Shown here: one piece after another, positions 1 to 64,000 of the stretch
Numbering within the stretch: position 1 is the stretch's first letter
Layout: every line of letters begins with the position of its first letter
From: Candidatus Neomarinimicrobiota bacterium
GTDB taxonomy: Bacteria; Fidelibacterota; Fidelibacteria; Fidelibacterales; Fidelibacteraceae
DNA: 64,000 bases
Reading direction: 5' to 3'
NCBI GenBank assembly: GCA_021157965.1
Contig: JAGGVO010000034.1
Coordinates: 1-64,000 of the forward strand
The notes under the pieces: model-generated
What the model was told of the DNA's origin: nothing
Database searches by the model: none
The model's input: the letters and a program-made list of their open reading frames with translations, nothing else
Program-made: the position numbers and the translations under genes

Positions 1-132
1 GCCGGAATTCAAACTATTCATTGGGACGGGACAACGGAATCGGGACAGACAGCCGCTTCCGGTGTGTATTTTTACCGGATCGATAATAAAAAGATGGGTT
101 TTCTCCAGGGGAAAATGGTGTATTTAAAGTAA
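1..132 (+). CDS. C-terminal sorting tail of a secreted protein (partial, 5' end outside window)
   Basis: An open frame runs from the first base to a TAA at 130-132 and encodes 43 residues. It contains HWDGTTESGQTAASGVYFY and ends GKMVYLK. This is the pattern of FlgD-like / type A C-terminal sorting domains of FCB-group secreted proteins: W-D-G, then S-G-V-Y, then a basic K-M-V-x-x-K end. In organisms with the type IX secretion system such tails direct outer-membrane passage and are removed. The same pattern closes the gene at 50469-52439. Only the last part of the protein is visible, so its function is unknown. The next gene begins 18 bases downstream. Confidence 0.75.
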   Translation, partial: AGIQTIHWDGTTESGQTAASGVYFYRIDNKKMGFLQGKMVYLK

Positions 133-150
133 AAATGACAGGAATCATGT

Positions 151-1674
151 ATGAAATTTAAAGAAAACACTCTTTGTTTGGATGGAAATCCCCTGACACT
201 TGAGGATTTCAAATACTACCTGCAGGTCCGACCGAAAATATCTTTGGATGAGAAGGTTATAACACGCCTGCAGGAGGGACGTGCCTATATTGAGGAGCAA
301 ATCCGGAACGGAAAAGTGATGTATGGTGTGAATACGGGATTTGGCCATCTGGCTCAGGTTCGTATTCCCGACGAGAGGCTGGATGAACTCCAGGTTAATT
401 TGATTCGAAGTCATGCTGCCGGTGTAGGTCCCAATATAGAAGCGGATATTGTCCGGCTTATGATGCTTGTTAAAATTCAAAGCCTGATACAAGGGTTTTC
501 CGGTGTGCGCCCTCTTGTTGTGGAACAAATGGTTTTCTTTTTGAATCACGACATTCTTCCCTGCATTCCGGCAAAAGGAAGTGTGGGTGCATCCGGCGAT
601 CTGGCTCCCCTGGCTCACATGACCCTTCCCCTCATCGGCGAAGGGAAAGTCATGGAAAAGGGGAGAGAAAGGGATGCGACCGAAGTGCTTAGGTCTTTAA
701 ACCGGAACCCCCTGACTTTAAAAGCTAAAGAAGGTCTGGCCATAATCAACGGGACACAGTCCATGACAGCCCATGGTGTGATGGCCCTGATCCGTACAGA
801 GAACATCCTGTATTCCGGTGAACTGATTTTTGGATTGTCTCTGGATGCCATGAAAGCCTCTTTGTCACCTTTCCACCGGGCCATTCATGAGGCAAAAGGC
901 TCTCCTTTCAATGCTGCCTGTGCGGACAGGATCCGTTATTATTTGCAAAAAAGTGAAATCAACCGTTCCCACGAACACTGCGATAAAGTTCAGGACCCCT
1001 ACTGTTTCCGGTGTTATCCCCAGGTGTGCGGGGCAGTGTGGGAAGCATACGATCATGTTAAACATATTATTATCCGCGAAGCCAATGGTGTCTCGGATAA
1101 TCCTCTCATTTTCAAGGAAGATGATCTGATTGTGAGTGGTGGGAATTTCCATGGTGAATCGCCAGCTCTGACACTTGATTACCTGGCCATGGCCGTCAGT
1201 GAAATTGCCAATATTTCAGAACGCCGGATTGCCGAACTGGTCGATACTCACATGTCCAGACTCCCGGCATTTCTTGTGGAAGACAGCGGGGTGAACAGTG
1301 GATTTATGATAGCCCACGTGACGGCGGCAGCCCTTGTTTCTGAAAATAAAGGACTGGCTACGCCGGCATCCGTTGATAGTATTCCCACATCTGCCAATCA
1401 GGAAGATCATGTGAGTATGGGACACCGGTCTGCCCGAAAACTGTTGGAGATTATTGAAAATACAGAAACCGTCCTGGCAATTGAATATCTGGCAGCTGCT
1501 GAAGGAATCGACTATCACCGTCCCCTGAAATCAAGTCCCGTTTTGGAAAAAGTACATCAGCGTCTTCGACAGGATATTCCGCATCTGGAAAAAGACAGAA
1601 TAATGTACGAGGATATCCGGAAAGCCCTCAATATCATCAAGAGCGGTTACCTTCAAAAAACAGCCAAACGGTAA
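151..1674 (+). CDS. hutH: Histidine ammonia-lyase
   Basis: 507 residues, the usual length for the family. It deaminates L-histidine to urocanate, the first step of histidine degradation, in the cytosol. The Ala147-Ser148-Gly149 triad in GSVGASGDLAPLA would cyclise to the MIO electrophile. MYGVNTGFG near the N terminus, His88 in SHAAGVG, KVQDPYCFRCYPQVCGA, and Glu418 in SANQEDHVSMG favour histidine over phenylalanine or tyrosine as substrate. The ATG at 151 follows an AGGA with 8 bases of spacing; an ATG at 147 is out of frame and stops at once. No hutU, hutI or hutG lies nearby, so the rest of the pathway must be elsewhere or absent. A related aminomutase is less likely on these residues. Confidence 0.93.
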   Translation: MKFKENTLCLDGNPLTLEDFKYYLQVRPKISLDEKVITRLQEGRAYIEEQIRNGKVMYGVNTGFGHLAQVRIPDERLDELQVNLIRSHAAGVGPNIEADIVRLMMLVKIQSLIQGFSGVRPLVVEQMVFFLNHDILPCIPAKGSVGASGDLAPLAHMTLPLIGEGKVMEKGRERDATEVLRSLNRNPLTLKAKEGLAIINGTQSMTAHGVMALIRTENILYSGELIFGLSLDAMKASLSPFHRAIHEAKGSPFNAACADRIRYYLQKSEINRSHEHCDKVQDPYCFRCYPQVCGAVWEAYDHVKHIIIREANGVSDNPLIFKEDDLIVSGGNFHGESPALTLDYLAMAVSEIANISERRIAELVDTHMSRLPAFLVEDSGVNSGFMIAHVTAAALVSENKGLATPASVDSIPTSANQEDHVSMGHRSARKLLEIIENTETVLAIEYLAAAEGIDYHRPLKSSPVLEKVHQRLRQDIPHLEKDRIMYEDIRKALNIIKSGYLQKTAKR

Positions 1675-1684
1675 TGTGATATAG

Positions 1685-1714
1685 ATATAATAAAAAGCCT
1701 CCATCTGGAGGCTT
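1685..1714 (-). terminator. Rho-independent terminator of rpsT
   Basis: AAGCCTCC at 1695-1702 pairs perfectly with GGAGGCTT at 1707-1714 around a 4-base loop. Read on the minus strand the hairpin is followed by TTTTTATTAT, so it ends rpsT transcription. The plus-strand side lacks a T run, so any effect on hutH is weak. Confidence 0.75.
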
Positions 1715-1741
1715 GTAGAAAATGAAGATATTTAGAAAAAA

Positions 1742-1996
1742 TTAATTCAGCGTATTTAAATGCCGGGAAAGGCGGGATTTAATACTTGCCGCCCGGTTTT
1801 TATGAAGAATTCCCTTTTGAGCAACTTTATCTACCAGGGAATAGACCTTTTTTAACTGTTCCTGACCACTCTCCCTGGAATCGTTATCCATGAATTTTTT
1901 GATCTCGGTTTTTACCAGGGATTTATAGTGACGGTTGCGCTGATTGCGTTTTTCAGCCTGACGGATTCTTTTCTTTGTTGATAACGGATATGCCAT
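1742..1996 (-). CDS. rpsT: Small ribosomal subunit protein S20
   Basis: 84 residues, a normal bS20 size, very basic and helical: it begins MAYPLSTKKRIRQAEKRN and has the conserved KNRAASIKSRLSRHL close. It binds 16S rRNA and helps assemble the 30S subunit. The frame is open for 20 further codons upstream, but the ATG at 1996 is preceded by AAAGGAGTGAT and gives the conserved N terminus, so it is chosen. The gene stands alone, convergent with hutH, with its own promoter (2028-2056) and terminator. Confidence 0.95.
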   Translation of the reverse strand: MAYPLSTKKRIRQAEKRNQRNRHYKSLVKTEIKKFMDNDSRESGQEQLKKVYSLVDKVAQKGILHKNRAASIKSRLSRHLNTLN

Positions 1997-2027
1997 ATCA
2001 CTCCTTTTCTCTTTTTTATAGCCTGAA

Positions 2028-2056
2028 AATTTATTTTCATTTCTTTGTAATGTCAA
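2028..2056 (-). promoter_or_regulatory. rpsT: Sigma-70-type promoter of rpsT
   Basis: On the minus strand a perfect TTGACA -35 (2056-2051) is followed after 17 bases by TAAATT (2033-2028). This predicts a start near 2021 and a leader of about 25 bases carrying the AAGGAG ribosome site. The match is by eye only. Confidence 0.6.
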
Positions 2057-2121
2057 TAAAATTGCATAAATATTTTTTGAAATTGTTCACGGTAATCTAA
2101 ATATTTTTATAAATTCCACTG

Positions 2122-2925
2122 ATGTTTTTCCTAATTCTGAAAATTCTCCTGATAATTATCACTTTTTTGTTACTTATAACGGCTTCCATTCTTTTTATTC
2201 CTTTCCAAATGACATTGCAGGCAGCGAAAGAGAATAAAAATATCTGTTTCAAAGGCGCAGCTTACTGGATATCCTGGTTGCTTAAGACCAAGATTGAATA
2301 CAGGGATCAAAAGATGAATGTATTTGTGGTATTCCTGGGTATAACTATAAAAATTCCTTTAAAAAAGATTGAAAAAAAGAAAAAAGTTGATGAAAAAGTA
2401 TCTGAAGAAAAAGTAAAGACCGAACCCATGAAATCTGACAGAGAACCGGATGACATGAAAACACAGGAAAAAAGGAGTGAGTCTCCGGAAGAAAAAGAAT
2501 ACACAGGAGTAGAGGCAAAGGATACTGAAGCTGAATCTATGGGAATAAAAGAAAAGATTGCTTTTTATAAACCTTTTATCCGAAAAACACTTTTACCTCA
2601 GATTCGTAGGATTTTTTCATATTTCCATCTAAAAATTCGTTGTCTTCATCTTGTATATGGAAATGAAAATCCGGCCGTGACAGGCTGGCTTGAGGGAACT
2701 GTTGCCTCCCTGAAACCTTTTATGGCTGCCAAAAGGAGCTCCGGTGCAGTGTCAACCTGCTTCTGTTATGATAAAAAGTCCCTGGATTTTAACGTTGATT
2801 TATATTTTTCTATGAATTTGTATGGTATTGTTATTAGATTATTAATTATTTGGTGGCACTATCGTAAACTGTCATCATTACAAAGAAGGATTAAGCATGA
2901 ACCAGACCCTGGAGAAGCTTCTTGA
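2122..2925 (+). CDS. DUF2953-like membrane-anchored protein (YtfI-like)
   Basis: 267 residues. Residues 1 to about 28 form one hydrophobic helix (FFLILKILLIIITFLLLITA). A lysine/glutamate-rich, low-complexity stretch follows at about 85-140, then a C-terminal half with LHLVYGNENPAVTGWLEGTVASLKPF, typical of DUF2953. The function of the family is not known. In Bacillus the YtfI member sits next to the GerW/YtfJ gene, exactly as here: the next gene starts 29 bases inside this one. No good ribosome site is seen before the ATG at 2122. The family call rests on the C-terminal pattern plus the gene pair. Confidence 0.6.
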   Translation: MFFLILKILLIIITFLLLITASILFIPFQMTLQAAKENKNICFKGAAYWISWLLKTKIEYRDQKMNVFVVFLGITIKIPLKKIEKKKKVDEKVSEEKVKTEPMKSDREPDDMKTQEKRSESPEEKEYTGVEAKDTEAESMGIKEKIAFYKPFIRKTLLPQIRRIFSYFHLKIRCLHLVYGNENPAVTGWLEGTVASLKPFMAAKRSSGAVSTCFCYDKKSLDFNVDLYFSMNLYGIVIRLLIIWWHYRKLSSLQRRIKHEPDPGEAS

Positions 2926-3256
2926 CAAAGCCCATGAATTTTTGAATACCAAGACGGTTGTCGGTGATCCGATTCACATAGATGACCTCACGTTAATCCC
3001 CATTTCAAAGATATCGGTGGGATTTGGAAGCGGTGATCATAATGCACAAGGGCATCACAACGATAAATCCGTAGTTGAAGGATTTGGAGGGGGGATGAAT
3101 ATCCACCCGGTTGCAGTGATTGCGGTTCACAAAGATCATGCAAAACTCATGATGCTTACCGGGAAGGAACAACAATTAGGTAAAGTTCTTGATCTGGTGC
3201 CTGATCTGCTGGATCGATTTGCCCCGAAAAAGACCGATCATAAGGAGGATGAATAA
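2897..3256 (+). CDS. GerW/YtfJ family protein
   Basis: 119 residues, the family's usual size. Seen: VVGDPIHIDDLTLIPISKISVGFGSG, a Gly/His-rich middle ending in EGFGGGMNIHPVAVIAV, and a C terminus about a L-x-x-L-V-P-D-L-L-D repeat. These match the YtfJ (GerW) family, studied in Bacillus as a spore protein needed for germination but widespread in non-sporulating bacteria, where its role is not established. The start at 2897 has AAAGAAGGATT upstream and overlaps the DUF2953 gene by 29 bases. It abuts the Crp/Fnr gene, whose ATG follows the stop directly, so the three are probably co-translated. Confidence 0.8.
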   Translation: MNQTLEKLLDKAHEFLNTKTVVGDPIHIDDLTLIPISKISVGFGSGDHNAQGHHNDKSVVEGFGGGMNIHPVAVIAVHKDHAKLMMLTGKEQQLGKVLDLVPDLLDRFAPKKTDHKEDE

Positions 3257-3937
3257 ATGGATATTTCTTTATTGCGTAATATTCCCCTTTTTGAAGATCT
3301 TGAAGATCAGGAGCTTGAACAAATCTCCAAGGTTATTCAGGTTCGAACCTATGAGAAAAACAAACTGATTCTTCTGGAAGAAGATTTGGGGGATACGCTT
3401 TTTATCATCAGTCAGGGGGCTGTTAAGATCAGCCGGATTAACGAGGATGGGAAAGAAGTAATTCTCAGTATTTTATCTGATGGTGAGTTTTTTGGTGAAA
3501 TGTCCATTCTGGATGGCGAGTCACGCTCTGCAAATGTGATTGCCTTGGAGAAATCGGAAGTATTTATGTTGAAACGGCAGGATTTTTTGGAAATGCTGGA
3601 GAAATATCCGAAGATATCCATCCATCTTCTAGAAGAACTTGCCCGCAGGCTCCGCCGGAGTGATCAGCAGATTGAAAGCCTATCTCTCAGTGATGCCGAA
3701 CACAGGGTCGCCAATACCATCATTCGTCTCGCCGAAGATTTGGGTGTCCATCTGAAAGGTTATGTTACGATCAATGATATTCCCCTGCAGCAGGATATTG
3801 CCAACATGGCCGGGACATCACGGGAAACAGTCTCCCGGATGTTGAAAATGCTGGAAAATAAAGGACTCATTACCCGTGAAGGACGGAAGTTGATCATCAA
3901 TAATTACATGGAATTCTACCGGAATTTCTCAAAATAA
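3257..3937 (+). CDS. Crp/Fnr family transcriptional regulator
   Basis: 226 residues. An N-terminal cyclic-nucleotide-binding beta roll (about 10-125) contains GEFFGEMSILDGESRSANV; the R-S pair sits where Crp proteins hold the cAMP phosphate. A C-terminal winged helix (about 145-215) has QQDIANMAGTSRETVSRML as the recognition unit. There is no N-terminal cysteine cluster, so it is not an oxygen-sensing Fnr. The ligand cannot be told from sequence. The start codon directly follows the GerW-like stop, with AAGGAGG inside the end of that gene, implying one operon. Its targets are unknown. Confidence 0.88.
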   Translation: MDISLLRNIPLFEDLEDQELEQISKVIQVRTYEKNKLILLEEDLGDTLFIISQGAVKISRINEDGKEVILSILSDGEFFGEMSILDGESRSANVIALEKSEVFMLKRQDFLEMLEKYPKISIHLLEELARRLRRSDQQIESLSLSDAEHRVANTIIRLAEDLGVHLKGYVTINDIPLQQDIANMAGTSRETVSRMLKMLENKGLITREGRKLIINNYMEFYRNFSK

Positions 3938-4012
3938 ACGTCGTAAACAGTACAATATTCTAACGACTGACAACTGCCGACTGAAGACTCCCCACCAATT
4001 CTCAATTAAAAA
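3938..4012 (+). repeat. Low-complexity intergenic word repeat (GACTG type)
   Basis: After the regulator stop the spacer contains ACGACTGACAACTGCCGACT followed by a C/A/T-rich tract ending CCAATTCTCAATT. The GACTG/CCGACTG and TTCTCAATT words recur in other spacers of the window (4959-5040, 16594-16632, 63533-63588). No coding sense is seen. Confidence 0.5.
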
Positions 4013-4028
4013 AAATAAATTGCCCATC

Positions 4029-4958
4029 ATGCCATTACTCCCATACGCCCGCAACGGTTTCAGATATAATCATTACAAATTTTTTCTGGATGATATGTTT
4101 CACACCCGTGTTCAGCGTTTATCCGTCGAAACCGGATTCACATGTCCCAACAGAGACGGCTCGAAAGGGTGGGGAGGGTGTATTTATTGCAACAACGACT
4201 CATTTATGCCGCCTTATGCCGTGACAGGGGACCTGAATGAACAGATCAGGCAGGGGAAACAGTATCTGAAAGAACGTTTTCACGCGGATAAATTTATTGC
4301 CTATTTTCAAAGTTATACGAATACATATGGGCCGGTATCAGTTTTAAAGGAGAAAATCAGGCAGGTTTTAGACGATAAAGATGTCGTAGGCATCTCTGTT
4401 TCAACCCGGCCGGACTGCCTGGAGAGGGAAGTACTTGATTTTCTGAAGGATATAAGCCGGTATACCTACGTGAACCTCGAGATTGGTGTGGAATCCATCT
4501 ATGATAAAACTCTGTTCTGGATGAACCGCTGTCACACGATGAAAGATACGCTGCAAGCGTTTGCGATACTGGAAGAATATTCATTTGATGTTACAGCACA
4601 CGTCATTCTGGGTTCACCCACTGAAACAAGAGAAGAAATGCTGGCTATGACCCGGGAGATCAATCAGTGGAAAATACGCTTTTTGAAATTGCATCACCTC
4701 CAGGTCATCCGAGGGGCACGACTTGAAAAAGAATACCTTGATAATCCGTTTCATCTCTTTGAATACAAAGAATATCTCGATTTGGTTACAGACTTTATTT
4801 CCAGAATAAAACCTGAGATCATTTTTCAGCGCCTTTTTGCCGAATCACCGGGTTCCTATCTGGTGGCTCCTGTGTGGAAAAAAAGAACTACCGAAATCAT
4901 CATGGATATTCAGAAAACCATGCATGATAAAGGCTTGTGGCAAGCCGGTCAGTTGTAA
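4029..4958 (+). CDS. TIGR01212 family radical SAM protein (YhcC-like)
   Basis: 309 residues from the ATG at 4029. The family has a variant iron-sulfur ligand motif: here Cys39, Cys51 and Cys54 in CPNRDGSKGWGGCIYC. AYFQSYTNTYGPVSVLKEKI and VVGISVSTRPDCL are typical family blocks, followed by VNLEIGVESIYDKTL. The reaction is not established for the family. A TTG at 4020 in the same frame could start three codons earlier; neither start has a Shine-Dalgarno site, so the ATG is preferred. Repeat-rich spacers lie on both sides, so it is probably transcribed alone. Confidence 0.88.
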   Translation: MPLLPYARNGFRYNHYKFFLDDMFHTRVQRLSVETGFTCPNRDGSKGWGGCIYCNNDSFMPPYAVTGDLNEQIRQGKQYLKERFHADKFIAYFQSYTNTYGPVSVLKEKIRQVLDDKDVVGISVSTRPDCLEREVLDFLKDISRYTYVNLEIGVESIYDKTLFWMNRCHTMKDTLQAFAILEEYSFDVTAHVILGSPTETREEMLAMTREINQWKIRFLKLHHLQVIRGARLEKEYLDNPFHLFEYKEYLDLVTDFISRIKPEIIFQRLFAESPGSYLVAPVWKKRTTEIIMDIQKTMHDKGLWQAGQL

Positions 4959-5040
4959 CACTCTGCTCCGTGTCACAAACTGAACAATTTTCCTCCCATT
5001 CAATCACCCATTCTTCCATTCTCAATTCTCAATAAATTCC
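4959..5040 (+). repeat. Low-complexity intergenic word repeat (C/A/T-rich)
   Basis: The spacer before asnS carries CCCATTCAATCACCCATTCT and TTCCATTCTCAATTCTCAA. Read on the other strand it is a G/A/T-rich series of GAGAATTGAGAATGG words, like the post-stop sequences at 6385-6440 and 50293-50335. It looks like mutated short-word repetition rather than a gene. Confidence 0.5.
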
Positions 5041-5088
5041 TTATATTCAGCAGTTAATTTTGCAATCTGCCTAAAATGGAGAATTTGT

Positions 5089-6384
5089 ATGCCTGACCAT
5101 GTCCTTGTTAAACATGTACCAAAATATGCCGATCAGGAGATCACACTCAGGGGATGGGTTTATAATATTCGTAAAAGTGGAAAAATCTGGTTTTTAATTT
5201 TCAGGGATGGAACCAACTGGATACAGTGTGTTGTTTTGAAAAATGAAGTAAGTGAAAATGTATTCGAGATGAAAAACACACTTACACAAGAATCTTCCAT
5301 CGAAATCCGTGGCCGTGTGCAAAAGGCTCCACGACAGGAATTTGGTTATGAGATCCTGGTGAAAGACATCAAGATCTACCAGATTGCAGAAGAGTATCCT
5401 ATTGCCTTGAAAGAGCATGGCATTGAATTTCTCCTGGACAACCGGCATTTGTGGCTTAGAAGCCGGAAACCCAATGCCGTTCTTAAGATCCGTGCTGAAG
5501 TGGAAAAAGCCTGCAGGAATTTTTTTGATGAACGGGATTTTGTTCTTGTGGATTCGCCCATGTTTACACCCAATGCAGCAGAAGGAACCACAACCCTGTT
5601 TGAAACGGACTATTTCGGCCGGAAGGCTTATCTGACTCAATCCGGTCAGTTATACAGTGAAGCTGCCATTATGGCTTTCAATAAAACATATTGTTTCGGT
5701 CCATGCTTCAGAGCGGAAAAATCCAAAACGCGCCGCCATCTGACGGAATTTTGGATGATCGAACCGGAGATGGCTTTTTACGATATTCATGACAACATGG
5801 ATTTGGCAGAAGAATTTGTGTCTTATCTTGTTCAGCGGGTCGTGAAAAATTGTCCTGATGAATTAAATATTCTGGAAAGAGATCTCTCTAAACTTGAAAA
5901 GATTACTCCGCCTTTTCCCCGTATTACGTATGATGAAGCCGTGGCAATTTTAAATAAAAAGGGACTGGATTTTGAATGGGGCAACGATTTCGGAGCACCT
6001 CATGAAACAGCCATATCCGAAGATTTTGATAAACCCGTCATGATTTGGAAATGGCCTGCGGAAACCAAGGCTTTTTACATGAAACGCGATCCGGAAAATG
6101 AACGCTATGTACTGGGTGTGGATATGATTGCTCCTGAAGGGTTCGGAGAAATTATCGGGGGAAGCCAGCGCGAGGAAGATATCAATAAACTCCTGGCACG
6201 TATAAAAAAGGAGAATTTACCGGAAGAAATCTTCAACTGGTTCATTGATGTCCGGCGATATGGTTCTGTTCCCCATTCAGGCTTTGGTTTGGGACTCGAA
6301 CGGACTGTTCAGTGGATCTGTGGGTTACATCATATCCGGGAATGTATCCCGTGGCCAAGAACAATGGTGAGACTAAATCCTTAA
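5089..6384 (+). CDS. asnS: Asparagine--tRNA ligase
   Basis: 431 residues, normal for bacterial AsnRS. It charges tRNA-Asn with asparagine using ATP. An N-terminal OB-fold anticodon-binding domain (about 1-110, ITLRGWVYNIRKSGK) precedes the class II catalytic core. Motif 2 is CFRAEKSKTRRHLTEFWMIE (about 205-225); the R-H-L-x-E-F-x-M-x-E-x-E form separates AsnRS from AspRS. Motif 3 is SGFGLGLERTVQWICG. Its presence suggests asparagine is charged directly here. The ATG follows ATGGAGAATTTGT. It appears monocistronic, followed by a 339-base spacer. Confidence 0.95.
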   Translation: MPDHVLVKHVPKYADQEITLRGWVYNIRKSGKIWFLIFRDGTNWIQCVVLKNEVSENVFEMKNTLTQESSIEIRGRVQKAPRQEFGYEILVKDIKIYQIAEEYPIALKEHGIEFLLDNRHLWLRSRKPNAVLKIRAEVEKACRNFFDERDFVLVDSPMFTPNAAEGTTTLFETDYFGRKAYLTQSGQLYSEAAIMAFNKTYCFGPCFRAEKSKTRRHLTEFWMIEPEMAFYDIHDNMDLAEEFVSYLVQRVVKNCPDELNILERDLSKLEKITPPFPRITYDEAVAILNKKGLDFEWGNDFGAPHETAISEDFDKPVMIWKWPAETKAFYMKRDPENERYVLGVDMIAPEGFGEIIGGSQREEDINKLLARIKKENLPEEIFNWFIDVRRYGSVPHSGFGLGLERTVQWICGLHHIRECIPWPRTMVRLNP

Positions 6385-6723
6385 AGAGTTGAAAGTGATG
6401 AGTGGTGAGTCATGAGTTGGAGTTGGGGGTTTAGAGTTTGGTTGGGAGAAAGAGCGAGAATGAAATGTATAAGCTGTTCGTTCTCTTAATAACAATGTTA
6501 AAATGAAACAAGAAAACATATTTTATTTTATAAGTCTCATTCCAAATATTTGAGCAAATCAGGTCTTGTATTCCTATAAAAGAACAAACTAAAAGGGTAC
6601 AACTTATCAACCTCAAATTCAGCATTCCCAACAGCAGCACAATGCTAACTCAAAACTCCCACTCTATATATCAATTTTAATATTATTTTGCTTATTTGCG
6701 TAATTAATGATTAAATTAGAGTC
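6385..6723. other. Non-genic spacer with word repeats at both ends
   Basis: Two low-complexity blocks flank an AT-rich middle. The left block (6385-6445) contains GTGATGAGTGGTGAGTCATG and further GAGTTGG words. The right block (6597-6665) contains ACTCAAAACTCCCACTC and similar words in the opposite sense, so the two resemble a loose inverted pair. TTGCTT at 6688-6693 and TTAAAT at 6711-6716 with 17-base spacing could be a weak promoter for the next operon, but would leave almost no leader. I see no gene or RNA. Confidence 0.5.
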
Positions 6724-7182
6724 ATGAAGCGTAAGAAACACATCATTGCCGTATTTGGCGGGAGGAAAGCCGAACAGAAGTTACTGAAAGAGGCGGAACT
6801 TTTCGGACAGCTGGCTGCAGAAGCAGGATGGATCATCATTTGTGGGGGAAAAGGCGGTATCATGGAAGCTGTATGCCGGGGAGTGGATTCGAGGGGAGGA
6901 ATTTCTATTGGACTTCTTCCGGAAGGGCATGATAGAGAGGCTAATAAATATGTAAGCATCCCCCTGGTAACCGGTCTCGGATACGCCCGGAATGAGGTTC
7001 TTGCCCTGGCTTGTCATGCAGCATGTGCTTTTGGAGGTAAATACGGGACCCTCTCAGAAATTGCTCACACATTGAATTATAAAAAACCGATTGCTTCCGT
7101 GGAATCCTGGAGCATTGATGGTGTACATGAATGTGAAAATGCCCGGGAGGCTTTTGAATGGATACAGACACAACTATTATAA
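6724..7182 (+). CDS. TIGR00725/LOG-like nucleotide-binding-fold protein
   Basis: 152 residues with a Rossmann-like fold: VFGGRKAEQ at the start, GGKGGIMEAV at 41-50, ISIGLLPEGHDREANKYVSI, and AFGGKYGTLSE near residue 100. This pattern fits the TIGR00725 branch related to LOG and molybdenum-cofactor carrier proteins. LOG enzymes cleave cytokinin nucleotides; the TIGR00725 branch has no fixed role, so no reaction is assigned. It opens an operon: the acylphosphatase gene starts 25 bases before its stop. A weak promoter may lie at 6688-6716. Confidence 0.75.
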   Translation: MKRKKHIIAVFGGRKAEQKLLKEAELFGQLAAEAGWIIICGGKGGIMEAVCRGVDSRGGISIGLLPEGHDREANKYVSIPLVTGLGYARNEVLALACHAACAFGGKYGTLSEIAHTLNYKKPIASVESWSIDGVHECENAREAFEWIQTQLL

Positions 7183-7445
7183 CCCGGAAATATGTCCTTT
7201 CCGGCCGGGTTCAGGGTGTCGGCTTCCGATGGTTTACAAAGCGTCTGGCCGATGAATATGGTATTAAAGGATTCGCCAAAAATCAGTTTGACGGATCCGT
7301 TCTGGTTGTAGCCCAGGGTTCACAGGAATGTATTGAATCTTTTGAACGGGGTCTCGCCGAGGGACCATCTTATGCCCGGGTGGATCGTATGAGGATCGAA
7401 CCACCGGACAGAGATGAATACTTTCGATATTTTGAAATCCGATAA
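7158..7445 (+). CDS. acyP: Acylphosphatase
   Basis: 95 residues, standard size. It hydrolyses acyl phosphates such as carbamoyl phosphate or 1,3-bisphosphoglycerate. The signature SGRVQGVGFRWFT holds the phosphate-binding Arg24, and Asn42 in FAKNQFDGSV is the expected catalytic residue. The family's usual R-N-x-x-D-G-S-V is K-N-Q-F-D-G-S-V here. The start lies within the preceding gene in another frame, suggesting translational coupling; nadE follows after 13 bases. Confidence 0.93.
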   Translation: MDTDTTIITRKYVLSGRVQGVGFRWFTKRLADEYGIKGFAKNQFDGSVLVVAQGSQECIESFERGLAEGPSYARVDRMRIEPPDRDEYFRYFEIR

Positions 7446-7458
7446 ATAGGGAATACCA

Positions 7459-9105
7459 ATGAAAATAGCCCTTGCCCAATTGAATACTTCCGTTGGTGAT
7501 TTAACGGGAAATACAAAGAAAATCATCCGTTCAATTCACGATGCTGCTGAAAAGAACGCCGACCTTGTCGTGTTCCCCGAACTGACAGTCCCCGGTTATC
7601 CACCACAGGATTTGATCTTTGAACCAGGTTTTGTGGAAAAAAATCTGATTGCATGCCAGAAAATTGCCCATGAAACCCGCCATTTAAAAATCGCTTCTTT
7701 AGTAGGATATATAGATAATCCCTCAAAAGAGGTGTATCATAATGCAGTATCGGTTATAAGTGGGGGGAAGATGCTGGATACTGTCTATAAAACCTTGCTT
7801 CCGACCTATGATGTGTTTGATGAAAAACGGTACTTTGTGCCTGCAACGAAAGTGAGACCCATAAGTTGTCAGATTGGAGGGAAAAGTATAAAACTGGGTA
7901 TCGAAATCTGCGAAGATCTGTGGGATGATTATTATGATATTAAAGTTTCTGAAGAACTGGTCCGTCAGGGTGCTGAAATTCTCATAAATTGCAGTGCTTC
8001 TCCTTATAGCTATGGAAAATTCAAAAAAAGAAAAGAACTTGTTTTGAATAAAGTACGGCATCTCAAAACCCCCTTTTGCTATGTCAACCTTTGTGGAGGT
8101 CAGGATGAACTAATATTTGACGGCAATAGTTTTATGGTGGATTCCCGGGGCGGGTGGCTTGCCTATAACGGACCTTTTAATGAAACGATTACCTGCGCAT
8201 CTATTGAACGAAACACAAAAAGTGAAGATCTTCTGCCAGAACCTGAAATTTTACCGGATGAGGAACTCCTCCAGGCTTTACAGACCGGTGTCAGGGACTA
8301 TTTTTATAAAACAGGTTTTACCGATGCCGTAATCGGATTAAGTGGTGGTATTGATTCGGCTTTGGTTGCGGTGATTGCAGCAGAAGCGTTAGGACCGGAT
8401 CATGTGTGGGGAATTCTGATGCCATCTCGGTTCAGCTCGGCACATTCTATCTCGGATGCTCAGCAACTGGCTCAAAACCTCGGTATTCATCATGAAATAA
8501 TTTCTATTCAGTCCATTTTTGAAGTGGTGCTTAAAACCCTGGAAAAACAGTTTAAAGGGACAGATTTCGGACTGGCAGAAGAGAATATTCAGGCCCGGAG
8601 CCGCGGCATCATTTTAATGGCGCTGGCCAATAAATTTAACAGGCTTGTCCTTACAACGGGGAATAAAACAGAACTGGCCCTGGGATATTCAACCCTTTAC
8701 GGCGACATGGCCGGTGCCCTGGCTGTCATAAGTGACCTGAACAAAGAAGATGTTTACCGTTTGTCCCGATATATCAACGAAAAAGCGGGTTATGACAGAA
8801 TCCCTCAGCATATCCTGGAAAAAGTTCCTTCTGCAGAATTGCGTGAAGGTCAGACAGACCCCTTTGATTACGAAATTGTAAGTCCTTTGGTGGAATTTCT
8901 GATAGAACATCAAAAAAGTCCGGAACAACTTATTCAGGAAGGGTATGATGCCGAACTGGTTTATCACCTGAACCGACTGATACATCTTGCAGAGTACAAA
9001 CGTCGGCAGGCGCCACCGGGGCTTCGTGTAACGGAAAAGTCCTTTGGTATGGGGCGTCGGATTCCCATTGTTAACAAGTATATGACCAAAGATCAAAAAT
9101 TATAA
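7459..9105 (+). CDS. nadE: NAD+ synthase, glutamine-hydrolysing
   Basis: 548 residues, two domains. Residues about 1-250 are a nitrilase-fold glutaminase (VVFPELTVPGYPPQDL, Cys151 in GIEICEDLW) that releases ammonia from glutamine. Residues about 270-540 are the ATP-pyrophosphatase NAD synthetase domain with the P-loop SGGIDSALV beginning at Ser295. The product amidates nicotinate adenine dinucleotide, the last step of NAD synthesis. The glutaminase residues are intact, so ammonia need not be supplied free. The upstream AATAGGGAATACC gives only a weak ribosome site. Confidence 0.95.
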   Translation: MKIALAQLNTSVGDLTGNTKKIIRSIHDAAEKNADLVVFPELTVPGYPPQDLIFEPGFVEKNLIACQKIAHETRHLKIASLVGYIDNPSKEVYHNAVSVISGGKMLDTVYKTLLPTYDVFDEKRYFVPATKVRPISCQIGGKSIKLGIEICEDLWDDYYDIKVSEELVRQGAEILINCSASPYSYGKFKKRKELVLNKVRHLKTPFCYVNLCGGQDELIFDGNSFMVDSRGGWLAYNGPFNETITCASIERNTKSEDLLPEPEILPDEELLQALQTGVRDYFYKTGFTDAVIGLSGGIDSALVAVIAAEALGPDHVWGILMPSRFSSAHSISDAQQLAQNLGIHHEIISIQSIFEVVLKTLEKQFKGTDFGLAEENIQARSRGIILMALANKFNRLVLTTGNKTELALGYSTLYGDMAGALAVISDLNKEDVYRLSRYINEKAGYDRIPQHILEKVPSAELREGQTDPFDYEIVSPLVEFLIEHQKSPEQLIQEGYDAELVYHLNRLIHLAEYKRRQAPPGLRVTEKSFGMGRRIPIVNKYMTKDQKL

Positions 9106-9163
9106 CATTTTAACCGGTGTATTCAGCCCGGCCCCTGCATTACGGCTCAGTATCCTGTCCGTT

Positions 9164-11110
9164 ATGCTGATTCTTTTTTTCCGTTGTTTTTCCGTGATAC
9201 CTTTTATTCTCATTTCAATCCTCTTAATATGGTTATACCGCTTTTACATCTGTAAATCCCCCGTTTTCATCCTGGTTATGCTATGCTGTCTTGTCATATT
9301 TTCATTACAACACCACGTTCCGAATAAAGAAGAGATATCTCAAGCTGAAGAACCTATTTCCATATTTTTGAAGAAAAAATATACGGACTGGAAACAAAAT
9401 GTGTGGTGGAAGGCAGAATATCAAACTGATAAAATTTCTCTGCCGGTTACCTTTTATTCTGACGGCTCGGATACTCTGAATTCCGGACAAACATGTTTGC
9501 TACGGCAGCCCAGGGTACATCTGCAAATGACAGGTTCTTTACCAAGGCTATCCGTGTATTCAACATCGGAAAATGTGATTAAGTGCTATGGAAAAAAATC
9601 ATTCTATCTGCAAAATATCCTTGAAAATATACGTGAGGTTATAAGATCTATCTTGTTGAAAGACAGTAACATAGGAGCCGGATTTATAGCTTGCGGACTC
9701 TTTCTTGGAGAAAAAAAAATGATTCCTGTTCCGTTGAAGAATAAAATCAACAGAGCCGGTATCAGTCACCTGTTTGCCGTATCCGGACTTCATGTCGGAT
9801 TTATTGTGATGCTGACCTCTTTCATTCTGAAAAAAGCCGGATGCCGTCCCCGATTGATCTTATGGATTATACCTATTCTTTCCATCTTTTATGCCTTTCT
9901 CACACCGTTTTCATCCTCTATCTTCAGGACTGTGCTGATGGTGACGCTTTATAGTACCGTAACAATTCTGAAGCGAAAGATCCATATTTTTCAGATAGTT
10001 TTTCTGAGCATGCTGATTATGTTGATGTGCGATCCGTTACTACTGAATCAGGTAGGTTTTTGGTTTTCCTATTTGGCGGTCCTTGGAATCCTCATATTTT
10101 ATCCTCCCATGGAGGTAAAGACACGCAACTTTCATCCAATCGTCCGATATGTTTTGCAAATGCTTTATGTCTCTATTGCTGCCACCTGGGGAATCATGCC
10201 GGCAGGTGTGATAGTTTTCGGAACCTTTTCAACTCTGGCAATTGTATTGAATCTGGTCATGATCCCCCTGGTTTTTCTGATGCTGGCTTCAATTATCGCC
10301 AAACTGTTTCTTCATGCTCTTCCCTTGTTGGGAACTGCTTGTGCATACGTGTATTCCTTCTTGTCCGATTTGTTTTTTCATATCTTATTTATTGTTACTC
10401 AGTGTGACAATATGCTTGTTCGTCAGGTCAGGAATGTACCTCTTGTTCTGTCTCTTTGGTTTATTATCACACTTTTATTTTTTGATATTCCCGGGAAAAA
10501 AGTGCATAAATACTGGTTATACTCTACTTTGCTTCTTGTTACAGGGTTTTTTCCGGGAATATTGTATCAATCTGTCATTATTCCCGGAGAAGATAATGCT
10601 CTGATATTGCGAAAGGGGAAAAAAGTATTTATGATGAATGGAGCCGGGCAGGATCAGTTTGAACAACAAATTCTCAAACGGTTCCGCTTGACCGGAGTGG
10701 GCGTGGAATACTTTCTTGTCACACACCCAATTTTCATTAATCCCGAGAATGTATTGCGATTAAAAAAGAAGTATCCCGACCTGGTAGTGATGGCTCCGGA
10801 TGATTTTTTCGGTCTGGCTGATGTTATTGTCAGGAAAGATACATCATTGACGTATGGAAGTACATCGATTTCACTTTTTCCGAATCACAATAAAATAAAT
10901 GCTTTACTGAAGTTGGACGGGAAAACCTGCGGACTCATGGAATATGCAGAAAAAATGGATGGGGTGGACCTGGTGATATCACGAAAAAAGTACAGTGAAT
11001 TACGAACGGGAACTGATAAATTTCTAACCGTCCGTCAGTTGCAGGAAAGACAAAACATTAAAGCGGAGTTAAAAAAAATGGGAATGGAGGCTTATTTGAA
11101 AATATGGTGA
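9164..11110 (+). CDS. comEC: ComEC/Rec2 family DNA-uptake channel with degenerate C-terminal domain
   Basis: 648 residues. Two N-terminal membrane helices lead into an OB-like region, then the Competence domain with ISHLFAVSGLHVGFIVM (about 202-218), SSSIFRTVLMVTLYS and QVGFWFSYLAVLGILI among several helices. ComEC forms the inner-membrane channel for single-stranded DNA in natural transformation. The C-terminal part (about 475-648) keeps the outline of the metallo-beta-lactamase-like domain, but where most members read SHPDADH it has THPIFIN, so the metal site is gone. The gene is shorter than typical 700-800 residue members. It overlaps the next gene by 7 bases. Confidence 0.87.
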   Translation: MLILFFRCFSVIPFILISILLIWLYRFYICKSPVFILVMLCCLVIFSLQHHVPNKEEISQAEEPISIFLKKKYTDWKQNVWWKAEYQTDKISLPVTFYSDGSDTLNSGQTCLLRQPRVHLQMTGSLPRLSVYSTSENVIKCYGKKSFYLQNILENIREVIRSILLKDSNIGAGFIACGLFLGEKKMIPVPLKNKINRAGISHLFAVSGLHVGFIVMLTSFILKKAGCRPRLILWIIPILSIFYAFLTPFSSSIFRTVLMVTLYSTVTILKRKIHIFQIVFLSMLIMLMCDPLLLNQVGFWFSYLAVLGILIFYPPMEVKTRNFHPIVRYVLQMLYVSIAATWGIMPAGVIVFGTFSTLAIVLNLVMIPLVFLMLASIIAKLFLHALPLLGTACAYVYSFLSDLFFHILFIVTQCDNMLVRQVRNVPLVLSLWFIITLLFFDIPGKKVHKYWLYSTLLLVTGFFPGILYQSVIIPGEDNALILRKGKKVFMMNGAGQDQFEQQILKRFRLTGVGVEYFLVTHPIFINPENVLRLKKKYPDLVVMAPDDFFGLADVIVRKDTSLTYGSTSISLFPNHNKINALLKLDGKTCGLMEYAEKMDGVDLVISRKKYSELRTGTDKFLTVRQLQERQNIKAELKKMGMEAYLKIW

Positions 11111-12123
11111 CGGATAACCCTTTAATTTTATTTGACCGCAGCATGCGGGATAATCCGGCAGATTTGCTTGCAGGTGTGGATGAAGCGGGAAGAGGTCCAA
11201 TTTTCGGTCCGGTGGCTGTGGCTGCAGTGATATTTCCACTGCACATTGAGGCCAAGCCCCTGATAAAGGATTCAAAAAAACTCAGTGAAAAAAAGAGAAA
11301 TCAGGCCCGTGAGTGGATTCTGCAGCATGCTTTGGCATGGTCGGTGATATTTGTGAATCACCAGGAAATTGATCGGATGAATATCCTTCAGGCAACCTTA
11401 TATGGGATGAAAAAAGCTGTTGAAGCGCTGGCTGTCCGGCCCGACAAAATTCTGATTGACGGAAACCGAATCCCCGACGGATTAATCCGTTGTGTCCCTG
11501 TAAAAGGGGGAGACCGGCGCTCATTTTCTATTGCGGCGGCATCTATACTTGCCAAAACATCCCGGGATCGGTATGTGGAAGAATGTGCACGCCGTTATCC
11601 GGTATACGAACTGGAAAAGCATAAAGGATATGGCACGGCAAGACATATCCGGCTCCTTCATGAAAATTTGCCATCTCCTGAGCACCGGCTCAGTTTTGAA
11701 CCTGTCAAATCCTTTACCTTTCCGTATCATCCGGATCGAAAAATACTGGGTTTCTGGGGAGAAAACTGGGCTTTGTATACGTTGCTTAAGCATGGTTTTA
11801 CCTTTATTGAACGAAATGTCAGGCTTCAACACTACGGAGAAATTGACCTGGTGATGAAAAAGGGGGAACAGTTCGTTCTTGTTGAAGTAAAAACCTGCGG
11901 ACCAAATGACCACTGGAAGCCTGAAGAATGGATAACAGAACAAAAAATAAAAAAAATGCTCAGGTTATCTGAGTTGTATTTCTATAAATTAGGCTATATG
12001 GAATATCATGTAAGACTGGATGTGATCACCGTACAGGCTGAATCCTGGCGGAATCCTGTCATTAAACATTATGCCGATATTATTTACGGCGGAGAAAGTG
12101 AGTTGAATAACAATGACAATTAA
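11104..12123 (+). CDS. rnhB: Fusion of ribonuclease HII and UPF0102/YraN nuclease-fold domain
   Basis: 339 residues. Residues about 20-210 are RNase HII: GVDEAGRGPIFGPV with Asp26 and Glu27, Asp119 in ILIDGNRIPD, Asp155 in ILAKTSRDR, and HKGYGTARH. It nicks RNA-DNA hybrids and removes embedded ribonucleotides. Residues about 213-325 match the YraN/UPF0102 family of the endonuclease-like fold: GENWALYTLLKHGF, RNVRLQHYGEIDLVMK with Glu246 and Asp248, and VLVEVKT with Glu261 and Lys263. In many bacteria rnhB and yraN are adjacent separate genes; here one frame spans both with no stop or restart between. It overlaps comEC by 7 bases and lepB by 11. Confidence 0.92.
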   Translation: MVTDNPLILFDRSMRDNPADLLAGVDEAGRGPIFGPVAVAAVIFPLHIEAKPLIKDSKKLSEKKRNQAREWILQHALAWSVIFVNHQEIDRMNILQATLYGMKKAVEALAVRPDKILIDGNRIPDGLIRCVPVKGGDRRSFSIAAASILAKTSRDRYVEECARRYPVYELEKHKGYGTARHIRLLHENLPSPEHRLSFEPVKSFTFPYHPDRKILGFWGENWALYTLLKHGFTFIERNVRLQHYGEIDLVMKKGEQFVLVEVKTCGPNDHWKPEEWITEQKIKKMLRLSELYFYKLGYMEYHVRLDVITVQAESWRNPVIKHYADIIYGGESELNNNDN

Positions 12124-13018
12124 GGAATTTTTTCAGAAACATCGGGAAAAGAAAAAACAGAACAAAAAGATCTTTTCTTCTACTAAAGAACGGGTCATCT
12201 ACGAAATCAAATCCTGGACTCTTGTAATTATTGCCGTCTTTTTTATCCGGGCGGGCATTATTGAAGCATATCAGATTCCCACAGGCTCCATGGAGAAAAC
12301 CATCAATGTGGGAGATTTTTTACTGGGAAACAAATTTTTATATGGCGCCCGTACGCCGGACTGGATCGGCATTCCTTTTACCCGGGTTGGTTTTGATATT
12401 CCTTATTATCGTTTTCCCGCTTTTACACAGCCTGAGGTAGGGGATGTGGTGATTTTCAAATTTCCTCTGGATCCCTGGACCAACTATGTAAAGAGGTGTC
12501 TGGGAACGCCGGGAGATACTGTGAAAATTGTGGATAAAAAAGTCTATGTAAACGGTGAACGCTTCGAAGATCCTGAACATTCAATTGTGAATTATGATAA
12601 TATCTTTCCAAAATCATATAAAGAACCCCGGATATTTCCCAGTGGAAACGGGAACAGGGATCAGTATGATCCCATTTATGTCCCCAGGAAAGGGGATATC
12701 TTTAAGCTGTCAGGACTATCACACAAACAGGTTGAGTATATCCGCCATATCATGATTCTTGACGGACACAGTCCGAAAGATAATTATGGCATTTATTATG
12801 AAAAAGGTGAACCGAAATACAAGGTGAAACAAGACTACTATTTCATGATGGGAGATAACAGGGATAACAGTTTTGACAGCCGTTATTGGGGATTGGTACC
12901 CTATAAATATGTGATGGGTTCACCATTGATTCTTTACTTTTCCTGGGATAAAACTGTTCCCTGGACACAGTTTTACAAAAAAATTCGCTGGAACCGTATT
13001 TTTCATACTGTATCCTAA
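12113..13018 (+). CDS. lepB: Signal peptidase I
   Basis: 301 residues. One N-terminal membrane helix (about 34-51) anchors a periplasmic S26 serine/lysine protease that cleaves Sec signal peptides. Ser59 in PTGSMEKT is the nucleophile and Lys127 in YVKRCLGTPGD the general base; GDNRDNSFDSRYWG is the conserved box E. An insert of about 80 residues between the lysine and box E, with IVNYDNIFPKSYKEPR, is common in larger Gram-negative-type enzymes. Overlap with the fusion gene by 11 bases implies one operon. Confidence 0.95.
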   Translation: MTIKEFFQKHREKKKQNKKIFSSTKERVIYEIKSWTLVIIAVFFIRAGIIEAYQIPTGSMEKTINVGDFLLGNKFLYGARTPDWIGIPFTRVGFDIPYYRFPAFTQPEVGDVVIFKFPLDPWTNYVKRCLGTPGDTVKIVDKKVYVNGERFEDPEHSIVNYDNIFPKSYKEPRIFPSGNGNRDQYDPIYVPRKGDIFKLSGLSHKQVEYIRHIMILDGHSPKDNYGIYYEKGEPKYKVKQDYYFMMGDNRDNSFDSRYWGLVPYKYVMGSPLILYFSWDKTVPWTQFYKKIRWNRIFHTVS

Positions 13019-13027
13019 GACTCTTCC

Positions 13028-14161
13028 ATGGGAAATCCCGGAATCTATATCCATATCCCTTTTTGCCTGAAAAAGTGTCCATACTGTGATTTTTTCAGCC
13101 AGGTTGCCGAAGCGGATGAGACTTCCCGTTTTATGCGGCAACTTAAAAAGGAAATAGAAGACAAAGCCCGGTATTATTCCTCCCATATTTTTGATACAGT
13201 TTATATTGGCGGAGGGACACCCAATAGTCTTGACTCATCCGATTTACTGGAATGTCTGAATGCCCTGAAACAGGCTTTTTCCATCACATCCGATGCTGAA
13301 ATTACACTGGAATTGAATCCCGAGTTCATAAACTCAGAAGATCTCAATGCATATCTCCGGTCCGGAATCAACCGCCTGTCTCTGGGAACCCAGTCCTTCC
13401 GGGATGAAGAACTGACCTTCCTGGGACGGATTCACAATTCAGAAAAGAATCTCGAAGCTTTACGCATGATTCGATCCTACAATGCTTTTTCGCTGGCCTG
13501 TGATGTGATTACGGGACTTCCGGGACAATCGGTTGAAGATCTTCAGGTGAGTCTTGATATGCTGTGGGAATTTTTTCCTGAACACCTTTCTGTGTATATA
13601 TTGACTGCCGAGAAGGGAACCCCCCTTTATAAATGGATTCAAAATGGCCGGGTGAAACCTGCTGAAGAAGAAAACGTGAGCAAGTTGTGGCTGTATGCCC
13701 ATCATTATTTAACAGATAAGGGATATTCCCATTACGAAGTGTCCAATTTTGCCAAACCCGGATGTCACAGCCGTCATAATTCAAAGTACTGGGATAATTC
13801 CAATTATCTTGGATTAGGACCCTCAGCCCATTCCAAGTGGGAAAGAACCCGCTTTTGGAATCCTCCCGACTTAAAAAGCTATCTGAACGATACATGTCAA
13901 CCGGTGTATGAAACCATCAATGACAGGCAATGGCTTACCGAGCGGCTGATGCTTGAACTCAGGACAGAAAAAGGTTTTAATCTGAATTCTCTATCTATCC
14001 TGAAGCATCCTGAACCTTTTTATAATACGATATCTCGCCTGAATACTGAGTCGGAGACAAGACTTCTGGAAATTGAGGGGAATTTTCTGAAGGCAACACT
14101 GGAAGGATGGATACTTTTGGATTCAATTATCGAAGAATTAACAGAAAAAATAGACTGCTGA
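13028..14161 (+). CDS. hemW: Radical SAM heme chaperone HemW
   Basis: 377 residues. Cys13, Cys17 and Cys20 in CLKKCPYCDF bind the iron-sulfur cluster. YIGGGTPNSL, LELNPEF, RLSLGTQSF, DVITGLPGQ and SNFAKPGCHSRHN are typical HemN/HemW blocks. The residue after the C-x-x-x-C-x-x-C motif is D-F rather than the extra cysteine of true coproporphyrinogen oxidase HemN, so the heme-chaperone HemW assignment is preferred. No heme synthesis gene is nearby. It closes the 6724-14161 operon. Confidence 0.9.
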   Translation: MGNPGIYIHIPFCLKKCPYCDFFSQVAEADETSRFMRQLKKEIEDKARYYSSHIFDTVYIGGGTPNSLDSSDLLECLNALKQAFSITSDAEITLELNPEFINSEDLNAYLRSGINRLSLGTQSFRDEELTFLGRIHNSEKNLEALRMIRSYNAFSLACDVITGLPGQSVEDLQVSLDMLWEFFPEHLSVYILTAEKGTPLYKWIQNGRVKPAEEENVSKLWLYAHHYLTDKGYSHYEVSNFAKPGCHSRHNSKYWDNSNYLGLGPSAHSKWERTRFWNPPDLKSYLNDTCQPVYETINDRQWLTERLMLELRTEKGFNLNSLSILKHPEPFYNTISRLNTESETRLLEIEGNFLKATLEGWILLDSIIEELTEKIDC

Positions 14162-14171
14162 CTTGCATTTC

Positions 14172-14291
14172 ATGAAATTAAACAATACTTTTTATAACCG
14201 GGGATTAAGAATTATCTCACTAATCAGTTACGAAAGCGATGACGCTGCAAAAGGACTCTTAAAAGAACGATTAAGGTTGGTGCTGTCATGA
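14172..14291 (+). CDS. Possible small protein, ATGA-coupled to the next gene
   Basis: A 39-codon frame begins MKLNNTFYNRGLRIISLISY and ends KERLRLVLS, with its TGA overlapping the ATG of the next gene (ATGA at 14288-14291). The overlap suggests translational coupling, and it fills the otherwise empty 126-base spacer after hemW. There is no clear ribosome site and no family is recognised, so it may be chance. Confidence 0.3.
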   Translation: MKLNNTFYNRGLRIISLISYESDDAAKGLLKERLRLVLS

Positions 14292-14974
14292 ATAAATTTT
14301 TCTGCTGTTTGATTTTGTGTATAACAGGTGTGATAACTCTATCTGCACAGGATATGGATACTCTGGCAGTTTTTCAGGATACCCTGCCGGAATTTAATGT
14401 TGATGCGCTGAGTGATACTTTGATTACAAGGACAGATAGCGGGGTTAATAAAACAGTTGATTTTCAACTTATACAAAGCTCTTTTTTTCTCTCAGAACTG
14501 GAAGCACAGGCTTTCACTTTTTCTTCAATCCCGTGGAGTATTCCCCGGGAACAGGTGGAAGCTCTTTTAACACTTCGTGGTTTTGCACAGGATACCCTGG
14601 ATCGCTGGATCTCTGCCATCGGCGAAGATACCCTGTACTGTTATCCGGGATACCAGAATGAAGGCATTACCTCTTTTCAGCTTCTCTATCTTCCCGAAAT
14701 GAGAACTGAAGAAGCATTGCTGAAAAAATACCGGATGATCACCGGTATTCTCAGAAAGAAATACGGAAATCCGTCCTATATTGCCGTTTATGATGTAAAG
14801 AATTATTCGCCCGGAAAACCGTTTTATACTCAAAAATGGATATCAGGCAATGAGTTGTTGGTCACATCCATTAACCGTGCGGACCGGCACATCAACATTC
14901 AGTATTTTTTTGAGCCTGATTCAATCGTAAAGAAAAAAATAGATTATGAAAAACGTTTATATGAACTCTTCTGA
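14288..14974 (+). CDS. Exported protein of unknown function
   Basis: 228 residues. A signal peptide (MNKFFCCLILCITGVITLSA, cleavage likely near 21) implies export. The mature part is rich in Asp, Thr and Leu at first, then has a globular region with SSIPWSIPREQVEALLTLRG and a basic stretch LLKKYRMITGILRKKYGNP. The I-P-W-S-x-x-x-x-x-V pattern followed by a K-Y-G-x-P close is seen in small periplasmic proteins that track a start-of-fold helix, but I cannot name a family. Its last 29 bases overlap the amrS gene. Confidence 0.7.
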   Translation: MNKFFCCLILCITGVITLSAQDMDTLAVFQDTLPEFNVDALSDTLITRTDSGVNKTVDFQLIQSSFFLSELEAQAFTFSSIPWSIPREQVEALLTLRGFAQDTLDRWISAIGEDTLYCYPGYQNEGITSFQLLYLPEMRTEEALLKKYRMITGILRKKYGNPSYIAVYDVKNYSPGKPFYTQKWISGNELLVTSINRADRHINIQYFFEPDSIVKKKIDYEKRLYELF

Positions 14975-15989
14975 TTTCCTGCATCGGGCGGACTGGTGGA
15001 GTTCCCTCGGTGATGATACTAACCGTGTTCAATGTACTCTGTGTCCTCATAAATGTATTATTGCACCGGACCGCTATGGATGCTGTAAAGTCAGAAAAAA
15101 TGGTGCAGGAGTCCTCTATTCCGTCTCTTATGGAAGACCTGTGGCTCTTCACGTGGATCCGGTGGAAAAGAAACCTCTGTATCATTTTTATCCCGGTGAA
15201 TTGGTTTACAGCATCGGGACCATGGGATGTAATCTGTCCTGTGACTTTTGCCAGAATTGGACGATTTCACAGGCAGGATATGATAAAATACCTTCTTCTG
15301 AAACATACTCACCTGAAGAAATTGTCCGGTTAACAGAATCGGCAGGACTCCGACTGATTGCGTTTACTTACAATGAACCTACGGTTTATGCCGAATATAT
15401 GCGGGATATAGCCAAAATTGCCGTGAAAAAGGGGTTGAAAACCATATCTGTCACAAATGGCTATGTCTCGGCAGACATCATCCCGGAACTGTACGAAAAT
15501 GTCCATGCTTTCAATATCGATTTAAAAGCTTTTTCAGATTCCTTTTATAGAAAATATACGGGAGCATCCTTTTCTGAAATTCTTGAAACCATAAAGACGA
15601 TTCATACTTTGAAAAAACACCTGGAAATCACAACTCTTATCATCCCGGGGTTGAATGATTCCCGTGAAGAGCTCCTGTGCGAATTTGAATGGATACTGCA
15701 AAATACGGGCGAGTTGACACCTTTACACTTGTCCGCCTTTTATCCCGGATATAAACGGCAATATCACGCACCTACCTCTCCTGAGACCCTGGTAAAAGCT
15801 CGCGAGCTTGCCTTGGATATTGGATTGAAATATGTGTATATTGGCAACATTTCGGGCGTGGATAACTCTACCTACTGTCCCGATTGTCATGCCCGTATTA
15901 TCAACAGGCATTCTTATCGGATACAGGTTGAACAGGAAAGAGTTTGCACGTGTGGCAGGCTCATTGACATAGTGAATCCGGATGAATAA
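14946..15989 (+). CDS. amrS: AmmeMemoRadiSam system radical SAM enzyme
   Basis: 347 residues. N-terminal VQCTLCPHKCIIAPDRYGCCKVR is a cysteine-rich block typical of the family, and Cys95, Cys99 and Cys102 in CNLSCDFCQNW bind the radical SAM cluster. C-terminal TYCPDCHARIINR and RVCTCGRLIDIV add another cysteine set. The name reflects frequent linkage to the AMMECR1 and Memo proteins; neither is in this window. The pflA-like activating-enzyme family is related but lacks the N- and C-terminal cysteine blocks. The reaction is not established. Confidence 0.88.
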   Translation: MKNVYMNSSDFLHRADWWSSLGDDTNRVQCTLCPHKCIIAPDRYGCCKVRKNGAGVLYSVSYGRPVALHVDPVEKKPLYHFYPGELVYSIGTMGCNLSCDFCQNWTISQAGYDKIPSSETYSPEEIVRLTESAGLRLIAFTYNEPTVYAEYMRDIAKIAVKKGLKTISVTNGYVSADIIPELYENVHAFNIDLKAFSDSFYRKYTGASFSEILETIKTIHTLKKHLEITTLIIPGLNDSREELLCEFEWILQNTGELTPLHLSAFYPGYKRQYHAPTSPETLVKARELALDIGLKYVYIGNISGVDNSTYCPDCHARIINRHSYRIQVEQERVCTCGRLIDIVNPDE

Positions 15990-16007
15990 TAAAAGAAATT
16001 TGTATAT

Positions 16008-16397
16008 ATGATGCAATTTGATACACAAAACTGGACTGGAATAAAACTTAAAGACTCCATTGAAATCGAAATAACCCGTCAGAATCTGTTTTTCATGCAG
16101 CGGCAGTTTTCGGTGGCAGACCACATTGATTTTTTCCCCTATGATGTTATCGGGGCCATGAATCCCGCCGACAATGTGAATTTAAGTTATAAAGTAAAGA
16201 CAATTAATATTGAAACAGATGCCGGTTTTTCAATAGAAACCGATATTGTGGATAAACGCTATGTACTCAGGAACCGCAGTTACACAAAAGGTACAACCCG
16301 TTATATGACGGAAAAGAATGTCAAGCCGGGAGATGTCATTGTGATCGAAAAACTGGATGCGTATAATTATCGCATGTATTTAAAAAGGGAGTCCTGA
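16008..16397 (+). CDS. Unknown small protein with beta-rich C terminus
   Basis: 129 residues, no signal peptide or membrane helix. The C-terminal third (RYVLRNRSYTKGTTRYMTEK then KPGDVIVIEKLDAYNYRMYL) has the G-D-V-I-x-I-E pattern of small beta barrels, with predicted strands earlier. I do not recognise a family. It lies 18 bases after amrS, and its TGA is one base before the next ATG, so it is co-transcribed with both. A nucleic-acid or ligand-binding barrel is only a guess. Confidence 0.6.
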   Translation: MMQFDTQNWTGIKLKDSIEIEITRQNLFFMQRQFSVADHIDFFPYDVIGAMNPADNVNLSYKVKTINIETDAGFSIETDIVDKRYVLRNRSYTKGTTRYMTEKNVKPGDVIVIEKLDAYNYRMYLKRES

Positions 16398-16398
16398 C

Positions 16399-16593
16399 AT
16401 GCTGAACAAGATTACCATTGAACTGGATGATGATCAGTTACAGGAATTTAAAGAATTAATCCAAAAGCTGGAGAAATCGCCTCCCGGTGAAGCAAAACCA
16501 GTCAAAGTGACGGGAGTTCTCCGGGGAGCCTTGAAGGAAATCAACCGTCAACTGATTCATTTCGAAGATTTTAAAAAGAGAGATCTCTGGTGA
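16399..16593 (+). CDS. Unknown small acidic/basic protein
   Basis: 64 residues: KITIELDDDQLQEFKELIQK opens an amphipathic helix, a Pro/Gly linker follows, and the end is charged (FEDFKKRDLW). The start has AAAAGGGAGTCCTGAC upstream and sits one base after the preceding stop, so translation is likely coupled. No family recognised; the layout of a strand, a helix and a charged tail would suit a small adaptor, but this is inference. Confidence 0.55.
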   Translation: MLNKITIELDDDQLQEFKELIQKLEKSPPGEAKPVKVTGVLRGALKEINRQLIHFEDFKKRDLW

Positions 16594-16632
16594 TCGACAG
16601 GCTGATGCCTGTAGACTGTCCACTGACGACCA
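16594..16632 (+). repeat. Short GACTG-type intergenic word repeat
   Basis: The spacer reads ATGCCTGTAGACTGTCCACT followed by GACGACC before the AAGGAG ribosome site of the next gene. The CTGTAGACTGTCC/ACTGACGAC words match the family at 3938-4012 and 63533-63588. Its placement between two co-directional genes shows that the words invade operons. Confidence 0.45.
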
Positions 16633-16645
16633 TTAAGGAGAAACA

Positions 16646-17023
16646 ATGGATATAAATAATCGGAAAAAGGAGAATAAGGCACCGAGGGATCTGGGGACCG
16701 TGTTGAATGATATGTTGGATATGGTCAAATCATCCTATGGTGAGAAAATGTTTAATATTCTTTACAAACGGATTGAAAAAACATTGGATGATTTTGACAA
16801 AGATGTCCGGAAAATCCTTGAAGAGATAGAAATAAAGGATACCAAATATTTTGAAACCCTCCCTGATATCAAACAAAAAAGCGAAAGGATATCCGAATGG
16901 AAGAAGTCCGAAGTGCCTGAAGAGGAAGTTGAGGAACCTCCCGAAACAATAGCCGAACCAAAAGAAACAGATACAGATGCGGATCAGGTGATTATTGAAC
17001 GAATTGGAAAACGCAAAAGATAA
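16646..17023 (+). CDS. Unknown coiled-coil-like protein with acidic linker
   Basis: 125 residues, strongly charged. Residues about 15-75 are helical with heptad-like spacing (LDMVKSSYGEKMFNILYKRI and the following KTLDDFDKDVRKILEEIE). A disordered Glu/Pro linker (EEEVEEPPETIAEPKETD) follows, then a basic end IERIGKRKR. No signal peptide. AAGGAGAAACA precedes the ATG. The family is not recognised; the layout suggests a partner protein that binds through its helix and tail, but this is inference. It sits 15 bases before the aminotransferase. Confidence 0.55.
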   Translation: MDINNRKKENKAPRDLGTVLNDMLDMVKSSYGEKMFNILYKRIEKTLDDFDKDVRKILEEIEIKDTKYFETLPDIKQKSERISEWKKSEVPEEEVEEPPETIAEPKETDTDADQVIIERIGKRKR

Positions 17024-17038
17024 TACGAAAGGCCAGCC

Positions 17039-18175
17039 ATGTCATCAGTTCAGAAATCTTTAATTCGTCAAATATTTGATGGTGCTCCTTCAGGAAGTAT
17101 CAATTTAGCTCTTGGTGAACCTGTTTTTGATATGCCGGAGTGGTTCCATTCCCTTATCAGCAGGGATGTGATGAATAATTTTGCCTATTCGCCCACAGCA
17201 GGGACCGACGAATCCAGAAAAGCGGTGGTGACCATTAATGAGTATCCCGGAAGTTTTGAAAATGTATGTATTGTGTGTGGTGCAGAAGAAGGACTCAGTG
17301 CCGGTATTGCCGGAGTCAAGTTGTATTGGGAGGGGAAAAAGAACGAGCTTCTCATTCCATCCCCTTACTTTCTTACTTATCCTACAATTAGTAAAATGAC
17401 GGGGATGGATTTGAAAACCTATCCGATTCCGCCCTTTTGCAAAGGGAGCGTAGCCGAGAGTGTCCGGGAGCATATCAGTGAAAAAACAGCTGTTGTGATT
17501 CTGAATACCCCTGCCAATCCCTCAGGATTGATGATGACGGAGGAGGATATCCGCCAGGTAGAAGCGGTTTGTGATGAGTACGATACCTTTCTCCTGGTGG
17601 ATGAAGTTTATCGTTTTTTCGGTAATGTTGAGAAACCGGTATGCCACAACTGGAATACAGTGGGAGACAGGACCATTATTATCAGTTCTCTGACAAAGTG
17701 TTTTGGACTGCCGGGTTTGCGCCTGGGGTGGGTTTTTACACGGCATTCCGTATTAAATCAGATACTTGCCGCACATCAGGCCATGGTTGCCATTGCTCCC
17801 ACCATCTCCCAGTTGATAGTCAGCCGTTTTCCCGACTTCGATTATAAAAAATGGCTGGAAGACAACCGGAACAGGGTGATAAATAACAGGAAAATCATTA
17901 CAGAAGCACTGAGAGAGAATAAGCTTGAATACGTTCCCACCCTCGGTTCTTTTTACGTGTTATTTAAAATTCCTGATGCTGTATTGAAAGCTATGGACGA
18001 GGTGGATTTTGCCTTCTATCTGAAAGATCATTTTGGTATCTTAACGGTCCCGGGTAAAGCGTTTGGAGAGTACTCCAAAGGGTTTATGCGTTTAAGTTAC
18101 GGTGGACGCCCTGATACATTTGCAGAAGGTGTCCGGCGTATCCGGGAAGGAATCAATTCCATCATTGTGTTATAA
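17039..18175 (+). CDS. Class I/II PLP-dependent aminotransferase
   Basis: 378 residues, fold type I. Lys220 in SSLTKCFGLPGLRLGW is the expected PLP Schiff-base lysine; VDEVY and NTPANPSG are the usual cofactor-site motifs, and RLSYGG closes the substrate site. The first helix is shorter than in AspC-type enzymes. The amino-acid substrate cannot be told. It is followed 11 bases later by gcvT, which may hint at glycine or serine metabolism but does not prove it. Confidence 0.85.
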   Translation: MSSVQKSLIRQIFDGAPSGSINLALGEPVFDMPEWFHSLISRDVMNNFAYSPTAGTDESRKAVVTINEYPGSFENVCIVCGAEEGLSAGIAGVKLYWEGKKNELLIPSPYFLTYPTISKMTGMDLKTYPIPPFCKGSVAESVREHISEKTAVVILNTPANPSGLMMTEEDIRQVEAVCDEYDTFLLVDEVYRFFGNVEKPVCHNWNTVGDRTIIISSLTKCFGLPGLRLGWVFTRHSVLNQILAAHQAMVAIAPTISQLIVSRFPDFDYKKWLEDNRNRVINNRKIITEALRENKLEYVPTLGSFYVLFKIPDAVLKAMDEVDFAFYLKDHFGILTVPGKAFGEYSKGFMRLSYGGRPDTFAEGVRRIREGINSIIVL

Positions 18176-18186
18176 AGGATCATCCC

Positions 18187-19287
18187 ATGAATAAAACATT
18201 GAAAAAAACTCCATTTTATGAAAAACACCTCTCCCTGGGGGCAAAAATTGTGGAATTTGCCGGGTTTCAAATGCCCGTTATGTATACATCCATTAAAGAT
18301 GAGCACCTCGGGGTCCGCCACAAGGCCGGTATCTTCGATGTGTCACATATGGGCGAATTCCTCGTGGAAGGAGATGATGCTGAAGCATTTCTAAACTATC
18401 TAACGTTAAATAACGTTTCATCCCTGGATGATCAACAAGCCCAGTATTCCGCCATGTGTTATCCGGAGGGGGGAATCGTGGATGATCTCATCATATACCG
18501 CTTTGAAAAAAATAAGTATATGATGGTTGTGAATGCCGGCAACATTCAAAAAGATTTTGATTGGGTTAAGAAAAATCTGAAAGGAAAAGTCTCTGTTAAA
18601 AATGCTTCTGACGACTATGCCTTACTGGCTCTTCAGGGACCTGAAAGCATAAAAATCCTGAAACAATTGGTTGATTTTAATCCTGAAACAATTGGTTTTT
18701 ACCATTTTTTGAAAGGATCTGTGGCCGGGATATCCATGATCATTTCACGCACAGGCTATACGGGTGAACCGGGATTTGAATTTTATCATAAACCGGAAGA
18801 GAGTGAAAAACTCTGGGATGCGCTGTTTGAAGCAGGGCAGCCTTACGGTTTAAAACCTGCCGGACTTGGAGCCCGGGATACATTGCGTCTTGAAATGAAA
18901 TATTGCCTTTATGGGAATGATATTGATGAAACGACCAATCCGCTTGAAGCCGGACTGGGATGGATAACCAAACTTGATAAAGAAGATTTTATCGGGAAAA
19001 AAGAGCTGATGAAGATCAAGGAATCCAAACCTGCCAGGAAACTGGCGGGCTTCATTCTCCGGGAAAGGGGAATACCGCGTCATGGATATCCAGTATATTT
19101 TAAGGACGAAGAAGTGGGGGTCGTAACCAGCGGGACACAATCCCCCAGCCTGAATCAACCGATCGGCCTTGCCTATGTCAGACGGGACCTTGCAAAAACA
19201 GGCACTTCCCTTGAAATCGGTATCCGGAACAAAAAAGTTCGTGCAGAAATTGTAAAAACCCCTTTCGTGGATTCAAAACCCTATTAA
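18187..19287 (+). CDS. gcvT: Glycine cleavage system T protein (aminomethyltransferase)
   Basis: 366 residues. It takes the aminomethyl group from lipoylated H protein to tetrahydrofolate, releasing ammonia. Conserved blocks: [15 protein letters not shown] near the start, [10 protein letters not shown], the Asp-containing [24 protein letters not shown] and [12 protein letters not shown]. gcvP, gcvH and lpd are not in the window; lipA (62071-62928) makes the lipoyl group the system needs but is far away. Short spacing to the aminotransferase (11 bases) and ftsK (6 bases) implies an operon. Confidence 0.93.
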
Positions 19288-19293
19288 ATTCCT

Positions 19294-21669
19294 ATGAAAG
19301 AAAAACTCAAGCAGGAAGCCATCGGCGTTCTTTTTATGATAACGGCTATACTTACGGGTATTAGTCTGGCCACTTATTCGCCCTCCGATGTTTTATCCAT
19401 GTCCCGCTTCTTTCTCATCGAAAATGCCATGGGTATCGCCGGTGTTTTTATTGCACATGTTTTGATTAAATACGGCATGGGTTATTTTTCATGGGGACTT
19501 GTTTTACTTCTCTTTGTGTGGGGATGGACCTTCTTTGCTGCCAAGGATTATAGAAAAACCTGGCGTTTTACCTTCTACTGGTTTCTTTTCATCCTTCTGA
19601 GTGCATTGCTGACGACAACCATTCTGAACCGGCAAGTGCCTCTTGTAACTCCTGATTTTAATATCAGTGGTTTTATCGGGGGGACCCTCAGTATTCTTCT
19701 GATGGATTGGTTGGGACTGATTCCATCCATTCTTATTCTTGCTGTTGCCATAGTTGTCGTAGTGAGCCTTTATTTCAGATGGAGCATGTATCAACCCCTC
19801 AACCGGCTCTGGAAATACTGGACAGAGAGCTGTCACAACTGGAGGATATCACGAAAAGAGCGTAAATCGAAAGAAAAAAGGGTCAAAGCTGCCAAGAAGG
19901 GGAAAACAGAAAAAAAGAAAGACAAAAAAAACAAGAAAAGTAAAGAAGGCACAATACCGGAAAAACCGGAACCGGATGACGATCAGAAACCTGTAATCCG
20001 GGAGGATGATTCACAGGATGTGACAGCTCAAAAGAATGAACCTCAAAAGATGGAAACGGGAGAAAAAGAAACAATAGACGAACAAGGCCGTTACGGATTT
20101 GAAATCAGCGAAAAACGAACAGATGACAGCATCGATTACGATGATTTTATTGAAGAAGGGAAAAAAAAAGAATATCATTTTCCCAGCGTGGATTTATTAA
20201 ATGATCCACCGCCCGGGTATGAAATAGATCCCAACGAACTTAAGGAAAATGCAGATATACTCACAAAAACCCTGGCTGATTTTGGTGTAACCGGTAAAGT
20301 TGTGAAAGTTGTCCCGGGTCCGGTTGTAACACTCTATGAGGTGGAACCGGCCACAGGAGTCCGGGTGAGTAAAATTTCATCTCTGGCAGACGACATTGCC
20401 CGTGTGATGGCAGCCAAACGAATTCGTATCATTGCCCCCATTCCCGGAAAAAAGGTAGTCGGTGTCGAGATTCCCAACCGGAAACCGGAAATCGTTTATT
20501 TTAAATCCATCATAAATTCCGAACGGTTTACCATGGCCGACGATAAGCTGGTCATTGCCCTGGGTAAGACGGCCAATGGGGAACCTTTTGTTTTTAATCT
20601 GGCCAAAATGCCCCATCTTCTCATCGCCGGAACCACCGGCTCGGGAAAATCCGTCTGCATCAATACATTACTTATGTCTGTTCTGTATCGTGCCAAGCCG
20701 TCGGAAGTTAAATTTATCCTGATTGACCCCAAAAAGCTGGAACTGTCTGTATATAAGGCTCTTAAAGAATACCATCTCATCACCAATGATGATATTGGGG
20801 AACATGTTATTACAAGGCCTCAAAATGCCGTCCTGGCTCTCCGGAGTGCCGAGGTGGAAATGGAACGGCGTTATACCGTACTGGCAAATGCCACGGTCCG
20901 GAATATCGATGAATACAACAAGAAACTGGCAGATGGCCTGGTGGAAGGGGAACATCTGCCTTATCTTCTGATTGTGATCGATGAATTGGCAGATCTGATA
21001 CTGACAGCAGGAAAAGAGATAGAAGAACCGATAGCCCGGCTCGCCCAGATGGCCCGTGCTGTTGGGATTCACCTTATAATCGCTACTCAGCGCCCCAGCG
21101 TGGATGTGATTACCGGCGTGATTCGTTCAAATTTTCCCGCCCGTATCGGTTTTCAGGTCCCAACAAAAATCGACAGCCGAACCATCCTCGATACAGGAGG
21201 TGCCGAAAAGCTTTTAGGCAAAGGGGATATGCTTTTTCTTTCTCCTGGGCGCTCAGAACCCATCCGTATTCACAATGCCTTTATTACCCTTGAGGAAATC
21301 GAACGGGTAATGGATCATATTAATGAACAGCCAGGATCCGGGGATGACTTTATCCTGCCTTCTGTGAAGGAGGAAGAAGAAGAAGGTGGGGGTGGTGATT
21401 TTGAACTTTCGACAGAACGGGATCCCTTGTTTGAAGAAGCTCTGAAACTGGTTGTGATGCATCAACAGGGCTCAATATCCCTGATTCAGCGCCGTTTACG
21501 CGTGGGTTACAGCCGGGCGGCGCGACTGATTGATGAATTGGAACAGGAGGGTATTGTAGGACCCTTTACCGGCTCAAAAGCGCGGGAAGTGCTGGTGGAT
21601 ATCAATTATTTAGAACATCTGGAATCCCTTGAAAACGGGAGTTTTGAGGAAGTAGATGATGATTCGTAA
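19294..21669 (+). CDS. ftsK: DNA translocase FtsK
   Basis: 791 residues. Four N-terminal membrane helices (about 1-160) anchor it at the division septum. A charged linker rich in Lys and Glu (about 180-290) follows, then the motor domain with GTTGSGKS (446-453) and LLIVIDELADLI as Walker A and B. The C-terminal winged-helix gamma domain (EALKLVVMHQQGSISLIQRR onward) reads polar DNA sequences and activates XerCD at dif. It moves DNA to clear the terminus before division. The next gene starts 14 bases before its stop. Confidence 0.95.
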   Translation: MKEKLKQEAIGVLFMITAILTGISLATYSPSDVLSMSRFFLIENAMGIAGVFIAHVLIKYGMGYFSWGLVLLLFVWGWTFFAAKDYRKTWRFTFYWFLFILLSALLTTTILNRQVPLVTPDFNISGFIGGTLSILLMDWLGLIPSILILAVAIVVVVSLYFRWSMYQPLNRLWKYWTESCHNWRISRKERKSKEKRVKAAKKGKTEKKKDKKNKKSKEGTIPEKPEPDDDQKPVIREDDSQDVTAQKNEPQKMETGEKETIDEQGRYGFEISEKRTDDSIDYDDFIEEGKKKEYHFPSVDLLNDPPPGYEIDPNELKENADILTKTLADFGVTGKVVKVVPGPVVTLYEVEPATGVRVSKISSLADDIARVMAAKRIRIIAPIPGKKVVGVEIPNRKPEIVYFKSIINSERFTMADDKLVIALGKTANGEPFVFNLAKMPHLLIAGTTGSGKSVCINTLLMSVLYRAKPSEVKFILIDPKKLELSVYKALKEYHLITNDDIGEHVITRPQNAVLALRSAEVEMERRYTVLANATVRNIDEYNKKLADGLVEGEHLPYLLIVIDELADLILTAGKEIEEPIARLAQMARAVGIHLIIATQRPSVDVITGVIRSNFPARIGFQVPTKIDSRTILDTGGAEKLLGKGDMLFLSPGRSEPIRIHNAFITLEEIERVMDHINEQPGSGDDFILPSVKEEEEEGGGGDFELSTERDPLFEEALKLVVMHQQGSISLIQRRLRVGYSRAARLIDELEQEGIVGPFTGSKAREVLVDINYLEHLESLENGSFEEVDDDS

Positions 21670-22522
21670 ATTTTACCCCGTACTGTTTCTCCTGCTTCTT
21701 TTGTCTGCCTGTTCAAAACAGGATTTTCAATTCAGTGAGGATTTAGTAAAAATAACAGAAGGACTCGATTTTCCCGAAGGTCCGGTTTTTGCCGGCGATG
21801 ATTTGCTTTTTTCCAATTGCTATGGTATGTGGATCGGCCGGTGGACTGCAGAAGGACGCCTGGATACATTTGCCGATCTGTCCGGCAAGGATTTCAAACC
21901 CAATGGACTCTGTTGGACTTCCCCCGGATATTTATGGGTTTGTGAATTTAACCAGGGACGAATCCTGAAATTTGATGCATCCGGTAAGGTTCTCAAGGTT
22001 TTGAATAATGACGGCGAAAGCTTTTCACGTCCGAACGATATGACTCTGTATAACGGGTTGATATATTTTACCGATCCGAAATCCTATTCAAAAACCGTTT
22101 GGGACGGCTGTATTTATATGCTGAATCCCGAAACGGAAGAAATTAAATTGCTGACAGGCGGACTCGCTTTTCCAAACGGGATTGCTGTGGGCCCCGAAGG
22201 AGAAAACCTCTATGTGTGTGAATCAGCCCTGAACCGGATAACGGTTTTGTCCCTCAAAAATCCTGAAGAACGTGAAGTTTTAGTTAAGCTCCCCGGTGGA
22301 GATCCGGATGGCATTGAATTTTATGATGACAAAACACTCCTTGTAGCTCATTTTGGTAACGGGAAAATGTATAGTATCGATATTGTCACTAAAACTGTCA
22401 CCGATAGTTTGGAATTGCCGGGAAAACGGGTGACAAATTGCGTGATAAGTCCGGATAAAAAATCTCTCTACATCACTGAAACGGTTACAAATGCCCTCTA
22501 TAAACTGTCGATAAAGCCCTGA
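21656..22522 (+). CDS. SMP-30/gluconolactonase-like lipoprotein
   Basis: 288 residues. The N terminus MMIRKFYPVLFLLLLLSACS has a lipobox (LSAC) and so would be lipidated and anchored in the cell envelope. The rest is a six-bladed beta propeller of the SMP-30/strictosidine-synthase type: FPEGPVFAGDDLLFSN, KPNGLCWTSPGYLW, RPNDMTLYNGLIYFTD, FPNGIAVGPEGENLYV and PDGIEF. Metal-binding Glu and Asn/Asp residues (EGP, PNG, PND) are in place. The substrate is not predictable. It overlaps ftsK by 14 bases but is functionally unrelated. Confidence 0.82.
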   Translation: MMIRKFYPVLFLLLLLSACSKQDFQFSEDLVKITEGLDFPEGPVFAGDDLLFSNCYGMWIGRWTAEGRLDTFADLSGKDFKPNGLCWTSPGYLWVCEFNQGRILKFDASGKVLKVLNNDGESFSRPNDMTLYNGLIYFTDPKSYSKTVWDGCIYMLNPETEEIKLLTGGLAFPNGIAVGPEGENLYVCESALNRITVLSLKNPEEREVLVKLPGGDPDGIEFYDDKTLLVAHFGNGKMYSIDIVTKTVTDSLELPGKRVTNCVISPDKKSLYITETVTNALYKLSIKP

Positions 22523-22570
22523 TTATTCGATCAACGTAATTTTTTTAGTTGATATATTGCCGGATTGGGT

Positions 22571-23839
22571 TCATGGTTGAGTTGAACTCAGGATAATATC
22601 TTCAGCGGCACACCAGCCTGTGGAAAATGCGGCCTGAAGGTTATAGCCGCCGGTATCGGCATCCAGATCCAGTACTTCACCGGCAAAATAGAGGTTCGGG
22701 ATGAGTTTTGACCGGAGTGTTGCCGGTTCCACTTCTTTCAGATTGACCCCTCCCTGTGTCACGATGGCTTCTTCAAGGGATCTGTAACCACTTATTTTCA
22801 AGGTAAAATGCTTCATCCAATGGAGAATCTTTTTCCGGTCCTCCGAGCGGACCATATTGCATGGAATGTCACCGGATAAGCCTGTCTGACTAAGGCATAC
22901 GGGGCCCAGGGCTTCCGGCAGAAGGAATCGAAAGACATTTTTGAGTTTCTTATTTCCATGTGTTGTAAATTCCCGGATCAGGCGTCTGTCCAGGCTTTTT
23001 TCATCCAGGGCCGGTTTAAAATCTATTTCAAGAGAGATGCATTTGTTTTTTCGAAGAGACAAAACAATTTCCCGGCTGAGTGTCAGAATCACCGGACCGG
23101 ACAGGCCGAAATGTGTAAAGAGAAATTCTCCGAACATTGATGCAGTTTTTTCCCCCTGTGTGTATACCGATACCCGGGCATTTTTTATACTGAGTCCTTT
23201 AAGTCCATAGAAATCTCCCTGTTCGGTGACAAGAGGCACCAGGGCCGGGGCAGGGGGGATGATGGTATGACCGGCCTGAAGTGCCAGTTTGAACCCGTCT
23301 CCCGTTGATCCTGTGGCAGGATAACTGGCCCCGCCGGTGGCAATAAGTACAGCCGAAGCATTGTAAAGTTGTGCTCCTTTTGTTGTCCGGCATGAAACGG
23401 CGTGAATCATACCATCTTTGATGATGAGAGAGTCAGCCGCGTGATGATAAAGGATATTTACATGATGTTTGATTGCCCATTCCGTGAGTTTATCCGCAAT
23501 TTCATGGGCATTTTGGGAGGAAGGGAAAATCCGTCCGCCCCGTTCTTCTGTCAAACTGATATGCAGCTCATTCTGAAAAAAGTCTAATAGCTCATCCGTG
23601 AAAAAACGCGAAAAAGCGGAATATAAAAATTTCCCCTGTGTTCCAAAGGCCTTGATAAACTCTCCCTTAGGACGGCTGTTACTCACATTGCATCGTCCTT
23701 TTCCTGTTATACGCAGTTTATTGCCGGTTTTTCCCATTTTTTCCAGCAATGTAACCGGCAGGCCTGCCTTACCAAGTTTTCCCGCGGCGATAAGCCCCGC
23801 CGGACCGCCACCCACAATTACAATATCTCCTGTTTTCAT
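22571..23839 (-). CDS. BaiN/HI0933 family NAD(P)/FAD-dependent oxidoreductase
   Basis: 422 residues. The FAD Rossmann motif IVGGGPAGLIAAGKLGKAG lies at the N terminus, followed by the family signature KLRITGKGRCNVSN. ATGGASYPATGSTGDGF and a C-terminal FAGEVLDLDADTGGYNLQAAFSTGW complete the FAD site. BaiN of bile-acid degraders gives the family one name, but most members have no proven substrate. It is alone on the minus strand, convergent with the SMP-30 gene and divergent from the FecR-barrel gene. Confidence 0.88.
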   Translation of the reverse strand: MKTGDIVIVGGGPAGLIAAGKLGKAGLPVTLLEKMGKTGNKLRITGKGRCNVSNSRPKGEFIKAFGTQGKFLYSAFSRFFTDELLDFFQNELHISLTEERGGRIFPSSQNAHEIADKLTEWAIKHHVNILYHHAADSLIIKDGMIHAVSCRTTKGAQLYNASAVLIATGGASYPATGSTGDGFKLALQAGHTIIPPAPALVPLVTEQGDFYGLKGLSIKNARVSVYTQGEKTASMFGEFLFTHFGLSGPVILTLSREIVLSLRKNKCISLEIDFKPALDEKSLDRRLIREFTTHGNKKLKNVFRFLLPEALGPVCLSQTGLSGDIPCNMVRSEDRKKILHWMKHFTLKISGYRSLEEAIVTQGGVNLKEVEPATLRSKLIPNLYFAGEVLDLDADTGGYNLQAAFSTGWCAAEDIILSSTQP

Positions 23840-23946
23840 GCCATAACTTATATAAAATGTTTGAAAAGTCTGAATAAAGCTCTCTTTTAACAGGACCTTT
23901 TTGTGATAATCGTCATGATGAAACCTCTGTTAACAAGGATTTTATA

Positions 23947-23965
23947 CAATTATCTACGATAATTG
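23947..23965. promoter_or_regulatory. Operator-like inverted repeat upstream of the FecR-barrel gene
   Basis: CAATTATC (23947-23954) and GATAATTG (23958-23965) form a perfect 8-bp inverted repeat around TAC. It lies 46 bases before the ATG at 24012 in the intergenic region shared with the divergent oxidoreductase gene. The spacing fits a dimeric regulator site near a promoter; the tight loop makes an RNA hairpin less likely. Confidence 0.4.
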
Positions 23966-24011
23966 ATACAGGATTCATATATTTAATAAAACTTAAAAAT
24001 GGAGGTCATAG

Positions 24012-26300
24012 ATGAGAAAAAGATTGATATACGGATTAATGCTCCTGTTCATGATGGTGTCCATGTTGTCGGCTGGCATTGCAAGTGTCATTAAGACAAA
24101 AGGTGATGTAAAACTTTTACCTGCCGGCAGCTTTGATTTACTGACAGTTGAAGTCGGGACACAGTTGGAGAACGGGGATGTAATTCAAACGGCATCAGAT
24201 GGTTTTGCAGTTATTATGTTTAATGATGATAAAACCCTTTTAAAGCTGCGTGAGAATGCACAAATCACGCTCAACGATGAGATACCCTCCAGAACGGTGG
24301 AAATGGATAAAGGGGAAAGTTTATTTGAAGTAACCCCCGGAGCCCTGAAGGAATTCAGGGTCCAGACTCCGGTATCTGTCGCATCAGTAAAAGGGACCAA
24401 GTTCTGGGTGGTTTGTCAGGAAAATGAGGACAGGATTTTCACAACAGAGGGTACGGTTGAGGTTTTTAACACTCTGTCAGGACAGACGGGTACCGTCACC
24501 CGGGGACAGGTATGTATCAATACAACCGTTGGTGATATGCAGATCAGAAATTATTCAGCCTCAGAGCTTCCCGATGAATCGGTATTTAATTCCATGATGG
24601 AAGAACCTGTGCAAGAAGATACCCCTCAAAAAGAGCCTGAAGAGGAAACAGAGCCTGTGGATCGATCCGAAACAACCATTACTCCTGCGCAACCCATTAC
24701 GACACCTCAAATGGAGGAAACAACTGAAATGCCCGTTGAAACCGGAGAAGAAGAAGCAGAACCGGAAAAACAGCCTGAAGATGGTGAAGGGAAAAACTAT
24801 GGCGTTGGTCTGGGAGTGGGGTCTGTAACCATCAATGGGAAACTCTACAACCAGATCGCTGCAAGACCCACATTGCAACTGGGAAAACTTGGAGTGGGTT
24901 TGGATGTGGTTCTTTATATTGACAGCGAAGGAAATATCCTGGAAGATAACTGGAACTCAATGGACGATGTCCTGGATAAGATTTATTTCCTCAGCTGGGG
25001 ATTTATGGAGGATCCGTTTTATGTCCGTCTCGGTGGATTGGACCAGGTTACCATGGCAAACGGCCTCATTGTTTCGGGTTACACCAACATGTTGGAATAC
25101 CCTGAAGTCAAACGATTGGGAACCTACCTGAAATTCCGGACCGGAAAAATCGGATTCAATGGCTTCATAGCAGACTGGAATGAACTGGGCGGTGAAACAT
25201 TGATTCCCGGCTTGCTGGGAGGAAGGGTTTCTTATAACACAAAACTCATCCTGCCGGTCAGTGTGGGATTAAGTGTTATTTCGGATGTAAATCCTTACAA
25301 TGCTTTTGACAGGGATCGGGATGATGACGGGTATTCCGATTTGATGGATATGTTTCCCGATGACAGTGAAACTTACCGGGATACGGATGGTGACGGTCTG
25401 GCAGACAACAGGGACGTGGATCCTGCCGGAACAGGAGGATGGTATTATGATTCCAATCTGAATATGACTCCTTCCGAAATCAATGCGCTGGATAAGTATT
25501 TCAAATCTTTGGGATATACAAACGGTCCTGATTCTACAAGCACCCTGATGGAAGTTCCTACGATTTCTAAACTCATGGATGATCACCCGACAATATATTC
25601 CATAGGTGCAGATGTTACGGTACCTGTTTTGAATATGTCATTCCTGAACTTGAATGTCTATTCCGAAGCAGCGATTCTGGGTTATACCGGAGGAACGGTG
25701 GATAAAATGGCTTTCGGTGCAGCGCCTTTTGGCGTGGCAGCCAATATCATCAAAATCATAGATGCACGGGTTGAATACCGCTGGGCACAGGAAAATTTCC
25801 GCTATAACTTTTTTGACAGAAATTACGACATCAACCGGGTTTATGTGCAGAGAGATTCTCTGGGGAACATTGTTCCGAAGACCAAATTCGACCGGATTCT
25901 GAATGATAGCATTCCGGGGGTCCAGGGTATATATGGTGCTGCCGGTGTAAAGCTCTTTAACGTGGCTTACGCTCAGGCATCCTATATGCACATGGTGTCG
26001 AAAGATCAGGACGAAGTCCGGAGTTTTAATGCTCAGGCTGGTATCCAGAAAGGACTGGTTCCTAAATTATCGGAACTGTCCGCCTATTACATCCGCAATA
26101 ACGATCCAAATCCATTCAAGTTCAAAGATCCTTCGGAAAACACGATTTGGGGATACCGGGTCGGCGCAGAAGTGAGTCCCGGTGTATCCATAATCTGGAA
26201 TTTTATGACAACTTACCGGGATAAAAACGGTGATGGTGTTATCCAACCCAAAGAAGAATCTCTGAAAATCACCACTATTGAAACAGGAATTACACTCTGA
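24012..26300 (+). CDS. FecR-domain protein fused to a predicted outer-membrane barrel
   Basis: 762 residues. A signal peptide (residues 1-about 23) leads into a FecR domain (about 25-185): GDVKLLPAG, LENGDVIQTASDGFAVIMF, PVSVASVKGTKFWVV. A Glu/Pro/Thr-rich linker (about 195-260) follows. The rest alternates strands with glycine turns (GVGLGVGSVTINGKLYNQIA), as in outer-membrane barrels, and at about 432-472 carries a calcium-type Asp repeat (DRDRDDDGYSD then DTDGDGLADNRDVDP) resembling thrombospondin type 3 repeats. FecR domains usually act in sensing or assembly. AATGGAGGTCATAG is a strong ribosome site. Another exported gene follows after 10 bases. The function is unknown. Confidence 0.8.
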   Translation: MRKRLIYGLMLLFMMVSMLSAGIASVIKTKGDVKLLPAGSFDLLTVEVGTQLENGDVIQTASDGFAVIMFNDDKTLLKLRENAQITLNDEIPSRTVEMDKGESLFEVTPGALKEFRVQTPVSVASVKGTKFWVVCQENEDRIFTTEGTVEVFNTLSGQTGTVTRGQVCINTTVGDMQIRNYSASELPDESVFNSMMEEPVQEDTPQKEPEEETEPVDRSETTITPAQPITTPQMEETTEMPVETGEEEAEPEKQPEDGEGKNYGVGLGVGSVTINGKLYNQIAARPTLQLGKLGVGLDVVLYIDSEGNILEDNWNSMDDVLDKIYFLSWGFMEDPFYVRLGGLDQVTMANGLIVSGYTNMLEYPEVKRLGTYLKFRTGKIGFNGFIADWNELGGETLIPGLLGGRVSYNTKLILPVSVGLSVISDVNPYNAFDRDRDDDGYSDLMDMFPDDSETYRDTDGDGLADNRDVDPAGTGGWYYDSNLNMTPSEINALDKYFKSLGYTNGPDSTSTLMEVPTISKLMDDHPTIYSIGADVTVPVLNMSFLNLNVYSEAAILGYTGGTVDKMAFGAAPFGVAANIIKIIDARVEYRWAQENFRYNFFDRNYDINRVYVQRDSLGNIVPKTKFDRILNDSIPGVQGIYGAAGVKLFNVAYAQASYMHMVSKDQDEVRSFNAQAGIQKGLVPKLSELSAYYIRNNDPNPFKFKDPSENTIWGYRVGAEVSPGVSIIWNFMTTYRDKNGDGVIQPKEESLKITTIETGITL

Positions 26301-26310
26301 TACTGTTTCA

Positions 26311-27087
26311 ATGAACTTTTTGAAGCAATTCTTCCTTCTTATCCTGATCATTGCCTCCCTTTCGGCCGAAACGCCACAGGGAGGCAATGTTGTTGTATTG
26401 AGTCATAAAGTAGGACCGGAAATCAGCTATCTGGAAAATGCCTATTATAGCATTTTTCCTGATATCCCACAATTATGGTCAGCTCAGATATTATTTTTGC
26501 ATCCTTCTTGCTATGGAGTGAAAATTCTGTATCTGGATACCGGTTCTCGGCGGCTTCTGAAAACAGTGAAAAAATTAAGTCCCGGGGAGTTTGAAGCATT
26601 AAAACGGCGTGTGGATCTGACTCCACGTCCTACAGAAAAAGATATTCAAAGACTGACCGGCACCGATCTGCTGTTAAAACAAATTGGGTACTTCCGCAAA
26701 ATTCCGCTGGGATATCCTGTCAAAATCTACAGATCCCATGACAAACTTGTCAAAGGTATATTAATTGCACACGAAGAGAAGGGGATGATCATATCAGGTA
26801 AAAGCGGGTATGACAAGATTCCATACCCCATGATTGAAAAAGGATATTGGGTTGAGTACAGAACCCGGAATCAATCTCTGGACAAGTTTATCTATGGGGG
26901 AGCTCTGGGGCTCGGTGCCTTGGGGGGATATTTTCTTTTTCATGAGAATTCCGGGCCGGTTAGATATTATAAAACGACCGTTTCATCTGTCACTTTCCTG
27001 CTGTTTGTCGAGTTGATCAGGCAGACTTACCTGAGAAAAATCCCCCGCAAACATGCTTTTGAGATTATATGGCATAAGGACAATTAA
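26311..27087 (+). CDS. Exported protein of unknown function, partner of the FecR-barrel gene
   Basis: 258 residues from the ATG at 26311. The frame also opens at 26278 inside the previous gene, but 26311 gives a clean signal peptide (MNFLKQFFLLILIIASLSAE) and a start 10 bases after the preceding stop. The mature protein has a PVKIYRSHDKLVKGILIAHE segment suggesting a small beta barrel, then a Gly-rich hydrophobic stretch (FIYGGALGLGALGGYFLF) and a second hydrophobic stretch near 230. No family is recognised. Likely co-transcribed with and functionally tied to the FecR-barrel protein. Confidence 0.68.
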   Translation: MNFLKQFFLLILIIASLSAETPQGGNVVVLSHKVGPEISYLENAYYSIFPDIPQLWSAQILFLHPSCYGVKILYLDTGSRRLLKTVKKLSPGEFEALKRRVDLTPRPTEKDIQRLTGTDLLLKQIGYFRKIPLGYPVKIYRSHDKLVKGILIAHEEKGMIISGKSGYDKIPYPMIEKGYWVEYRTRNQSLDKFIYGGALGLGALGGYFLFHENSGPVRYYKTTVSSVTFLLFVELIRQTYLRKIPRKHAFEIIWHKDN

Positions 27088-27141
27088 TTTGTCTTTATTA
27101 ACCACTTCAATTAAATTAACTGATGTGCGAAAAACGATTAA

Positions 27142-27240
27142 GGCCTCAGGTCCCGTGCAATTGGGAAATGCTGAATCCCGTCAGGTCCGGAAGGAAGCAG
27201 CGGTAGGCATCAGAACAATGTGCCGGTCAGCCTGGGGTCC
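27142..27240 (+). ncRNA. ffs: Signal recognition particle RNA, small bacterial type (4.5S)
   Basis: About 99 nt. The universally conserved domain IV core GTCAGGTCCGGAAGGAAGCA is at 27180-27199, followed by GCGGTAGGCA on the closing side. The ends pair: GGCCTCAGG (27142-27150) with CCTGGGGTCC (27231-27240), leaving one U bulged. A T6 run at 27241-27246 terminates it. The RNA binds Ffh and targets nascent membrane and exported proteins. It lies 23 bases before dnaX, an arrangement also found in Bacillus (scr-dnaX-yaaK-recR). Confidence 0.95.
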
Positions 27241-27263
27241 TTTTTTATCCTCATGAGGGTTGA

Positions 27264-28844
27264 ATGAGCTACCAGGTAATATCACGGAAATGGCGTCCAC
27301 AAACATTTGAAGAAGTCATCGGTCAAACCCATGTTACTGAGACGCTGGTTAATGCCATTAAAAGCAATCGTATCGGACAGGCATATATTTTCAGCGGTCC
27401 ACGGGGGACCGGAAAAACATCCACGGCCCGTTTGTTTGCCAAGGCGGTGAATTGTCAGAATCCCCAGGGACATAATCCCTGCAATGATTGTGTAAATTGC
27501 CGGGAAATCACAGATGGTCGTTCCATGGATGTACTGGAAATTGATGGTGCATCAAACCGGGGGATTGAAGATATTAAATCCATTCGGGAAATGGTGAAAT
27601 ATCCTCCTACACGGGGAAAATTCAGGATTTATATCATTGATGAATTCCATCAGATTACCAGAGACGGCTTCAATGCTTTGCTGAAAACACTGGAAGAACC
27701 GCCGCCACATGTCATTTTCATCTTTGCTACAACCGAACTGAATAAAGTGCCGCCCACCATTTTAAGTCGCTGTCAGCGGTTTGAATTCAGACGGATTCCG
27801 TCGGAAGATATTATTGACAGGCTCAAAGAAATATGTGACAGTGAGAAAATTACCATCGATGAGGAGTCCCTCCACCTGATCACGAAAAAGGGGGACGGGA
27901 GTATGCGGGACAGTCAGAGCATTCTGGAACAGGCTGTTGCTTTTTCAACGGATAACCAGATAAGCTATGACAAAATTGTGGATCTTTTGGGAATTGTCCA
28001 CGATGAAGTTTTTATCGCTCTTACTAAAGCAGTTCTGAATAAAGATGTGAATGCCATACTTGACCAGATACGGGATGTTTCCAACGGTGGACATGATTTG
28101 CCTGAGTTCATCCGGAACTTTTCTGCCTTTATACGGGATCTGTATATTGTTAAAGTGACGGGGTCAGCAGAAAAAATTGAAACAACGGATACCATGAAAC
28201 AGGTAATGAAAAAACTGGCGGATACAAGCAATGAACATGAATTGATTCAAATGCTTTCGCTTATCCATAACCTTCTTCCCCAATTAAGCAACTCTTCAAA
28301 TGTCCGGCTTTTAATTGAGTCCTTGCTGCTTAAAATGACCCGCATGGATGATCTGGTGGATTTGAACAAGATTCTTGAAAAATTGCCCCGGCAAGCCGTT
28401 GCACGCCCGCAACCCCGAACCCGTCCATCTTCGGCTCAATCTGAACATTCGGGGAATCATGTTCCTGTAACCGCCTCACGAAACCCTGAATCGACAAAAA
28501 AGGGCGAAGGGAAAATCCTGCAGGACCTGAATCAGGGAAGCTGGGACAAGTTTTTAAAAGAGGTGAAAAAGGAGAGTCCCAGAATATCATCCTTGCTGTC
28601 GGCCGTGACGGTGACATCCATTGATGAACACTCTGTCAAGGCTGAGTGCGGTGAATCATTCACATTTCAGCAAATTGAACGAAACAAAGAGAACATACAA
28701 GAACTATTGGATGGTTTTTTCAAAGAAAAAATCAAACTACGCGTCACTTTAAATAAAAAGACAGAACATAAAACAAAAGATAAACCCCTGGAAAAAGGTG
28801 TCCACAATGTTTTAAATGTTTTTGAAGGGGATATTGTCCAATAA
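27264..28844 (+). CDS. dnaX: DNA polymerase III subunit gamma/tau
   Basis: 526 residues. The AAA+ clamp-loader ATPase (about 1-365) has GPRGTGKTS at 45-53, the four-cysteine zinc module CQNPQGHNPCNDCVNC, IIDEFHQI as Walker B, and LEEPPPHVIFIFATTE with the SRC sensor (LSRCQRFEFRR). The C-terminal region holds tau-like material (about 410-526) that may contact the polymerase. The linker has no obvious slippery run, so I cannot say a short gamma form is made. It loads the sliding clamp at the replication fork. Followed by ybaB and recR, as in many bacteria. Confidence 0.95.
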   Translation: MSYQVISRKWRPQTFEEVIGQTHVTETLVNAIKSNRIGQAYIFSGPRGTGKTSTARLFAKAVNCQNPQGHNPCNDCVNCREITDGRSMDVLEIDGASNRGIEDIKSIREMVKYPPTRGKFRIYIIDEFHQITRDGFNALLKTLEEPPPHVIFIFATTELNKVPPTILSRCQRFEFRRIPSEDIIDRLKEICDSEKITIDEESLHLITKKGDGSMRDSQSILEQAVAFSTDNQISYDKIVDLLGIVHDEVFIALTKAVLNKDVNAILDQIRDVSNGGHDLPEFIRNFSAFIRDLYIVKVTGSAEKIETTDTMKQVMKKLADTSNEHELIQMLSLIHNLLPQLSNSSNVRLLIESLLLKMTRMDDLVDLNKILEKLPRQAVARPQPRTRPSSAQSEHSGNHVPVTASRNPESTKKGEGKILQDLNQGSWDKFLKEVKKESPRISSLLSAVTVTSIDEHSVKAECGESFTFQQIERNKENIQELLDGFFKEKIKLRVTLNKKTEHKTKDKPLEKGVHNVLNVFEGDIVQ

Positions 28845-28862
28845 AGTGCAAAAGGAGAGATG

Positions 28863-29186
28863 ATGCTTCCAAAAGGCGGATTACAGGAAATCATGAAACA
28901 GGCCCAGAAACTTCAGAAGCAAATGGAACAGGCCAAAGAAGAACTGGAACATGAAACCGTGGAAGCCACGGCCGGTGGCGGTATGGTTACCGTTGTGGTG
29001 ACCGGAAAAAAAACGGTAAAATCCATAAAAATTGCCCCGGAAGTTACGACTGAAGATATAGAAATGCTGGAAGATTTGATTATGGCTGCTGTCAATCAGG
29101 GTCTTAAAAAGGCAGACGAACTGGCACAGGAGAGATTGGGGTCACTCACGGGCGGATTAGGGAAAATACCGGGATTCGGGCTGTAA
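28863..29186 (+). CDS. ybaB: YbaB/EbfC family nucleoid-associated protein
   Basis: 107 residues. The Met/Gln/Lys-rich start helix EIMKQAQKLQKQMEQAKEEL and the core VEATAGGGMVTVVVTGKK are diagnostic. The family makes dimers that bind DNA and is nearly always found between dnaX and recR. Two ATG codons are in tandem at 28860 and 28863; AAAGGAG is 2 bases from the first and 5 from the second, so the second is preferred. The stop TAA shares one base with the recR start. Confidence 0.93.
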   Translation: MLPKGGLQEIMKQAQKLQKQMEQAKEELEHETVEATAGGGMVTVVVTGKKTVKSIKIAPEVTTEDIEMLEDLIMAAVNQGLKKADELAQERLGSLTGGLGKIPGFGL

Positions 29187-29803
29187 TGACATCCATTCCA
29201 AAAGTGATACAGGAACTCACGGACCTTTTATCTGCTTTGCCGGGAATCGGTAAGAAAAGTGCTCAGCGCATCTGTTTCTATTTGATGGACCGGCCCCGTG
29301 AAGAGATAGTACGGTATGCTAAAGGACTCATTGACCTGAAAGATAAAATAACCCATTGCCCCATTTGTCATTTTATAACAGAAGAAACTCCCTGTGTTAT
29401 CTGCCGGGATCCCAAACGGGATAAATCTGTTCTGTGTGTTGTAGAAGATAGCCTGGATGTTATTTCCATAGAAAAAACTGCTGCCTTTCATGGCAAATAT
29501 CATGTCCTGGGAGGATTAATCAGTCCCCTGGACGGTATCGGTCCTGAAGATCTCTCCATTGATCAACTTGTGGAACGCCTGGATGACGTGGAAGAAATTA
29601 TCCTGGCCGTCAATCCTTCTGTAGAGGGTGATACAACGGCCTATTACCTCCAAAAAATTATCAGCCGCCATCAGAATATCCGGATGACATCCCTTGCCCG
29701 GGGAATTCCCGTGGGCGGTGATCTGGAATTTACCGATGAAGCAACCCTGACCAAAGCCCTTGAAGGCAGGTCTGAAATGAATGGAAGGCATCATGATCAG
29801 TAA
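29186..29803 (+). CDS. recR: Recombination mediator RecR
   Basis: 205 residues. A helix-hairpin-helix (LSALPGIGKKSAQRICFYL), a four-cysteine zinc finger (CPICHFITEETPCVIC) and a Toprim domain (VLCVVEDSLDVISIEKTAAF onward) appear in order. With RecO, and RecF where present, it loads RecA on SSB-coated gaps. It overlaps ybaB by one base. The pgsA start lies inside its end, so the genes form one operon. Confidence 0.95.
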   Translation: MTSIPKVIQELTDLLSALPGIGKKSAQRICFYLMDRPREEIVRYAKGLIDLKDKITHCPICHFITEETPCVICRDPKRDKSVLCVVEDSLDVISIEKTAAFHGKYHVLGGLISPLDGIGPEDLSIDQLVERLDDVEEIILAVNPSVEGDTTAYYLQKIISRHQNIRMTSLARGIPVGGDLEFTDEATLTKALEGRSEMNGRHHDQ

Positions 29804-30389
29804 ACGATTTGTTCCTAATATTCTCACTGTATTTCGTGTGCTCATTACACCGGCATGCCTTTATTTTATTCTCAGTACGGGTCCCTATTACAGCCTGTAT
29901 GCCATGATTCTATTTTTGATTGCATCTATTACTGATGCCATAGATGGATGGTATGCCCGGAAATATGATGTAACAACCGAGTTTGGGAAATTTCTTGACC
30001 CTTTGGCCGACAAGATTCTGGTAATGACCATGTTTGTAGCTTTCGGACTCAAAGGCCTGGCCCCGTGGTGGATGATTTTCATTGTTCTCTTCCGCGATAT
30101 CTTTGTCACACTTCTCCGCAGTGTGATGATCCGGCGTGGACAAAGTATGCATACCAGTAAATTTGCCAAAACCAAAACCGGCATCCAGATGTTTATGATC
30201 TATTTCATCCTGATTTTCCTTGCTGTAAAAAATATACAGGCTCTCGATACGTTCTATGCTTTTCTGGACAGACTCTTGATCGATCATCACCTGCTATGGG
30301 TTTTTATGTTGCTTACATCCATGATAACATTGTACAGTGGAATTTTATATCTCTTTGAGAATAAACATGTCTTTACAAAAAAATCCTGA
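29793..30389 (+). CDS. pgsA: CDP-diacylglycerol--glycerol-3-phosphate 3-phosphatidyltransferase
   Basis: 198 residues with several membrane helices. The CDP-alcohol phosphotransferase motif is intact: D-A-I-D-G-W-Y-A-R, then eight residues to G, then D-P-L-A-D-K. It makes phosphatidylglycerophosphate, the precursor of phosphatidylglycerol, at the inner membrane. The frame opens at 29781, but the ATG at 29793 follows GGAAGGCATC and gives the normal N terminus MISKRFVPNILTVFRVLITP. The next gene, a PgpA-like phosphatase, would act on its product. Confidence 0.93.
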   Translation: MISKRFVPNILTVFRVLITPACLYFILSTGPYYSLYAMILFLIASITDAIDGWYARKYDVTTEFGKFLDPLADKILVMTMFVAFGLKGLAPWWMIFIVLFRDIFVTLLRSVMIRRGQSMHTSKFAKTKTGIQMFMIYFILIFLAVKNIQALDTFYAFLDRLLIDHHLLWVFMLLTSMITLYSGILYLFENKHVFTKKS

Positions 30390-30846
30390 AAAGTCCTTAT
30401 TTTGGTATATCCTGGGTTCTTTTTTTTATATAGGATATTTCCCATGGTTTCCGGGAACCATGGCATCCTTTATCACGGCTGTGCTTATAAAACTTCTCTA
30501 CCCTTTTGAAGCAGCGCCGGTTCTGGAAATATTCATGATTTTGTTTTTCTTTTTCTTAGGAGTTAAAGCCAGTCGTCATATTGAAAAAGGAACAGGAAGG
30601 GAAGATCCGGGCTTCATTGTCATCGATGAAGTGGTGGGCATGATGCTCACGGTTTTTCTTCTCCCCAAAAGTTTTTCCGCTGTTTTTGGTGGAATGGTCC
30701 TGTTCCGGATTTTTGATATCTGGAAACCATGGGTTATAAACCGTGTTCAAAAAGTACCGGATGGCTGGGGCGTTATGCTGGATGACCTGCTGGCCGGATT
30801 GGCTGCCTGGATTCTGAATGCCGCTTATTTTTATTTTGTACCATGA
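30367..30846 (+). CDS. pgpA: Phosphatidylglycerophosphatase A
   Basis: 159 residues from the ATG at 30367, inside the end of pgsA; an earlier in-frame start at 30337 would add ten non-conserved residues. Motifs: GYFPWFPGTMASFITA, the Asp-rich GREDPGFIVIDEVVGMM, and a C-terminal DIWKPWVINRVQKVPDGWG with MLDDLLAG. It dephosphorylates phosphatidylglycerophosphate to phosphatidylglycerol. Three to four membrane helices fit. Its stop overlaps the cinA start as ATGA. Confidence 0.88.
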   Translation: MSLQKNPEKSLFWYILGSFFYIGYFPWFPGTMASFITAVLIKLLYPFEAAPVLEIFMILFFFFLGVKASRHIEKGTGREDPGFIVIDEVVGMMLTVFLLPKSFSAVFGGMVLFRIFDIWKPWVINRVQKVPDGWGVMLDDLLAGLAAWILNAAYFYFVP

Positions 30847-32069
30847 AATCCATTGCTGAAATCATAACAATTGGTGACGAAATTCTTGCCGGTACCACCT
30901 TAGATACCAATGCGCACTGGCTGACCGGTGAATTGGTTGCACTGAATATTTCGGTTTTGAGAAGACATACGATTTCCGATAAAAAGGAAGAAATCCTGCA
31001 TGTGCTTCAAACCCTTTCTGACGAAACAGGTATTGTGCTCATAACAGGGGGATTGGGACCAACCCGGGATGATATCACAAAAAAAACTGTCACAGAGTAC
31101 TTTGGCGGAAAACTAATCTTTTCGAAATCTCTTTTTCAGGAGATTCAGGAAAAACTCCGGCACAGAAACCGGGTCATTCCCGAAAGTAACCGGGAACAGG
31201 CCCTGATTCCCGACAATGCCAGAATTTTTCCAAATCCCATGGGGACGGCTGCCGGTTTGTGTTTTGAGGATAAAGGTAAACTCATTTATCTGATGCCGGG
31301 GGTTCCTGAAGAGATGAAAAGTATCTTCAGGGAATCGATACGCTCCGAATTGACAAAAATATCCGGCGAAAAAATCCGGGTTTATATCTATAAAACCACC
31401 GGAATTATGGAATCGGAAATTGTTGATAGGATTGACGAAGGATTGCAAGATTTCCCCACAGTGAAAGTAGGATATTATCCATCCGTTTATGGTGTCAATT
31501 TAAAAATGACGGTGAAAGAAAACGAGGCCGGGGCAGTGGAATCCCGTTTAAGAGATTTTTTATACTCCCGGTTAGGCGATTACATTTATGCTGAGGGGGA
31601 TAGGGATATCACGGAAATAATCGCTGAAAAGCTGATAGCCCGGGGATGGACCCTTTCTGTCGCCGAATCATGTACCGGAGGCCTTATAAGTCACCGTATA
31701 ACGGAAGTTCCGGGGATTTCACAGGTTTTTACTGAAGGGCTGGTTACATACAGTAATGAAGCCAAGATGCGTCTTCTGGGTGTTTCTGCCGATACGTTGA
31801 AAGAATTTGGTGCCGTAAGTAAAGAGACGGTGATTGAAATGGCCCGTGGTATCCGTCAGAGATCGGGTACGGATACCGCCGTGAGTGTAAGCGGTATTGC
31901 CGGACCGGCAGGAGGGACTCGGGAAAAGCCAGTCGGTACCGTATGGATCTGTGCCTTGACACCGGAAAAAGAAGAAACGTACAGGCTCATTTTTAATAAA
32001 GGGCGGCACTTGAATAAACTTTTTGCATCTCAGGCTGCCCTGAATCTTCTGAGGATGTTGCTGCCATGA
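30843..32069 (+). CDS. cinA: CinA family protein (nicotinamide-nucleotide amidohydrolase)
   Basis: 408 residues, two domains. The N-terminal molybdopterin-binding-like domain has TIGDEILAGTTLDTNAHWL and TGGLGPTRDDITKKTV; family members hydrolyse ADP-ribose-type compounds here. The C-terminal domain with AESCTGGLISHRITEVPG and VSVSGIAGPAGGT deamidates nicotinamide mononucleotide, recycling NAD by-products. In Streptococcus and Bacillus cinA is transcribed with recA and linked to competence; here recA is two genes downstream. It starts on the overlapping ATGA of pgpA. Confidence 0.94.
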   Translation: MKSIAEIITIGDEILAGTTLDTNAHWLTGELVALNISVLRRHTISDKKEEILHVLQTLSDETGIVLITGGLGPTRDDITKKTVTEYFGGKLIFSKSLFQEIQEKLRHRNRVIPESNREQALIPDNARIFPNPMGTAAGLCFEDKGKLIYLMPGVPEEMKSIFRESIRSELTKISGEKIRVYIYKTTGIMESEIVDRIDEGLQDFPTVKVGYYPSVYGVNLKMTVKENEAGAVESRLRDFLYSRLGDYIYAEGDRDITEIIAEKLIARGWTLSVAESCTGGLISHRITEVPGISQVFTEGLVTYSNEAKMRLLGVSADTLKEFGAVSKETVIEMARGIRQRSGTDTAVSVSGIAGPAGGTREKPVGTVWICALTPEKEETYRLIFNKGRHLNKLFASQAALNLLRMLLP

Positions 32070-32647
32070 ATGAGATTCCCCAAATCCGGTCGTTTTTTGC
32101 CCTTTCCTGCGGTGAAGATCTTTCCCGGAGACTGGCAGATGATTTCAGCTTTCTGGAAGCCTGTCCCGGTATAAAACCCACCCTGTCTCATGAATATCAT
32201 ATAACATTAAAATTCCTGGGAAAAACGCCGGTGGATTTATTGGAAAAAACAGAAGAAAATCTTCATCAGAGTATTGGACAAATCCCGTCTTTCTCCCTTA
32301 TATTAAACACGACAGGGGTATTTCCACGAGGGAACCATCCAAGAATTTTATGGATAGGTAACCGACACATTCCCCTACCGTTGCGACAGATAGTTCTACA
32401 GCTGAATTTGCTTTTCAAAGCGTATGGATATGCCCGGGAAGAAAGGAGGTTCAAGCCCCATGTGACCCTCGCACGGGTTAAGGGTAAGGCAACGGAGGAA
32501 TGCATTGAACGGTTTATCCATCTAAAATGCAAAGACATGATTTTACAGGCAAAAGATATTGTTTGGTATGAAAGTCAATTATCGTCAGCAGGTCCAGAGT
32601 ATATAGAACGAATGCGAATTCCTTTAAACATGGAGAAAGGAAGGTAA
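32066..32647 (+). CDS. thpR: RNA 2',3'-cyclic phosphodiesterase (2H family)
   Basis: 193 residues. The two catalytic H-x-T-x motifs are His45-I-T-L and His132-V-T-L, about 85 residues apart as in the 2H family. It opens 2',3'-cyclic phosphates on RNA ends. [11 protein letters not shown] and [10 protein letters not shown] are other family blocks. It shares an ATGA overlap with cinA and precedes recA by one base, in the common cinA-thpR-recA order. Confidence 0.92.
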
Positions 32648-32648
32648 A

Positions 32649-33671
32649 ATGGGTTCTCAAGACAGAGAAAAAGCATTGGAAATGGCCATTTCCCAGATTG
32701 ATCGGCAGTTCGGGAAGGGATCCATTATGAAAATGGGAGAAGACAGGGTTATTATACCTGTATCTGTCATATCCACCGGTTCACTGAGCCTTGATGCAGC
32801 CATTGGTGTAGGTGGTATTCCCCGTGGAAGAATCACGGAAATTTTCGGACCTGAATCATCCGGCAAGACAACACTCGCTCTGCAGTGTATTGCTGAAGCA
32901 CAGAAAAACGGTGGATATGCTGCCTTTATTGATGCGGAACACGCATTGGATATTACTTATGCCCAGAATCTGGGCATCAACATCAATAATCTCCTGGTAT
33001 CCCAGCCCGACAATGGAGAACAGGCCCTGGAAATCACGGAAACTCTTGTCAGGAGTAATGCTCTGGATATTATTGTGGTGGATTCGGTTGCAGCCCTGGT
33101 TCCCCGGGCGGAAATTGAAGGAGAAATGGGGGATAGCCACGTGGGATTACAGGCTCGGCTCATGAGTCAGGCTCTGCGGAAACTGACAGGTGCTGTCAGT
33201 AAATCAAACATAGCGGTTATTTTTATTAACCAGATTCGGGAAAAGATTGGCGTGATGTTCGGAAATCCTGAAACCACCACCGGCGGCCGGGCTTTGAAAT
33301 TTTATACAAGTGTCCGTATAGATGTCCGCCGTATCGGTTCCATAAAAAGCGGTGAAGATGTGCTGGGTAACCGGACCAAGGTTAAAATCGTGAAAAATAA
33401 AGTGGCACCACCCTTCAAAAGCTGTGAATTTGATATCATGTACGGAAAAGGAATATCCTATGAGGGTGATGTGCTGGATCTGGCGGCAACCTTGGATATC
33501 GTAACAAAATCCGGTTCCTGGTACAGCTATGGGGATGAACGCATCGGGCAGGGCAGGGAAAATGCCAAAGCCTATCTTACAGAACATCCGGAAGTGCTTA
33601 AAACCATTGCAGATGAAGTGAAATCTGCACTGGGGATGACACCACCGCTTCCGCCTGAAAAGGAATCATGA
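32649..33671 (+). CDS. recA: Recombinase A
   Basis: 340 residues. Walker A GPESSGKT at 67-74, Walker [15 protein letters not shown], and the loop [10 protein letters not shown] and [20 protein letters not shown] region are complete. It drives strand exchange and triggers the SOS response by co-proteolysis of LexA. No intein or insertion is present. GGAGAAAGGAAGG lies before the ATG. No clear LexA box is seen nearby because the gene is inside the dnaX-to-recX operon. recX overlaps its stop by four bases. Confidence 0.97.
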
Positions 33672-34291
33672 TTCTTCAATCTCTGAAATACCAAAAACGC
33701 CGGAAAGAATGGCTGCTTATCTTCGATAACGGGAAAACGCTCTCCGTTAGTGATGAACTGAAAACAAAATATGGCCTGCAACCGGCATTGGACATTGGGG
33801 AAGACCGATTTTTAACTCTGAAAAATGAAGCCGAACGTCAATCCGCCTTTGAAAAGGCCATTGAATTACTCTCTTACAGGGAACACAGTTCCCATGAGTT
33901 GAGAACGAAACTCATCCGGAAAGGCTTTTCTTCTTCTCTGGCTCAGGATATCCTGAAGCAAATGATTGCCAACGGCTATCTGAATGACGAACGTTTTGCT
34001 TCCCTCTATTTCAGTGAACTGATGCGCCAACGGAAATATGGCCCCCTTATGATCAAAAAGAAGATGATGGAAAAAGGGGTTGAGGGACAAGTTGCAGATG
34101 CCAAACTAAACACTGTTTCGTCGGGAGAATGGGAACAAATTGCACGGGAAATCCTTCATAAAAAGAGGCAAAAACTCAATCGGAATTCCGGCAATGTAAG
34201 GGAAACTGTTTTGGGGATTCTCACACGAAAAGGCTTCAGTTATGGAAATGTTCAAAATGTGGTCAATGAATATGGAGAAAAGGAGGACTGA
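33668..34291 (+). CDS. recX: Regulatory protein RecX
   Basis: 207 residues, three-helix RecX repeats: [42 protein letters not shown] and a third repeat near the C terminus ([20 protein letters not shown]). It caps RecA filaments and limits recombination. The N-terminal 55 residues ([20 protein letters not shown]) are an extension seen in some phyla. ATGA overlap with recA couples their translation. Confidence 0.9.
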
Positions 34292-34322
34292 CAGGATAAA
34301 AAGGTAGCAGAAAAAGAGATAA

Positions 34323-35369
<1,047 letters not shown>

Positions 35370-35383
35370 ATCGTTTATAAACA

Positions 35384-35414
35384 GGGGAGAGAGACAACTC
35401 TCTCTCCCCGTTTT
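35384..35414 (+). terminator. Strong Rho-independent terminator after gap
   Basis: GGGGAGAGAGA (35384-35394) pairs perfectly with TCTCTCTCCCC (35399-35409) around a four-base loop, followed by GTTTT. This 11-bp stem is the strongest hairpin in the window. The next gene's ATG is at 35420, only six bases past the T run, so the hairpin also occupies that gene's expected ribosome-site region. Confidence 0.9.
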
Positions 35415-35419
35415 ATCCT

Positions 35420-37456
35420 ATGACAAAAAATATTCAGTTCATTTTCGGCGTACACAATCATCAGCCTGTCGGTAATTTCGATTCGGTTTTTGAAGAAGCC
35501 TGTGAAAAGAGTTATTATCCCTTTTTAAAAGTTCTGGAAAAACATCCCCGTGTTGCCGTTTCACTCCATTACAGCGGTTCCTTGCTGGAATGGTTGATGA
35601 AACGAAAACCGGAATTTATTAATATGATGAAAAAGCTGGTCCGAAGAGGGAATGTTGAACTGATCTCAGGTGGTTTTTATGAACCGGTTTTAACAGCAAT
35701 TCCCGAAAAAGACCGTATCGGCCAGATTGTCAAACAAAACCAGTTCATCCGGAACCATTTTGGGTATGAACCGCGCGGACTCTGGCTGACAGAACGGGTC
35801 TGGGAACCCCATTTGGCCGGGTGTATCGAACAATCGGGACTGAATTATACTTTTATTGATGAATTCAATTTTATGTCTACCGGCATATATGAAAAACCAC
35901 TGAAAGGGTACTACAATACGGAAGAGGATGGTCATACCCTGGGAATATTTCCCATTTCCTATCAACTTCGTTCCATGATCCCCTGGGCCGAACCGGAAGA
36001 CGTTATTGATTATCTGAAATCCCTGCTGACGGACAATTCCCAGGATGTCGTAACGGTCATGGATGACGGAGAAAAATTGGGACTCCATGCCGGATCTTAT
36101 GAGCGGGTTTATGAAAAGGGCTGGCTGGATTGTTTGATGACTTTGCTGGAAGAAACACCGTTCATCACGACAAAGACCGTGAAAGAGTACTGGAAATCCT
36201 TTCCACCCAGGGGACTCATTTATTTACCCTCCTGCAGTTATTTTGACCTGGGACGGCAGTCCTTGAATTGTCAGGTCCGTAAGGACTTTGAAAAGGTCCT
36301 GAAAACCCTTGAGGAAATTAAGATTGATAATCTGGCCCGTCCTTTTGTAAAGGGTGGTGTCTGGCGGAATTCCCTGACAAAATATCCCGAATCCAACTGG
36401 CTTCAGAAGCGCATGCAGCAGGTGAGCCGTAAATACTATCTGCTGTCCACTAAGTATAAACGGAATGACTGTCTTCGCAAGATTCGTGAAGACTTGTGGA
36501 AAAGTATGTGCAATAACGGGTATTGGTACAATATTTCAGGAGGAATATATCTGCCTCATTTGCGGACTGCTTTGTGGACCTATTTGATCCGGGCGGAGAA
36601 AGAAATTGATAAACGGCTGTACAATCAGGAGAATAATTCTTTTCTTCGGGAGGAATCGGATATTGACCGTAACGGATTTGTAGAAGTATCCCTTTCATCC
36701 CGAAATTTAAACGCTGTTTTCAGTGCCAAATATGCCGGAGCACTTGTGGAATTTGACTACAGGCCCATGAATTACAACATTTGCAATACAATTGCCCGCT
36801 ATAAGGAGTATGATTGTCATACCGATGACCATGATGTCTATGATACCTATCCCCGGCACTCACTGGTTGAGCGGTATTTTGATTTTGAAATCAATCCCCG
36901 GGGACTCATGAACAATGCCTACGAGGAAGCCAGCGATTTCCTGAACGAACCAGTGGATTTGCGAAAGGATGCTGATTCCGATACGGTGATTTTTGCCCGT
37001 AAAGGATGGATCAACTGGCAACGCTGCAGCCTGAAAAAAAGTATTCAGATGAATGAAAACGGTTTTCAAACCAATTATAACATTTCAAATATTGGTTTTG
37101 CCGATAATTCTTTCCTCTTCGGTCCTGAATTCAATCTGGCACTGAATGTAGGAACTCCGGAAGACCGTTTCCTTGAAGTGAATAAAAAATTGCAGAATAT
37201 AGGTCTTGAAGATATTCTCGACGAAAACGGCATTCAGTCTCTGAGAATTGTAAACAAGGCCATCGGTATTGAAGTCCGGTTTATTTTTGACAGCCCTATC
37301 CGTCTTATGACCTACCCGGTCTATTCCATGCTTCAGAAACCATCCGGCAAAGAAAAAATATTTCAGAGTACCACCATTCTGCCTCTCTGGAATGTTCGCA
37401 TTGAACCGGGTAAAACACAAAAACTCTCATTTTCCTTTTCAGTTAATAATCTTTAA
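35420..37456 (+). CDS. GH57 family 4-alpha-glucanotransferase/alpha-amylase
   Basis: 678 residues. The N-terminal GH57 barrel has FGVHNHQPVGN, GGFYEPVLTAIPEKD, WLTERVWEP with Glu125 as likely nucleophile, and MDDGEKLG with Asp216 as likely acid. Their offsets match the Thermococcus litoralis glucanotransferase. The C-terminal half (about 380-678) matches the DUF1925/DUF1926 beta domains of that subfamily. It reshapes alpha-1,4-glucans; no signal peptide, so it acts in the cytosol. The ATG has no visible Shine-Dalgarno and follows the gap terminator by six bases. It leads into glgA. Confidence 0.88.
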   Translation: MTKNIQFIFGVHNHQPVGNFDSVFEEACEKSYYPFLKVLEKHPRVAVSLHYSGSLLEWLMKRKPEFINMMKKLVRRGNVELISGGFYEPVLTAIPEKDRIGQIVKQNQFIRNHFGYEPRGLWLTERVWEPHLAGCIEQSGLNYTFIDEFNFMSTGIYEKPLKGYYNTEEDGHTLGIFPISYQLRSMIPWAEPEDVIDYLKSLLTDNSQDVVTVMDDGEKLGLHAGSYERVYEKGWLDCLMTLLEETPFITTKTVKEYWKSFPPRGLIYLPSCSYFDLGRQSLNCQVRKDFEKVLKTLEEIKIDNLARPFVKGGVWRNSLTKYPESNWLQKRMQQVSRKYYLLSTKYKRNDCLRKIREDLWKSMCNNGYWYNISGGIYLPHLRTALWTYLIRAEKEIDKRLYNQENNSFLREESDIDRNGFVEVSLSSRNLNAVFSAKYAGALVEFDYRPMNYNICNTIARYKEYDCHTDDHDVYDTYPRHSLVERYFDFEINPRGLMNNAYEEASDFLNEPVDLRKDADSDTVIFARKGWINWQRCSLKKSIQMNENGFQTNYNISNIGFADNSFLFGPEFNLALNVGTPEDRFLEVNKKLQNIGLEDILDENGIQSLRIVNKAIGIEVRFIFDSPIRLMTYPVYSMLQKPSGKEKIFQSTTILPLWNVRIEPGKTQKLSFSFSVNNL

Positions 37457-37479
37457 AAACCAATCAGGAGGTCTGACTC

Positions 37480-38940
37480 TTGAAAATTGTAATGGCCAGT
37501 GCAGAAGCCGTTCCATTTATCAAAGTCGGAGGTTTGGCGGATGTGGTCGGGGGGTTATTACGTCATTTACCTCTCTATGACAATGAAATTTGTCTTTTCC
37601 TTCCTTTTTACAGCCGTATCGATAAAATGCAATTCCCCTCCGAACAGGTTTTACAGGATCAGGATCTCCGGATTCACCTTGGGAATGATGTTATCCCTTT
37701 TACTCTTTATAAATACGTTCTTCCAGATACTCCCTCTACAATAGTCTATTTAGTGAACTGTCCCCGATATTTCAACCGGGACGGTATTTATTCCCACCCC
37801 AACAATGTTCCCTTTGAAGATGAAGGGGAAATGTGGATGTTTTTTCAGCTGGCAGTCATTTGTTCCGTCGAAAGCCTTGAACTTTATCCCGATATTGTTC
37901 ATGTCCACGATTATCATACGGCCCTGATCCCTGCCCTGATACGTACCAATTTTAAAATGTCACCTTATTTCAGCTATTCAAAATGCGTCCTGACACTCCA
38001 TAATTTTCTGTTTCAGGGCGTTTACGACGCATCGGTCCTGTTTAAAGGCGGCATCAGCGAAAATGCTTTCTATGCACTGAGTCCCTTTGAGTTTTACGGG
38101 AAAACGAATTTTGTCAAAACCGGGATGGAATTTTCGGATGTGATTAATACGGTAAGCCCAAAATACACAAAGGAACTACTGGAAAATCCCGAGTATTCGT
38201 ATGGACTCTTTGATGTCCTTCAGGCAGTAAGCTATAAATTTAAAGGTATCCTGAACGGGGCTGACTACAGCTACTGGAATCCTGAGACCGATACTCTGAT
38301 TTATAAAAATTACACGGTTGAAACCCTTGAGGATAAAGCTGTCAACCGGGAAGGGCTTTTGAAACGGGTGGGAATGGAAGCAGATGATAAAACCATGATT
38401 TGCGGCATGGTGGCCCGGATGACAGAACAAAAGGGGTTTAAACTTTTACTGGAGTGTTGGGAAGAGATAAAAAAGCGCCCTGTGAAACTGATTATTCTTG
38501 CCAGCGGTGATAAAGAATTACAGAAACTGTGGGAATCTCTGGCCAGGAAGGATTACGATCGCCTTTACCTGAATACCTCCTTCAACGAGGAACTGTCACA
38601 TAAAATCCAGGCCGGTGTGGATTTGTTTCTCATGCCGTCCACATTTGAGCCCTGCGGGTTAAGCCAGATATATTCTTTGAAATATGGTACACCACCTTTA
38701 GCCCACAGGACCGGTGGATTGGCTGACACTATCATCGACACTTCTGGTCTGCAAACCGGTTTTCTCTTTGAGTCCTACCATTGTCAGGCATTTTTAAGAA
38801 CACTGGACAGAGCATATCAGACCTTTTTGAATAAAGAAGAGTGGGTCTGCATTCAGAAATCCGGAATGTCCATGGATTTTTCATGGGAAAAAGCAGCACA
38901 AAATTATATTAAAATGTATCAAGGCCTCATGAGGTTTTAA
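37480..38940 (+). CDS. glgA: Glycogen/starch synthase
   Basis: 486 residues, GT5. KVGGLADVV with Lys15 binds the sugar nucleotide; VHVHDYHTALIP, TLHNFLFQGVY, MVARMTEQKG and PSTFEPCGLSQIYSLKYGT mark the two Rossmann domains. It extends alpha-1,4-glucan from ADP- or UDP-glucose. The start is TTG at 37480: AGGAGGT at 37466-37472 with 7-base spacing and the normal N terminus KIVMASAEA fix it. No glgB or glgC is in the window. The fpr gene follows after 2 bases. Confidence 0.92.
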   Translation: MKIVMASAEAVPFIKVGGLADVVGGLLRHLPLYDNEICLFLPFYSRIDKMQFPSEQVLQDQDLRIHLGNDVIPFTLYKYVLPDTPSTIVYLVNCPRYFNRDGIYSHPNNVPFEDEGEMWMFFQLAVICSVESLELYPDIVHVHDYHTALIPALIRTNFKMSPYFSYSKCVLTLHNFLFQGVYDASVLFKGGISENAFYALSPFEFYGKTNFVKTGMEFSDVINTVSPKYTKELLENPEYSYGLFDVLQAVSYKFKGILNGADYSYWNPETDTLIYKNYTVETLEDKAVNREGLLKRVGMEADDKTMICGMVARMTEQKGFKLLLECWEEIKKRPVKLIILASGDKELQKLWESLARKDYDRLYLNTSFNEELSHKIQAGVDLFLMPSTFEPCGLSQIYSLKYGTPPLAHRTGGLADTIIDTSGLQTGFLFESYHCQAFLRTLDRAYQTFLNKEEWVCIQKSGMSMDFSWEKAAQNYIKMYQGLMRF

Positions 38941-38942
38941 GG

Positions 38943-39746
38943 ATGAAAACGGAATATAATGCCGTTGTCGACCAGAAAATCAATATATCCCCTTCTCTGA
39001 TGATTCTGCGGGTTGTTCCCGTAGGGTGGGAGTTGTCCCCTTTTACGCCCGGCCAGTTTACCATACTGGCCCTGCCCGGTAAAGCCCCCTGTATCCCCGA
39101 AGCCGAACCACCTGAAAATGATAACCCCGATGCGTGGATCCGTAGACCCTATTCAGCATCCTCCAGTGCAGATCAAGAGCAATATATTGAATTCTATATT
39201 CGCCTGGTTTATTCCGGTGAACTGACACCTCGACTTTTTGCTCTGAAAACAGGAGATAAACTCTATATGTTCCCCAAGCTCCGGGGAATGCTCACACTGG
39301 ATACGGTAGATGACGATAAAAATATACTCTTTATCGCCACTGGAACCGGTCTGGCTCCCTACATGAGCATGATTCGTTCAGACGCACCCTGTAACAAACG
39401 AAAAATCGCGGTAATTCACGGAGCCCTGAATTCCGGAGATTTGGGATTCCGTGCCGAACTGGAACATTTGGAACGCCTGTGTGAAAATTTTTCCTATGTA
39501 CCCGTCATAAGTCACCAGGATCGTGAAAAAATCCCCTGGAACGGCAGAACCGGTTTTGTTCAGGATATTTGGAATGAAGGTATAGTTGATGATCTGTGGC
39601 ATTCTGAAATTACTCCGGTGAATACAGCTGTTTTTCTTTGCGGCCATCCGAAAATGATTACTCAGATGGTGGAACTCCTGGGAGAAAGCAGTTTTAAACC
39701 CTATGACCGAAAGAAGGGGGGAAGTATATTTTATGAAGACTGGTAG
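38943..39746 (+). CDS. fpr: Ferredoxin/flavodoxin--NADP+ reductase-like flavoprotein
   Basis: 267 residues. IRRPYSASSS is the FAD-binding R-x-Y-S motif, FIATGTGLAPYMSMI the NADP pyrophosphate motif, and FLCGHPKMI the conserved GxP block; the C terminus GGSIFYEDW carries the aromatic residue over the flavin. It moves electrons between NADPH and ferredoxin or flavodoxin. An insertion rich in Glu and Pro after residue 48 (IPEAEPPENDNPDAW) is unusual. It sits 2 bases after glgA. Confidence 0.87.
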   Translation: MKTEYNAVVDQKINISPSLMILRVVPVGWELSPFTPGQFTILALPGKAPCIPEAEPPENDNPDAWIRRPYSASSSADQEQYIEFYIRLVYSGELTPRLFALKTGDKLYMFPKLRGMLTLDTVDDDKNILFIATGTGLAPYMSMIRSDAPCNKRKIAVIHGALNSGDLGFRAELEHLERLCENFSYVPVISHQDREKIPWNGRTGFVQDIWNEGIVDDLWHSEITPVNTAVFLCGHPKMITQMVELLGESSFKPYDRKKGGSIFYEDW

Positions 39747-40719
39747 ATATGCCGTTACCGTTGAACGCTTTAATCCTGACGAACACCCTTTTTGGGATTC
39801 TTTTGTTGCTGACTCCAATAATGGCACTCTCTTTCATGAACGCACATTTCTGAATTATCATCCGAAAGACCGTTTTACGGATCACTCCCTGGTTTTCCTG
39901 AACGACCAGAAACCTGTATCATTGCTTCCGGCTGTGGAATACGAACAAGCCGGCATGAAAATTCTCCATTCGCACCGGGGCTCCAGTTATGGTGGTTTTG
40001 TCCAGCCACATGATATGTCCCTGGATTTGCACCTGAAAATCACGGAATCCTTTATCCATTATCTTCAACAGGCAAATTTCAGCCGTGTCATCATTACCAT
40101 ACCCCCCATTATTTATAACAAACGCCTGTCCAATTATGCCGAATTTGCTTTATTCAGAAATCACTTCCGATATCTGAAACGGGATATTTCTTCTGTATTG
40201 TACCTGGAGGACTCTGTCGAAAAAAATATTGCAAAATTTCGCCAGACAACACGCACCGCTTTTAGAAAAGCACTGAAGAAAGGGGTAACGGTCCGTGAAT
40301 CGGATGATTATGCATCATTTTATGAGATCCTCAAAAAGAACCTGAAAATCCGGCATAATGTCCAACCTACCCATACACTCAAAGAACTGGAAGATATCAA
40401 ACAACGCTATCCTGACCGTGTCCGCCTGTATGCAGCTTTTATAAAGGAAACCATGATTGCCGGGATTGTCCTGTTTGATGCCAATGAGCGGGTAACACTC
40501 GCTTTTTATATTTCCCATGATGAAGCCTATCAGGAATACCGCGGTGTGAATCTCTTGTTCAAGGAAGTGATTGAGGACAGTATACGCCGGGGATTTACAT
40601 ATCTTGATTACGGGATTTTTACCGTGAATATGGAACCCAACCTGGGACTCGCCCGCTTTAAGGAGTCTTTCGGAGCAGGCGGAATCTTCCGGGATACCTT
40701 TTACCTTGATTTGAAATAA
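39733..40719 (+). CDS. FemAB/GNAT-like acyltransferase
   Basis: 328 residues from the ATG at 39733, which follows AAGAAGGGGGAAG; an in-frame ATG at 39703 has no ribosome site. The pattern is that of FemAB-related GNAT proteins used in polysaccharide loci: SNNGTLFHERTFLNYHP, an N-terminal half with RGSSYGGFVQP, then KFRQTTRTAFRKALKKGVTV and FYISHDEAYQEYRGVNLLFK. The substrate could be a sugar nucleotide or peptidoglycan precursor. The start lies inside fpr; the flippase start overlaps its stop (TAATG). Confidence 0.78.
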   Translation: MKTGRYAVTVERFNPDEHPFWDSFVADSNNGTLFHERTFLNYHPKDRFTDHSLVFLNDQKPVSLLPAVEYEQAGMKILHSHRGSSYGGFVQPHDMSLDLHLKITESFIHYLQQANFSRVIITIPPIIYNKRLSNYAEFALFRNHFRYLKRDISSVLYLEDSVEKNIAKFRQTTRTAFRKALKKGVTVRESDDYASFYEILKKNLKIRHNVQPTHTLKELEDIKQRYPDRVRLYAAFIKETMIAGIVLFDANERVTLAFYISHDEAYQEYRGVNLLFKEVIEDSIRRGFTYLDYGIFTVNMEPNLGLARFKESFGAGGIFRDTFYLDLK

Positions 40720-42158
40720 TGGCCGGTGATATACGAAAATTGGGAAGTCAGACCCTGATATACGGGACGGGTTATATTGTAACCCGTATGCTTAATTTTT
40801 TTCTTCTGCCCTTTTATAGTCACCTGTTTCTCCCCTCGGTTTACGGAGTGGCATCTCTCGTTTTTTCCGGGATTGCTTTTTTGAATATTATCTACCATTA
40901 TGGTCTGGACAGCGCATTCCTCCGGTTTTATACCAAAAAAGGAGATTATGACCGGGGAGAAGCCTTTACTTCCGCCTTTTTATCTCTCCTGTGCACCGGG
41001 ATTGTACTTTCTCTTTTCCTTTTTTTTAATAGTACGTGGATAAGCCGGATATTTCTTGGTTCCCCTCAGTATGAGCAGCTAATTCGCCTGTCTTCCGGTA
41101 TCCTCCTCATGGATACCCTGGTGAATATCCCACTCCATACCCTGAGAATGAACGATAAAGCGGTTTCATTTACGTTGATCAATCTGGCCAATGTCGTATT
41201 GAATATGAGTTTGAATATTTGGCTCATACGATTCAGAGGAATGGGACTCGAAGGCATTTTCTGGGCGAATATTGCTGCTTCAACATTGAGTTTTATCCTG
41301 CTTTTACCGGTCCTGAAAAAGAATTTAAAGGCAGTCTTTAATACCCGTCTCTTTCGTAAAATGCTTCGCTTTGGTCTGCCTTTTGTACCGGGCGGTATAG
41401 CCTCCATGGTTTTGGAACTCATCGACCGGTATATGCTCCGAATTATGATGGATTATGAAACGGTGGGACTCTATTCGGCAGGCTATAAATTAGGTATTTT
41501 CATGCTCATTGTAGTGATGGGATATAAATTTGCCTGGCAGCCTTTTTTTCTTAATAAAGCAGATGATCCTCAGGCACCGGAAACCTTTGGGCGGATTTTC
41601 ACCGTTTTCAATGTGATGATGGCACTCGTTTTTCTGGGCGTAACCCTCTTTATCCATGATTTTATTACACTGAAGGTTTTCGGAATCACGATTTTTGGAC
41701 AAAATTATTGGCAATCTGAACATATTGTCCCTATCATTCTGGGAGCCTATATTTTTCTGGGAATGTATATAAATTTTTTACCTTCAATCTATTTTTCCGA
41801 AAAAACCGGTGTGATTCCATTGATCAGCGGTTCTGCCGCTTTAATGAATGTTATTCTGAATTATTATCTTATACAGTTCTTTGGAATGACCGGTGCTGCC
41901 TGGGCAACATTTTTATCTTACTTGTGGATGGCAGGGCTGACCTATTTCGTTGTGCGTCGCTGGTATCCTATACCCTATAACTGGAAAAAAGTATTCATAA
42001 CCTATGGATTGCTGATCATTGTGCTGTTGGCATATTATCTGGGAAATCTGACGGCACTTCCGGAAAAAGCCGGACTCTTTCTTGTGTACACCGGTTCACT
42101 TTTCTTCTTTAAAATCGGTGACTTTAATCAAATCAGGAGGGTACTGACACGTGAATAG
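40719..42158 (+). CDS. Polysaccharide flippase (Wzx/MATE-like)
   Basis: 479 residues with about 12-14 membrane helices. Seen: LGSQTLIYGTGYIVTRMLNFFLLPFYSHL at the start, LLMDTLVNIPLHTLRMNDKA, FGLPFVPGGIASMVLELIDRYMLR and MYINFLPSIYF. This is the polysaccharide biosynthesis (RfbX/Wzx) family of the MOP superfamily, moving lipid-linked oligosaccharides across the inner membrane. It shares one base with the FemAB gene and overlaps the glycosyltransferase by 8 bases, so all three are one translation unit. Confidence 0.88.
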   Translation: MAGDIRKLGSQTLIYGTGYIVTRMLNFFLLPFYSHLFLPSVYGVASLVFSGIAFLNIIYHYGLDSAFLRFYTKKGDYDRGEAFTSAFLSLLCTGIVLSLFLFFNSTWISRIFLGSPQYEQLIRLSSGILLMDTLVNIPLHTLRMNDKAVSFTLINLANVVLNMSLNIWLIRFRGMGLEGIFWANIAASTLSFILLLPVLKKNLKAVFNTRLFRKMLRFGLPFVPGGIASMVLELIDRYMLRIMMDYETVGLYSAGYKLGIFMLIVVMGYKFAWQPFFLNKADDPQAPETFGRIFTVFNVMMALVFLGVTLFIHDFITLKVFGITIFGQNYWQSEHIVPIILGAYIFLGMYINFLPSIYFSEKTGVIPLISGSAALMNVILNYYLIQFFGMTGAAWATFLSYLWMAGLTYFVVRRWYPIPYNWKKVFITYGLLIIVLLAYYLGNLTALPEKAGLFLVYTGSLFFFKIGDFNQIRRVLTRE

Positions 42159-43311
42159 CACAGATTTGGTTCTCCATATTTCATGTACCCATTCACCGGA
42201 TGATGACCGGATTTTATACCGGGAATGTCTGAGTTTGAAGAAAGCATATTCTTTAATCATCATCGGTGTATCTGGTACAGCCAAACGGGAAACTCTGCAG
42301 GATATATTAACCATCGGCGTGAAAGATGGGGGATACAAGGCAAATATCCGGGCGATTATGAATGAAGCCCGGAAGTTCAAACCGGCAATGGTGCATGTCC
42401 ACGATTTGTTTATTCTCAAAGAGGCGCTTCGATATGCTCATGACCTTGAAATTCCTCTCATATATGATGTTCATGAGCATTTTCCCCTTCTGGTGAAATG
42501 TTATTTGCCGGGATCATGGGTGAAGAAGCAGATTCACAGAACCACTCTGGCATTCCGTGAAAAACACCTGAGCCGTAAAGCCAGTCATATCATCACTGTG
42601 GTGCCGCAATTAACTTCTCGGTTTTCCCGCTGGAACAAGCAGGTGACGGAAATCCGGAATTATCCACGGAGGGAGCTGTTTGAAAACAGGCAGACAGGGG
42701 GGGGAGAGACAGCGCTGAAGATTCGGGATTTAGCCCGGAACCGGATCGTCCTCATCTATGCAGGGGATATTTCCCGCCACAGGAATCTCTTTTTATTTGC
42801 CGACACGGTAGCTGCTTTAAATAAAAGGGGTTACTCCTGTGTAGGTGTCACACTGGGAAAAGGAGAAAAAAGCGATGTGGAAAACTGGGTGGATTGCTGT
42901 CGCAACAGCCGGGGACAGATGCTGCATCTTGGACAGATCCCCCACCAGGACATTCCTTCCTGTCTGCAGGAAGCCCATATTGGATGGTCGGTATTACCGG
43001 ATATATCGCCTTTTAACATCAGCCTGCCGAATAAAATCTTTGAATATCTGGCTTGCGGACTCCCATTTGTCTCTTCAGACCTCTATAATATTCGTCATCT
43101 CTTTTGGAAAAATCCGGCAGCACTCATTTTTCAGGATGAAAAAGCCGAAGGAATTGCAACCCTGATCCAATCTTCTTTTCCGGACAGAGAGTTACTTAAT
43201 GACATGAAAAAAGCAGCCCGGGAAACATTTTTAAACCGGTTTACATGGGAGCTTGAAGAGAGTAAATTACACGATATATACCGGAGTATTCTGAAGGATG
43301 GAAAGGGTTAA
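42151..43311 (+). CDS. Glycosyltransferase family 4 protein
   Basis: 386 residues. The start is GTG at 42151, supported by CAGGAGGG nine bases before it. VHVHDLFILKEALRYAHDLEIPLIYDVHEHFP is the N-terminal Rossmann core, and LIYAGDISRHRNL plus ISLPNKIFEYLACGLPFVSSD the C-terminal nucleotide-sugar site (the last resembles the E-x7-E region of GT4). The sugar is not predictable. It probably builds the oligosaccharide moved by the neighbouring flippase. Confidence 0.88.
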   Translation: MNSTDLVLHISCTHSPDDDRILYRECLSLKKAYSLIIIGVSGTAKRETLQDILTIGVKDGGYKANIRAIMNEARKFKPAMVHVHDLFILKEALRYAHDLEIPLIYDVHEHFPLLVKCYLPGSWVKKQIHRTTLAFREKHLSRKASHIITVVPQLTSRFSRWNKQVTEIRNYPRRELFENRQTGGGETALKIRDLARNRIVLIYAGDISRHRNLFLFADTVAALNKRGYSCVGVTLGKGEKSDVENWVDCCRNSRGQMLHLGQIPHQDIPSCLQEAHIGWSVLPDISPFNISLPNKIFEYLACGLPFVSSDLYNIRHLFWKNPAALIFQDEKAEGIATLIQSSFPDRELLNDMKKAARETFLNRFTWELEESKLHDIYRSILKDGKG

Positions 43312-43992
43312 ATGACAAAATACCGGAAAGAAGTGGAGCATGTTGCCCGTCAGTTTCAAAGTTATCTGAAAAATAAATTGAACATTCGGGCGGAATTGGA
43401 TCCGGACAGTTTTCGCGATTATTGCGTCTCCTTAGATGTGCAATCCATGAACCTCCGTTTCACCCTGTGGTACAGTCCCAAACGAAAATCCTCTAAAATT
43501 ACCATTGTCCGCTGCCAGGATCCGGCACAGAAAGAGAGAATCCTCATGGCCTGGCATGGATTTCATCACGGAGATCAGCTGGAAAATGGGGATATTCATG
43601 CTTTTGTTGACGGAAGCTATATAAATGGGAAGGTCGGTTATGGACTCGTCATTCTTCAGAAAGGACTGGTGCTAAAGGAAATAAATGGTGTTGTGAATCG
43701 TCCTGAATATCATCAGCATCATCAGGTGGGGGGTGAATTGGCAGCGGCAGTAAAATTTTTCCAGTGGTGTATAAAAAATAATATATCCCGGTGTACCATC
43801 CATTATGATTATGAAGGCATTGAAAAGTGGGCGACGGGAGCCTGGAGGGCAAAAAAAGAACTGACACAGAAATATGGGGAATATGTGCAAAAACTTCCCC
43901 TGGAAATAACCTGGAACAAGGTAAAAAGTCATTCGGGGAACCTGTGGAACGAACGGGCGGACCATCTGGCTAAAGAGGCAGTGAAAAGGTGA
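43312..43992 (+). CDS. RNase HI-like protein with unusual N-terminal domain
   Basis: 226 residues. The RNase H fold occupies about 95-226: Asp100 in AFVDGSY, Glu142 in VGGELAAAV, Asp166 in HYDYEGIEKW and Asp217 in NERADHLAKEA are the four metal ligands. The KSHSGNLWN segment is the handle-side loop seen in RNase HI of the viroplasmin class. The first 95 residues (EVEHVARQFQSYLKNKLNI and the following block) are not the known viroplasmin RNA-hybrid-binding domain and I do not recognise them. It degrades RNA in RNA-DNA hybrids, next to unrelated polysaccharide genes. A second RNase H, type HII, is at 11104. Confidence 0.87.
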   Translation: MTKYRKEVEHVARQFQSYLKNKLNIRAELDPDSFRDYCVSLDVQSMNLRFTLWYSPKRKSSKITIVRCQDPAQKERILMAWHGFHHGDQLENGDIHAFVDGSYINGKVGYGLVILQKGLVLKEINGVVNRPEYHQHHQVGGELAAAVKFFQWCIKNNISRCTIHYDYEGIEKWATGAWRAKKELTQKYGEYVQKLPLEITWNKVKSHSGNLWNERADHLAKEAVKR

Positions 43993-43995
43993 GTA

Positions 43996-44925
43996 ATGGA
44001 AAATTTTGAACAAAAGGAACTTTCTGAGATCAAGAAGAAACTCAATGAAATGGAACGAGATTTAAAAAATAAAGATCCTTATGCACAGGATGTGGATGGA
44101 TATGGTGAGATTGAGGAAAAAATCCGGGGCCTCGAGGTCAAAATTGATGAACTGACCAAGCGCCAGGCCTCATCCCATAAAGTTCTCACCGTTCTTCAGC
44201 AACAGATTTCCGGACTGAAAGTCGGTATCAACAACCTGGAAGATCTTCTTGAGCAAGAGGATGAGAATATAAAAGGGAAGAGGAGCAGGAAAGGACCGAT
44301 GGAGCCTGCTCCGTCGAAAGTCGGGAAAATTATTGGTATTGTTGCACTGCTGGCGGTTGCTTTTTTCATTGCCAACCGCTGGATCACCGGATTTTTGGAA
44401 AGTCGCTGGAATGAGGAACCTGTAGGTGTACCGGGTATTTATGAATCTCTGGACACTCCGTCGGATGATCGTTCACAGGGACGCCCATATCAGGAGGAAA
44501 TACAAACTCAGATAGAGGAAAAACTGGATAAGATGGCGCCTGTTGAAGAAACGCCATCACAGACGGTTGTTCCGGACGAAGTCCAAACGACTCAAACGGA
44601 AAATATCCCACAAACACAGGAACTTATTGAAATATTTGTCCCCAGGGTGTTGATCCTAAACGGGTGCGGCGTACCAGGGATTGCCGCTAAGTTGGAAGAT
44701 TATCTCACCCGCAACGGTATCCGTGTTGTAGACAGCAGGAACGCGGATAACTTCAATTATCCCTCAACCGTTATCTTTTCAACGTCCGATAATCCGGATG
44801 ACCATATCTGGCTTGATTTAATCGGTGTTAATGCCAAAACCGTTAAGCCGCTGAAAGAGGAACGGGATAAAGCAAATACGGTAATCATTCTCGGGAAAGA
44901 TTATAATAAATTGCCAATATACTAA
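43996..44925 (+). CDS. Membrane protein with coiled coil and LytR_C domain
   Basis: 309 residues. A long N-terminal coiled coil (about 1-90, ELSEIKKKLNEMERDLKNKD onward) lies in the cytosol. One membrane helix (about 112-132, IGIVALLAVAFFIANRW) follows, then a disordered Pro/Gln-rich linker. The C-terminal domain (about 215-309) fits the LytR_C family: VPRVLILNGCGVPGIAAKLE, YLTRNGIRVVDSRNADNF and STVIFSTSDNPDD. The domain is often found in envelope proteins tied to cell-wall polymer attachment. Here it ends a polysaccharide operon, which fits an envelope role. Confidence 0.82.
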   Translation: MENFEQKELSEIKKKLNEMERDLKNKDPYAQDVDGYGEIEEKIRGLEVKIDELTKRQASSHKVLTVLQQQISGLKVGINNLEDLLEQEDENIKGKRSRKGPMEPAPSKVGKIIGIVALLAVAFFIANRWITGFLESRWNEEPVGVPGIYESLDTPSDDRSQGRPYQEEIQTQIEEKLDKMAPVEETPSQTVVPDEVQTTQTENIPQTQELIEIFVPRVLILNGCGVPGIAAKLEDYLTRNGIRVVDSRNADNFNYPSTVIFSTSDNPDDHIWLDLIGVNAKTVKPLKEERDKANTVIILGKDYNKLPIY

Positions 44926-45042
44926 TCAGAGATATCTGTATTCAGAGCGAATATTAATAAATCGATCAGATAAACATTAAAATACATAACATTTATTCTG
45001 AAAAATTAGATCTCTGTCATTTTTGTTACAAAAGTATCCTTG

Positions 45043-45675
45043 CTATTCAGGATTATACAAGCCGCCGGTTTCTTTTAGCCATTGTGCGATAGATTCAACC
45101 GCCCGGGTTTTATCATTATCCGAAATATCCAGGGTCAACACCGGAAGGATGGATCTTTCAATATAAGATTTCATAATCATCTGTTCCTTTTGAAAAACAG
45201 AGAGGTCATCATATTGTTTTGGATTACCGGAAACAGTCAGCCGTTCTTTTCTGGCTGATTCAAAAGATTCCGGAGAGCGGGTAAGAAATACCATGTGAAA
45301 ACCCAAAGCATTCAGTCGCTTTTCAAGGTTGCTAAAATCATAGTCAATTCCATGATGAATTTTCTGGTACACCTGTGTAGATATGTGAAAACGGTCGATG
45401 ATCCACGAGTAATACTTTTGAAGTTCAAAAAGCCTGATCCAGGTTTGATAGGTTTCCATCGCTTTTGATGCCTCTTCGGGTAAAAAATTAATAAGACCGC
45501 GTCCCCAGGGGAAATTGGTAAAGGCGCACCATTCGGCAGAAATAAGAGGACTATGATATCTGTATTTTCTTGGACCGACAATTTCAGGATGTTCGTTAAG
45601 AAGAAAGGCAATGTCGGTTTTGAATGTCAGGCGGGTGCCTTCAAGAATGATTTTAGGTATGAGTTTTTTTTCCAT
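45043..45675 (-). CDS. Thymidylate-kinase-like protein with degenerate P-loop
   Basis: 210 residues. LEGTRLTFKTDIAFLLNEHP stands where dTMP kinases have EGxDGAGKST: the first Gly and the K-T survive but the second Gly is Phe. WIIDRFHISTQVYQ resembles the D-R-x-x-x-S-x-x-x-Y-Q signature, and FLTRSPESFESARKERL the LDV-PE-x-x-x-x-R-x-x-R lid region. The fold is therefore TMPK-like, but ATP binding is doubtful. It may be a phosphotransferase of other substrate or a non-catalytic relative. It is alone, facing away from the tRNA pair. Confidence 0.6.
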   Translation of the reverse strand: MEKKLIPKIILEGTRLTFKTDIAFLLNEHPEIVGPRKYRYHSPLISAEWCAFTNFPWGRGLINFLPEEASKAMETYQTWIRLFELQKYYSWIIDRFHISTQVYQKIHHGIDYDFSNLEKRLNALGFHMVFLTRSPESFESARKERLTVSGNPKQYDDLSVFQKEQMIMKSYIERSILPVLTLDISDNDKTRAVESIAQWLKETGGLYNPE

Positions 45676-45830
45676 GGAATCTCCTGATAGTCAGACAAAT
45701 TTATGGAAGCATTTCATGAAGAAAAAAAGAAAGATAGATTTTGCAAAAGGTCAAAAATGGCTTTTAAAGAATTCATAAAAGATTGATTTTCAGGATAGGA
45801 AATGTTAAGCTATCAAGCTTTTGAAAAGTT

Positions 45831-45903
45831 GGTGACGTACCCAAGTGGCTAAGGGGGAGGTCTGCAAAACCTTTATTCGCCGGTTCGAATCCGGCCGTCA
45901 CCT
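45831..45903 (+). tRNA. tRNA-Cys (GCA)
   Basis: 73 nt. The acceptor stem GGTGACG pairs with CGTCACC, the discriminator is T, and the anticodon loop CTGCAAA holds GCA. The T loop GGTTCGAATCC is intact. CCA is not encoded. tRNA-Leu follows after 7 bases, so the two are one transcript. Confidence 0.95.
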
Positions 45904-45910
45904 CTTGTTT

Positions 45911-45995
45911 GCCGAAGTGGCGGAATTGGCAGACGCAAGGGACTTAAAATCCCTCGGAGATTATCTCCGTGCCGGTTCAAGTCCGGCCTTCGGTA
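45911..45995 (+). tRNA. tRNA-Leu (UAA)
   Basis: 85 nt with a long variable arm (CGGAGATTATCTCCG), as class II Leu tRNAs have. The anticodon stem-loop GGGACTTAAAATCCC carries TAA. Acceptor GCCGAAG pairs with CTTCGGT, giving a G-U first pair; discriminator A. CCA is not encoded. A terminator follows at 46046. Confidence 0.94.
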
Positions 45996-46045
45996 CACAA
46001 GTAAAGTCCTGACAATCAATCACGTATGAGAATCAGGCAAAACAT

Positions 46046-46076
46046 AAAGCCCCTGTCGATACGGCCGGGGCTTTGT
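46046..46076 (+). terminator. Terminator after the tRNA pair
   Basis: AAAGCCCC (46046-46053) pairs with GGGGCTTT (46067-46074) around a 13-base loop, ending in TTTG. It would end the tRNA-Cys/tRNA-Leu transcript about 50 bases after tRNA-Leu. Confidence 0.75.
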
Positions 46077-46391
46077 TATATTTGTATCTATTTTTTATAG
46101 AAGTAACGGGATAAATACGGGTATGATAAAAATATAATACTATGATATGGTGTTTTTAGCAACATGGATGAAATGTTAATTTTTAAAATTTTATCCTAAT
46201 TTAATCCAATCCGAAAAACTATTGATCAGGTTGGAAATCGGTGACAGTTTTATATAACCTTGTAAAATCGATAGCGTATTATTCTTTCTGTAATAAAGCC
46301 ACTGCTATTAAAAAACATTCCTGAATAGCCCTTAATCATGAATTAAAAATGAATTTCATGAAGTGATAATTAAATTTCGTATGAACTATTT

Positions 46392-46420
46392 TTGCACAAG
46401 TTCTAAAAATTCGGTATACT
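46392..46420 (+). promoter_or_regulatory. Sigma-70-type promoter upstream of the RAYT gene
   Basis: TTGCAC (46392-46397) and TATACT (46415-46420) are separated by exactly 17 bases. The predicted start near 46428 leaves a leader of about 140 bases before the transposase ATG at 46570. The -35 word recurs as TTGCACAA at 46457, with a poor -10. Confidence 0.55.
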
Positions 46421-46492
46421 ATTATTAGAGGGTCAAAAGCTAAAAATATATTTTTTTTGCACAAACACTCTATTTAATGATGTATATTTTTA

Positions 46493-46526
46493 ATGATAAT
46501 TTGTATTTGTATGTATAAATTATCAT
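46493..46526 (+). promoter_or_regulatory. Inverted repeat in the RAYT leader
   Basis: ATGATAATTT (46493-46502) and AAATTATCAT (46517-46526) are perfect 10-bp arms around a 14-base AT-rich loop, 43 bases before the transposase start. It could be a regulator site or a leader hairpin. It is not the palindrome seen inside the transposase gene. Confidence 0.45.
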
Positions 46527-46569
46527 AGTATGCGAATTGGGTTTTCTGTTAATTTATCAGGGGCCGGAC

Positions 46570-47145
46570 ATGAGAAAATACGATCGGGAAAAATACCACC
46601 GCCGTTCCATCCGGTTGAAGGGATACGATTATTCACAGGCCGGGGCGTATTATGTGACCATGTGTACCCAAAACCGGGAATGTTTATTTGGGGAAATTGT
46701 GAATGGGAAAATGCGATTAAATGAATACGGGCAAATTGTCCAACAATGTTGGATGGAAATCCCGCAACATTATCAAAATGTACAATTGGATGAATATGTG
46801 GTCATGCCGAATCATGTGCATGGTATTATTATCATCAATGAATCCGATATATCCACCGTAGGGGCAATTCATGAATTGCCCCTACGGCATGAATTGCCCC
46901 TACGTCATGAATTGCCCCATTCACGTGAACAACGCCGTAATATGTTATTGCCGAAAATCATTGGACGATTCAAAATGAATGTTGCCAAACCCATCAATAG
47001 AATACGTCAAACACCAGGAATATCCGTTTGGCAACGCAATTATTACGAACACATTATCCGAAATGAAAATGAATTAAACCGTATTCGGCATTACATCATC
47101 AACAATCCGTTACATTGGAAAACAGACGATAATTTTGGTGAATGA
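46570..47145 (+). mobile_element. REP-associated tyrosine transposase (RAYT), Y1/IS200-like HUH family
   Basis: 191 residues from the ATG at 46570; the frame opens at 46537, but conserved sequence starts at RKYDREKYHRRSIRLKGYDY. His82-V-His84 in MPNHVHGIIII is the HUH metal site, and Tyr158/Tyr159 in QRNYYEHIIRN the DNA-linking tyrosine. RAYTs move or maintain short REP palindromes. Between the two motifs is an added segment VGAIHELPLRHELPLRHELP encoded by a palindrome plus 18-base repeats (separate entry). GTAACC/GTGACCATG and other blocks are near-identical in the broken copy downstream. The gene looks intact. Confidence 0.87.
46856..46922. repeat. Perfect palindrome with three in-frame 18-base repeats inside the RAYT gene
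   Basis: 46856-46887 is a perfect 32-base palindrome: CCGTAGGGGCAATTCA followed by its exact reverse complement. Its right half is the first of three direct 18-base units (46870, 46888, 46906), each reading CATGAATTGCCCCTACG plus one base; the third decays after GCCCC. Each unit is six codons, H-E-L-P-L-R, so the insert keeps the reading frame. It has the form of a REP/MITE-type palindrome that landed and was then tandemly copied within a coding gene. Confidence 0.85.
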
Positions 47146-47499
47146 CACCAACAAAAAACAACCCCGAATACCATCACCGCCGTTCCATCCGGTTGAAGGG
47201 ATACGATTATTCACAGGCCGGGGCGTATTTTGTAACCATGTGCACCCAAAACCGGGAATGTTTGTTTGGGGAAATTGTTGATGGGAAAAATAATGTTGAA
47301 TGATGTAGGACGGATGATTCAAACCGTATGGGATGAAATCCCCGTGTATTACCCAGGCATCGATGTGGATGCATTCGTCGTCATGCCCAATCATGTGCAC
47401 GGTATTATTATCATCAATGAATCCGATATATCCACCGTGGGGGCAATTCAAGAATTACCCCTACAGCTTTTGTTTGAAATTGCATATCTAAACCCATAA
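47142..47499 (+). pseudogene. Frameshifted and truncated second RAYT copy
   Basis: It starts on an ATG that overlaps the stop of the first copy (ATGA at 47142) and repeats YHHRRSIRLKGYDYSQAGAY almost exactly. An extra A in the run near 47285-47290 shifts the frame: the first frame stops at 47303 while the second frame continues MLNDVGRMIQTVWDEIP to MPNHVHGIIIINESDIS. Similarity ends at a diverged copy of the palindrome (about 47434-47467, VGAIQELPLQ); the tyrosine half is missing. The HUH histidines remain, but no functional transposase can be made. Confidence 0.85.
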
Positions 47500-47557
47500 T
47501 TTTCGGAAACGAATGTAAGATGTTGAATAAAAGACAGGGAGAAAAGGGAAAATACGT

Positions 47558-48127
47558 ATGAAGAGTATGATTCTTGTTCTTGTTTTTCTCATGATAACAG
47601 CTGTATCCTCGGGATACGGTCAAACAGTATCGGAAAGTGATGACGTTATTGAATATAAACATGCAGTTGATTTTTGTCCCCTGTCACCGGTAATGGGCAT
47701 TTATGCAATCCACTACACATACCGGTTCTCGCGTGAAAGTGAATTCATTATTGCTCCGTCTTATATGAACATTGAGTATGAGGATGTGGGGCATACCGAT
47801 GCTCCCGGATTCATTGTAGGATACCGCAGATATTTATGGAAAAATTTACATATCGATTACCAGTTGATGCCTATGTGGGATCGCTATTATTCTGAAGAAG
47901 AGAGTAAAACGTATCCTGTGGGTTTTGATTTGTGGAATGAATTCCGCCTGGGGTATTCGTTTGATTTTAAAGTCAAAAAGATTCCCCTTTTTCTGAATGT
48001 CCAGTGGCCTTTTGGATTTGCACTCTATTCGGATCCCGATGGGAAGCCTGAATCTTTTAAGGAACGGGCTGAAGAGAATCCATTCTTCTATTTTCCGCCA
48101 CTCTTTTTTATAGGTTTCCGGTTTTAA
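47558..48127 (+). CDS. Predicted outer-membrane protein of unknown function
   Basis: 189 residues. A signal peptide (MKSMILVLVFLMITAVSSGYG, cleavage near 21) is followed by alternating strands with aromatic belts (IYAIHYTYRFSRESEFIIAP, GFIVGYRRYLWKNLHIDYQL) and a C-terminal Phe (FFIGFRF), as in small outer-membrane barrels. I recognise no specific family. It lies 58 bases after the broken RAYT copy, and the lipoprotein gene follows 35 bases later. Confidence 0.7.
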   Translation: MKSMILVLVFLMITAVSSGYGQTVSESDDVIEYKHAVDFCPLSPVMGIYAIHYTYRFSRESEFIIAPSYMNIEYEDVGHTDAPGFIVGYRRYLWKNLHIDYQLMPMWDRYYSEEESKTYPVGFDLWNEFRLGYSFDFKVKKIPLFLNVQWPFGFALYSDPDGKPESFKERAEENPFFYFPPLFFIGFRF

Positions 48128-48162
48128 ATGTGCCGTACCACAAAATTTATAAAGGATTCTTC

Positions 48163-48981
48163 ATGAAATATCCCTTATTCCTCCTTTTATTGTTCGCGTC
48201 CTGCAGTATGCATAAGATGATAGAGCAGGAAAAAGCGGAGATCTTATCTTCCGTTAAGGAAGGCGAAGCACCAATTGTTACAGAAGAACGCATTCAATCT
48301 TTGCCGGAACCCGTCAAAAAATGGCTGAAAACCACGGGAATTGTGGGCAGACCTGAAATCCGACGGGGGTGGCTCAGTCAATCGGCACAGATGACAATGA
48401 AACCGGATCAGAAAAAATGGTATACGGCAAAGGCAAAACAGCTTTTTACGACGGATCCGCCTGCGTTTCTCTGGACTGTGAGAATGAAGATGAACCCTCT
48501 GATCTCAATTAAAGGCAGGGATAAATTTATAAATGGCAAAGGGGAAATGCGCATCCGTATGAATTCCCTCATCAATGTAGTACATGAGACGGGAGAGAAG
48601 ATTGATGAAGGGACACTTCAACGCTATCTTGGAGAAATTGTCTGGTATCCTACGGCAGCCCTGAGTCCGTATATCACTTGGGAGAGCATCGATGAGTTTT
48701 CGGCAAAAGCAACAATGCGATACAATGGAACGGAAGGAAGCGGGACATTTTACTTTAATGAAAAGGGCGATTTTATCAGGTTCAGTGCCATGCGTTACAA
48801 GGAAAATACATCAGATACCAGGCGGTATGAATGGATTATATCCGTCCGGAAATATGCCGTGATGGATGGTGTTAAAATTCCCGTCGAAATGGATGCAACC
48901 TGGAAACTGGAGGATGGGGACTGGACATGGCTGAAACTCACCATCGATAAAATAATCTACGATCAAGATAAGCAAGAGTAA
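48163..48981 (+). CDS. DUF6544-like lipoprotein
   Basis: 272 residues from the ATG at 48163, which has AAAGGATTCTTC upstream; a GTG at 48130 in frame would bury the signal sequence. MKYPLFLLLLFASCSMHK has a lipobox ending in Cys. The mature protein reads SLPEPVKKWLKTTGIVGRPE, RGWLSQSAQMTMKPDQKKW and LGEIVWYPTAALSPYITWE, a pattern I associate with the DUF6544 (formerly DUF6920) family, whose function is unknown. It is probably co-transcribed with the barrel gene before it. Confidence 0.62.
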   Translation: MKYPLFLLLLFASCSMHKMIEQEKAEILSSVKEGEAPIVTEERIQSLPEPVKKWLKTTGIVGRPEIRRGWLSQSAQMTMKPDQKKWYTAKAKQLFTTDPPAFLWTVRMKMNPLISIKGRDKFINGKGEMRIRMNSLINVVHETGEKIDEGTLQRYLGEIVWYPTAALSPYITWESIDEFSAKATMRYNGTEGSGTFYFNEKGDFIRFSAMRYKENTSDTRRYEWIISVRKYAVMDGVKIPVEMDATWKLEDGDWTWLKLTIDKIIYDQDKQE

Positions 48982-49113
48982 ACTCATGAGAGGTTGATAC
49001 AATATACGCTTTTGATACTTGTCAGTTATGTTATTATTTTCTAACATAGTTAAAATTAAATAATAAGGGATACAGCCCATCAGCTGTAAAATTCCGTTAA
49101 ACGTCGAAATGCC

Positions 49114-50292
49114 ATGAAATATAACTTTGATGAAATCATTGACCGCCACGGTACGAACTCCCTGAAATGGGATAGCCGGAAATTGCTAATCAATCTTGGA
49201 TTTACAGAACGGTATGATGATGAAACCATTCCTCTTTTTTTGGCGGATATGGATTTTACATGTCCCAAACCGGTTCTGGCTGCCCTGCATGCAAGAGTGG
49301 AACAAAAAATGTTCGGCTATACTTACCATCTATCAGATGACAGGTATATCAAAGCTTTACAGGGATGGTTCAAACGGCGGCATGGGTGGCAAATACACCC
49401 CGAATCGGTTGTGTATTCTCCCGGGACCGTTTTTGCCCTCCATGTTGCCGTCCGGGCTTTCACCCGTCCGGGAGATAAGGTTATTATCCAACGTCCGGTC
49501 TATGCGCCGTTTACATCGGCTGTAGAGCAAAACGGACGGGTTATCGCCAATAATGAACTGATTAATGATAAGGGATATTATCGGATCAATTTTAAGCAGT
49601 TGGAAACCCTGGCTTCTGATCCCTCAACAACCATGATGATCCTGTGCAGTCCCCATAATCCTGTTGGCCGTATCTGGACGCCTGAAGAACTTCAGAAAAT
49701 GGATGACATTTGCCAAAAAAACGGGGTTTTACTGGTCAGTGATGAAATTCACGGGGATTTGATTCGGAAAAATGCTGTCTTTTATCCCCTTGCACAAGTG
49801 ACAGATACAGATAATGCCATTATTTGCACGGCGATTAATAAAACTTTCAATACAGCCGGACTCCATTGTTCAAATATTATTATAGATAATCCTGAATTAC
49901 GGAAAGCCTTTATGAATGAGATGGGCATCCAAAGCCCTTCTCCTTTTGCCATTTCCGCACTTATTGCTGCCTACAATGAAGGGGAGGAGTGGCTGGAACA
50001 GCTGAAAGAATACCTGGACAGCAACTTCGATTTTTTAGAAGCATTTTTAGAAAAACATTTGCCGGATGTACGGTTTCGCCGTCCTGAAGGGACTTACATT
50101 GCATGGCTGGATTTTTCAGGAACCGGTCTGTCACCGGAGGAAATTCATAATCGGATTTACAACCGGGCCAATGTCTTTCTTGAAGACGGAAAGATGTTTG
50201 GGGCCGGTTCAGAGTATTTTCAGCGTTTGTGTGTACCCACACCACGGAAAATACTGGAAAAAGCATTAATAAGAATTGCCGGGGTGTTTTGA
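49114..50292 (+). CDS. PatB/MalY family cystathionine beta-lyase-like enzyme
   Basis: 392 residues, PLP fold type I. The start MKYNFDEIIDRHGTNSLKWD is the typical PatB/MalY opening; LADMDFTCPKPVLAAL, SPHNPVGRIWTPEEL, VSDEIHGDL and Lys243 in AINKTFNTAGLHCSN complete the PLP site. Family members cleave C-S bonds of cystathionine or cysteine conjugates. No methionine or sulfur gene is adjacent. A GAGTGATGGGCAATGAGTAA word repeat follows the stop. Confidence 0.88.
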   Translation: MKYNFDEIIDRHGTNSLKWDSRKLLINLGFTERYDDETIPLFLADMDFTCPKPVLAALHARVEQKMFGYTYHLSDDRYIKALQGWFKRRHGWQIHPESVVYSPGTVFALHVAVRAFTRPGDKVIIQRPVYAPFTSAVEQNGRVIANNELINDKGYYRINFKQLETLASDPSTTMMILCSPHNPVGRIWTPEELQKMDDICQKNGVLLVSDEIHGDLIRKNAVFYPLAQVTDTDNAIICTAINKTFNTAGLHCSNIIIDNPELRKAFMNEMGIQSPSPFAISALIAAYNEGEEWLEQLKEYLDSNFDFLEAFLEKHLPDVRFRRPEGTYIAWLDFSGTGLSPEEIHNRIYNRANVFLEDGKMFGAGSEYFQRLCVPTPRKILEKALIRIAGVF

Positions 50293-50335
50293 GTGATGGG
50301 CAATGAGTAAGAGTTTTGAATTGTGAGTTTGCTTG
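50293..50335 (+). repeat. Post-stop low-complexity word repeat
   Basis: Directly after the stop, GTGATGGGCAATGAGTAAGA and TTTTGAATTGTGAGTTTG repeat GAGT-type words. The style matches 6385-6445 after asnS. A further 130 bases to the next start show nothing clear. Confidence 0.45.
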
Positions 50336-50468
50336 GGTGCATCAATTGAAGTCCTAAAATTCATCATTGTTTTCTTGCTTTTGAAAATTTCATCCACTTC
50401 GCACATGGTTTCCGGCATCACCAGGGACACACGGTTCTACAGTCTTCAACAACAAAAAAGGGACAACT

Positions 50469-52439
50469 TTGCAGCATTTCTTCAAAACATTATCGTTCAT
50501 CCTGCTTTTGCATGTTATGCTTATTGCACAACCATGGCAACAGAATGATGCTATTTTCAATCCCAGTGGCGTACCCAGTCTGATGTTTTCCCATCCCCGT
50601 TTTGCCGACTTGGATGAGGATGGGGATTTTGATATGATATTGGGGAATATGAGTGATAAACCTCTTTTCCTGGAGAATGTTGGGACGGCATCGTCTCCGA
50701 AATTTCAGGTCGGTTCAGATGATATTTTTTCCCTTGTATCTTCGTTAGACGCAGAAGCAGGTGTAATGGCCGATATAAACGGAGATGGGAAACCTGATTT
50801 TATTACAGGTGGATATACCGGGCTGCATCTCTATAAAAATGCAGGTGTTCCTGAATTTCCCATTTTTGTGAAAGAAGAAGGATATTTCTCCGGAATAAAT
50901 GCCGGATCTTATCCTGTACCGGATTTGGGAGATGTTGATAACGACGGTGATTTGGATTTGGTATTGGGATTCAGCGAAGACGGTTCGGTAAAAATATATT
51001 TTAACACGGGGAATGATTCCGTGGCCCGGTTTTCAGACAATAATACCCTTTTTATCGGGGATGTGGGACTCTATGCTTATCCGGTTTTTTGCGATATGGA
51101 TACCGATGGAAATTTGGATATCCTGACAGGCCGTGACGGACACGGGTTTGCCTATTATAGAAATACAGGGGATGCTGCAAATGGTGTCTGGCATCCCGAT
51201 GCTATCCCTTTTGACGGTATCGGGAGCGATACGTATTTTAACTCACCGGGGGTTGCAGATTTAAACGGAGACGGCAAATTGGACCTTGTATATGGTTCAG
51301 GATCGGGACCTCTGAATTATTTTCGGAATACAGGTACGGCACAAACACCCGCCTGGACACGGAATACAACTCTTTTTGGCGGTACTTTAGACGTAGGAGG
51401 GGCCTCTAACCCCGTTTTTTACGACTATGATTTTGACGGAGATCAGGATTTATTCAGTGGAAGCAATCTGGGTGATATCAAATATTATGAAAATACCGGG
51501 ACCGCTTATTCTCCTGCATGGAAAGAGAAAAGCAGTTCTTTTGCGGGCTTAAAGCATTCTATCTATGCTGCCGTGACAATCGGCGACGTCAATCAGGATA
51601 GTCTGCCCGATGCCATCGTAGGTGATTTAAGCGGCAATCTCTATTTCCATAAAAATACCGGAAGCGGCTTTATTCTCCAAAGCGATGTCCTGTCACATAT
51701 CTCTCTTGGCGGCTGGTCTGTACCGCGACTGGTGGATATGGACGGTGACGGCGATCTGGATCTGGTTACCGGAAATGAAGCGGGAAATCTGTTTTATTTT
51801 GAGAATCAGGGGACACCGGATAATCCCGACTGGGTGGAAATTGCGGACTATTTTAACGGTATTGATGTGGGATCCAACTGTGTTCCGTCTGTTGCAGATT
51901 TTACCGGAAATGGCAGATTGGATGTCCTGACGGGAAATATGTGGCGGGAATTGAATTTTTTTACCTTTCAGGACAGTGTGTGGCAGGAAGATACAACTTT
52001 TTTTACCGGAATTGCCGGTGGACAAAATACGTCGCCGGCTTTAATCGATATGGATGGTGACGGAGATCAGGACCTGGTTTTGGGATGTTATGAAGGAACA
52101 TTCAGTTATTATGAAAACAAGGCAGGTACAACAAGTCTGACGAATCAACACATAATTTTTCCGGATGACTTTGGGTTGAAAAACTATCCAAACCCCTTTA
52201 ACGCCTCTACAACAATAGAATTTACCCTATCCATGACAACCCCCGTTTATTTGACGATCTTTGATCTGAGGGGCCGTGAGGTCTGTTCCTGGCGGTTTTC
52301 CGAACTTAGCCGGGGTGTCCATACACTGAATTGGGACGGTTTTAGTCAGGATGGTTCTCCGGCAGGTTCCGGTGTCTATATCTGTCAGATACGTACCCCG
52401 GAACATGTTTTATCCAAAAAAATGATTCTTTTAAAGTAG
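50469..52439 (+). CDS. Secreted FG-GAP/VCBS-repeat protein with C-terminal sorting tail
   Basis: 656 residues. A signal peptide (about 1-20, LSFILLLHVMLIAQ) precedes many FG-GAP/VCBS-like repeats of the form D-x-D-x-D-G-D-x-D-L-x-x-G (FADLDEDGDFDMILGN, MADINGDGKPDFITGG, LGDVDNDGDLDLVLGF and more), predicted to fold into a calcium-binding beta propeller. The end is a type A sorting domain: LKNYPNPFNASTTIEF, GVHTLNWDG, GSGVYICQI and a final KKMILLK. It should be exported and attached or released at the surface. The target is unknown, perhaps carbohydrate or protein. Confidence 0.88.
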   Translation: MQHFFKTLSFILLLHVMLIAQPWQQNDAIFNPSGVPSLMFSHPRFADLDEDGDFDMILGNMSDKPLFLENVGTASSPKFQVGSDDIFSLVSSLDAEAGVMADINGDGKPDFITGGYTGLHLYKNAGVPEFPIFVKEEGYFSGINAGSYPVPDLGDVDNDGDLDLVLGFSEDGSVKIYFNTGNDSVARFSDNNTLFIGDVGLYAYPVFCDMDTDGNLDILTGRDGHGFAYYRNTGDAANGVWHPDAIPFDGIGSDTYFNSPGVADLNGDGKLDLVYGSGSGPLNYFRNTGTAQTPAWTRNTTLFGGTLDVGGASNPVFYDYDFDGDQDLFSGSNLGDIKYYENTGTAYSPAWKEKSSSFAGLKHSIYAAVTIGDVNQDSLPDAIVGDLSGNLYFHKNTGSGFILQSDVLSHISLGGWSVPRLVDMDGDGDLDLVTGNEAGNLFYFENQGTPDNPDWVEIADYFNGIDVGSNCVPSVADFTGNGRLDVLTGNMWRELNFFTFQDSVWQEDTTFFTGIAGGQNTSPALIDMDGDGDQDLVLGCYEGTFSYYENKAGTTSLTNQHIIFPDDFGLKNYPNPFNASTTIEFTLSMTTPVYLTIFDLRGREVCSWRFSELSRGVHTLNWDGFSQDGSPAGSGVYICQIRTPEHVLSKKMILLK

Positions 52440-52458
52440 TATAGGTGAAAAAAAATAG

Positions 52459-52711
52459 ATGGTTGACATTATCAATGTAAAAAAGGTTAAAAAAGGGTTT
52501 GAAGTTGGAATCCACTGCATTCACGAAGTATGTGGAAATATATACAGGAACCTGTTACTTGAACATGGAGCACAATGTGCCGGAATCACTGGTTTTCACA
52601 ATAACCATGGATCCGGACAATTACTATGAAAAATACGGGTGGATTCGCGTGGAAAATGGTATTGATCTTTTCTCCGGTAAGCCATCCCGCATTTATTACC
52701 AGGAATTCTAA
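52459..52711 (+). other. Two overlapping candidate small frames before the S9 peptidase
   Basis: One frame runs 52459-52629 (56 residues, MVDIINVKKVKKGFEVGIHC to HNNHGSGQLL). Another runs from a TTG at 52499 to 52711 (70 residues, ending GIDLFSGKPSRIYYQEF). Both have fairly protein-like composition and neither has a strong ribosome site. They could be two halves of one frameshifted gene, or one could be real; I recognise neither. The S9 peptidase has its own AAGAAGG site after them. Confidence 0.25.
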
Positions 52712-52726
52712 AGAAGGAATAATACC

Positions 52727-54709
52727 ATGAGTAAACTTGGAAAAACTGTTCGCCCTGAGGATATATATGATCTTCAGTTTCCATCTGATCCGCAAATATC
52801 TCCGGATGGGAAAAAAGTTGTTTTTGTCAAAAAGTGGATTCATAAGAAAGATCAAAAATACTATTCCAATCTGTATTCCGTGGATACCGCGAGAGGCACG
52901 GTGGTGCAATTCACCCGGGGTGAACAAAATGATACAAAACCACGTTGGAACCGGAACGGAAAACAACTGCTTTTTATCCGTTCCACCAAAGATAAATCTG
53001 AATTGTTATCCTTTTATGGCGGATTGGGTGAACCCATGCCATTGGTCAGCCTGGAAGACGGTGAAATACAAGATATTGCATTCTCACCGGATGATAAATG
53101 GGTGGCTGTCCTCATTCAAAAATATGATGTATCAGGAGAAGACAGAAAAAAGAAACCACTGAAACGGGACATTGACAGACTCTTTTATCGTCTTGATGGG
53201 GAAGGATTTCGCCAAAAAAGAGCTGTTCAGCTATATATTGTAAAAAGCAGGGGAGGAAGACTAATTCCCATTACCGATGTTCCCCGGGATGTGACTGACT
53301 TTGTCTGGAGTCACGATGGGACAGGCATATATTATGTGACAAACGATCGTGAAGATCCGGACAGACATATGGACGAGGATTCCATTTTCTTTTATTCACT
53401 AAAGGAAAAACATCATGTCAGAATCGAAAAGCCGGCCGGACCCGTGGGATGGGTCCAGGCAGATTCCATAGGTCAACACCTCTATTTTTCCGGTCATTTT
53501 AAGCCCGGACACAGCTGGGGAGCCGTCAATTCGGAAATACAGCAACTTAATCTGAAAACCGGGGAAATCCATTCTCTTACGGCTTCTTTGGACAGGACCA
53601 CGGATATGGTTACTCTGGGGGATATCACGCCCTCCTTTGTGAAACAAAGGGCTCTTTTTCAAACGCCCGAAGACTTTTTGTTTACTGTATCTTCAGAAGG
53701 TGCCAATCCCTTGATGAAATGCAATGTACCTTCCGGAGAAATCACACCCCTTTTAGACGGACCTGAATGTGTTGTGTCTTTTAGCATGTCCCGTGACGGA
53801 AAAAAAATCGCCGTACATCTCGCTCAAATGGAAAGACCCGATGAAATCTGGCTATTAGAGCTGAATAGTGAAAAACATTTCCGACGGATTACTTTTCTGA
53901 ATGACGATTATATGAATTCCGTTTCCTGCAATGTTCCGGAAGAATACTATATTCCATCAGATCATGCAGTTATTCAAAGCTGGCTCTTAAAACCACCGGG
54001 ATTCAGTTCAAAGAATAAGTATCCCCTGTTATTGCAGATTCATGGCGGACCTCGGGCACAATACGGCTATACCTGGTTTCATGAAATGCATGTCTTTGCA
54101 GCAGCCGGATTTGTTGTATTGTATACCAATCCCCAGGGGAGCCAGGGATATGGCCACACTTTTGCCGATGCCATAACCGGCAAATGGGCCGAACCGGCCA
54201 TGAATGATTTGATGGCCGCCGTGGATTATATTCTTGAACTGGGATTTGTCGATCCGAAACAATGTTTTGTTACAGGAGGAAGTTATGGAGGGTACATGAC
54301 CAACTGGGTCATTACACATACGAATCGGTTTAAAGCAGCAGTGACCCAAAGATCTATTTGTGATCTGTCATCTTTCTTCGGCACATCCGACACGGGATGG
54401 GATTTGGAAGCCGATTTTCACGATGTCCCCTGGAAAAACCCGGAACTCTATGCGAAATGGTCTCCCATAACTTATGCAGATAAAATTGAAACCCCCCTTT
54501 GCATTATCCACTCCGAAAATGATCTCCGCTGCCCCGTCGAACAGGCAGAACAGCTCTTCGTTCGCCTGAAACACGATAAAAAACCGGTCAGACTTGTACT
54601 TTTTCCGGAAGAATCCCATGGGCTGAGTCGGGGCGGACGACCGGACCGGCGGGTGGAAAGGTTAAAAGTTATGCTTGAGGAGTTTAGGGTTGAGAGGGAT
54701 GAGTCGTAA
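52727..54709 (+). CDS. S9 family prolyl oligopeptidase-like serine peptidase
   Basis: 660 residues. The N-terminal half is a WD40-like beta propeller (QFPSDPQISPDGKKVVFVKK, KPRWNRNGKQLLFIRS) that gates access. The C-terminal alpha/beta hydrolase has Ser519 in TGGSYGGYMTNW, Asp599 in SENDLRCP and His631 in EESHGLSRGG. This layout matches acylaminoacyl peptidase/dipeptidyl-peptidase types that cleave short peptides. No signal peptide, so cytosolic. Its last 26 bases overlap the convergent NAT-like gene; its C-terminal EEFRVERDES comes from a GAG/GGTTGAG word repeat. Confidence 0.9.
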   Translation: MSKLGKTVRPEDIYDLQFPSDPQISPDGKKVVFVKKWIHKKDQKYYSNLYSVDTARGTVVQFTRGEQNDTKPRWNRNGKQLLFIRSTKDKSELLSFYGGLGEPMPLVSLEDGEIQDIAFSPDDKWVAVLIQKYDVSGEDRKKKPLKRDIDRLFYRLDGEGFRQKRAVQLYIVKSRGGRLIPITDVPRDVTDFVWSHDGTGIYYVTNDREDPDRHMDEDSIFFYSLKEKHHVRIEKPAGPVGWVQADSIGQHLYFSGHFKPGHSWGAVNSEIQQLNLKTGEIHSLTASLDRTTDMVTLGDITPSFVKQRALFQTPEDFLFTVSSEGANPLMKCNVPSGEITPLLDGPECVVSFSMSRDGKKIAVHLAQMERPDEIWLLELNSEKHFRRITFLNDDYMNSVSCNVPEEYYIPSDHAVIQSWLLKPPGFSSKNKYPLLLQIHGGPRAQYGYTWFHEMHVFAAAGFVVLYTNPQGSQGYGHTFADAITGKWAEPAMNDLMAAVDYILELGFVDPKQCFVTGGSYGGYMTNWVITHTNRFKAAVTQRSICDLSSFFGTSDTGWDLEADFHDVPWKNPELYAKWSPITYADKIETPLCIIHSENDLRCPVEQAEQLFVRLKHDKKPVRLVLFPEESHGLSRGGRPDRRVERLKVMLEEFRVERDES

Positions 54710-55424
54710 TTTTTTTTCTTGTCGCCAGAATTTCTTCTTGTGTAAATCCAAAATATTGTGATAAATATCTATTTGCCTTGTCAATATCGTAGCTTTTCTG
54801 AACGCTGTGGGCATCGGTAAAACGGACATAATCGTCATTGATATATAAAATGCTGTTGTCTACAATCCTGGAGGCAACGAGGGCTGAAATGTAATCGAAT
54901 GAACGGATCCAATGATGAATAAAAAGACGGTCACTAACCGGTTCGGGTGCAAAAGTATAGCGCTTTTTACGGTTTCGCGAGTCTAAAGAATACAAAATAT
55001 ATTCCCCATTCTGTTTAGATAATTCGTAATCCAGAACCCCGTTTGTTCCGTAATCACTACCCTTGTCTTTCAAACATAAGGGGGTGTATAACAAATATCC
55101 CGGATCAACCAGATATGATTGATCCCTAAGTGAGAAAATGACGGCATAGTGGGGAAAAGAATTCCTCCCGGTATGCACCGATACAGGCCAGGCCGGGTAT
55201 CCGTTCAGACGTAAAGATTTCATGACAGCATAATTCAATGAAAAGCAGGTTCCACCCCGGCCGTGTTGAAGAAATTCGGATATAAGAGTTTCCGGGGACC
55301 TTGGCCTTTGATGTCTTTCCAAAGAAAGTCTGAGTATTTTTGAAAGGTTTTCGTAGGGGATATCAGAAAAATCCCGTAAAAGAGCATTGATCGTATTCAC
55401 GGGATAACCTTTTTTAAAACACAT
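54684..55424 (-). CDS. Arylamine N-acetyltransferase-like protein
   Basis: 246 residues. The catalytic triad is arranged as in the NAT family: Cys60 in RGGTCFSLN, His92 in FPHYAVIF and Asp107 in SYLVDPGY, with P-V-S-V-H between. NATs transfer acetyl from acetyl-CoA to amines or amide bonds; relatives form bonds in macrocycles. The usual start P-x-x-L-x-x-x-H is reduced, so the natural acyl donor is uncertain. Its start lies inside the DUF3108 gene and its stop inside the convergent S9 peptidase. Confidence 0.75.
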   Translation of the reverse strand: MCFKKGYPVNTINALLRDFSDIPYENLSKILRLSLERHQRPRSPETLISEFLQHGRGGTCFSLNYAVMKSLRLNGYPAWPVSVHTGRNSFPHYAVIFSLRDQSYLVDPGYLLYTPLCLKDKGSDYGTNGVLDYELSKQNGEYILYSLDSRNRKKRYTFAPEPVSDRLFIHHWIRSFDYISALVASRIVDNSILYINDDYVRFTDAHSVQKSYDIDKANRYLSQYFGFTQEEILATRKKITTHPSQP

Positions 55425-56077
55425 AAAAGAGGACCATATTTAAGCCTTATTTGCATTTGGACCGGTAGTGACGGGATTGTTTCCGTTATCCAGATAACAA
55501 GATTTGATTCGTCTTCAAATACCTCCCGAAAATGTTTGTCCGGCTTATAAACCAGCGTTGGGTAGGTTCCTGCAGGGCTGTTAATAATATCTGTTTTCCC
55601 CTTGTACAACCGGAACGGAACGGCTACACTGTCTTTCCGGTTCCAAAGACTCACAGTCACCGAGTCCACGGAAAAATAGAGGGAATCCATCAACATGATC
55701 ATCGTTGTATATTCATCACGAACAGGATGCTTCAGTTTTTCTGTCTCGATCTGTTGTACATCGAATTCACGCCGGCTGTGATATTTTCCTTCATGAATAC
55801 GTTTATTATAATAAAGGGTGTGGAAAGCGGGGTATGAAGCAATAATTGTCGTTGTATCCCGGACCTTGTAAAAGGTATCCACAAAACCTGATGAGTGTAT
55901 TATAAATGAAGCAAATACTCTATCTGCCTGATAATCAACAACTAAACTTGCATTACCTCCGGGGATTCCGCGAAAGTATATATCAAAAAGATACTCGCTG
56001 CCTTCCAAAGGATTCAACATCAGACATCCTGTTAAAGCAAAAAGGATGAGAATCTGCTTAATCCTTTTCAAGATCAT
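55397..56077 (-). CDS. DUF3108 family exported protein
   Basis: 226 residues from the ATG at 56077; the frame extends 38 codons further, but this start gives a signal-like N terminus (LKRIKQILILFALTGCLMLN) with GC before the cleavage region. EYLFDIYFRGIPGGNASLVV and YKVRDTTTIIASYPAFHTLYYNKRIHEGKY match the DUF3108 family of periplasmic beta proteins with unknown function. It overlaps the ABC exporter end by 20 bases and the NAT-like start by 28, so the three are probably coupled. Confidence 0.72.
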   Translation of the reverse strand: MILKRIKQILILFALTGCLMLNPLEGSEYLFDIYFRGIPGGNASLVVDYQADRVFASFIIHSSGFVDTFYKVRDTTTIIASYPAFHTLYYNKRIHEGKYHSRREFDVQQIETEKLKHPVRDEYTTMIMLMDSLYFSVDSVTVSLWNRKDSVAVPFRLYKGKTDIINSPAGTYPTLVYKPDKHFREVFEDESNLVIWITETIPSLPVQMQIRLKYGPLLCVLKKVIP

Positions 56078-57875
56078 TCCGGATCTGTTGTTTGTACAGT
56101 TTTTTGTAGTCCGGACAGGATTGTAAGAGTTCGGGATGGGTTCCCTGGCAAACAATCTGTCCATTCTTGAGTACGACGATCTGATCTGCATCTAAAATAG
56201 TGGACAGGCGGTGAGCAATGATAAGGGATGTGCGTCCTTTCATCAGGCGGTTCAGGGAATTCTGGACAAGGCGTTCCGATTCAGTATCCAGGGAAGAAGT
56301 GGCTTCATCCAGAATTAGAATAGGCGGATTCCGTAATACGGCCCGGGCAATGGCAATCCGCTGTTTTTGTCCTCCTGATAAACGTACTCCCTGATCTCCG
56401 GCAATGGTGTTCCATCCGTTTTCAAGATCATGAATAAACCCGGCATTGGCAATTTCAACTGCCTGTTCAATCGAGTCCTCATCTGTCCCGTCGGATCCGT
56501 AAGTTAAATTGTCCCGGATCGTTTCATTCAGCATCTGGACATCCTGCGAAACAGTTCCAATAAGTTTATACAGAGATTCCGCTTTGATATTCCGGATATC
56601 TGTGCCGTCTATGAGAATTTGGCCTTCTCTCGGCAAATAAAACCGACACAATAAATCGGCCAGGGTGGATTTCCCTGAGCCACTGGCACCTACAATGGCA
56701 TAAGATTTCCCCTTGGGTATTACCAAATTGATATTTTTTAATACATTGTGAGATTCATAACCAAAGGAGACATTTCTGAATTCAATTTCTTTTTTGAAGT
56801 CGTTTTTCTCAACTGCATCGGGAGATTCCAGATTTTGAATGGGAGTTTCCAAAACATTAAAAATACGTTCTGCGGCTGCCAGTCCATTTTGTATGATGGC
56901 GTTGACAGATGTTAAACTTTTGATTGGACTCAGAATTGAAAAAAGGAGAATGATATATCGGAGGAAATCCTCTGAATCCATGGCTGACCCGGTAACCACC
57001 ATTTGGCCACCAATCATAAAAAGTATCGCACCTGTAATAACACCCACCATTTCAGAAAGAGGTGAATTAATGGCTGTCAATCGAAGTTGGCGCATCTGAA
57101 TTTTGAAGAACTTGTGGTTCCGGTCTTTGAAATTTTGAATTTCATCCGATTCTTTGTGGTATGATTTAATCAGACGGAATGCTCCCAGCATTTGTTGCAG
57201 AAAAGAGGTAATAACACTCATCTGTCGCAGCGTACGGCGGCCTTTACGGCGGATGGATGATCCCACGATCCAAAAAATGAAAATGGAGATGGGAAACATA
57301 ATCAAAACATAGAGAGTAAATTTCCAGCTGATGATAAAAAGCAGGCTGATGGTAATAATGATATTCGCCGGCTCGGTTAACGTTTTATCAAAAATGACTT
57401 TGATGGCTTGGCGAAAGATGAGTACATCATTCATGATGATGGACATAAAATCACCCTGTTTGTGATTATCATAGTAGGACATAGTTTGTCGGGTAATGTG
57501 GCTGTACAGTTTATTCCGGGTATCCACAATGATCTTCAGTTCCATCCGGCCGAAGAGTATTCGTTTGATAATGAGAAAGAAGTTTTTCAGAAGGAAAATG
57601 GAGATAATTAAAATACTCAGGCGTGTCAGGGCTGTCACTGGATCAATATCCACAATCAGGCGGCTGGTCAATCCTTTCAGATATTCGTTGAGTCCGGGGT
57701 CCGTCGGAATGGCATCGGGAGAAACCGATTCCTCCGGTTTGAAAATTGTCTGGATCAGAGAAGCCACAACCCAGAGTGAGGCTGTATTACTGATAGCATA
57801 AAGCAGTGAGAAAAAGAGTCCTGAAAGGGAGAGCGGCCAGTAATGGGCTGCTGTTTTAATGAGTCTTTTAAACAT
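56058..57875 (-). CDS. ABC exporter, MsbA-like (fused membrane and ATPase domains)
   Basis: 605 residues. Six membrane helices (about 1-320) precede the ATPase with GASGSGKSTLADLL (Walker A), LSGGQKQRIAIARA (signature) and PPILILDEATSSLD (Walker B). The homodimeric half-transporter layout fits lipid or drug exporters; MsbA of lipid A transport is one close type. Substrate not predictable. It follows lon by 6 bases and overlaps the DUF3108 gene. Confidence 0.88.
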   Translation of the reverse strand: MFKRLIKTAAHYWPLSLSGLFFSLLYAISNTASLWVVASLIQTIFKPEESVSPDAIPTDPGLNEYLKGLTSRLIVDIDPVTALTRLSILIISIFLLKNFFLIIKRILFGRMELKIIVDTRNKLYSHITRQTMSYYDNHKQGDFMSIIMNDVLIFRQAIKVIFDKTLTEPANIIITISLLFIISWKFTLYVLIMFPISIFIFWIVGSSIRRKGRRTLRQMSVITSFLQQMLGAFRLIKSYHKESDEIQNFKDRNHKFFKIQMRQLRLTAINSPLSEMVGVITGAILFMIGGQMVVTGSAMDSEDFLRYIILLFSILSPIKSLTSVNAIIQNGLAAAERIFNVLETPIQNLESPDAVEKNDFKKEIEFRNVSFGYESHNVLKNINLVIPKGKSYAIVGASGSGKSTLADLLCRFYLPREGQILIDGTDIRNIKAESLYKLIGTVSQDVQMLNETIRDNLTYGSDGTDEDSIEQAVEIANAGFIHDLENGWNTIAGDQGVRLSGGQKQRIAIARAVLRNPPILILDEATSSLDTESERLVQNSLNRLMKGRTSLIIAHRLSTILDADQIVVLKNGQIVCQGTHPELLQSCPDYKKLYKQQIRNDLEKD

Positions 57876-57881
57876 AACCTT

Positions 57882-60287
57882 TTATTTTTTTTCCCCGTCT
57901 TTTTTGGGTTCCATGGCAAGATCCAGGACATCGAGCATATCATCCAGGAAATGAAACGTCATCTCTTTTTTGACTTCTGTGGGAATATCTTCATCGATAT
58001 CCTTTTTATTCTTAGCCGGGAGGATGACATTGCGGATCCCTGCCCGGTTTGCAGCGATCACCTTTTCCTTGATTCCACCCACCGGGAGAATGTGTCCGCG
58101 CAGGGTTATCTCACCGGTCATGGCAAAGCGATCTTTCACCATCCGATTACTCAATACACTCACCATGGCCGTCATTAACGTGACACCGGCAGAGGGCCCG
58201 TCTTTGGGAATAGCTCCGGCGGGTATATGGACATGGACATCATAATTTTTGTTAAAATTGGGGTCAATTCCGAAGCGTTCCGCATTCGCGCGAATAAAGC
58301 TCATGGCGGCCTGGGCAGATTCCTGCATGACATCACCCAACTTACCCGTCAGAATCAGTTTACCGCTTCCGGGCATTTTTGTGGCTTCAATGAATAGAAT
58401 GTCACCACCAACGGCCGTCCAGGCAAGTCCTACGGCAATTCCCGGCTTCACCATCCGCTCGGCCACTTCACTGTAATATTTTTTCTTTCCAAGGTAACGG
58501 GCTACCATAGATGACGTAATCCGCCGCTTGCGTGTCCCTTTTTCTACCTTTTCACGGGCAACTTTCCGACAGATATTAGCTATTTCACGTTCCAGGTTTC
58601 TCACTCCCGATTCCCGGGTAAAATTTTCAATAATTGTACTGATCCCGTCGTTGGTAAAGACGATATCATCCTGTTCCAATCCGTGTTCTTTGACCTGTTT
58701 GGGAATCAGAAAAGATTTGGCGATATGGATTTTTTCCGGTTCTGTGTATCCCGGAAATTCCAGGATTTCCATCCGGTCTTTTAAAGGATCCGGGATGGGG
58801 TCATACCAATTGGCTGTGGCAATAAACATCACATGCCGCAAATCAAAGGGGACTTCCAGATAGTGATCGGAAAAGGAATAATTCTGTTCCGGATCCAGGA
58901 CCTCCAGAAGTGCGCTGGACGGGTCCCCTCTGAAATCTGCCCCCAGTTTGTCGATTTCATCCAGCATGAAAACAGGATTGTTGGAACCGGCTTTTTTAAT
59001 GCCCTGGATAATCCTTCCGGGCAGTGCCCCGATGTAGGTCCTTCGATGCCCGCGAATTTCTGCTTCATCCCGCACACCACCTAAAGACATCCGGTAAAAT
59101 TTCCGTCCCATAGCCCGTGCAATGGACATACCCACGGACGTTTTCCCAACTCCGGGAGGACCGATAAAACAAAGAATGGGCCCTTTAACACCGGCTTTGG
59201 GGTCTTTTAGCTGTTTCAGTTTCCGAACAGCCAGATATTCAAGAATCCGTTCCTTAATCTTTTCAAGTCCGTAGTGATCATCATTCAGAATTTGTTCTGC
59301 TTTATTAATATCAACCTGATCATCAGTCGAGACTGACCATGGGAGTTCCACAAGCCATTCCAGGTAGGTCCGGCTTACAGTATATTCCGGAGACTGGGGA
59401 GAAATCCGTTCAAGGCGGGTTAATTCCTTTCGGGCAACCTTCAGGGCTTCCTCAGGCAAATTGGATTTTTCGATTTTTTCTTCCAGTTCTTTCGTATCCA
59501 TGCCCGTATCATCTTCACCCAGCTCTTTCCGAATGGCTTTTAGTTGTTCCCGAAGAAAATATTCCCTTTGATTCTTATTAATGGAATCCTGAACCTGGGA
59601 CTGAATCTTTTCTCCAACCTCCATCCGCTGAATTTCTTTGTTCACTAATATCGTGGCGGATGTGAGCCTTTTCTGAACATCCGGGATTTCAAGAATTGAC
59701 TGTTTTTCACTCACCTGGATATTTAAAATGGAAACGATTTTATCGGCAAGCCTTCCGGGATCCCGGATAACCTTTACGACATCCAGATGCTCATTTGTCA
59801 AATATTGAGCTTTATCCACAAGCGTCTGAAACTGGTTGTAAAGATTGCTGACCAATGCCTGGTTTTTAATGTCGTTTGCGTAGCTGATTTCATGAACACG
59901 GCGGACAACCGCCTTATAAAAGGGTGTTTCCTGAGTCACCTGCAGAATCTGTATCCGTTCAATTCCCTGAACAATCGCACTTTTACTCTTGTCCGGCATA
60001 TCAAATATTTTTAAAACCTGTGCCAGGGTTCCCCAGCTGTACAGGTCATCCTCTTTGGGATTTTCCGTACTGATATCTTTTTGAGCAACAACGGCAATCA
60101 GTTTTGTTTCAGGAAGAATTTCGTCCAAAAGGCGTAACGAACGTTCACGACCGATGTATAGGGGAATCACCTGTTGAGGATAAAGAACGGTATTTCGTAA
60201 AGGCATGAGGGGAATTTCCCGGGGAGAATCAAAATCATCAGCCAGGCTTATATCTGCTTTAATATTCTCAAATTCTTTATGACTCAT
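57882..60287 (-). CDS. lon: ATP-dependent protease Lon
   Basis: 801 residues from the ATG at 60287, which has AAGGAGACACTCA upstream; the frame opens 19 codons earlier at 60344. An N-terminal substrate domain (EIPLMPLRNTVLYPQQVIPL), an AAA+ ATPase (GPPGVGKTSVGMSIARAMG) and the protease domain with Ser699 in PKDGPSAGVT and Lys742 in GGIKEKVIAANRAG are complete. Lon removes misfolded and regulatory proteins in the cytosol. It overlaps the end of the toroid gene by 11 bases, so the two are translationally linked. Confidence 0.96.
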   Translation of the reverse strand: MSHKEFENIKADISLADDFDSPREIPLMPLRNTVLYPQQVIPLYIGRERSLRLLDEILPETKLIAVVAQKDISTENPKEDDLYSWGTLAQVLKIFDMPDKSKSAIVQGIERIQILQVTQETPFYKAVVRRVHEISYANDIKNQALVSNLYNQFQTLVDKAQYLTNEHLDVVKVIRDPGRLADKIVSILNIQVSEKQSILEIPDVQKRLTSATILVNKEIQRMEVGEKIQSQVQDSINKNQREYFLREQLKAIRKELGEDDTGMDTKELEEKIEKSNLPEEALKVARKELTRLERISPQSPEYTVSRTYLEWLVELPWSVSTDDQVDINKAEQILNDDHYGLEKIKERILEYLAVRKLKQLKDPKAGVKGPILCFIGPPGVGKTSVGMSIARAMGRKFYRMSLGGVRDEAEIRGHRRTYIGALPGRIIQGIKKAGSNNPVFMLDEIDKLGADFRGDPSSALLEVLDPEQNYSFSDHYLEVPFDLRHVMFIATANWYDPIPDPLKDRMEILEFPGYTEPEKIHIAKSFLIPKQVKEHGLEQDDIVFTNDGISTIIENFTRESGVRNLEREIANICRKVAREKVEKGTRKRRITSSMVARYLGKKKYYSEVAERMVKPGIAVGLAWTAVGGDILFIEATKMPGSGKLILTGKLGDVMQESAQAAMSFIRANAERFGIDPNFNKNYDVHVHIPAGAIPKDGPSAGVTLMTAMVSVLSNRMVKDRFAMTGEITLRGHILPVGGIKEKVIAANRAGIRNVILPAKNKKDIDEDIPTEVKKEMTFHFLDDMLDVLDLAMEPKKDGEKK

Positions 60288-61401
60288 TGAGTGTCTCCTT
60301 GTTATTTGTATTTTCATCTGAAGATTCTGATAATTCATCATCATTCAGGTTATTTTCTGTCAAAAAACGGGGCTTTTTTGAAGACGTCCGTCCTCCGGGT
60401 TTAATTTTAAACATCCGAATAGGTTTCCGGCCTCCGGCCAAAAGATAGTATAGTTGCAAAACCCGGATGACCCTGTAGGAAACCCAGTCGTCAGTAGTAT
60501 TTTTTGCCTGTCGGGGCAGGGCAGACCAAAGGCCGTAAACGTTTTGCTGATCCTCCAGCCAGTTTAACATCTTTCGGATGGTTTTGTTCTCGGCTGTATA
60601 TTCCAGACGGACCAGCACTTCCAGTACTTTCAGAGTGCCGCCACGGAAGGCTTTTATGCCTTCATAACCGTAGGAAAGCTGATCCCATGCCTGAAGACCT
60701 TCCAGAATACCGCCTTTGTTCGTCGATAGGTAGCGATTTAAAATAAAATCAGCACCCCGTTTTATTTTTCTCCGTTCCCGCATGACGGAGTGATAACTGC
60801 AGGCACTGAGGACTTTCAACGTAAGCCAGATATCTGAACCGTCATCTGCCGTTCCCCATCCGCCATCTTCATTCTGCTGCCGGACCAGCCATCGTATAGC
60901 TTGTTCAACAAAACGGTTTCCCTCAAAATCATATTTTAACAGGGTTTCAATCAAATGGGCATTCAGATGCAGGGGAAGGGGAAAGGAACCGTCTTTATTC
61001 TGATGTTTGAGAATATGGATCAACACATTCTGTATATCAATCATACGTTTATGACAATTATAATCCCGGGCTTCACTCAGGAGAGATGTAAGATAATTCA
61101 GTTGCAGGGCCTTTTGTTTTTCAGGAGGGTAATCGCTAAACTCCCTGGTCGGATCAAAAAGCTCCAATGACTTTAAAATATTAAGCCGGTTCCGATTTTC
61201 ATTTAATTCCCGCTTGGTAACTTTCAGGTGGATGGCCATTTGATCCATCTGAAACACATTTTTATACAGATAATATTTGACTTGTGAGTTTCTGGATCGA
61301 AGAATTCGCTGAATGGGATCTATGGTAAAACGGTTTGAGAACCAGGAAAGATCTTCCGGAATTTCCGGAAATGGAAGAAGGTTTTTTTTATAACTTTTCA
61401 T
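60277..61401 (-). CDS. Alpha/alpha-toroid repeat protein (prenyltransferase/terpene-cyclase fold), unknown function
   Basis: 374 residues. Several helical repeats end in glutamine-tryptophan-like motifs: KHQNKDGSFPLPLHLNAHLI, RQQNEDGGWGTADDGSD and EDQQNVYGLWSALP. These belong to the alpha/alpha toroid superfamily of squalene/terpene cyclases and prenyltransferase beta subunits. I do not see the DxDD acid motif of squalene-hopene cyclases nor the zinc-site residues of prenyltransferases, so it may be non-catalytic. The Asn/Asp/Glu-rich tail (after about residue 340) is disordered. It overlaps lon by 11 bases and rpe by 4. Confidence 0.7.
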   Translation of the reverse strand: MKSYKKNLLPFPEIPEDLSWFSNRFTIDPIQRILRSRNSQVKYYLYKNVFQMDQMAIHLKVTKRELNENRNRLNILKSLELFDPTREFSDYPPEKQKALQLNYLTSLLSEARDYNCHKRMIDIQNVLIHILKHQNKDGSFPLPLHLNAHLIETLLKYDFEGNRFVEQAIRWLVRQQNEDGGWGTADDGSDIWLTLKVLSACSYHSVMRERRKIKRGADFILNRYLSTNKGGILEGLQAWDQLSYGYEGIKAFRGGTLKVLEVLVRLEYTAENKTIRKMLNWLEDQQNVYGLWSALPRQAKNTTDDWVSYRVIRVLQLYYLLAGGRKPIRMFKIKPGGRTSSKKPRFLTENNLNDDELSESSDENTNNKETLNES

Positions 61402-62054
61402 AAGGATTTTTTCATTTGATGTATGGTTTCGGTGATATTTTCCGATTGATAAATAGCGCTGCCTGCCACAAAAATTTCCACACCTGCCCGGGAGATTTCA
61501 GCAATATTACCGGGATGAATACCTCCGTCAATTTCAAGTTTGACATGAGGACATCCCAGTTGCTCCCGCAAATGTAAAAATGTATCCACTTTTTTCATAA
61601 CAGCAGGAATAAAACGCTGTCCTCCAAAACCCGGATTCACGGACATAAGCAGTACATAATCCAGCTCCGGAAGGATATCCTGCAGACAGCTAACAGGTGT
61701 GGCAGGATTTAACACAACTCCGGCTTTCACCTTTTTTTCTTTGATGTGGGAAATCAGACGATGAAGGTGGCGAACGGTTTCAGGATGGACAGAAATCCAG
61801 TCTGCACCGGCATTTATGTACATATCAACCGTTTCTTCAGGATTTGTAATCATCAGATGAACATCGAGAGGCAATTGTGTTATTTTCCGAATATTTTTGA
61901 TCAGTGGGGGGCCAAAAGTCAGATTGGGAACATAATGACCATCCATAATATCCAGGTGAAATATGTCCGCACCGGCTTCTTCCGTTAACCGGATCTGATC
62001 TTCAAGATGCAAAAAATCTGCAGACAGGAGGGAGGGTGCCAGATATTTTTTCAT
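61398..62054 (-). CDS. rpe: Ribulose-phosphate 3-epimerase
   Basis: 218 residues from the ATG at 62054, which follows AAAAGGGGACAATC; a longer frame opens at 62132 inside lipA but lacks conserved sequence. APSLLSADFLHLEDQI, FHLDIMDGHYVPNLTFGPPL, DVHLMITNPEE, MSVNPGFGGQRFIPA and LEIDGGIHPGN are the family blocks with catalytic Asp residues and His ligands. It interconverts ribulose- and xylulose-5-phosphate in the pentose phosphate path. Start 16 bases after lipA, ATGA overlap with the toroid gene. Confidence 0.95.
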   Translation of the reverse strand: MKKYLAPSLLSADFLHLEDQIRLTEEAGADIFHLDIMDGHYVPNLTFGPPLIKNIRKITQLPLDVHLMITNPEETVDMYINAGADWISVHPETVRHLHRLISHIKEKKVKAGVVLNPATPVSCLQDILPELDYVLLMSVNPGFGGQRFIPAVMKKVDTFLHLREQLGCPHVKLEIDGGIHPGNIAEISRAGVEIFVAGSAIYQSENITETIHQMKKSL

Positions 62055-62070
62055 GATTGTCCCCTTTTTT

Positions 62071-62928
62071 TTAAGAAATGACCTGTTCATCAGCGTGGTA
62101 GGACGAACGGACCAAGGGTCCTGATTCCACATGGTTAAATCCCAGAGTCAGGCCAATTTTTTTATATTCTCTGAATTGAGCCGGTGTAATATATTCTTTG
62201 ACAGGCAGATGACGCGATGTTGGCTGTAAATACTGCCCCAGCGTAAACAGTGTCACGCCATGACGATGAGCATCCTTCATCAAATCAACAACTTCATCAA
62301 AGAGTTCTCCAAGTCCCACCATAATGCCGGTTTTCGTTAAGAATCCTTTATCTGAAATATATTTCAACACATTCAAAGACCAATGGTAATTTCCTTTAGA
62401 CCGTGCCATGGGGTAAAGAGAAGGAACAGTCTCCAGATTGTGTCCCACAACATCCGGACCTGCACTCAGCACGGTGTCTAAAGCCTGTGTATCTCCCTGA
62501 AAGTCCGGAATCAGTATTTCTATTTTACAGTCCGGATTCAGGGATCGGACTTTTCGTACAGATTCAGCCCAGATTTCGGCCCCTCCGTCAGACAAATCAT
62601 CCCGGTCCACCGATGTAATAACGACGTATTTCAAACCCAGTTCTTTCACGGCTTCCGCCAGTTGTTGGGGTTCATCAGGATCTGAAGGCAGGGGGATGCC
62701 TTTTTTAACGCCGCAAAAGCGGCAATTCCGTGTACAGGTATCACCCAGAATCATAAATGTGGCTGTCCGTCGTCCCCAACACTCTTCCATATTGGGACAA
62801 AAAGCTTCTTCACATACCGTGTGAAGCTTATGATTTTTTAGTAGCTGTTTGACGGTCCGGTAACCTTCACCGCCCGGAACCTTGATTTTCAGCCATTCAG
62901 GCTTTTTAAGATGATTCAACTTCGGCAT
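62071..62928 (-). CDS. lipA: Lipoyl synthase
   Basis: 285 residues. Two cysteine sets bind two clusters: Cys39, Cys44 and Cys50 (auxiliary, C-x4-C-x5-C) and Cys65, Cys69 and Cys72 (radical SAM, CTRNCRFCG). It inserts sulfur at C6 and C8 of octanoyl groups on carrier proteins, making the lipoyl groups used by glycine cleavage and 2-oxoacid dehydrogenases. GVKKGIPLPSDPDEPQQLAE follows, and RSSYHADEQ is the conserved C-terminal end. GGAGGAAAA precedes the ATG. It opens the minus-strand operon that runs to 54684. Confidence 0.96.
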   Translation of the reverse strand: MPKLNHLKKPEWLKIKVPGGEGYRTVKQLLKNHKLHTVCEEAFCPNMEECWGRRTATFMILGDTCTRNCRFCGVKKGIPLPSDPDEPQQLAEAVKELGLKYVVITSVDRDDLSDGGAEIWAESVRKVRSLNPDCKIEILIPDFQGDTQALDTVLSAGPDVVGHNLETVPSLYPMARSKGNYHWSLNVLKYISDKGFLTKTGIMVGLGELFDEVVDLMKDAHRHGVTLFTLGQYLQPTSRHLPVKEYITPAQFREYKKIGLTLGFNHVESGPLVRSSYHADEQVIS

Positions 62929-63588
62929 TTTTCCTCCATATGAAAATTACGACATTCCCGGATAGGTGGGGAGATAAAAAAAGAAGCAAATTAAGAAATT
63001 TGCCTTTCAAACCGTATAAATTGGGTCTGTAATGCTACAAATTGGCTTTCAGAAACGAAGAAATGGAAGGGAAATTGGAGAAACAAGGGAGAGAGGGAAA
63101 GACAAGGTGGGAGGGAAAATTTCTCCCGCTGGAGCGCTGGGACGCTGAGGTTAGGGTTTAATTTGCTCACGGGGAGAGCGCAGAAGGTATGACGGGGAGA
63201 GAAGGGCCAAAGATTCAAGCACTTCGCTGTGCTCAGTGTTCCTCCCCCTGCGCTTCGCTTGGCGTTCAATCGCGGCTCCGCAGCGTTCAAATCAATCATT
63301 TTTAAGAAGTTAGAAGCTGGAAGCTGGCCCCTCGATACGTCCCCGCCATAGGCAGGGCCTACTTGGTGACCGGAAGTTGGCACTGTTTTGCGGCTGATTG
63401 GTTTGCGTGGATTAGCGATCGTTGGGGCTTGGGAACTGACGATTGTCGGCTACCGCTTCATTCTCCCCGGACTAAAGTCCGGTTTTTTTCTCTTCTCACG
63501 TTTTCCGGACTGAAGCCCGGGGCTGTCAATCTAATCAATCAACTATTGACTGCCGACTGCCTGTCGACTGTTGCCTGTTGACTTTCGA
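62929..63588. other. Repeat-rich non-genic region after lipA
   Basis: About 660 bases without a credible gene. It contains purine-rich sequence (63050-63120), G/C-rich words such as GCTGGAGCGCTGGGACGCTG (63125-63144) and AGAAGCTGGAAGCTGG (63311-63326), two CCGGACT hairpins (63467-63520), and a GACTG series (63533-63588: ACTGCCGACTGCCTGTCGAC and onward). Frames of 130 codons (minus) and 72 codons (plus) here are low-complexity and not convincing proteins. Confidence 0.55.
63467..63522 (+). repeat. Pair of REP-like CCGGACT palindromes, the first terminator-like
   Basis: CCGGACTAAAGTCCGG at 63467-63482 is a perfect hairpin followed by seven T. A second, CCGGACTGAAGCCCGG at 63505-63520, has one mismatched pair. 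Such CCGG-x-CT-x-AAG-x-CCGG hairpins are a common REP form. There is no plus-strand gene just upstream to terminate. Confidence 0.55.
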
Positions 63589-63726
63589 CTATTTCATCAA
63601 CACCATCTTTTGTGTCTTAATAGAACTTCCGACTTTTAATCGTGCAATATACGTAAGCATTCGGTGAGCCCCGTATTGCATTAAGGCTTTTTTGTCATTC
63701 ATAAAGATCATTCCGATTGAATTCAG
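63589..63726 (-). pseudogene. Decayed tail of a secreted protein's sorting domain
   Basis: On the minus strand 45 codons run from after a TGA (63727-63729) to TAG at 63589-63591. The end reads YIARLKVGSSIKTQKMVLMK, the form of the last strand and basic end of type A sorting domains (compare SGVYFYRIDNKKMGF...KMVYLK at 1-132). The upstream part (LNSIGMIFMNDKKALMQYG) only loosely resembles such domains, so frameshifts or stops have broken it. Confidence 0.5.
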
Positions 63727-63777
63727 TCAGAGCAAGGAGTTTGATCGTACTAAACCGTAGATATTTCCTGAAGCTTT

Positions 63778-64000
63778 TTATTGAGTAAGGATGATATTCT
63801 GAGGGAGCAGGTCATCCAGTTTATGGTAAGGATGGGATGCAATGCGACTGAGGACTTCTCTGAAGAGGGAAGTATTGCTTGATAATAACAAATACAATGG
63901 ATATAATAAATAAATCATACAGAAACACCCCCTTAATCACTCCTTCTTAGCGGATTCTCTCTGTTGAATGTAAAAGGGTTTTCGTTCGTTATGATTCAAA
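63778..64000 (-). pseudogene. C-terminal relic of an IS66-family transposase
   Basis: Read on the minus strand, the frame enters from beyond the window as NERKPFYIQQRESAKKE, meets an in-frame TGA, then continues to FREVLSRIASHPYHKLDDLL followed by PQN and stops at 63778. This matches the IS66 C-terminal domain pattern (R-K-x-x-x-F-x-G-S...G-A-x-x-A-A-x-I-Y-S-L ... Y-L-R-D-V-L-x-R-I-A-x-H-P-x-x-x-L-D-E-L-L-P-x-N). The internal stop and a disturbed stretch before M-I-Y-L-L show decay. The DDE core would lie outside the window. Confidence 0.65.

Follow-up and report, generated by a model that had tools for sequence, protein, structure and literature searches.

The DNA analysed here is a stretch of 64,000 nucleotides from a Candidatus Neomarinimicrobiota bacterium (contig JAGGVO010000034.1), to which we will refer as the window. 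Near its left end lies a pair of genes coding for a DUF2953-like membrane protein and a small protein of the GerW/YtfJ family, followed by the gene of a Crp/Fnr-family regulator (hereafter crp) and preceded by the divergent rpsT (Table 1). The three open reading frames (ORFs), the overlap between the first two and the abutting regulator were all found on the plus strand at the positions where an earlier, sequence-only reading of this DNA had placed them.

Table 1. Features of the rpsT-crp locus (positions counted from the first letter of the window).
Feature	Position	Strand	Basis and remarks
hutH, HutH-type aromatic amino acid lyase (PF00221)	151..1674	+	Pfam match; second landmark of the crp locus
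rpsT (ribosomal protein S20)	1742..1996	-	Named from sequence, as is its start codon; divergent left neighbour, landmark of the crp locus
Intergenic region between rpsT and the pair with crp	1997..2121		Contains a promoter-like site for rpsT
DUF2953-like membrane protein, 267 aa	2122..2925	+	Firmicute-only profile; AlphaFold2 model
GerW/YtfJ family protein (PF09579), 119 aa	2897..3256	+	Pfam; invariant residues
Crp/Fnr-family regulator, 226 aa	3257..3937	+	Pfam domains; orthologues common in the phylum

The DUF2953-like ORF and gerW overlap by 29 nt, and the ATG of crp comes immediately 3' of the gerW stop codon (TAA, 3254-3256), preceded by an AGGAGG that resembles a ribosome-binding site. 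The 29-nt overlap is not fixed, as this junction varies from -29 to +3 nt among six genomes of the genus; the gerW-crp spacing ranges from -44 to +94 nt in the loci of the phylum where both genes adjoin. Such small gaps between gerW and crp in the clade are compatible with a single transcript, and, judging by spacing alone, the pair and crp are probably co-transcribed in the clade of the window. A pattern scan of the plus strand of 1600-4100 gave zero terminator-like sites. On the minus strand, a promoter-like site for rpsT was recognized by consensus match (TTGACA-17-TAAATT, 2056-2028), in a region holding 5 sites where 7.2 are expected from region shuffles. A palindrome at 2024-2039 was considered as a Crp site and rejected: it shares bases with the promoter-like site of rpsT, and across the genus, as compared by eye, nothing but its AAATTTATTT core is conserved.

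Elsewhere in the window, two diverged tandem repeats (46537-47467; 89-90% over 137 and 102 nt, spacing 578-579) span an IS200-like transposase gene; PF01797 is matched in the ORF at 46537-47145, and the second copy, without a listed ORF in the same frame, seems broken. A 656-aa protein (50469-52439) with nine FG-GAP repeat matches and a C-terminal match to a FlgD-Ig / Por secretion sorting domain is, from its sequence, probably an exported surface protein, and a 762-aa protein with a FecR domain is encoded at 24012-26300.

The first gene of the pair is invisible to Pfam, as its ORF matches zero families at E<=1, and PF11167 (Pfam DUF2953) has no match at E<=1 anywhere in the source genome. Nonetheless, the label DUF2953 given by the sequence-only reading was right. 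A profile built from 38 Firmicute genes located upstream of gerW, with Neomarinimicrobiota sequences left out (the Firmicute-only profile), detects the 267-aa protein at E=2.5e-10 (35.8 bits over the whole protein and 28.8 for its best-scoring stretch; the composition bias is large), and none of 200 segment-wise shuffles of the protein reached even E<=10. Among 1318 ORFs of 41 loci of the phylum, the same profile produced 36 matches (E<=1e-3), every one of them the gene immediately upstream of gerW; the five gerW loci without a match are L063, L072, L091, L092 and L099, the last of which lies at the start of its contig. These sequence comparisons show the 267-aa protein to be related to DUF2953, though diverged from it, and we name it “DUF2953-like” because it stays under the PF11167 cut-off. 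Its AlphaFold2 model (mean pLDDT 84.6) comprises helices at 2-25 and 233-259 and a segment without assigned structure at 80-141, and the architecture can be described as a hydrophobic N-terminal helix, a beta region, a charged low-confidence linker, a conserved C-terminal block and a C-terminal helix. The net charge of the linker, a weak test of topology, is positive in only 48 of 71 cases and slightly negative in the protein of the window. A DUF2953 protein is also named in a passage of a Bacillus cereus membrane proteome study (PMC8624511).

The GerW protein matches PF09579 over its full length (profile positions 1-81 of 81) with 68.9 bits (cut-off 25), and scores under the cut-off of the NCBIfam sporulation equivalog TIGR02874 (59.8 vs. 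116.3 bits). Eleven residues are invariant over 45 bacterial and archaeal GerW sequences (T20, G23, I34, P35, K38, G42, F43, G46, G66, P71 and P102). Identity reaches 75% with the GerW of the same-genus locus L201 and 95% with that of L086, and none of the 72 GerW matches of the phylum contains an internal stop codon. Foldseek gave no match at E<=0.001 for either the DUF2953-like or the GerW model, and the best Z values obtained by VIA-align (5.6 and 3.9, respectively) were both under the typical best Z of this tool for models without a clear match. Chains of LolA, LolB and RseB recur for the DUF2953-like model at Z 3.9-4.6, which was not taken as kinship. Sequence searches of the PDB yielded no relatives, the best matches being E=0.037 for the DUF2953-like protein (a stretch of photosystem protein Z) and E=0.54 for GerW. 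With a GerW model that is itself middling (pLDDT 73, pTM 0.46), and no significant structural match for either protein, these comparisons support no biochemical activity.

The regulator contains a cNMP-binding domain (PF00027, 93 bits) and a Crp HTH domain (PF13545, 56.4 bits), and its score lies under the cut-off of the CRP equivalog (PRK11753, NF008732; 123.8 vs. 266 bits). In ten other genomes the gerW-linked crp is the best match, at 55-98% identity, with second matches at 36% or less, which defines an orthologous group. Orthologues were detected in 179 of the 245 genomes of the phylum (E<=1e-45), many of them devoid of GerW. Twenty crp loci away from gerW were fetched for comparison of their neighbourhoods; rpsT lies left of crp on the opposite strand in 16 of them (in L220 with a small ORF between), and was not found to the left in L214, L215, L224 and L227. 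Farther left, HutH and IMPDH are often encoded, and meaB, tatC, polyprenyl synthase and glycosyltransferase genes are frequent on the right (Pfam-confirmed for single members). The orthologue thus appears, as its spread suggests, to be a core regulator of Neomarinimicrobiota. Where the pair is present at the rpsT-crp locus, its insertion site is the interval between these two genes, which measures 1118-1281 nt with the pair (15 loci) and 92-567 nt without it (16 loci). In the fetched loci L212-L231, the crp orthologue often neighbours rpsT, a MeaB-like gene, tatC and polyprenyl synthase.

The source genome (2.3 Mb, 96% complete) belongs to a diderm bacterium, in agreement with the Gram-negative-type host proposed from the sequence. 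Omp85 was found in the 11 genomes searched, with five matches in the source genome; the assignment rests on Omp85, since LptD had no match in this genome and was matched in 3 of 11. The host had also been described as a likely non-sporulator, and the three spore marker families searched are in accord: Spo0A_C (0/21 genomes), SpoIVA (0/21) and GerA (0/11) had no match, the source genome included, and the Bacillus subtilis control was positive each time.

Within the phylum, GerW (PF09579) is present in 71 of 245 genomes, distributed over 28 of 84 genera and 13 families. The sequence-only reading had staked its case on conservation of the pair among relatives, and the pair is indeed conserved. 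PF11167 exceeds its cut-off in 39 of the 245 genomes, and in all 39 the gene is upstream of gerW (38 on the same strand inside a 700-nt window; in G061, whose gene shares contig and strand with gerW, slightly beyond that window by its coordinates). The proposal that the regulator forms part of the same unit held only in part. On the one hand, crp lies directly 3' of gerW in 41 of the 71 GerW genomes, from 7 families (32 recognized by table coordinates and nine from the locus view). On the other hand, crp adjoins rpsT without the pair in the 16 loci mentioned above, and the other 30 GerW genomes (6 families) carry the pair elsewhere; among these, 26 encode the crp orthologue away from the pair, and the remaining four lack a match at E<=1e-45. 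In the eight loci examined with the pair away from crp, a member of the PhoH cluster always lies close by on the left. A small protein of 129-134 aa is encoded after gerW in four such loci (L067, L069, L076 and L081), with a 4-nt overlap in three of them, and that of L069 has two CBS domains (PF00571). Furthermore, two genera of the family of the window (g2 and g3) have an intact DUF2953-gerW-crp arrangement, and rpsT was not seen beside the pair.

A tree of 45 crp proteins, of which 25 adjoin the pair and 20 do not (near-copies L082, L083, L088 and L097 dropped), was used to follow gain and loss of the pair. The state of the pair requires six changes on this tree, four of them being forced by well-supported branches, a count which gives no direction. 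Two genomes, G215 and G216, are without gerW both genome-wide and at the crp locus, and are nested within their family among relatives that bear the pair (support 100/97). Of the 75 nt next to rpsT, 63-65 are kept in comparison with L074/L071, and 54-57 in comparison with the more distant L079/L080. Their loci (L213 and L212, respectively) represent a natural empty site, in which rpsT adjoins crp, the pair is absent and the upstream region is otherwise kept. This is most simply explained by clean loss of the pair alone with retention of crp; on this reading, the pair is dispensable in that lineage while crp remains.

Outside the phylum, a scan of species genomes with the GerW alignment confirmed at least 524 relatives, of which the best 80 were kept; as this sample is biased to the best matches, the breadth found is a lower bound. 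Among these best 80 of at least 524, the pair occurs in Clostridia, Gemmatimonadota, Latescibacterota and Methanosarcinales. A DUF2953-like gene is located upstream of gerW in 70 of the 80 loci (69 within 250 nt, and L175 at 303 nt) and downstream in two, both from Methanosarcinales. None was found beside gerW in the remaining eight, four of which come from Fibrobacteres, two from Firmicutes and one each from KSB1 and Riflebacteria; one of the Firmicute loci, L185, is truncated where its contig ends. GerW can therefore manage without DUF2953, at least locally. The profile applied to the 80 loci was built from 43 of the same loci, including L145 and four from the phylum, which makes its Firmicute part partly circular. 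The Firmicute-only profile also finds the gerW neighbours in L152 and L196 (Methanosarcinales), L145 and L157 (Gemmatimonadota, the latter only at E=1.2e-4), L133 (Latescibacterota), L175 (Deferribacteres) and L132. Pfam confirms DUF2953 in L152, L196 and L133, and gives no match in L145 and L201. Methanosarcina acetivorans, which served as a control genome, is matched by both PF09579 and PF11167. A Crp profile (E<=1e-3) detected two of the 3272 ORFs in the best 80 loci, those of L201 and L134, both beside gerW and both from Neomarinimicrobiota. The link to crp is lineage-specific.

A GerW tree was built with 65 rows, 33 from the phylum and 32 from the scan (19 hand-chosen Firmicutes and 13 others), omitting the same four near-copies (L082, L083, L088, L097) and those phylum loci with a displaced pick of the gerW ORF. 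The 19 Firmicute sequences form one group (100/100), apart from the 33 of Neomarinimicrobiota. Two archaea and one Riflebacteria row fall on the Firmicute side, and Gemmatimonadota, Latescibacterota, KSB1, Deferribacteres and Fibrobacteres fall on the side of Neomarinimicrobiota. On this topology, recent transfer from Firmicutes was rejected. As to a single origin of GerW within Neomarinimicrobiota, the crp-linked and PhoH-linked GerW sequences are not grouped in the tree, and forcing them together was not rejected (AU p=0.07).

Several function leads can be found in other organisms. According to the passages of one publication, GerW of B. subtilis was once reported as necessary for germination with L-alanine, a re-test in B. 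subtilis and Bacillus megaterium revealed no effect on germination, the earlier result being most likely strain-derived, and the protein is expressed in the forespore with a role called unknown (PMC4366231). The suggestion that spore germination is one case of a wider role loses its support with the absence of a defect in these two Bacillus species; the germination premise fails. Beyond spores, passages of other papers mention the YtfJ gene Fisuc_0582 of Fibrobacter succinogenes, up at pH 5.65 by RNA-seq, a case of condition-dependent expression (log2 2.1; samples of an acid-tolerant derivative; PMC5442110), and YtfJ of Ca. Methanoperedens, whose protein was lowered under salt (PMC11337218). 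Among the open-licence articles of PubMed Central, judged by titles and passages, no work on the pair in organisms other than spore formers was found.

Altogether, we favour, with moderate confidence, the explanation that the pair is an old, sporulation-independent DUF2953-GerW module in which a protein anchored in the membrane is paired with a small soluble one, and that in the clade of the window it would be co-transcribed with crp and would serve an envelope or stress role. Both proteins appear to have been inherited together and probably act together, as their linkage indicates. In the clade of the window, the module sits between the divergent rpsT and the more widespread crp; transcription with crp would most likely start from the intergenic region on the rpsT side, and translation could be coupled where the genes overlap. 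The DUF2953 protein would most likely hold GerW at the inner membrane. The sequence-only reading had proposed a general envelope or stress role, and the neighbours and the predicted membrane anchor suggest one in the envelope; with modest confidence, the function is most likely an accessory and condition-dependent one, of the envelope or of stress, that can be lost.

A closer tie to the regulator was also weighed, in which the three genes would be a functional unit, the Crp-type regulator sensing a cyclic nucleotide and controlling the pair, or being co-controlled with it. The 41 GerW genomes of the seven families with the pair at the crp locus all have crp 3' of gerW, the source genome has two matches to PF00211 (class III cyclase), and the survival of the link in g2 and g3, without rpsT at the left, speaks most strongly for a functional tie to crp and counts against the weaker connection favoured here. 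However, the orthologue is present in many genomes without GerW (179 of 245 genomes in total) and keeps its place beside rpsT in 16 of 20 fetched loci; moreover, 30 GerW genomes carry the pair elsewhere, G215/G216 lost it and kept crp, and only L201 and L134 among the best 80 loci, both from Neomarinimicrobiota, hold a Crp-profile ORF. We consider such a unit rather unlikely on this evidence. It is more doubtful still that GerW binds RNA and that its DUF2953 partner positions RNA or a ribonucleoprotein at the membrane: GerW is named among the RNA-binding hits in a passage of an OOPS study of B. subtilis, but this is a single mention in a high-throughput work (PMC12456014), and neither a recognized RNA-binding domain nor a structural match accompanies it in GerW.

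It seems very improbable that the pair was left over, in decay, from a spore-forming ancestor, or was recently acquired from Firmicutes. Its patchy occurrence (GerW in 71 of 245 genomes, none at the empty site of G215/G216) and a DUF2953-like ORF under Pfam detection could be read in this way, but the invariant residues of GerW are kept, as is its identity to L201 (75%) and L086 (95%), none of the 72 GerW matches is interrupted by a stop codon, the three spore markers have no match and Firmicute GerW forms a separate group in the tree. Coming back to the old, sporulation-independent module, conservation of the pair in double-membraned bacteria without a spore marker match indicates that it probably has another, older job. 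A bolder version of this idea, which we regard as tentative and somewhat short of an even chance, is that DUF2953-GerW might be a primordial spore-independent membrane module common to diderm bacteria, endospore formers and methanogens, brought later under forespore control; its real function would then have been missed because it was sought in spores, where deletion gives no germination defect. To call members of the GerW family “sporulation protein” or “spore germination protein” is misleading, and the search for the function of this family shifts to vegetative cells of tractable non-sporulators and to methanogens. One family, with its naturally empty site, offers a ready genomic contrast.

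Regarding known systems, the regulator shares with the cAMP receptor protein CRP the same two domains (cNMP-binding and Crp HTH); it is a member of the superfamily, and orthology to CRP is unsupported by its score (123.8 vs. 266 bits). The GerW-family genes mentioned in the published passages on F. succinogenes and Ca. Methanoperedens (YtfJ) come from organisms which are not known to form endospores; the four Fibrobacteres loci of the scan are, unlike the window, without a DUF2953-like neighbour. In the archaeal loci L152 and L196 (Methanosarcinales), both families are adjacent on one strand as in the window, but in reversed order, with GerW first, and without a Crp-profile match in either locus. 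Clostridia differ from the window in their neighbours, with D-Ala-D-Ala carboxypeptidase on the right (L148, L156) and scpA-scpB upstream (L156) instead of crp on the right and divergent rpsT on the left; compared with both Bacillus and Clostridia, the window belongs to a genome without a spore marker match, and its DUF2953-like and GerW proteins lie under the Pfam and TIGR02874 cut-offs, respectively. Nonetheless, the ytfI-ytfJ (gerW) genes of Bacillus, whose order we take to be DUF2953-gerW, and the DUF2953-gerW genes of Clostridia have the same layout as the pair described here: both families on one strand, the membrane protein first, and the two genes overlapping or close.

Follow-up and report, generated by a model that had tools for sequence, protein, structure and literature searches.

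We analysed a 64,000-nucleotide stretch of DNA (the window), whose nearest named records are MAGs of Candidatus Neomarinimicrobiota (Marinimicrobia), as judged by a whole-collection single-sequence scan that reaches close relatives only. Two neighbouring genes on the forward strand encode a large exported protein, here called the FecR-barrel protein, and a smaller exported protein, here called the partner. The features of the locus are as follows.

24012..26300, + strand: FecR-barrel gene, 762 aa, encoding an exported protein with a FecR domain, an acidic/Pro linker and a C-terminal outer-membrane-type region (ORF; homologues phylum-wide)
24012..24074, + strand: putative signal peptide, approximately residues 1-21 of the FecR-barrel protein (from sequence; the hydrophobic N-terminus is also found in relatives)
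24177..24461, + strand: FecR domain, residues 56-150, with the hallmark TPVSVASVKGTKF (Pfam PF04773, E 3.3e-13; conserved)
24582..24797, + strand: acidic/proline-rich linker, residues 191-262 (residue composition)
24798..26297, + strand: C-terminal region, residues 263-762, a proposed outer-membrane beta-barrel (predicted; C-terminus TTIETGITL, almost no hydrophobic helices)
25284..25436, + strand: TSP3-like Asp repeat, approximately residues 425-475, a probable calcium-binding loop (invariant Asp columns; 5wtl profile match)
26220..26255, + strand: EF-hand-type loop DKNGDGVIQPKE, residues 737-748 (direct reading; D737, G740 and G742 near-invariant)
26311..27087, + strand: partner gene, 258 aa, encoding an exported protein with a conserved N-terminal domain, a probable SH3-like fold at about 136-183 and a glycine-rich C-terminal helical hairpin (ORF; relatives; low-confidence AF2 model)
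27144..27240, + strand: small SRP RNA (ffs), the next feature downstream, before dnaX, marking the boundary and lying outside the module (Rfam RF00169, 60.3 bits)

The stop codon of the FecR-barrel gene and the ATG of the partner gene are separated by exactly 10 bases, the spacing given in the preliminary description of this locus. A longer partner ORF from a TTG at 26278 is possible; the 258 aa are counted from the ATG. The neighbours of the pair in the window are housekeeping genes: upstream a flavoprotein on the other strand, which we take to be of the HI0933 type, an SMP-30-like protein and FtsK, and downstream, with the SRP RNA, dnaX, ybaB and recR.

FecR domains have a known role in sigma regulation. 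FecR was the sole Pfam match in the FecR-barrel protein, with PF04773 aligned over its whole length (model positions 1-97 of 97) at 50.3 bits against a cut-off of 24. Like the E. coli FecR-type sigma/anti-sigma regulators, the protein has a FecR domain with a conserved SVASVKGT-type core, predicted to be periplasmic. Unlike them, it lacks a cytoplasmic anti-sigma part and an inner-membrane helix: the signal peptide directly precedes FecR, the window protein has no other hydrophobic helix, and the FecR domain itself precedes a probable outer-membrane barrel. No ECF sigma factor gene was found among the immediate neighbours examined. The FecR-barrel protein is not a FecR-type anti-sigma factor, and a canonical FecR/sigma system was rejected because both the anti-sigma part and an adjoining sigma gene are absent. 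The linker contains 23 D/E and 10 P in 72 residues; across the phylum its composition is kept and its sequence is not, with lengths of 40-100 residues in relatives.

The FecR part also resembles the Leptospira adhesin models Lsa33 (E 8e-9) and Lsa19 (2e-5), at scores well below their cut-offs. The Leptospira Lsa33/Lsa19/LipL45 models and the LysM-FecR proteins (PMC5192318) share with the window protein a FecR domain in an exported protein, but the matches were limited to the FecR part, fell far below the family cut-offs and did not take in any C-terminal barrel-type region carrying a TSP3 loop. Other FecR proteins were seen in the same genome. On contig C41 (L104:1021-7616) an exported FecR protein of 257 aa lies in a run with an 836-aa familyless protein and a CHASE2-adenylate cyclase, and FecR proteins similar to it occur throughout the phylum. 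On contig C15 (L105:2753-11231) a 387-aa FecR protein lies between two large proteins, one of 885 aa and one of 1554 aa that carries Rha78A-type Ig domains.

The C-terminal region, approximately 500 residues long, belongs to no Pfam family, and a Pfam search of the FecR-barrel protein found no OmpA or SLH domain. Outer-membrane barrels usually end in a C-terminal pattern of the T-x-I-E-T-x-F-x-F type. When 36 relatives were aligned, every one ended in F or L (36/36), most had F at position -3, and the ending was mostly T-x-I-E-T-x-F-x-F, with E757 and T758 of the last strand invariant. Modelling of the region with AlphaFold gave no barrel (pLDDT 30), a low confidence that is expected with only four close sequences in the alignment. 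Beta-periodicity was at chance level for the window protein (z 0.2) and averaged z 2.6 for the family, compared with 3.0 for LptD, 1.2 for OmpF and 0.8 for soluble TolB; with OmpF, FadL, LptD and TolB as yardsticks, this test distinguishes poorly between known barrels and soluble TolB. A comparison of profiles against Porin_O_P, Toluene_X and an SGL propeller revealed no link, though Porin_O_P and Toluene_X missed each other over their barrels too. Taken together, the signal peptide, the C-terminal signature and the near-absence of hydrophobic helices make an outer-membrane barrel the most likely fold. Alternatively, the region could be a surface or periplasmic beta-rich domain, the pair then being a secreted adhesin and its helper. 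The AlphaFold outcome without a barrel, the weak periodicity and the likeness of the FecR part to Lsa33/Lsa19 would fit such a protein, but the conserved ending of all 36 relatives argues against it and the AlphaFold outcome is what so shallow an alignment would give. We consider this alternative very improbable.

Within the proposed barrel, six Asp residues (D425, D435, D437, D439, D446 and D465) were invariant in 36/36 sequences, and the family profile matched the TSP3 part of the solved OmpA-family protein 5wtl with E 1.3e-8. Pfam TSP_3 itself did not score in the window protein and was weak, and present in only 2/15, among relatives. Judging from its sequence, the repeat is probably a calcium-binding loop. 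With it, the three elements that the preliminary description had placed in one protein, a FecR domain, an acidic linker and an Asp repeat, were all recovered. A second calcium-loop-like motif that it had missed, D-K-N-G-D-G-V-I-Q-P-K-E, was found at 737-748, and related Dx(N/D)G(D/N)G loops are present in most, not all, relatives. Calcium-type Asp repeats also occur in other outer-membrane-associated proteins, namely TSP3-bearing 5wtl and BamM of Flavobacterium (PMC12611786), but the similarity does not extend beyond the Asp repeat and, for BamM, falls short of significance. Scans of viral contigs returned either TSP3-repeat matches in unrelated large proteins only, or nothing.

By profile search, FecR-barrel relatives were found in 135/150 genomes of the phylum, among the matches listed, and none was found in f7, a genus whose genomes are very small. 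The domain layout is conserved phylum-wide, and the alignment of 36 relatives retains many invariant residues at identities down to about 30%. Barrels without a FecR domain also exist and persist on their own (48 listed). In families f12, f16 and f17, FecR-less barrel paralogues lie directly before a gene of about 870 aa (alanyl-tRNA synthetase in L099) and a glycine-dehydrogenase-type gene (L099:5716-7308, L101:5903-7504, L103:5441-6904).

The partner gave no family match in the libraries searched. It had been described as exported with glycine-rich hydrophobic segments; the signal peptide and a glycine-rich C-terminal segment (GGALGLGALGGYFLF) are indeed present, but the hydrophobicity of the latter is weak. 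Similar glycine-rich, weakly hydrophobic C-terminal helices were seen in several partner relatives. The best-conserved positions are N-terminal (G35, E42, F49 and A58). An AF2 model of low confidence (pLDDT 50) consists of an N-terminal helix, a three-strand unit, a five-strand SH3-like unit and two C-terminal helices. The partner is possibly anchored in the outer or the inner membrane; anchoring by the hairpin would not be universal, since some f9 partner genes end early, before or within it.

We found the partner in 14/61 genomes by single-sequence search and, among the matches listed, in 82/150 by profile, 76 of them clear. The counts of partners and barrels given here are from the matches listed, and the genomes are not independent of each other. 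Among these matches, 71/76 clear partner genes lay directly downstream of a FecR-barrel gene, on the same strand and 8-647 bases away. For the remaining 5/76 no barrel was listed on the contig, and in G037 the partner adjoins a barrel fragment. No partner was detected next to a listed FecR-less barrel (0/48) or in genomes listed with FecR-less barrels only (0/11). FecR-less copies such as those beside alaS in f12, f16 and f17 lack the partner too. Conversely, 27/101 FecR-barrel genomes, among the matches listed, had no detectable partner. The partner therefore goes with many FecR-barrels and is not obligatory. The pair is conserved in many genomes, but absence of the partner beside homologues, which the preliminary description had named as refuting its reading, was seen in f3, f5, f8, f11, f14 and f16 and in one genome of the same genus. 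In f3 a different exported protein of approximately 195 aa, possibly a small lipoprotein or barrel, follows the FecR-barrel in the partner's place (L058:4346-4933, L061:4703-5293, L065:4619-5209, L057:3180-3827); it was considered as a diverged partner and rejected on reading.

In a tree of the barrel region, the window protein falls into a clade of 15 rows, with support of 100/100, that corresponds to families f1 and f2. Family f2 and genus g1 carry both FecR and the partner, apart from one g1 genome that lacks the partner only. Genera g2 and g3, from the window's own family, have the same barrel and lack both FecR and the partner. This joint absence, together with the lack of partners beside FecR-less barrels, suggests that it is most likely the FecR domain, and not the barrel, with which the partner works. 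The earlier proposal of a coupled gene pair is strongly supported by these observations and by the adjacency in 71 genomes.

We tentatively propose a two-protein envelope module of Neomarinimicrobiota, not an anti-sigma regulator, in which an outer-membrane barrel is coupled through a periplasmic FecR domain to an anchored partner; we regard this as possible. The larger protein would be an outer-membrane beta-barrel with a calcium-stabilised loop, and its FecR domain would hang in the periplasm on the long, disordered acidic/proline linker, whose 72 residues could reach at most roughly 24 nm when fully extended. The exported partner would be held in the envelope by its glycine-rich helical hairpin. 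Docking of the FecR domain on the partner would then connect the barrel with the envelope's periplasmic side, for tethering, placement or assembly. OmpA and OmpM (Negativicutes) are tethers of the outer membrane, each linking a barrel with a domain in the periplasm. The proposed layout of barrel, linker and periplasmic domain resembles theirs, but the window pair has no OmpA or SLH domain, its periplasmic part is FecR and it has a private partner gene. The pair may be seen as a barrel plus periplasmic domain, which is a known kind, with an unusual FecR head and a private partner.

The main rival of the tethering module is a sensing device, in which the barrel samples the outside while FecR and the partner hand on a ligand or the outer-membrane state to signalling proteins of the inner membrane. 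Genes that would suit such a role precede the FecR-barrel gene in families f6 and f9:

L077:4169-5787, L080:4286-5931 and L078:5350-6965: stand-alone response regulator and phosphonate-binding-like plus PAS protein, directly before the FecR-barrel gene

A CHASE2-adenylate cyclase is encoded two genes away from another FecR protein of the same genome, and published LysM-FecR proteins are found with CHASE2 kinases in two-component operons (PMC5192318). However, the window protein has no fused anti-sigma part, no sigma factor adjoins it, its neighbours are housekeeping genes, and neither the window's lineage nor the majority of neighbourhoods with a retained pair has the regulator genes. We judge sensing somewhat unlikely. 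The substrate-binding-type protein upstream in some families could also point to a channel or importer, the barrel being a porin, FecR its plug in the periplasm or an arm on which a substrate-binding protein docks, and the partner a periplasmic chaperone or gate. Such a function would agree with the outer-membrane-type C-terminus and with FecR-less versions being kept alone, as expected if the barrel has an activity of its own, but transport genes are not constant neighbours across families and no known porin family was matched; this explanation seems unlikely. The wording 'envelope assembly or sensing device' used for the pair in the preliminary description is a guess, and its statement that no named system is matched holds within the libraries searched.

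In other lineages the two genes can be further apart, with a gap of at least 230 bases in 43/71 adjoining pairs. All of the long gaps that were read (19/19) contain a SelW/Rdx-type gene with an in-frame TGA (CxxU), one of which matched Pfam Rdx with E 1.3e-23. A further gene follows the partner in several families; it encodes a charged, non-exported protein of approximately 120-170 aa, probably a coiled coil, often with a KKKGLFxRKKK-like tail and with no confident Pfam match.

L088:7952-8182, L087:7854-8081, and gaps in L084, L090-L092, L147-L156 and L159-L161: SelW/Rdx-type selenoprotein gene between the FecR-barrel and partner genes
L087:8861-9310, L090:8788-9276, L080:9079-9540, L083:3691-4173, L085:8361-8882 and L086:8306-8761: charged, probably coiled-coil protein after the partner

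A small ORF of about 45-55 aa with one hydrophobic segment, often with KTVxRxDxGxKGF at its start, was also seen directly after the barrel gene and before SelW (gaps in L084, L087, L088, L090-L092, L152, L156, L159 and L161). Rdx genes were found in 24/61 genomes and all carry the TGA. SelB scored above its cut-off in 37/61 genomes, none of them in family f1; the window's lineage therefore either lost the SelW part or never possessed it. A more elaborate version of the module can be imagined, a phylum-specific trans-envelope machine in which the partner is the docking site for FecR on the outer-membrane calcium-loop barrel and whose fuller form adds the SelW-type selenoprotein, the small membrane peptide and the coiled-coil protein, linking the outer-membrane state to a cytoplasmic redox protein. 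We hold this extension to be doubtful.

Since across genomes the partner depends strictly on the FecR domain, the two are predicted to bind each other. Our literature search found no paper joining a FecR domain, the outer membrane and Marinimicrobia. If the proposed module is correct, the FecR domain would be an arm by which an outer-membrane protein docks; we met no such use in the libraries and literature searched. The pair would also represent a conserved envelope module, open to testing, from a phylum with an almost unstudied cell surface.
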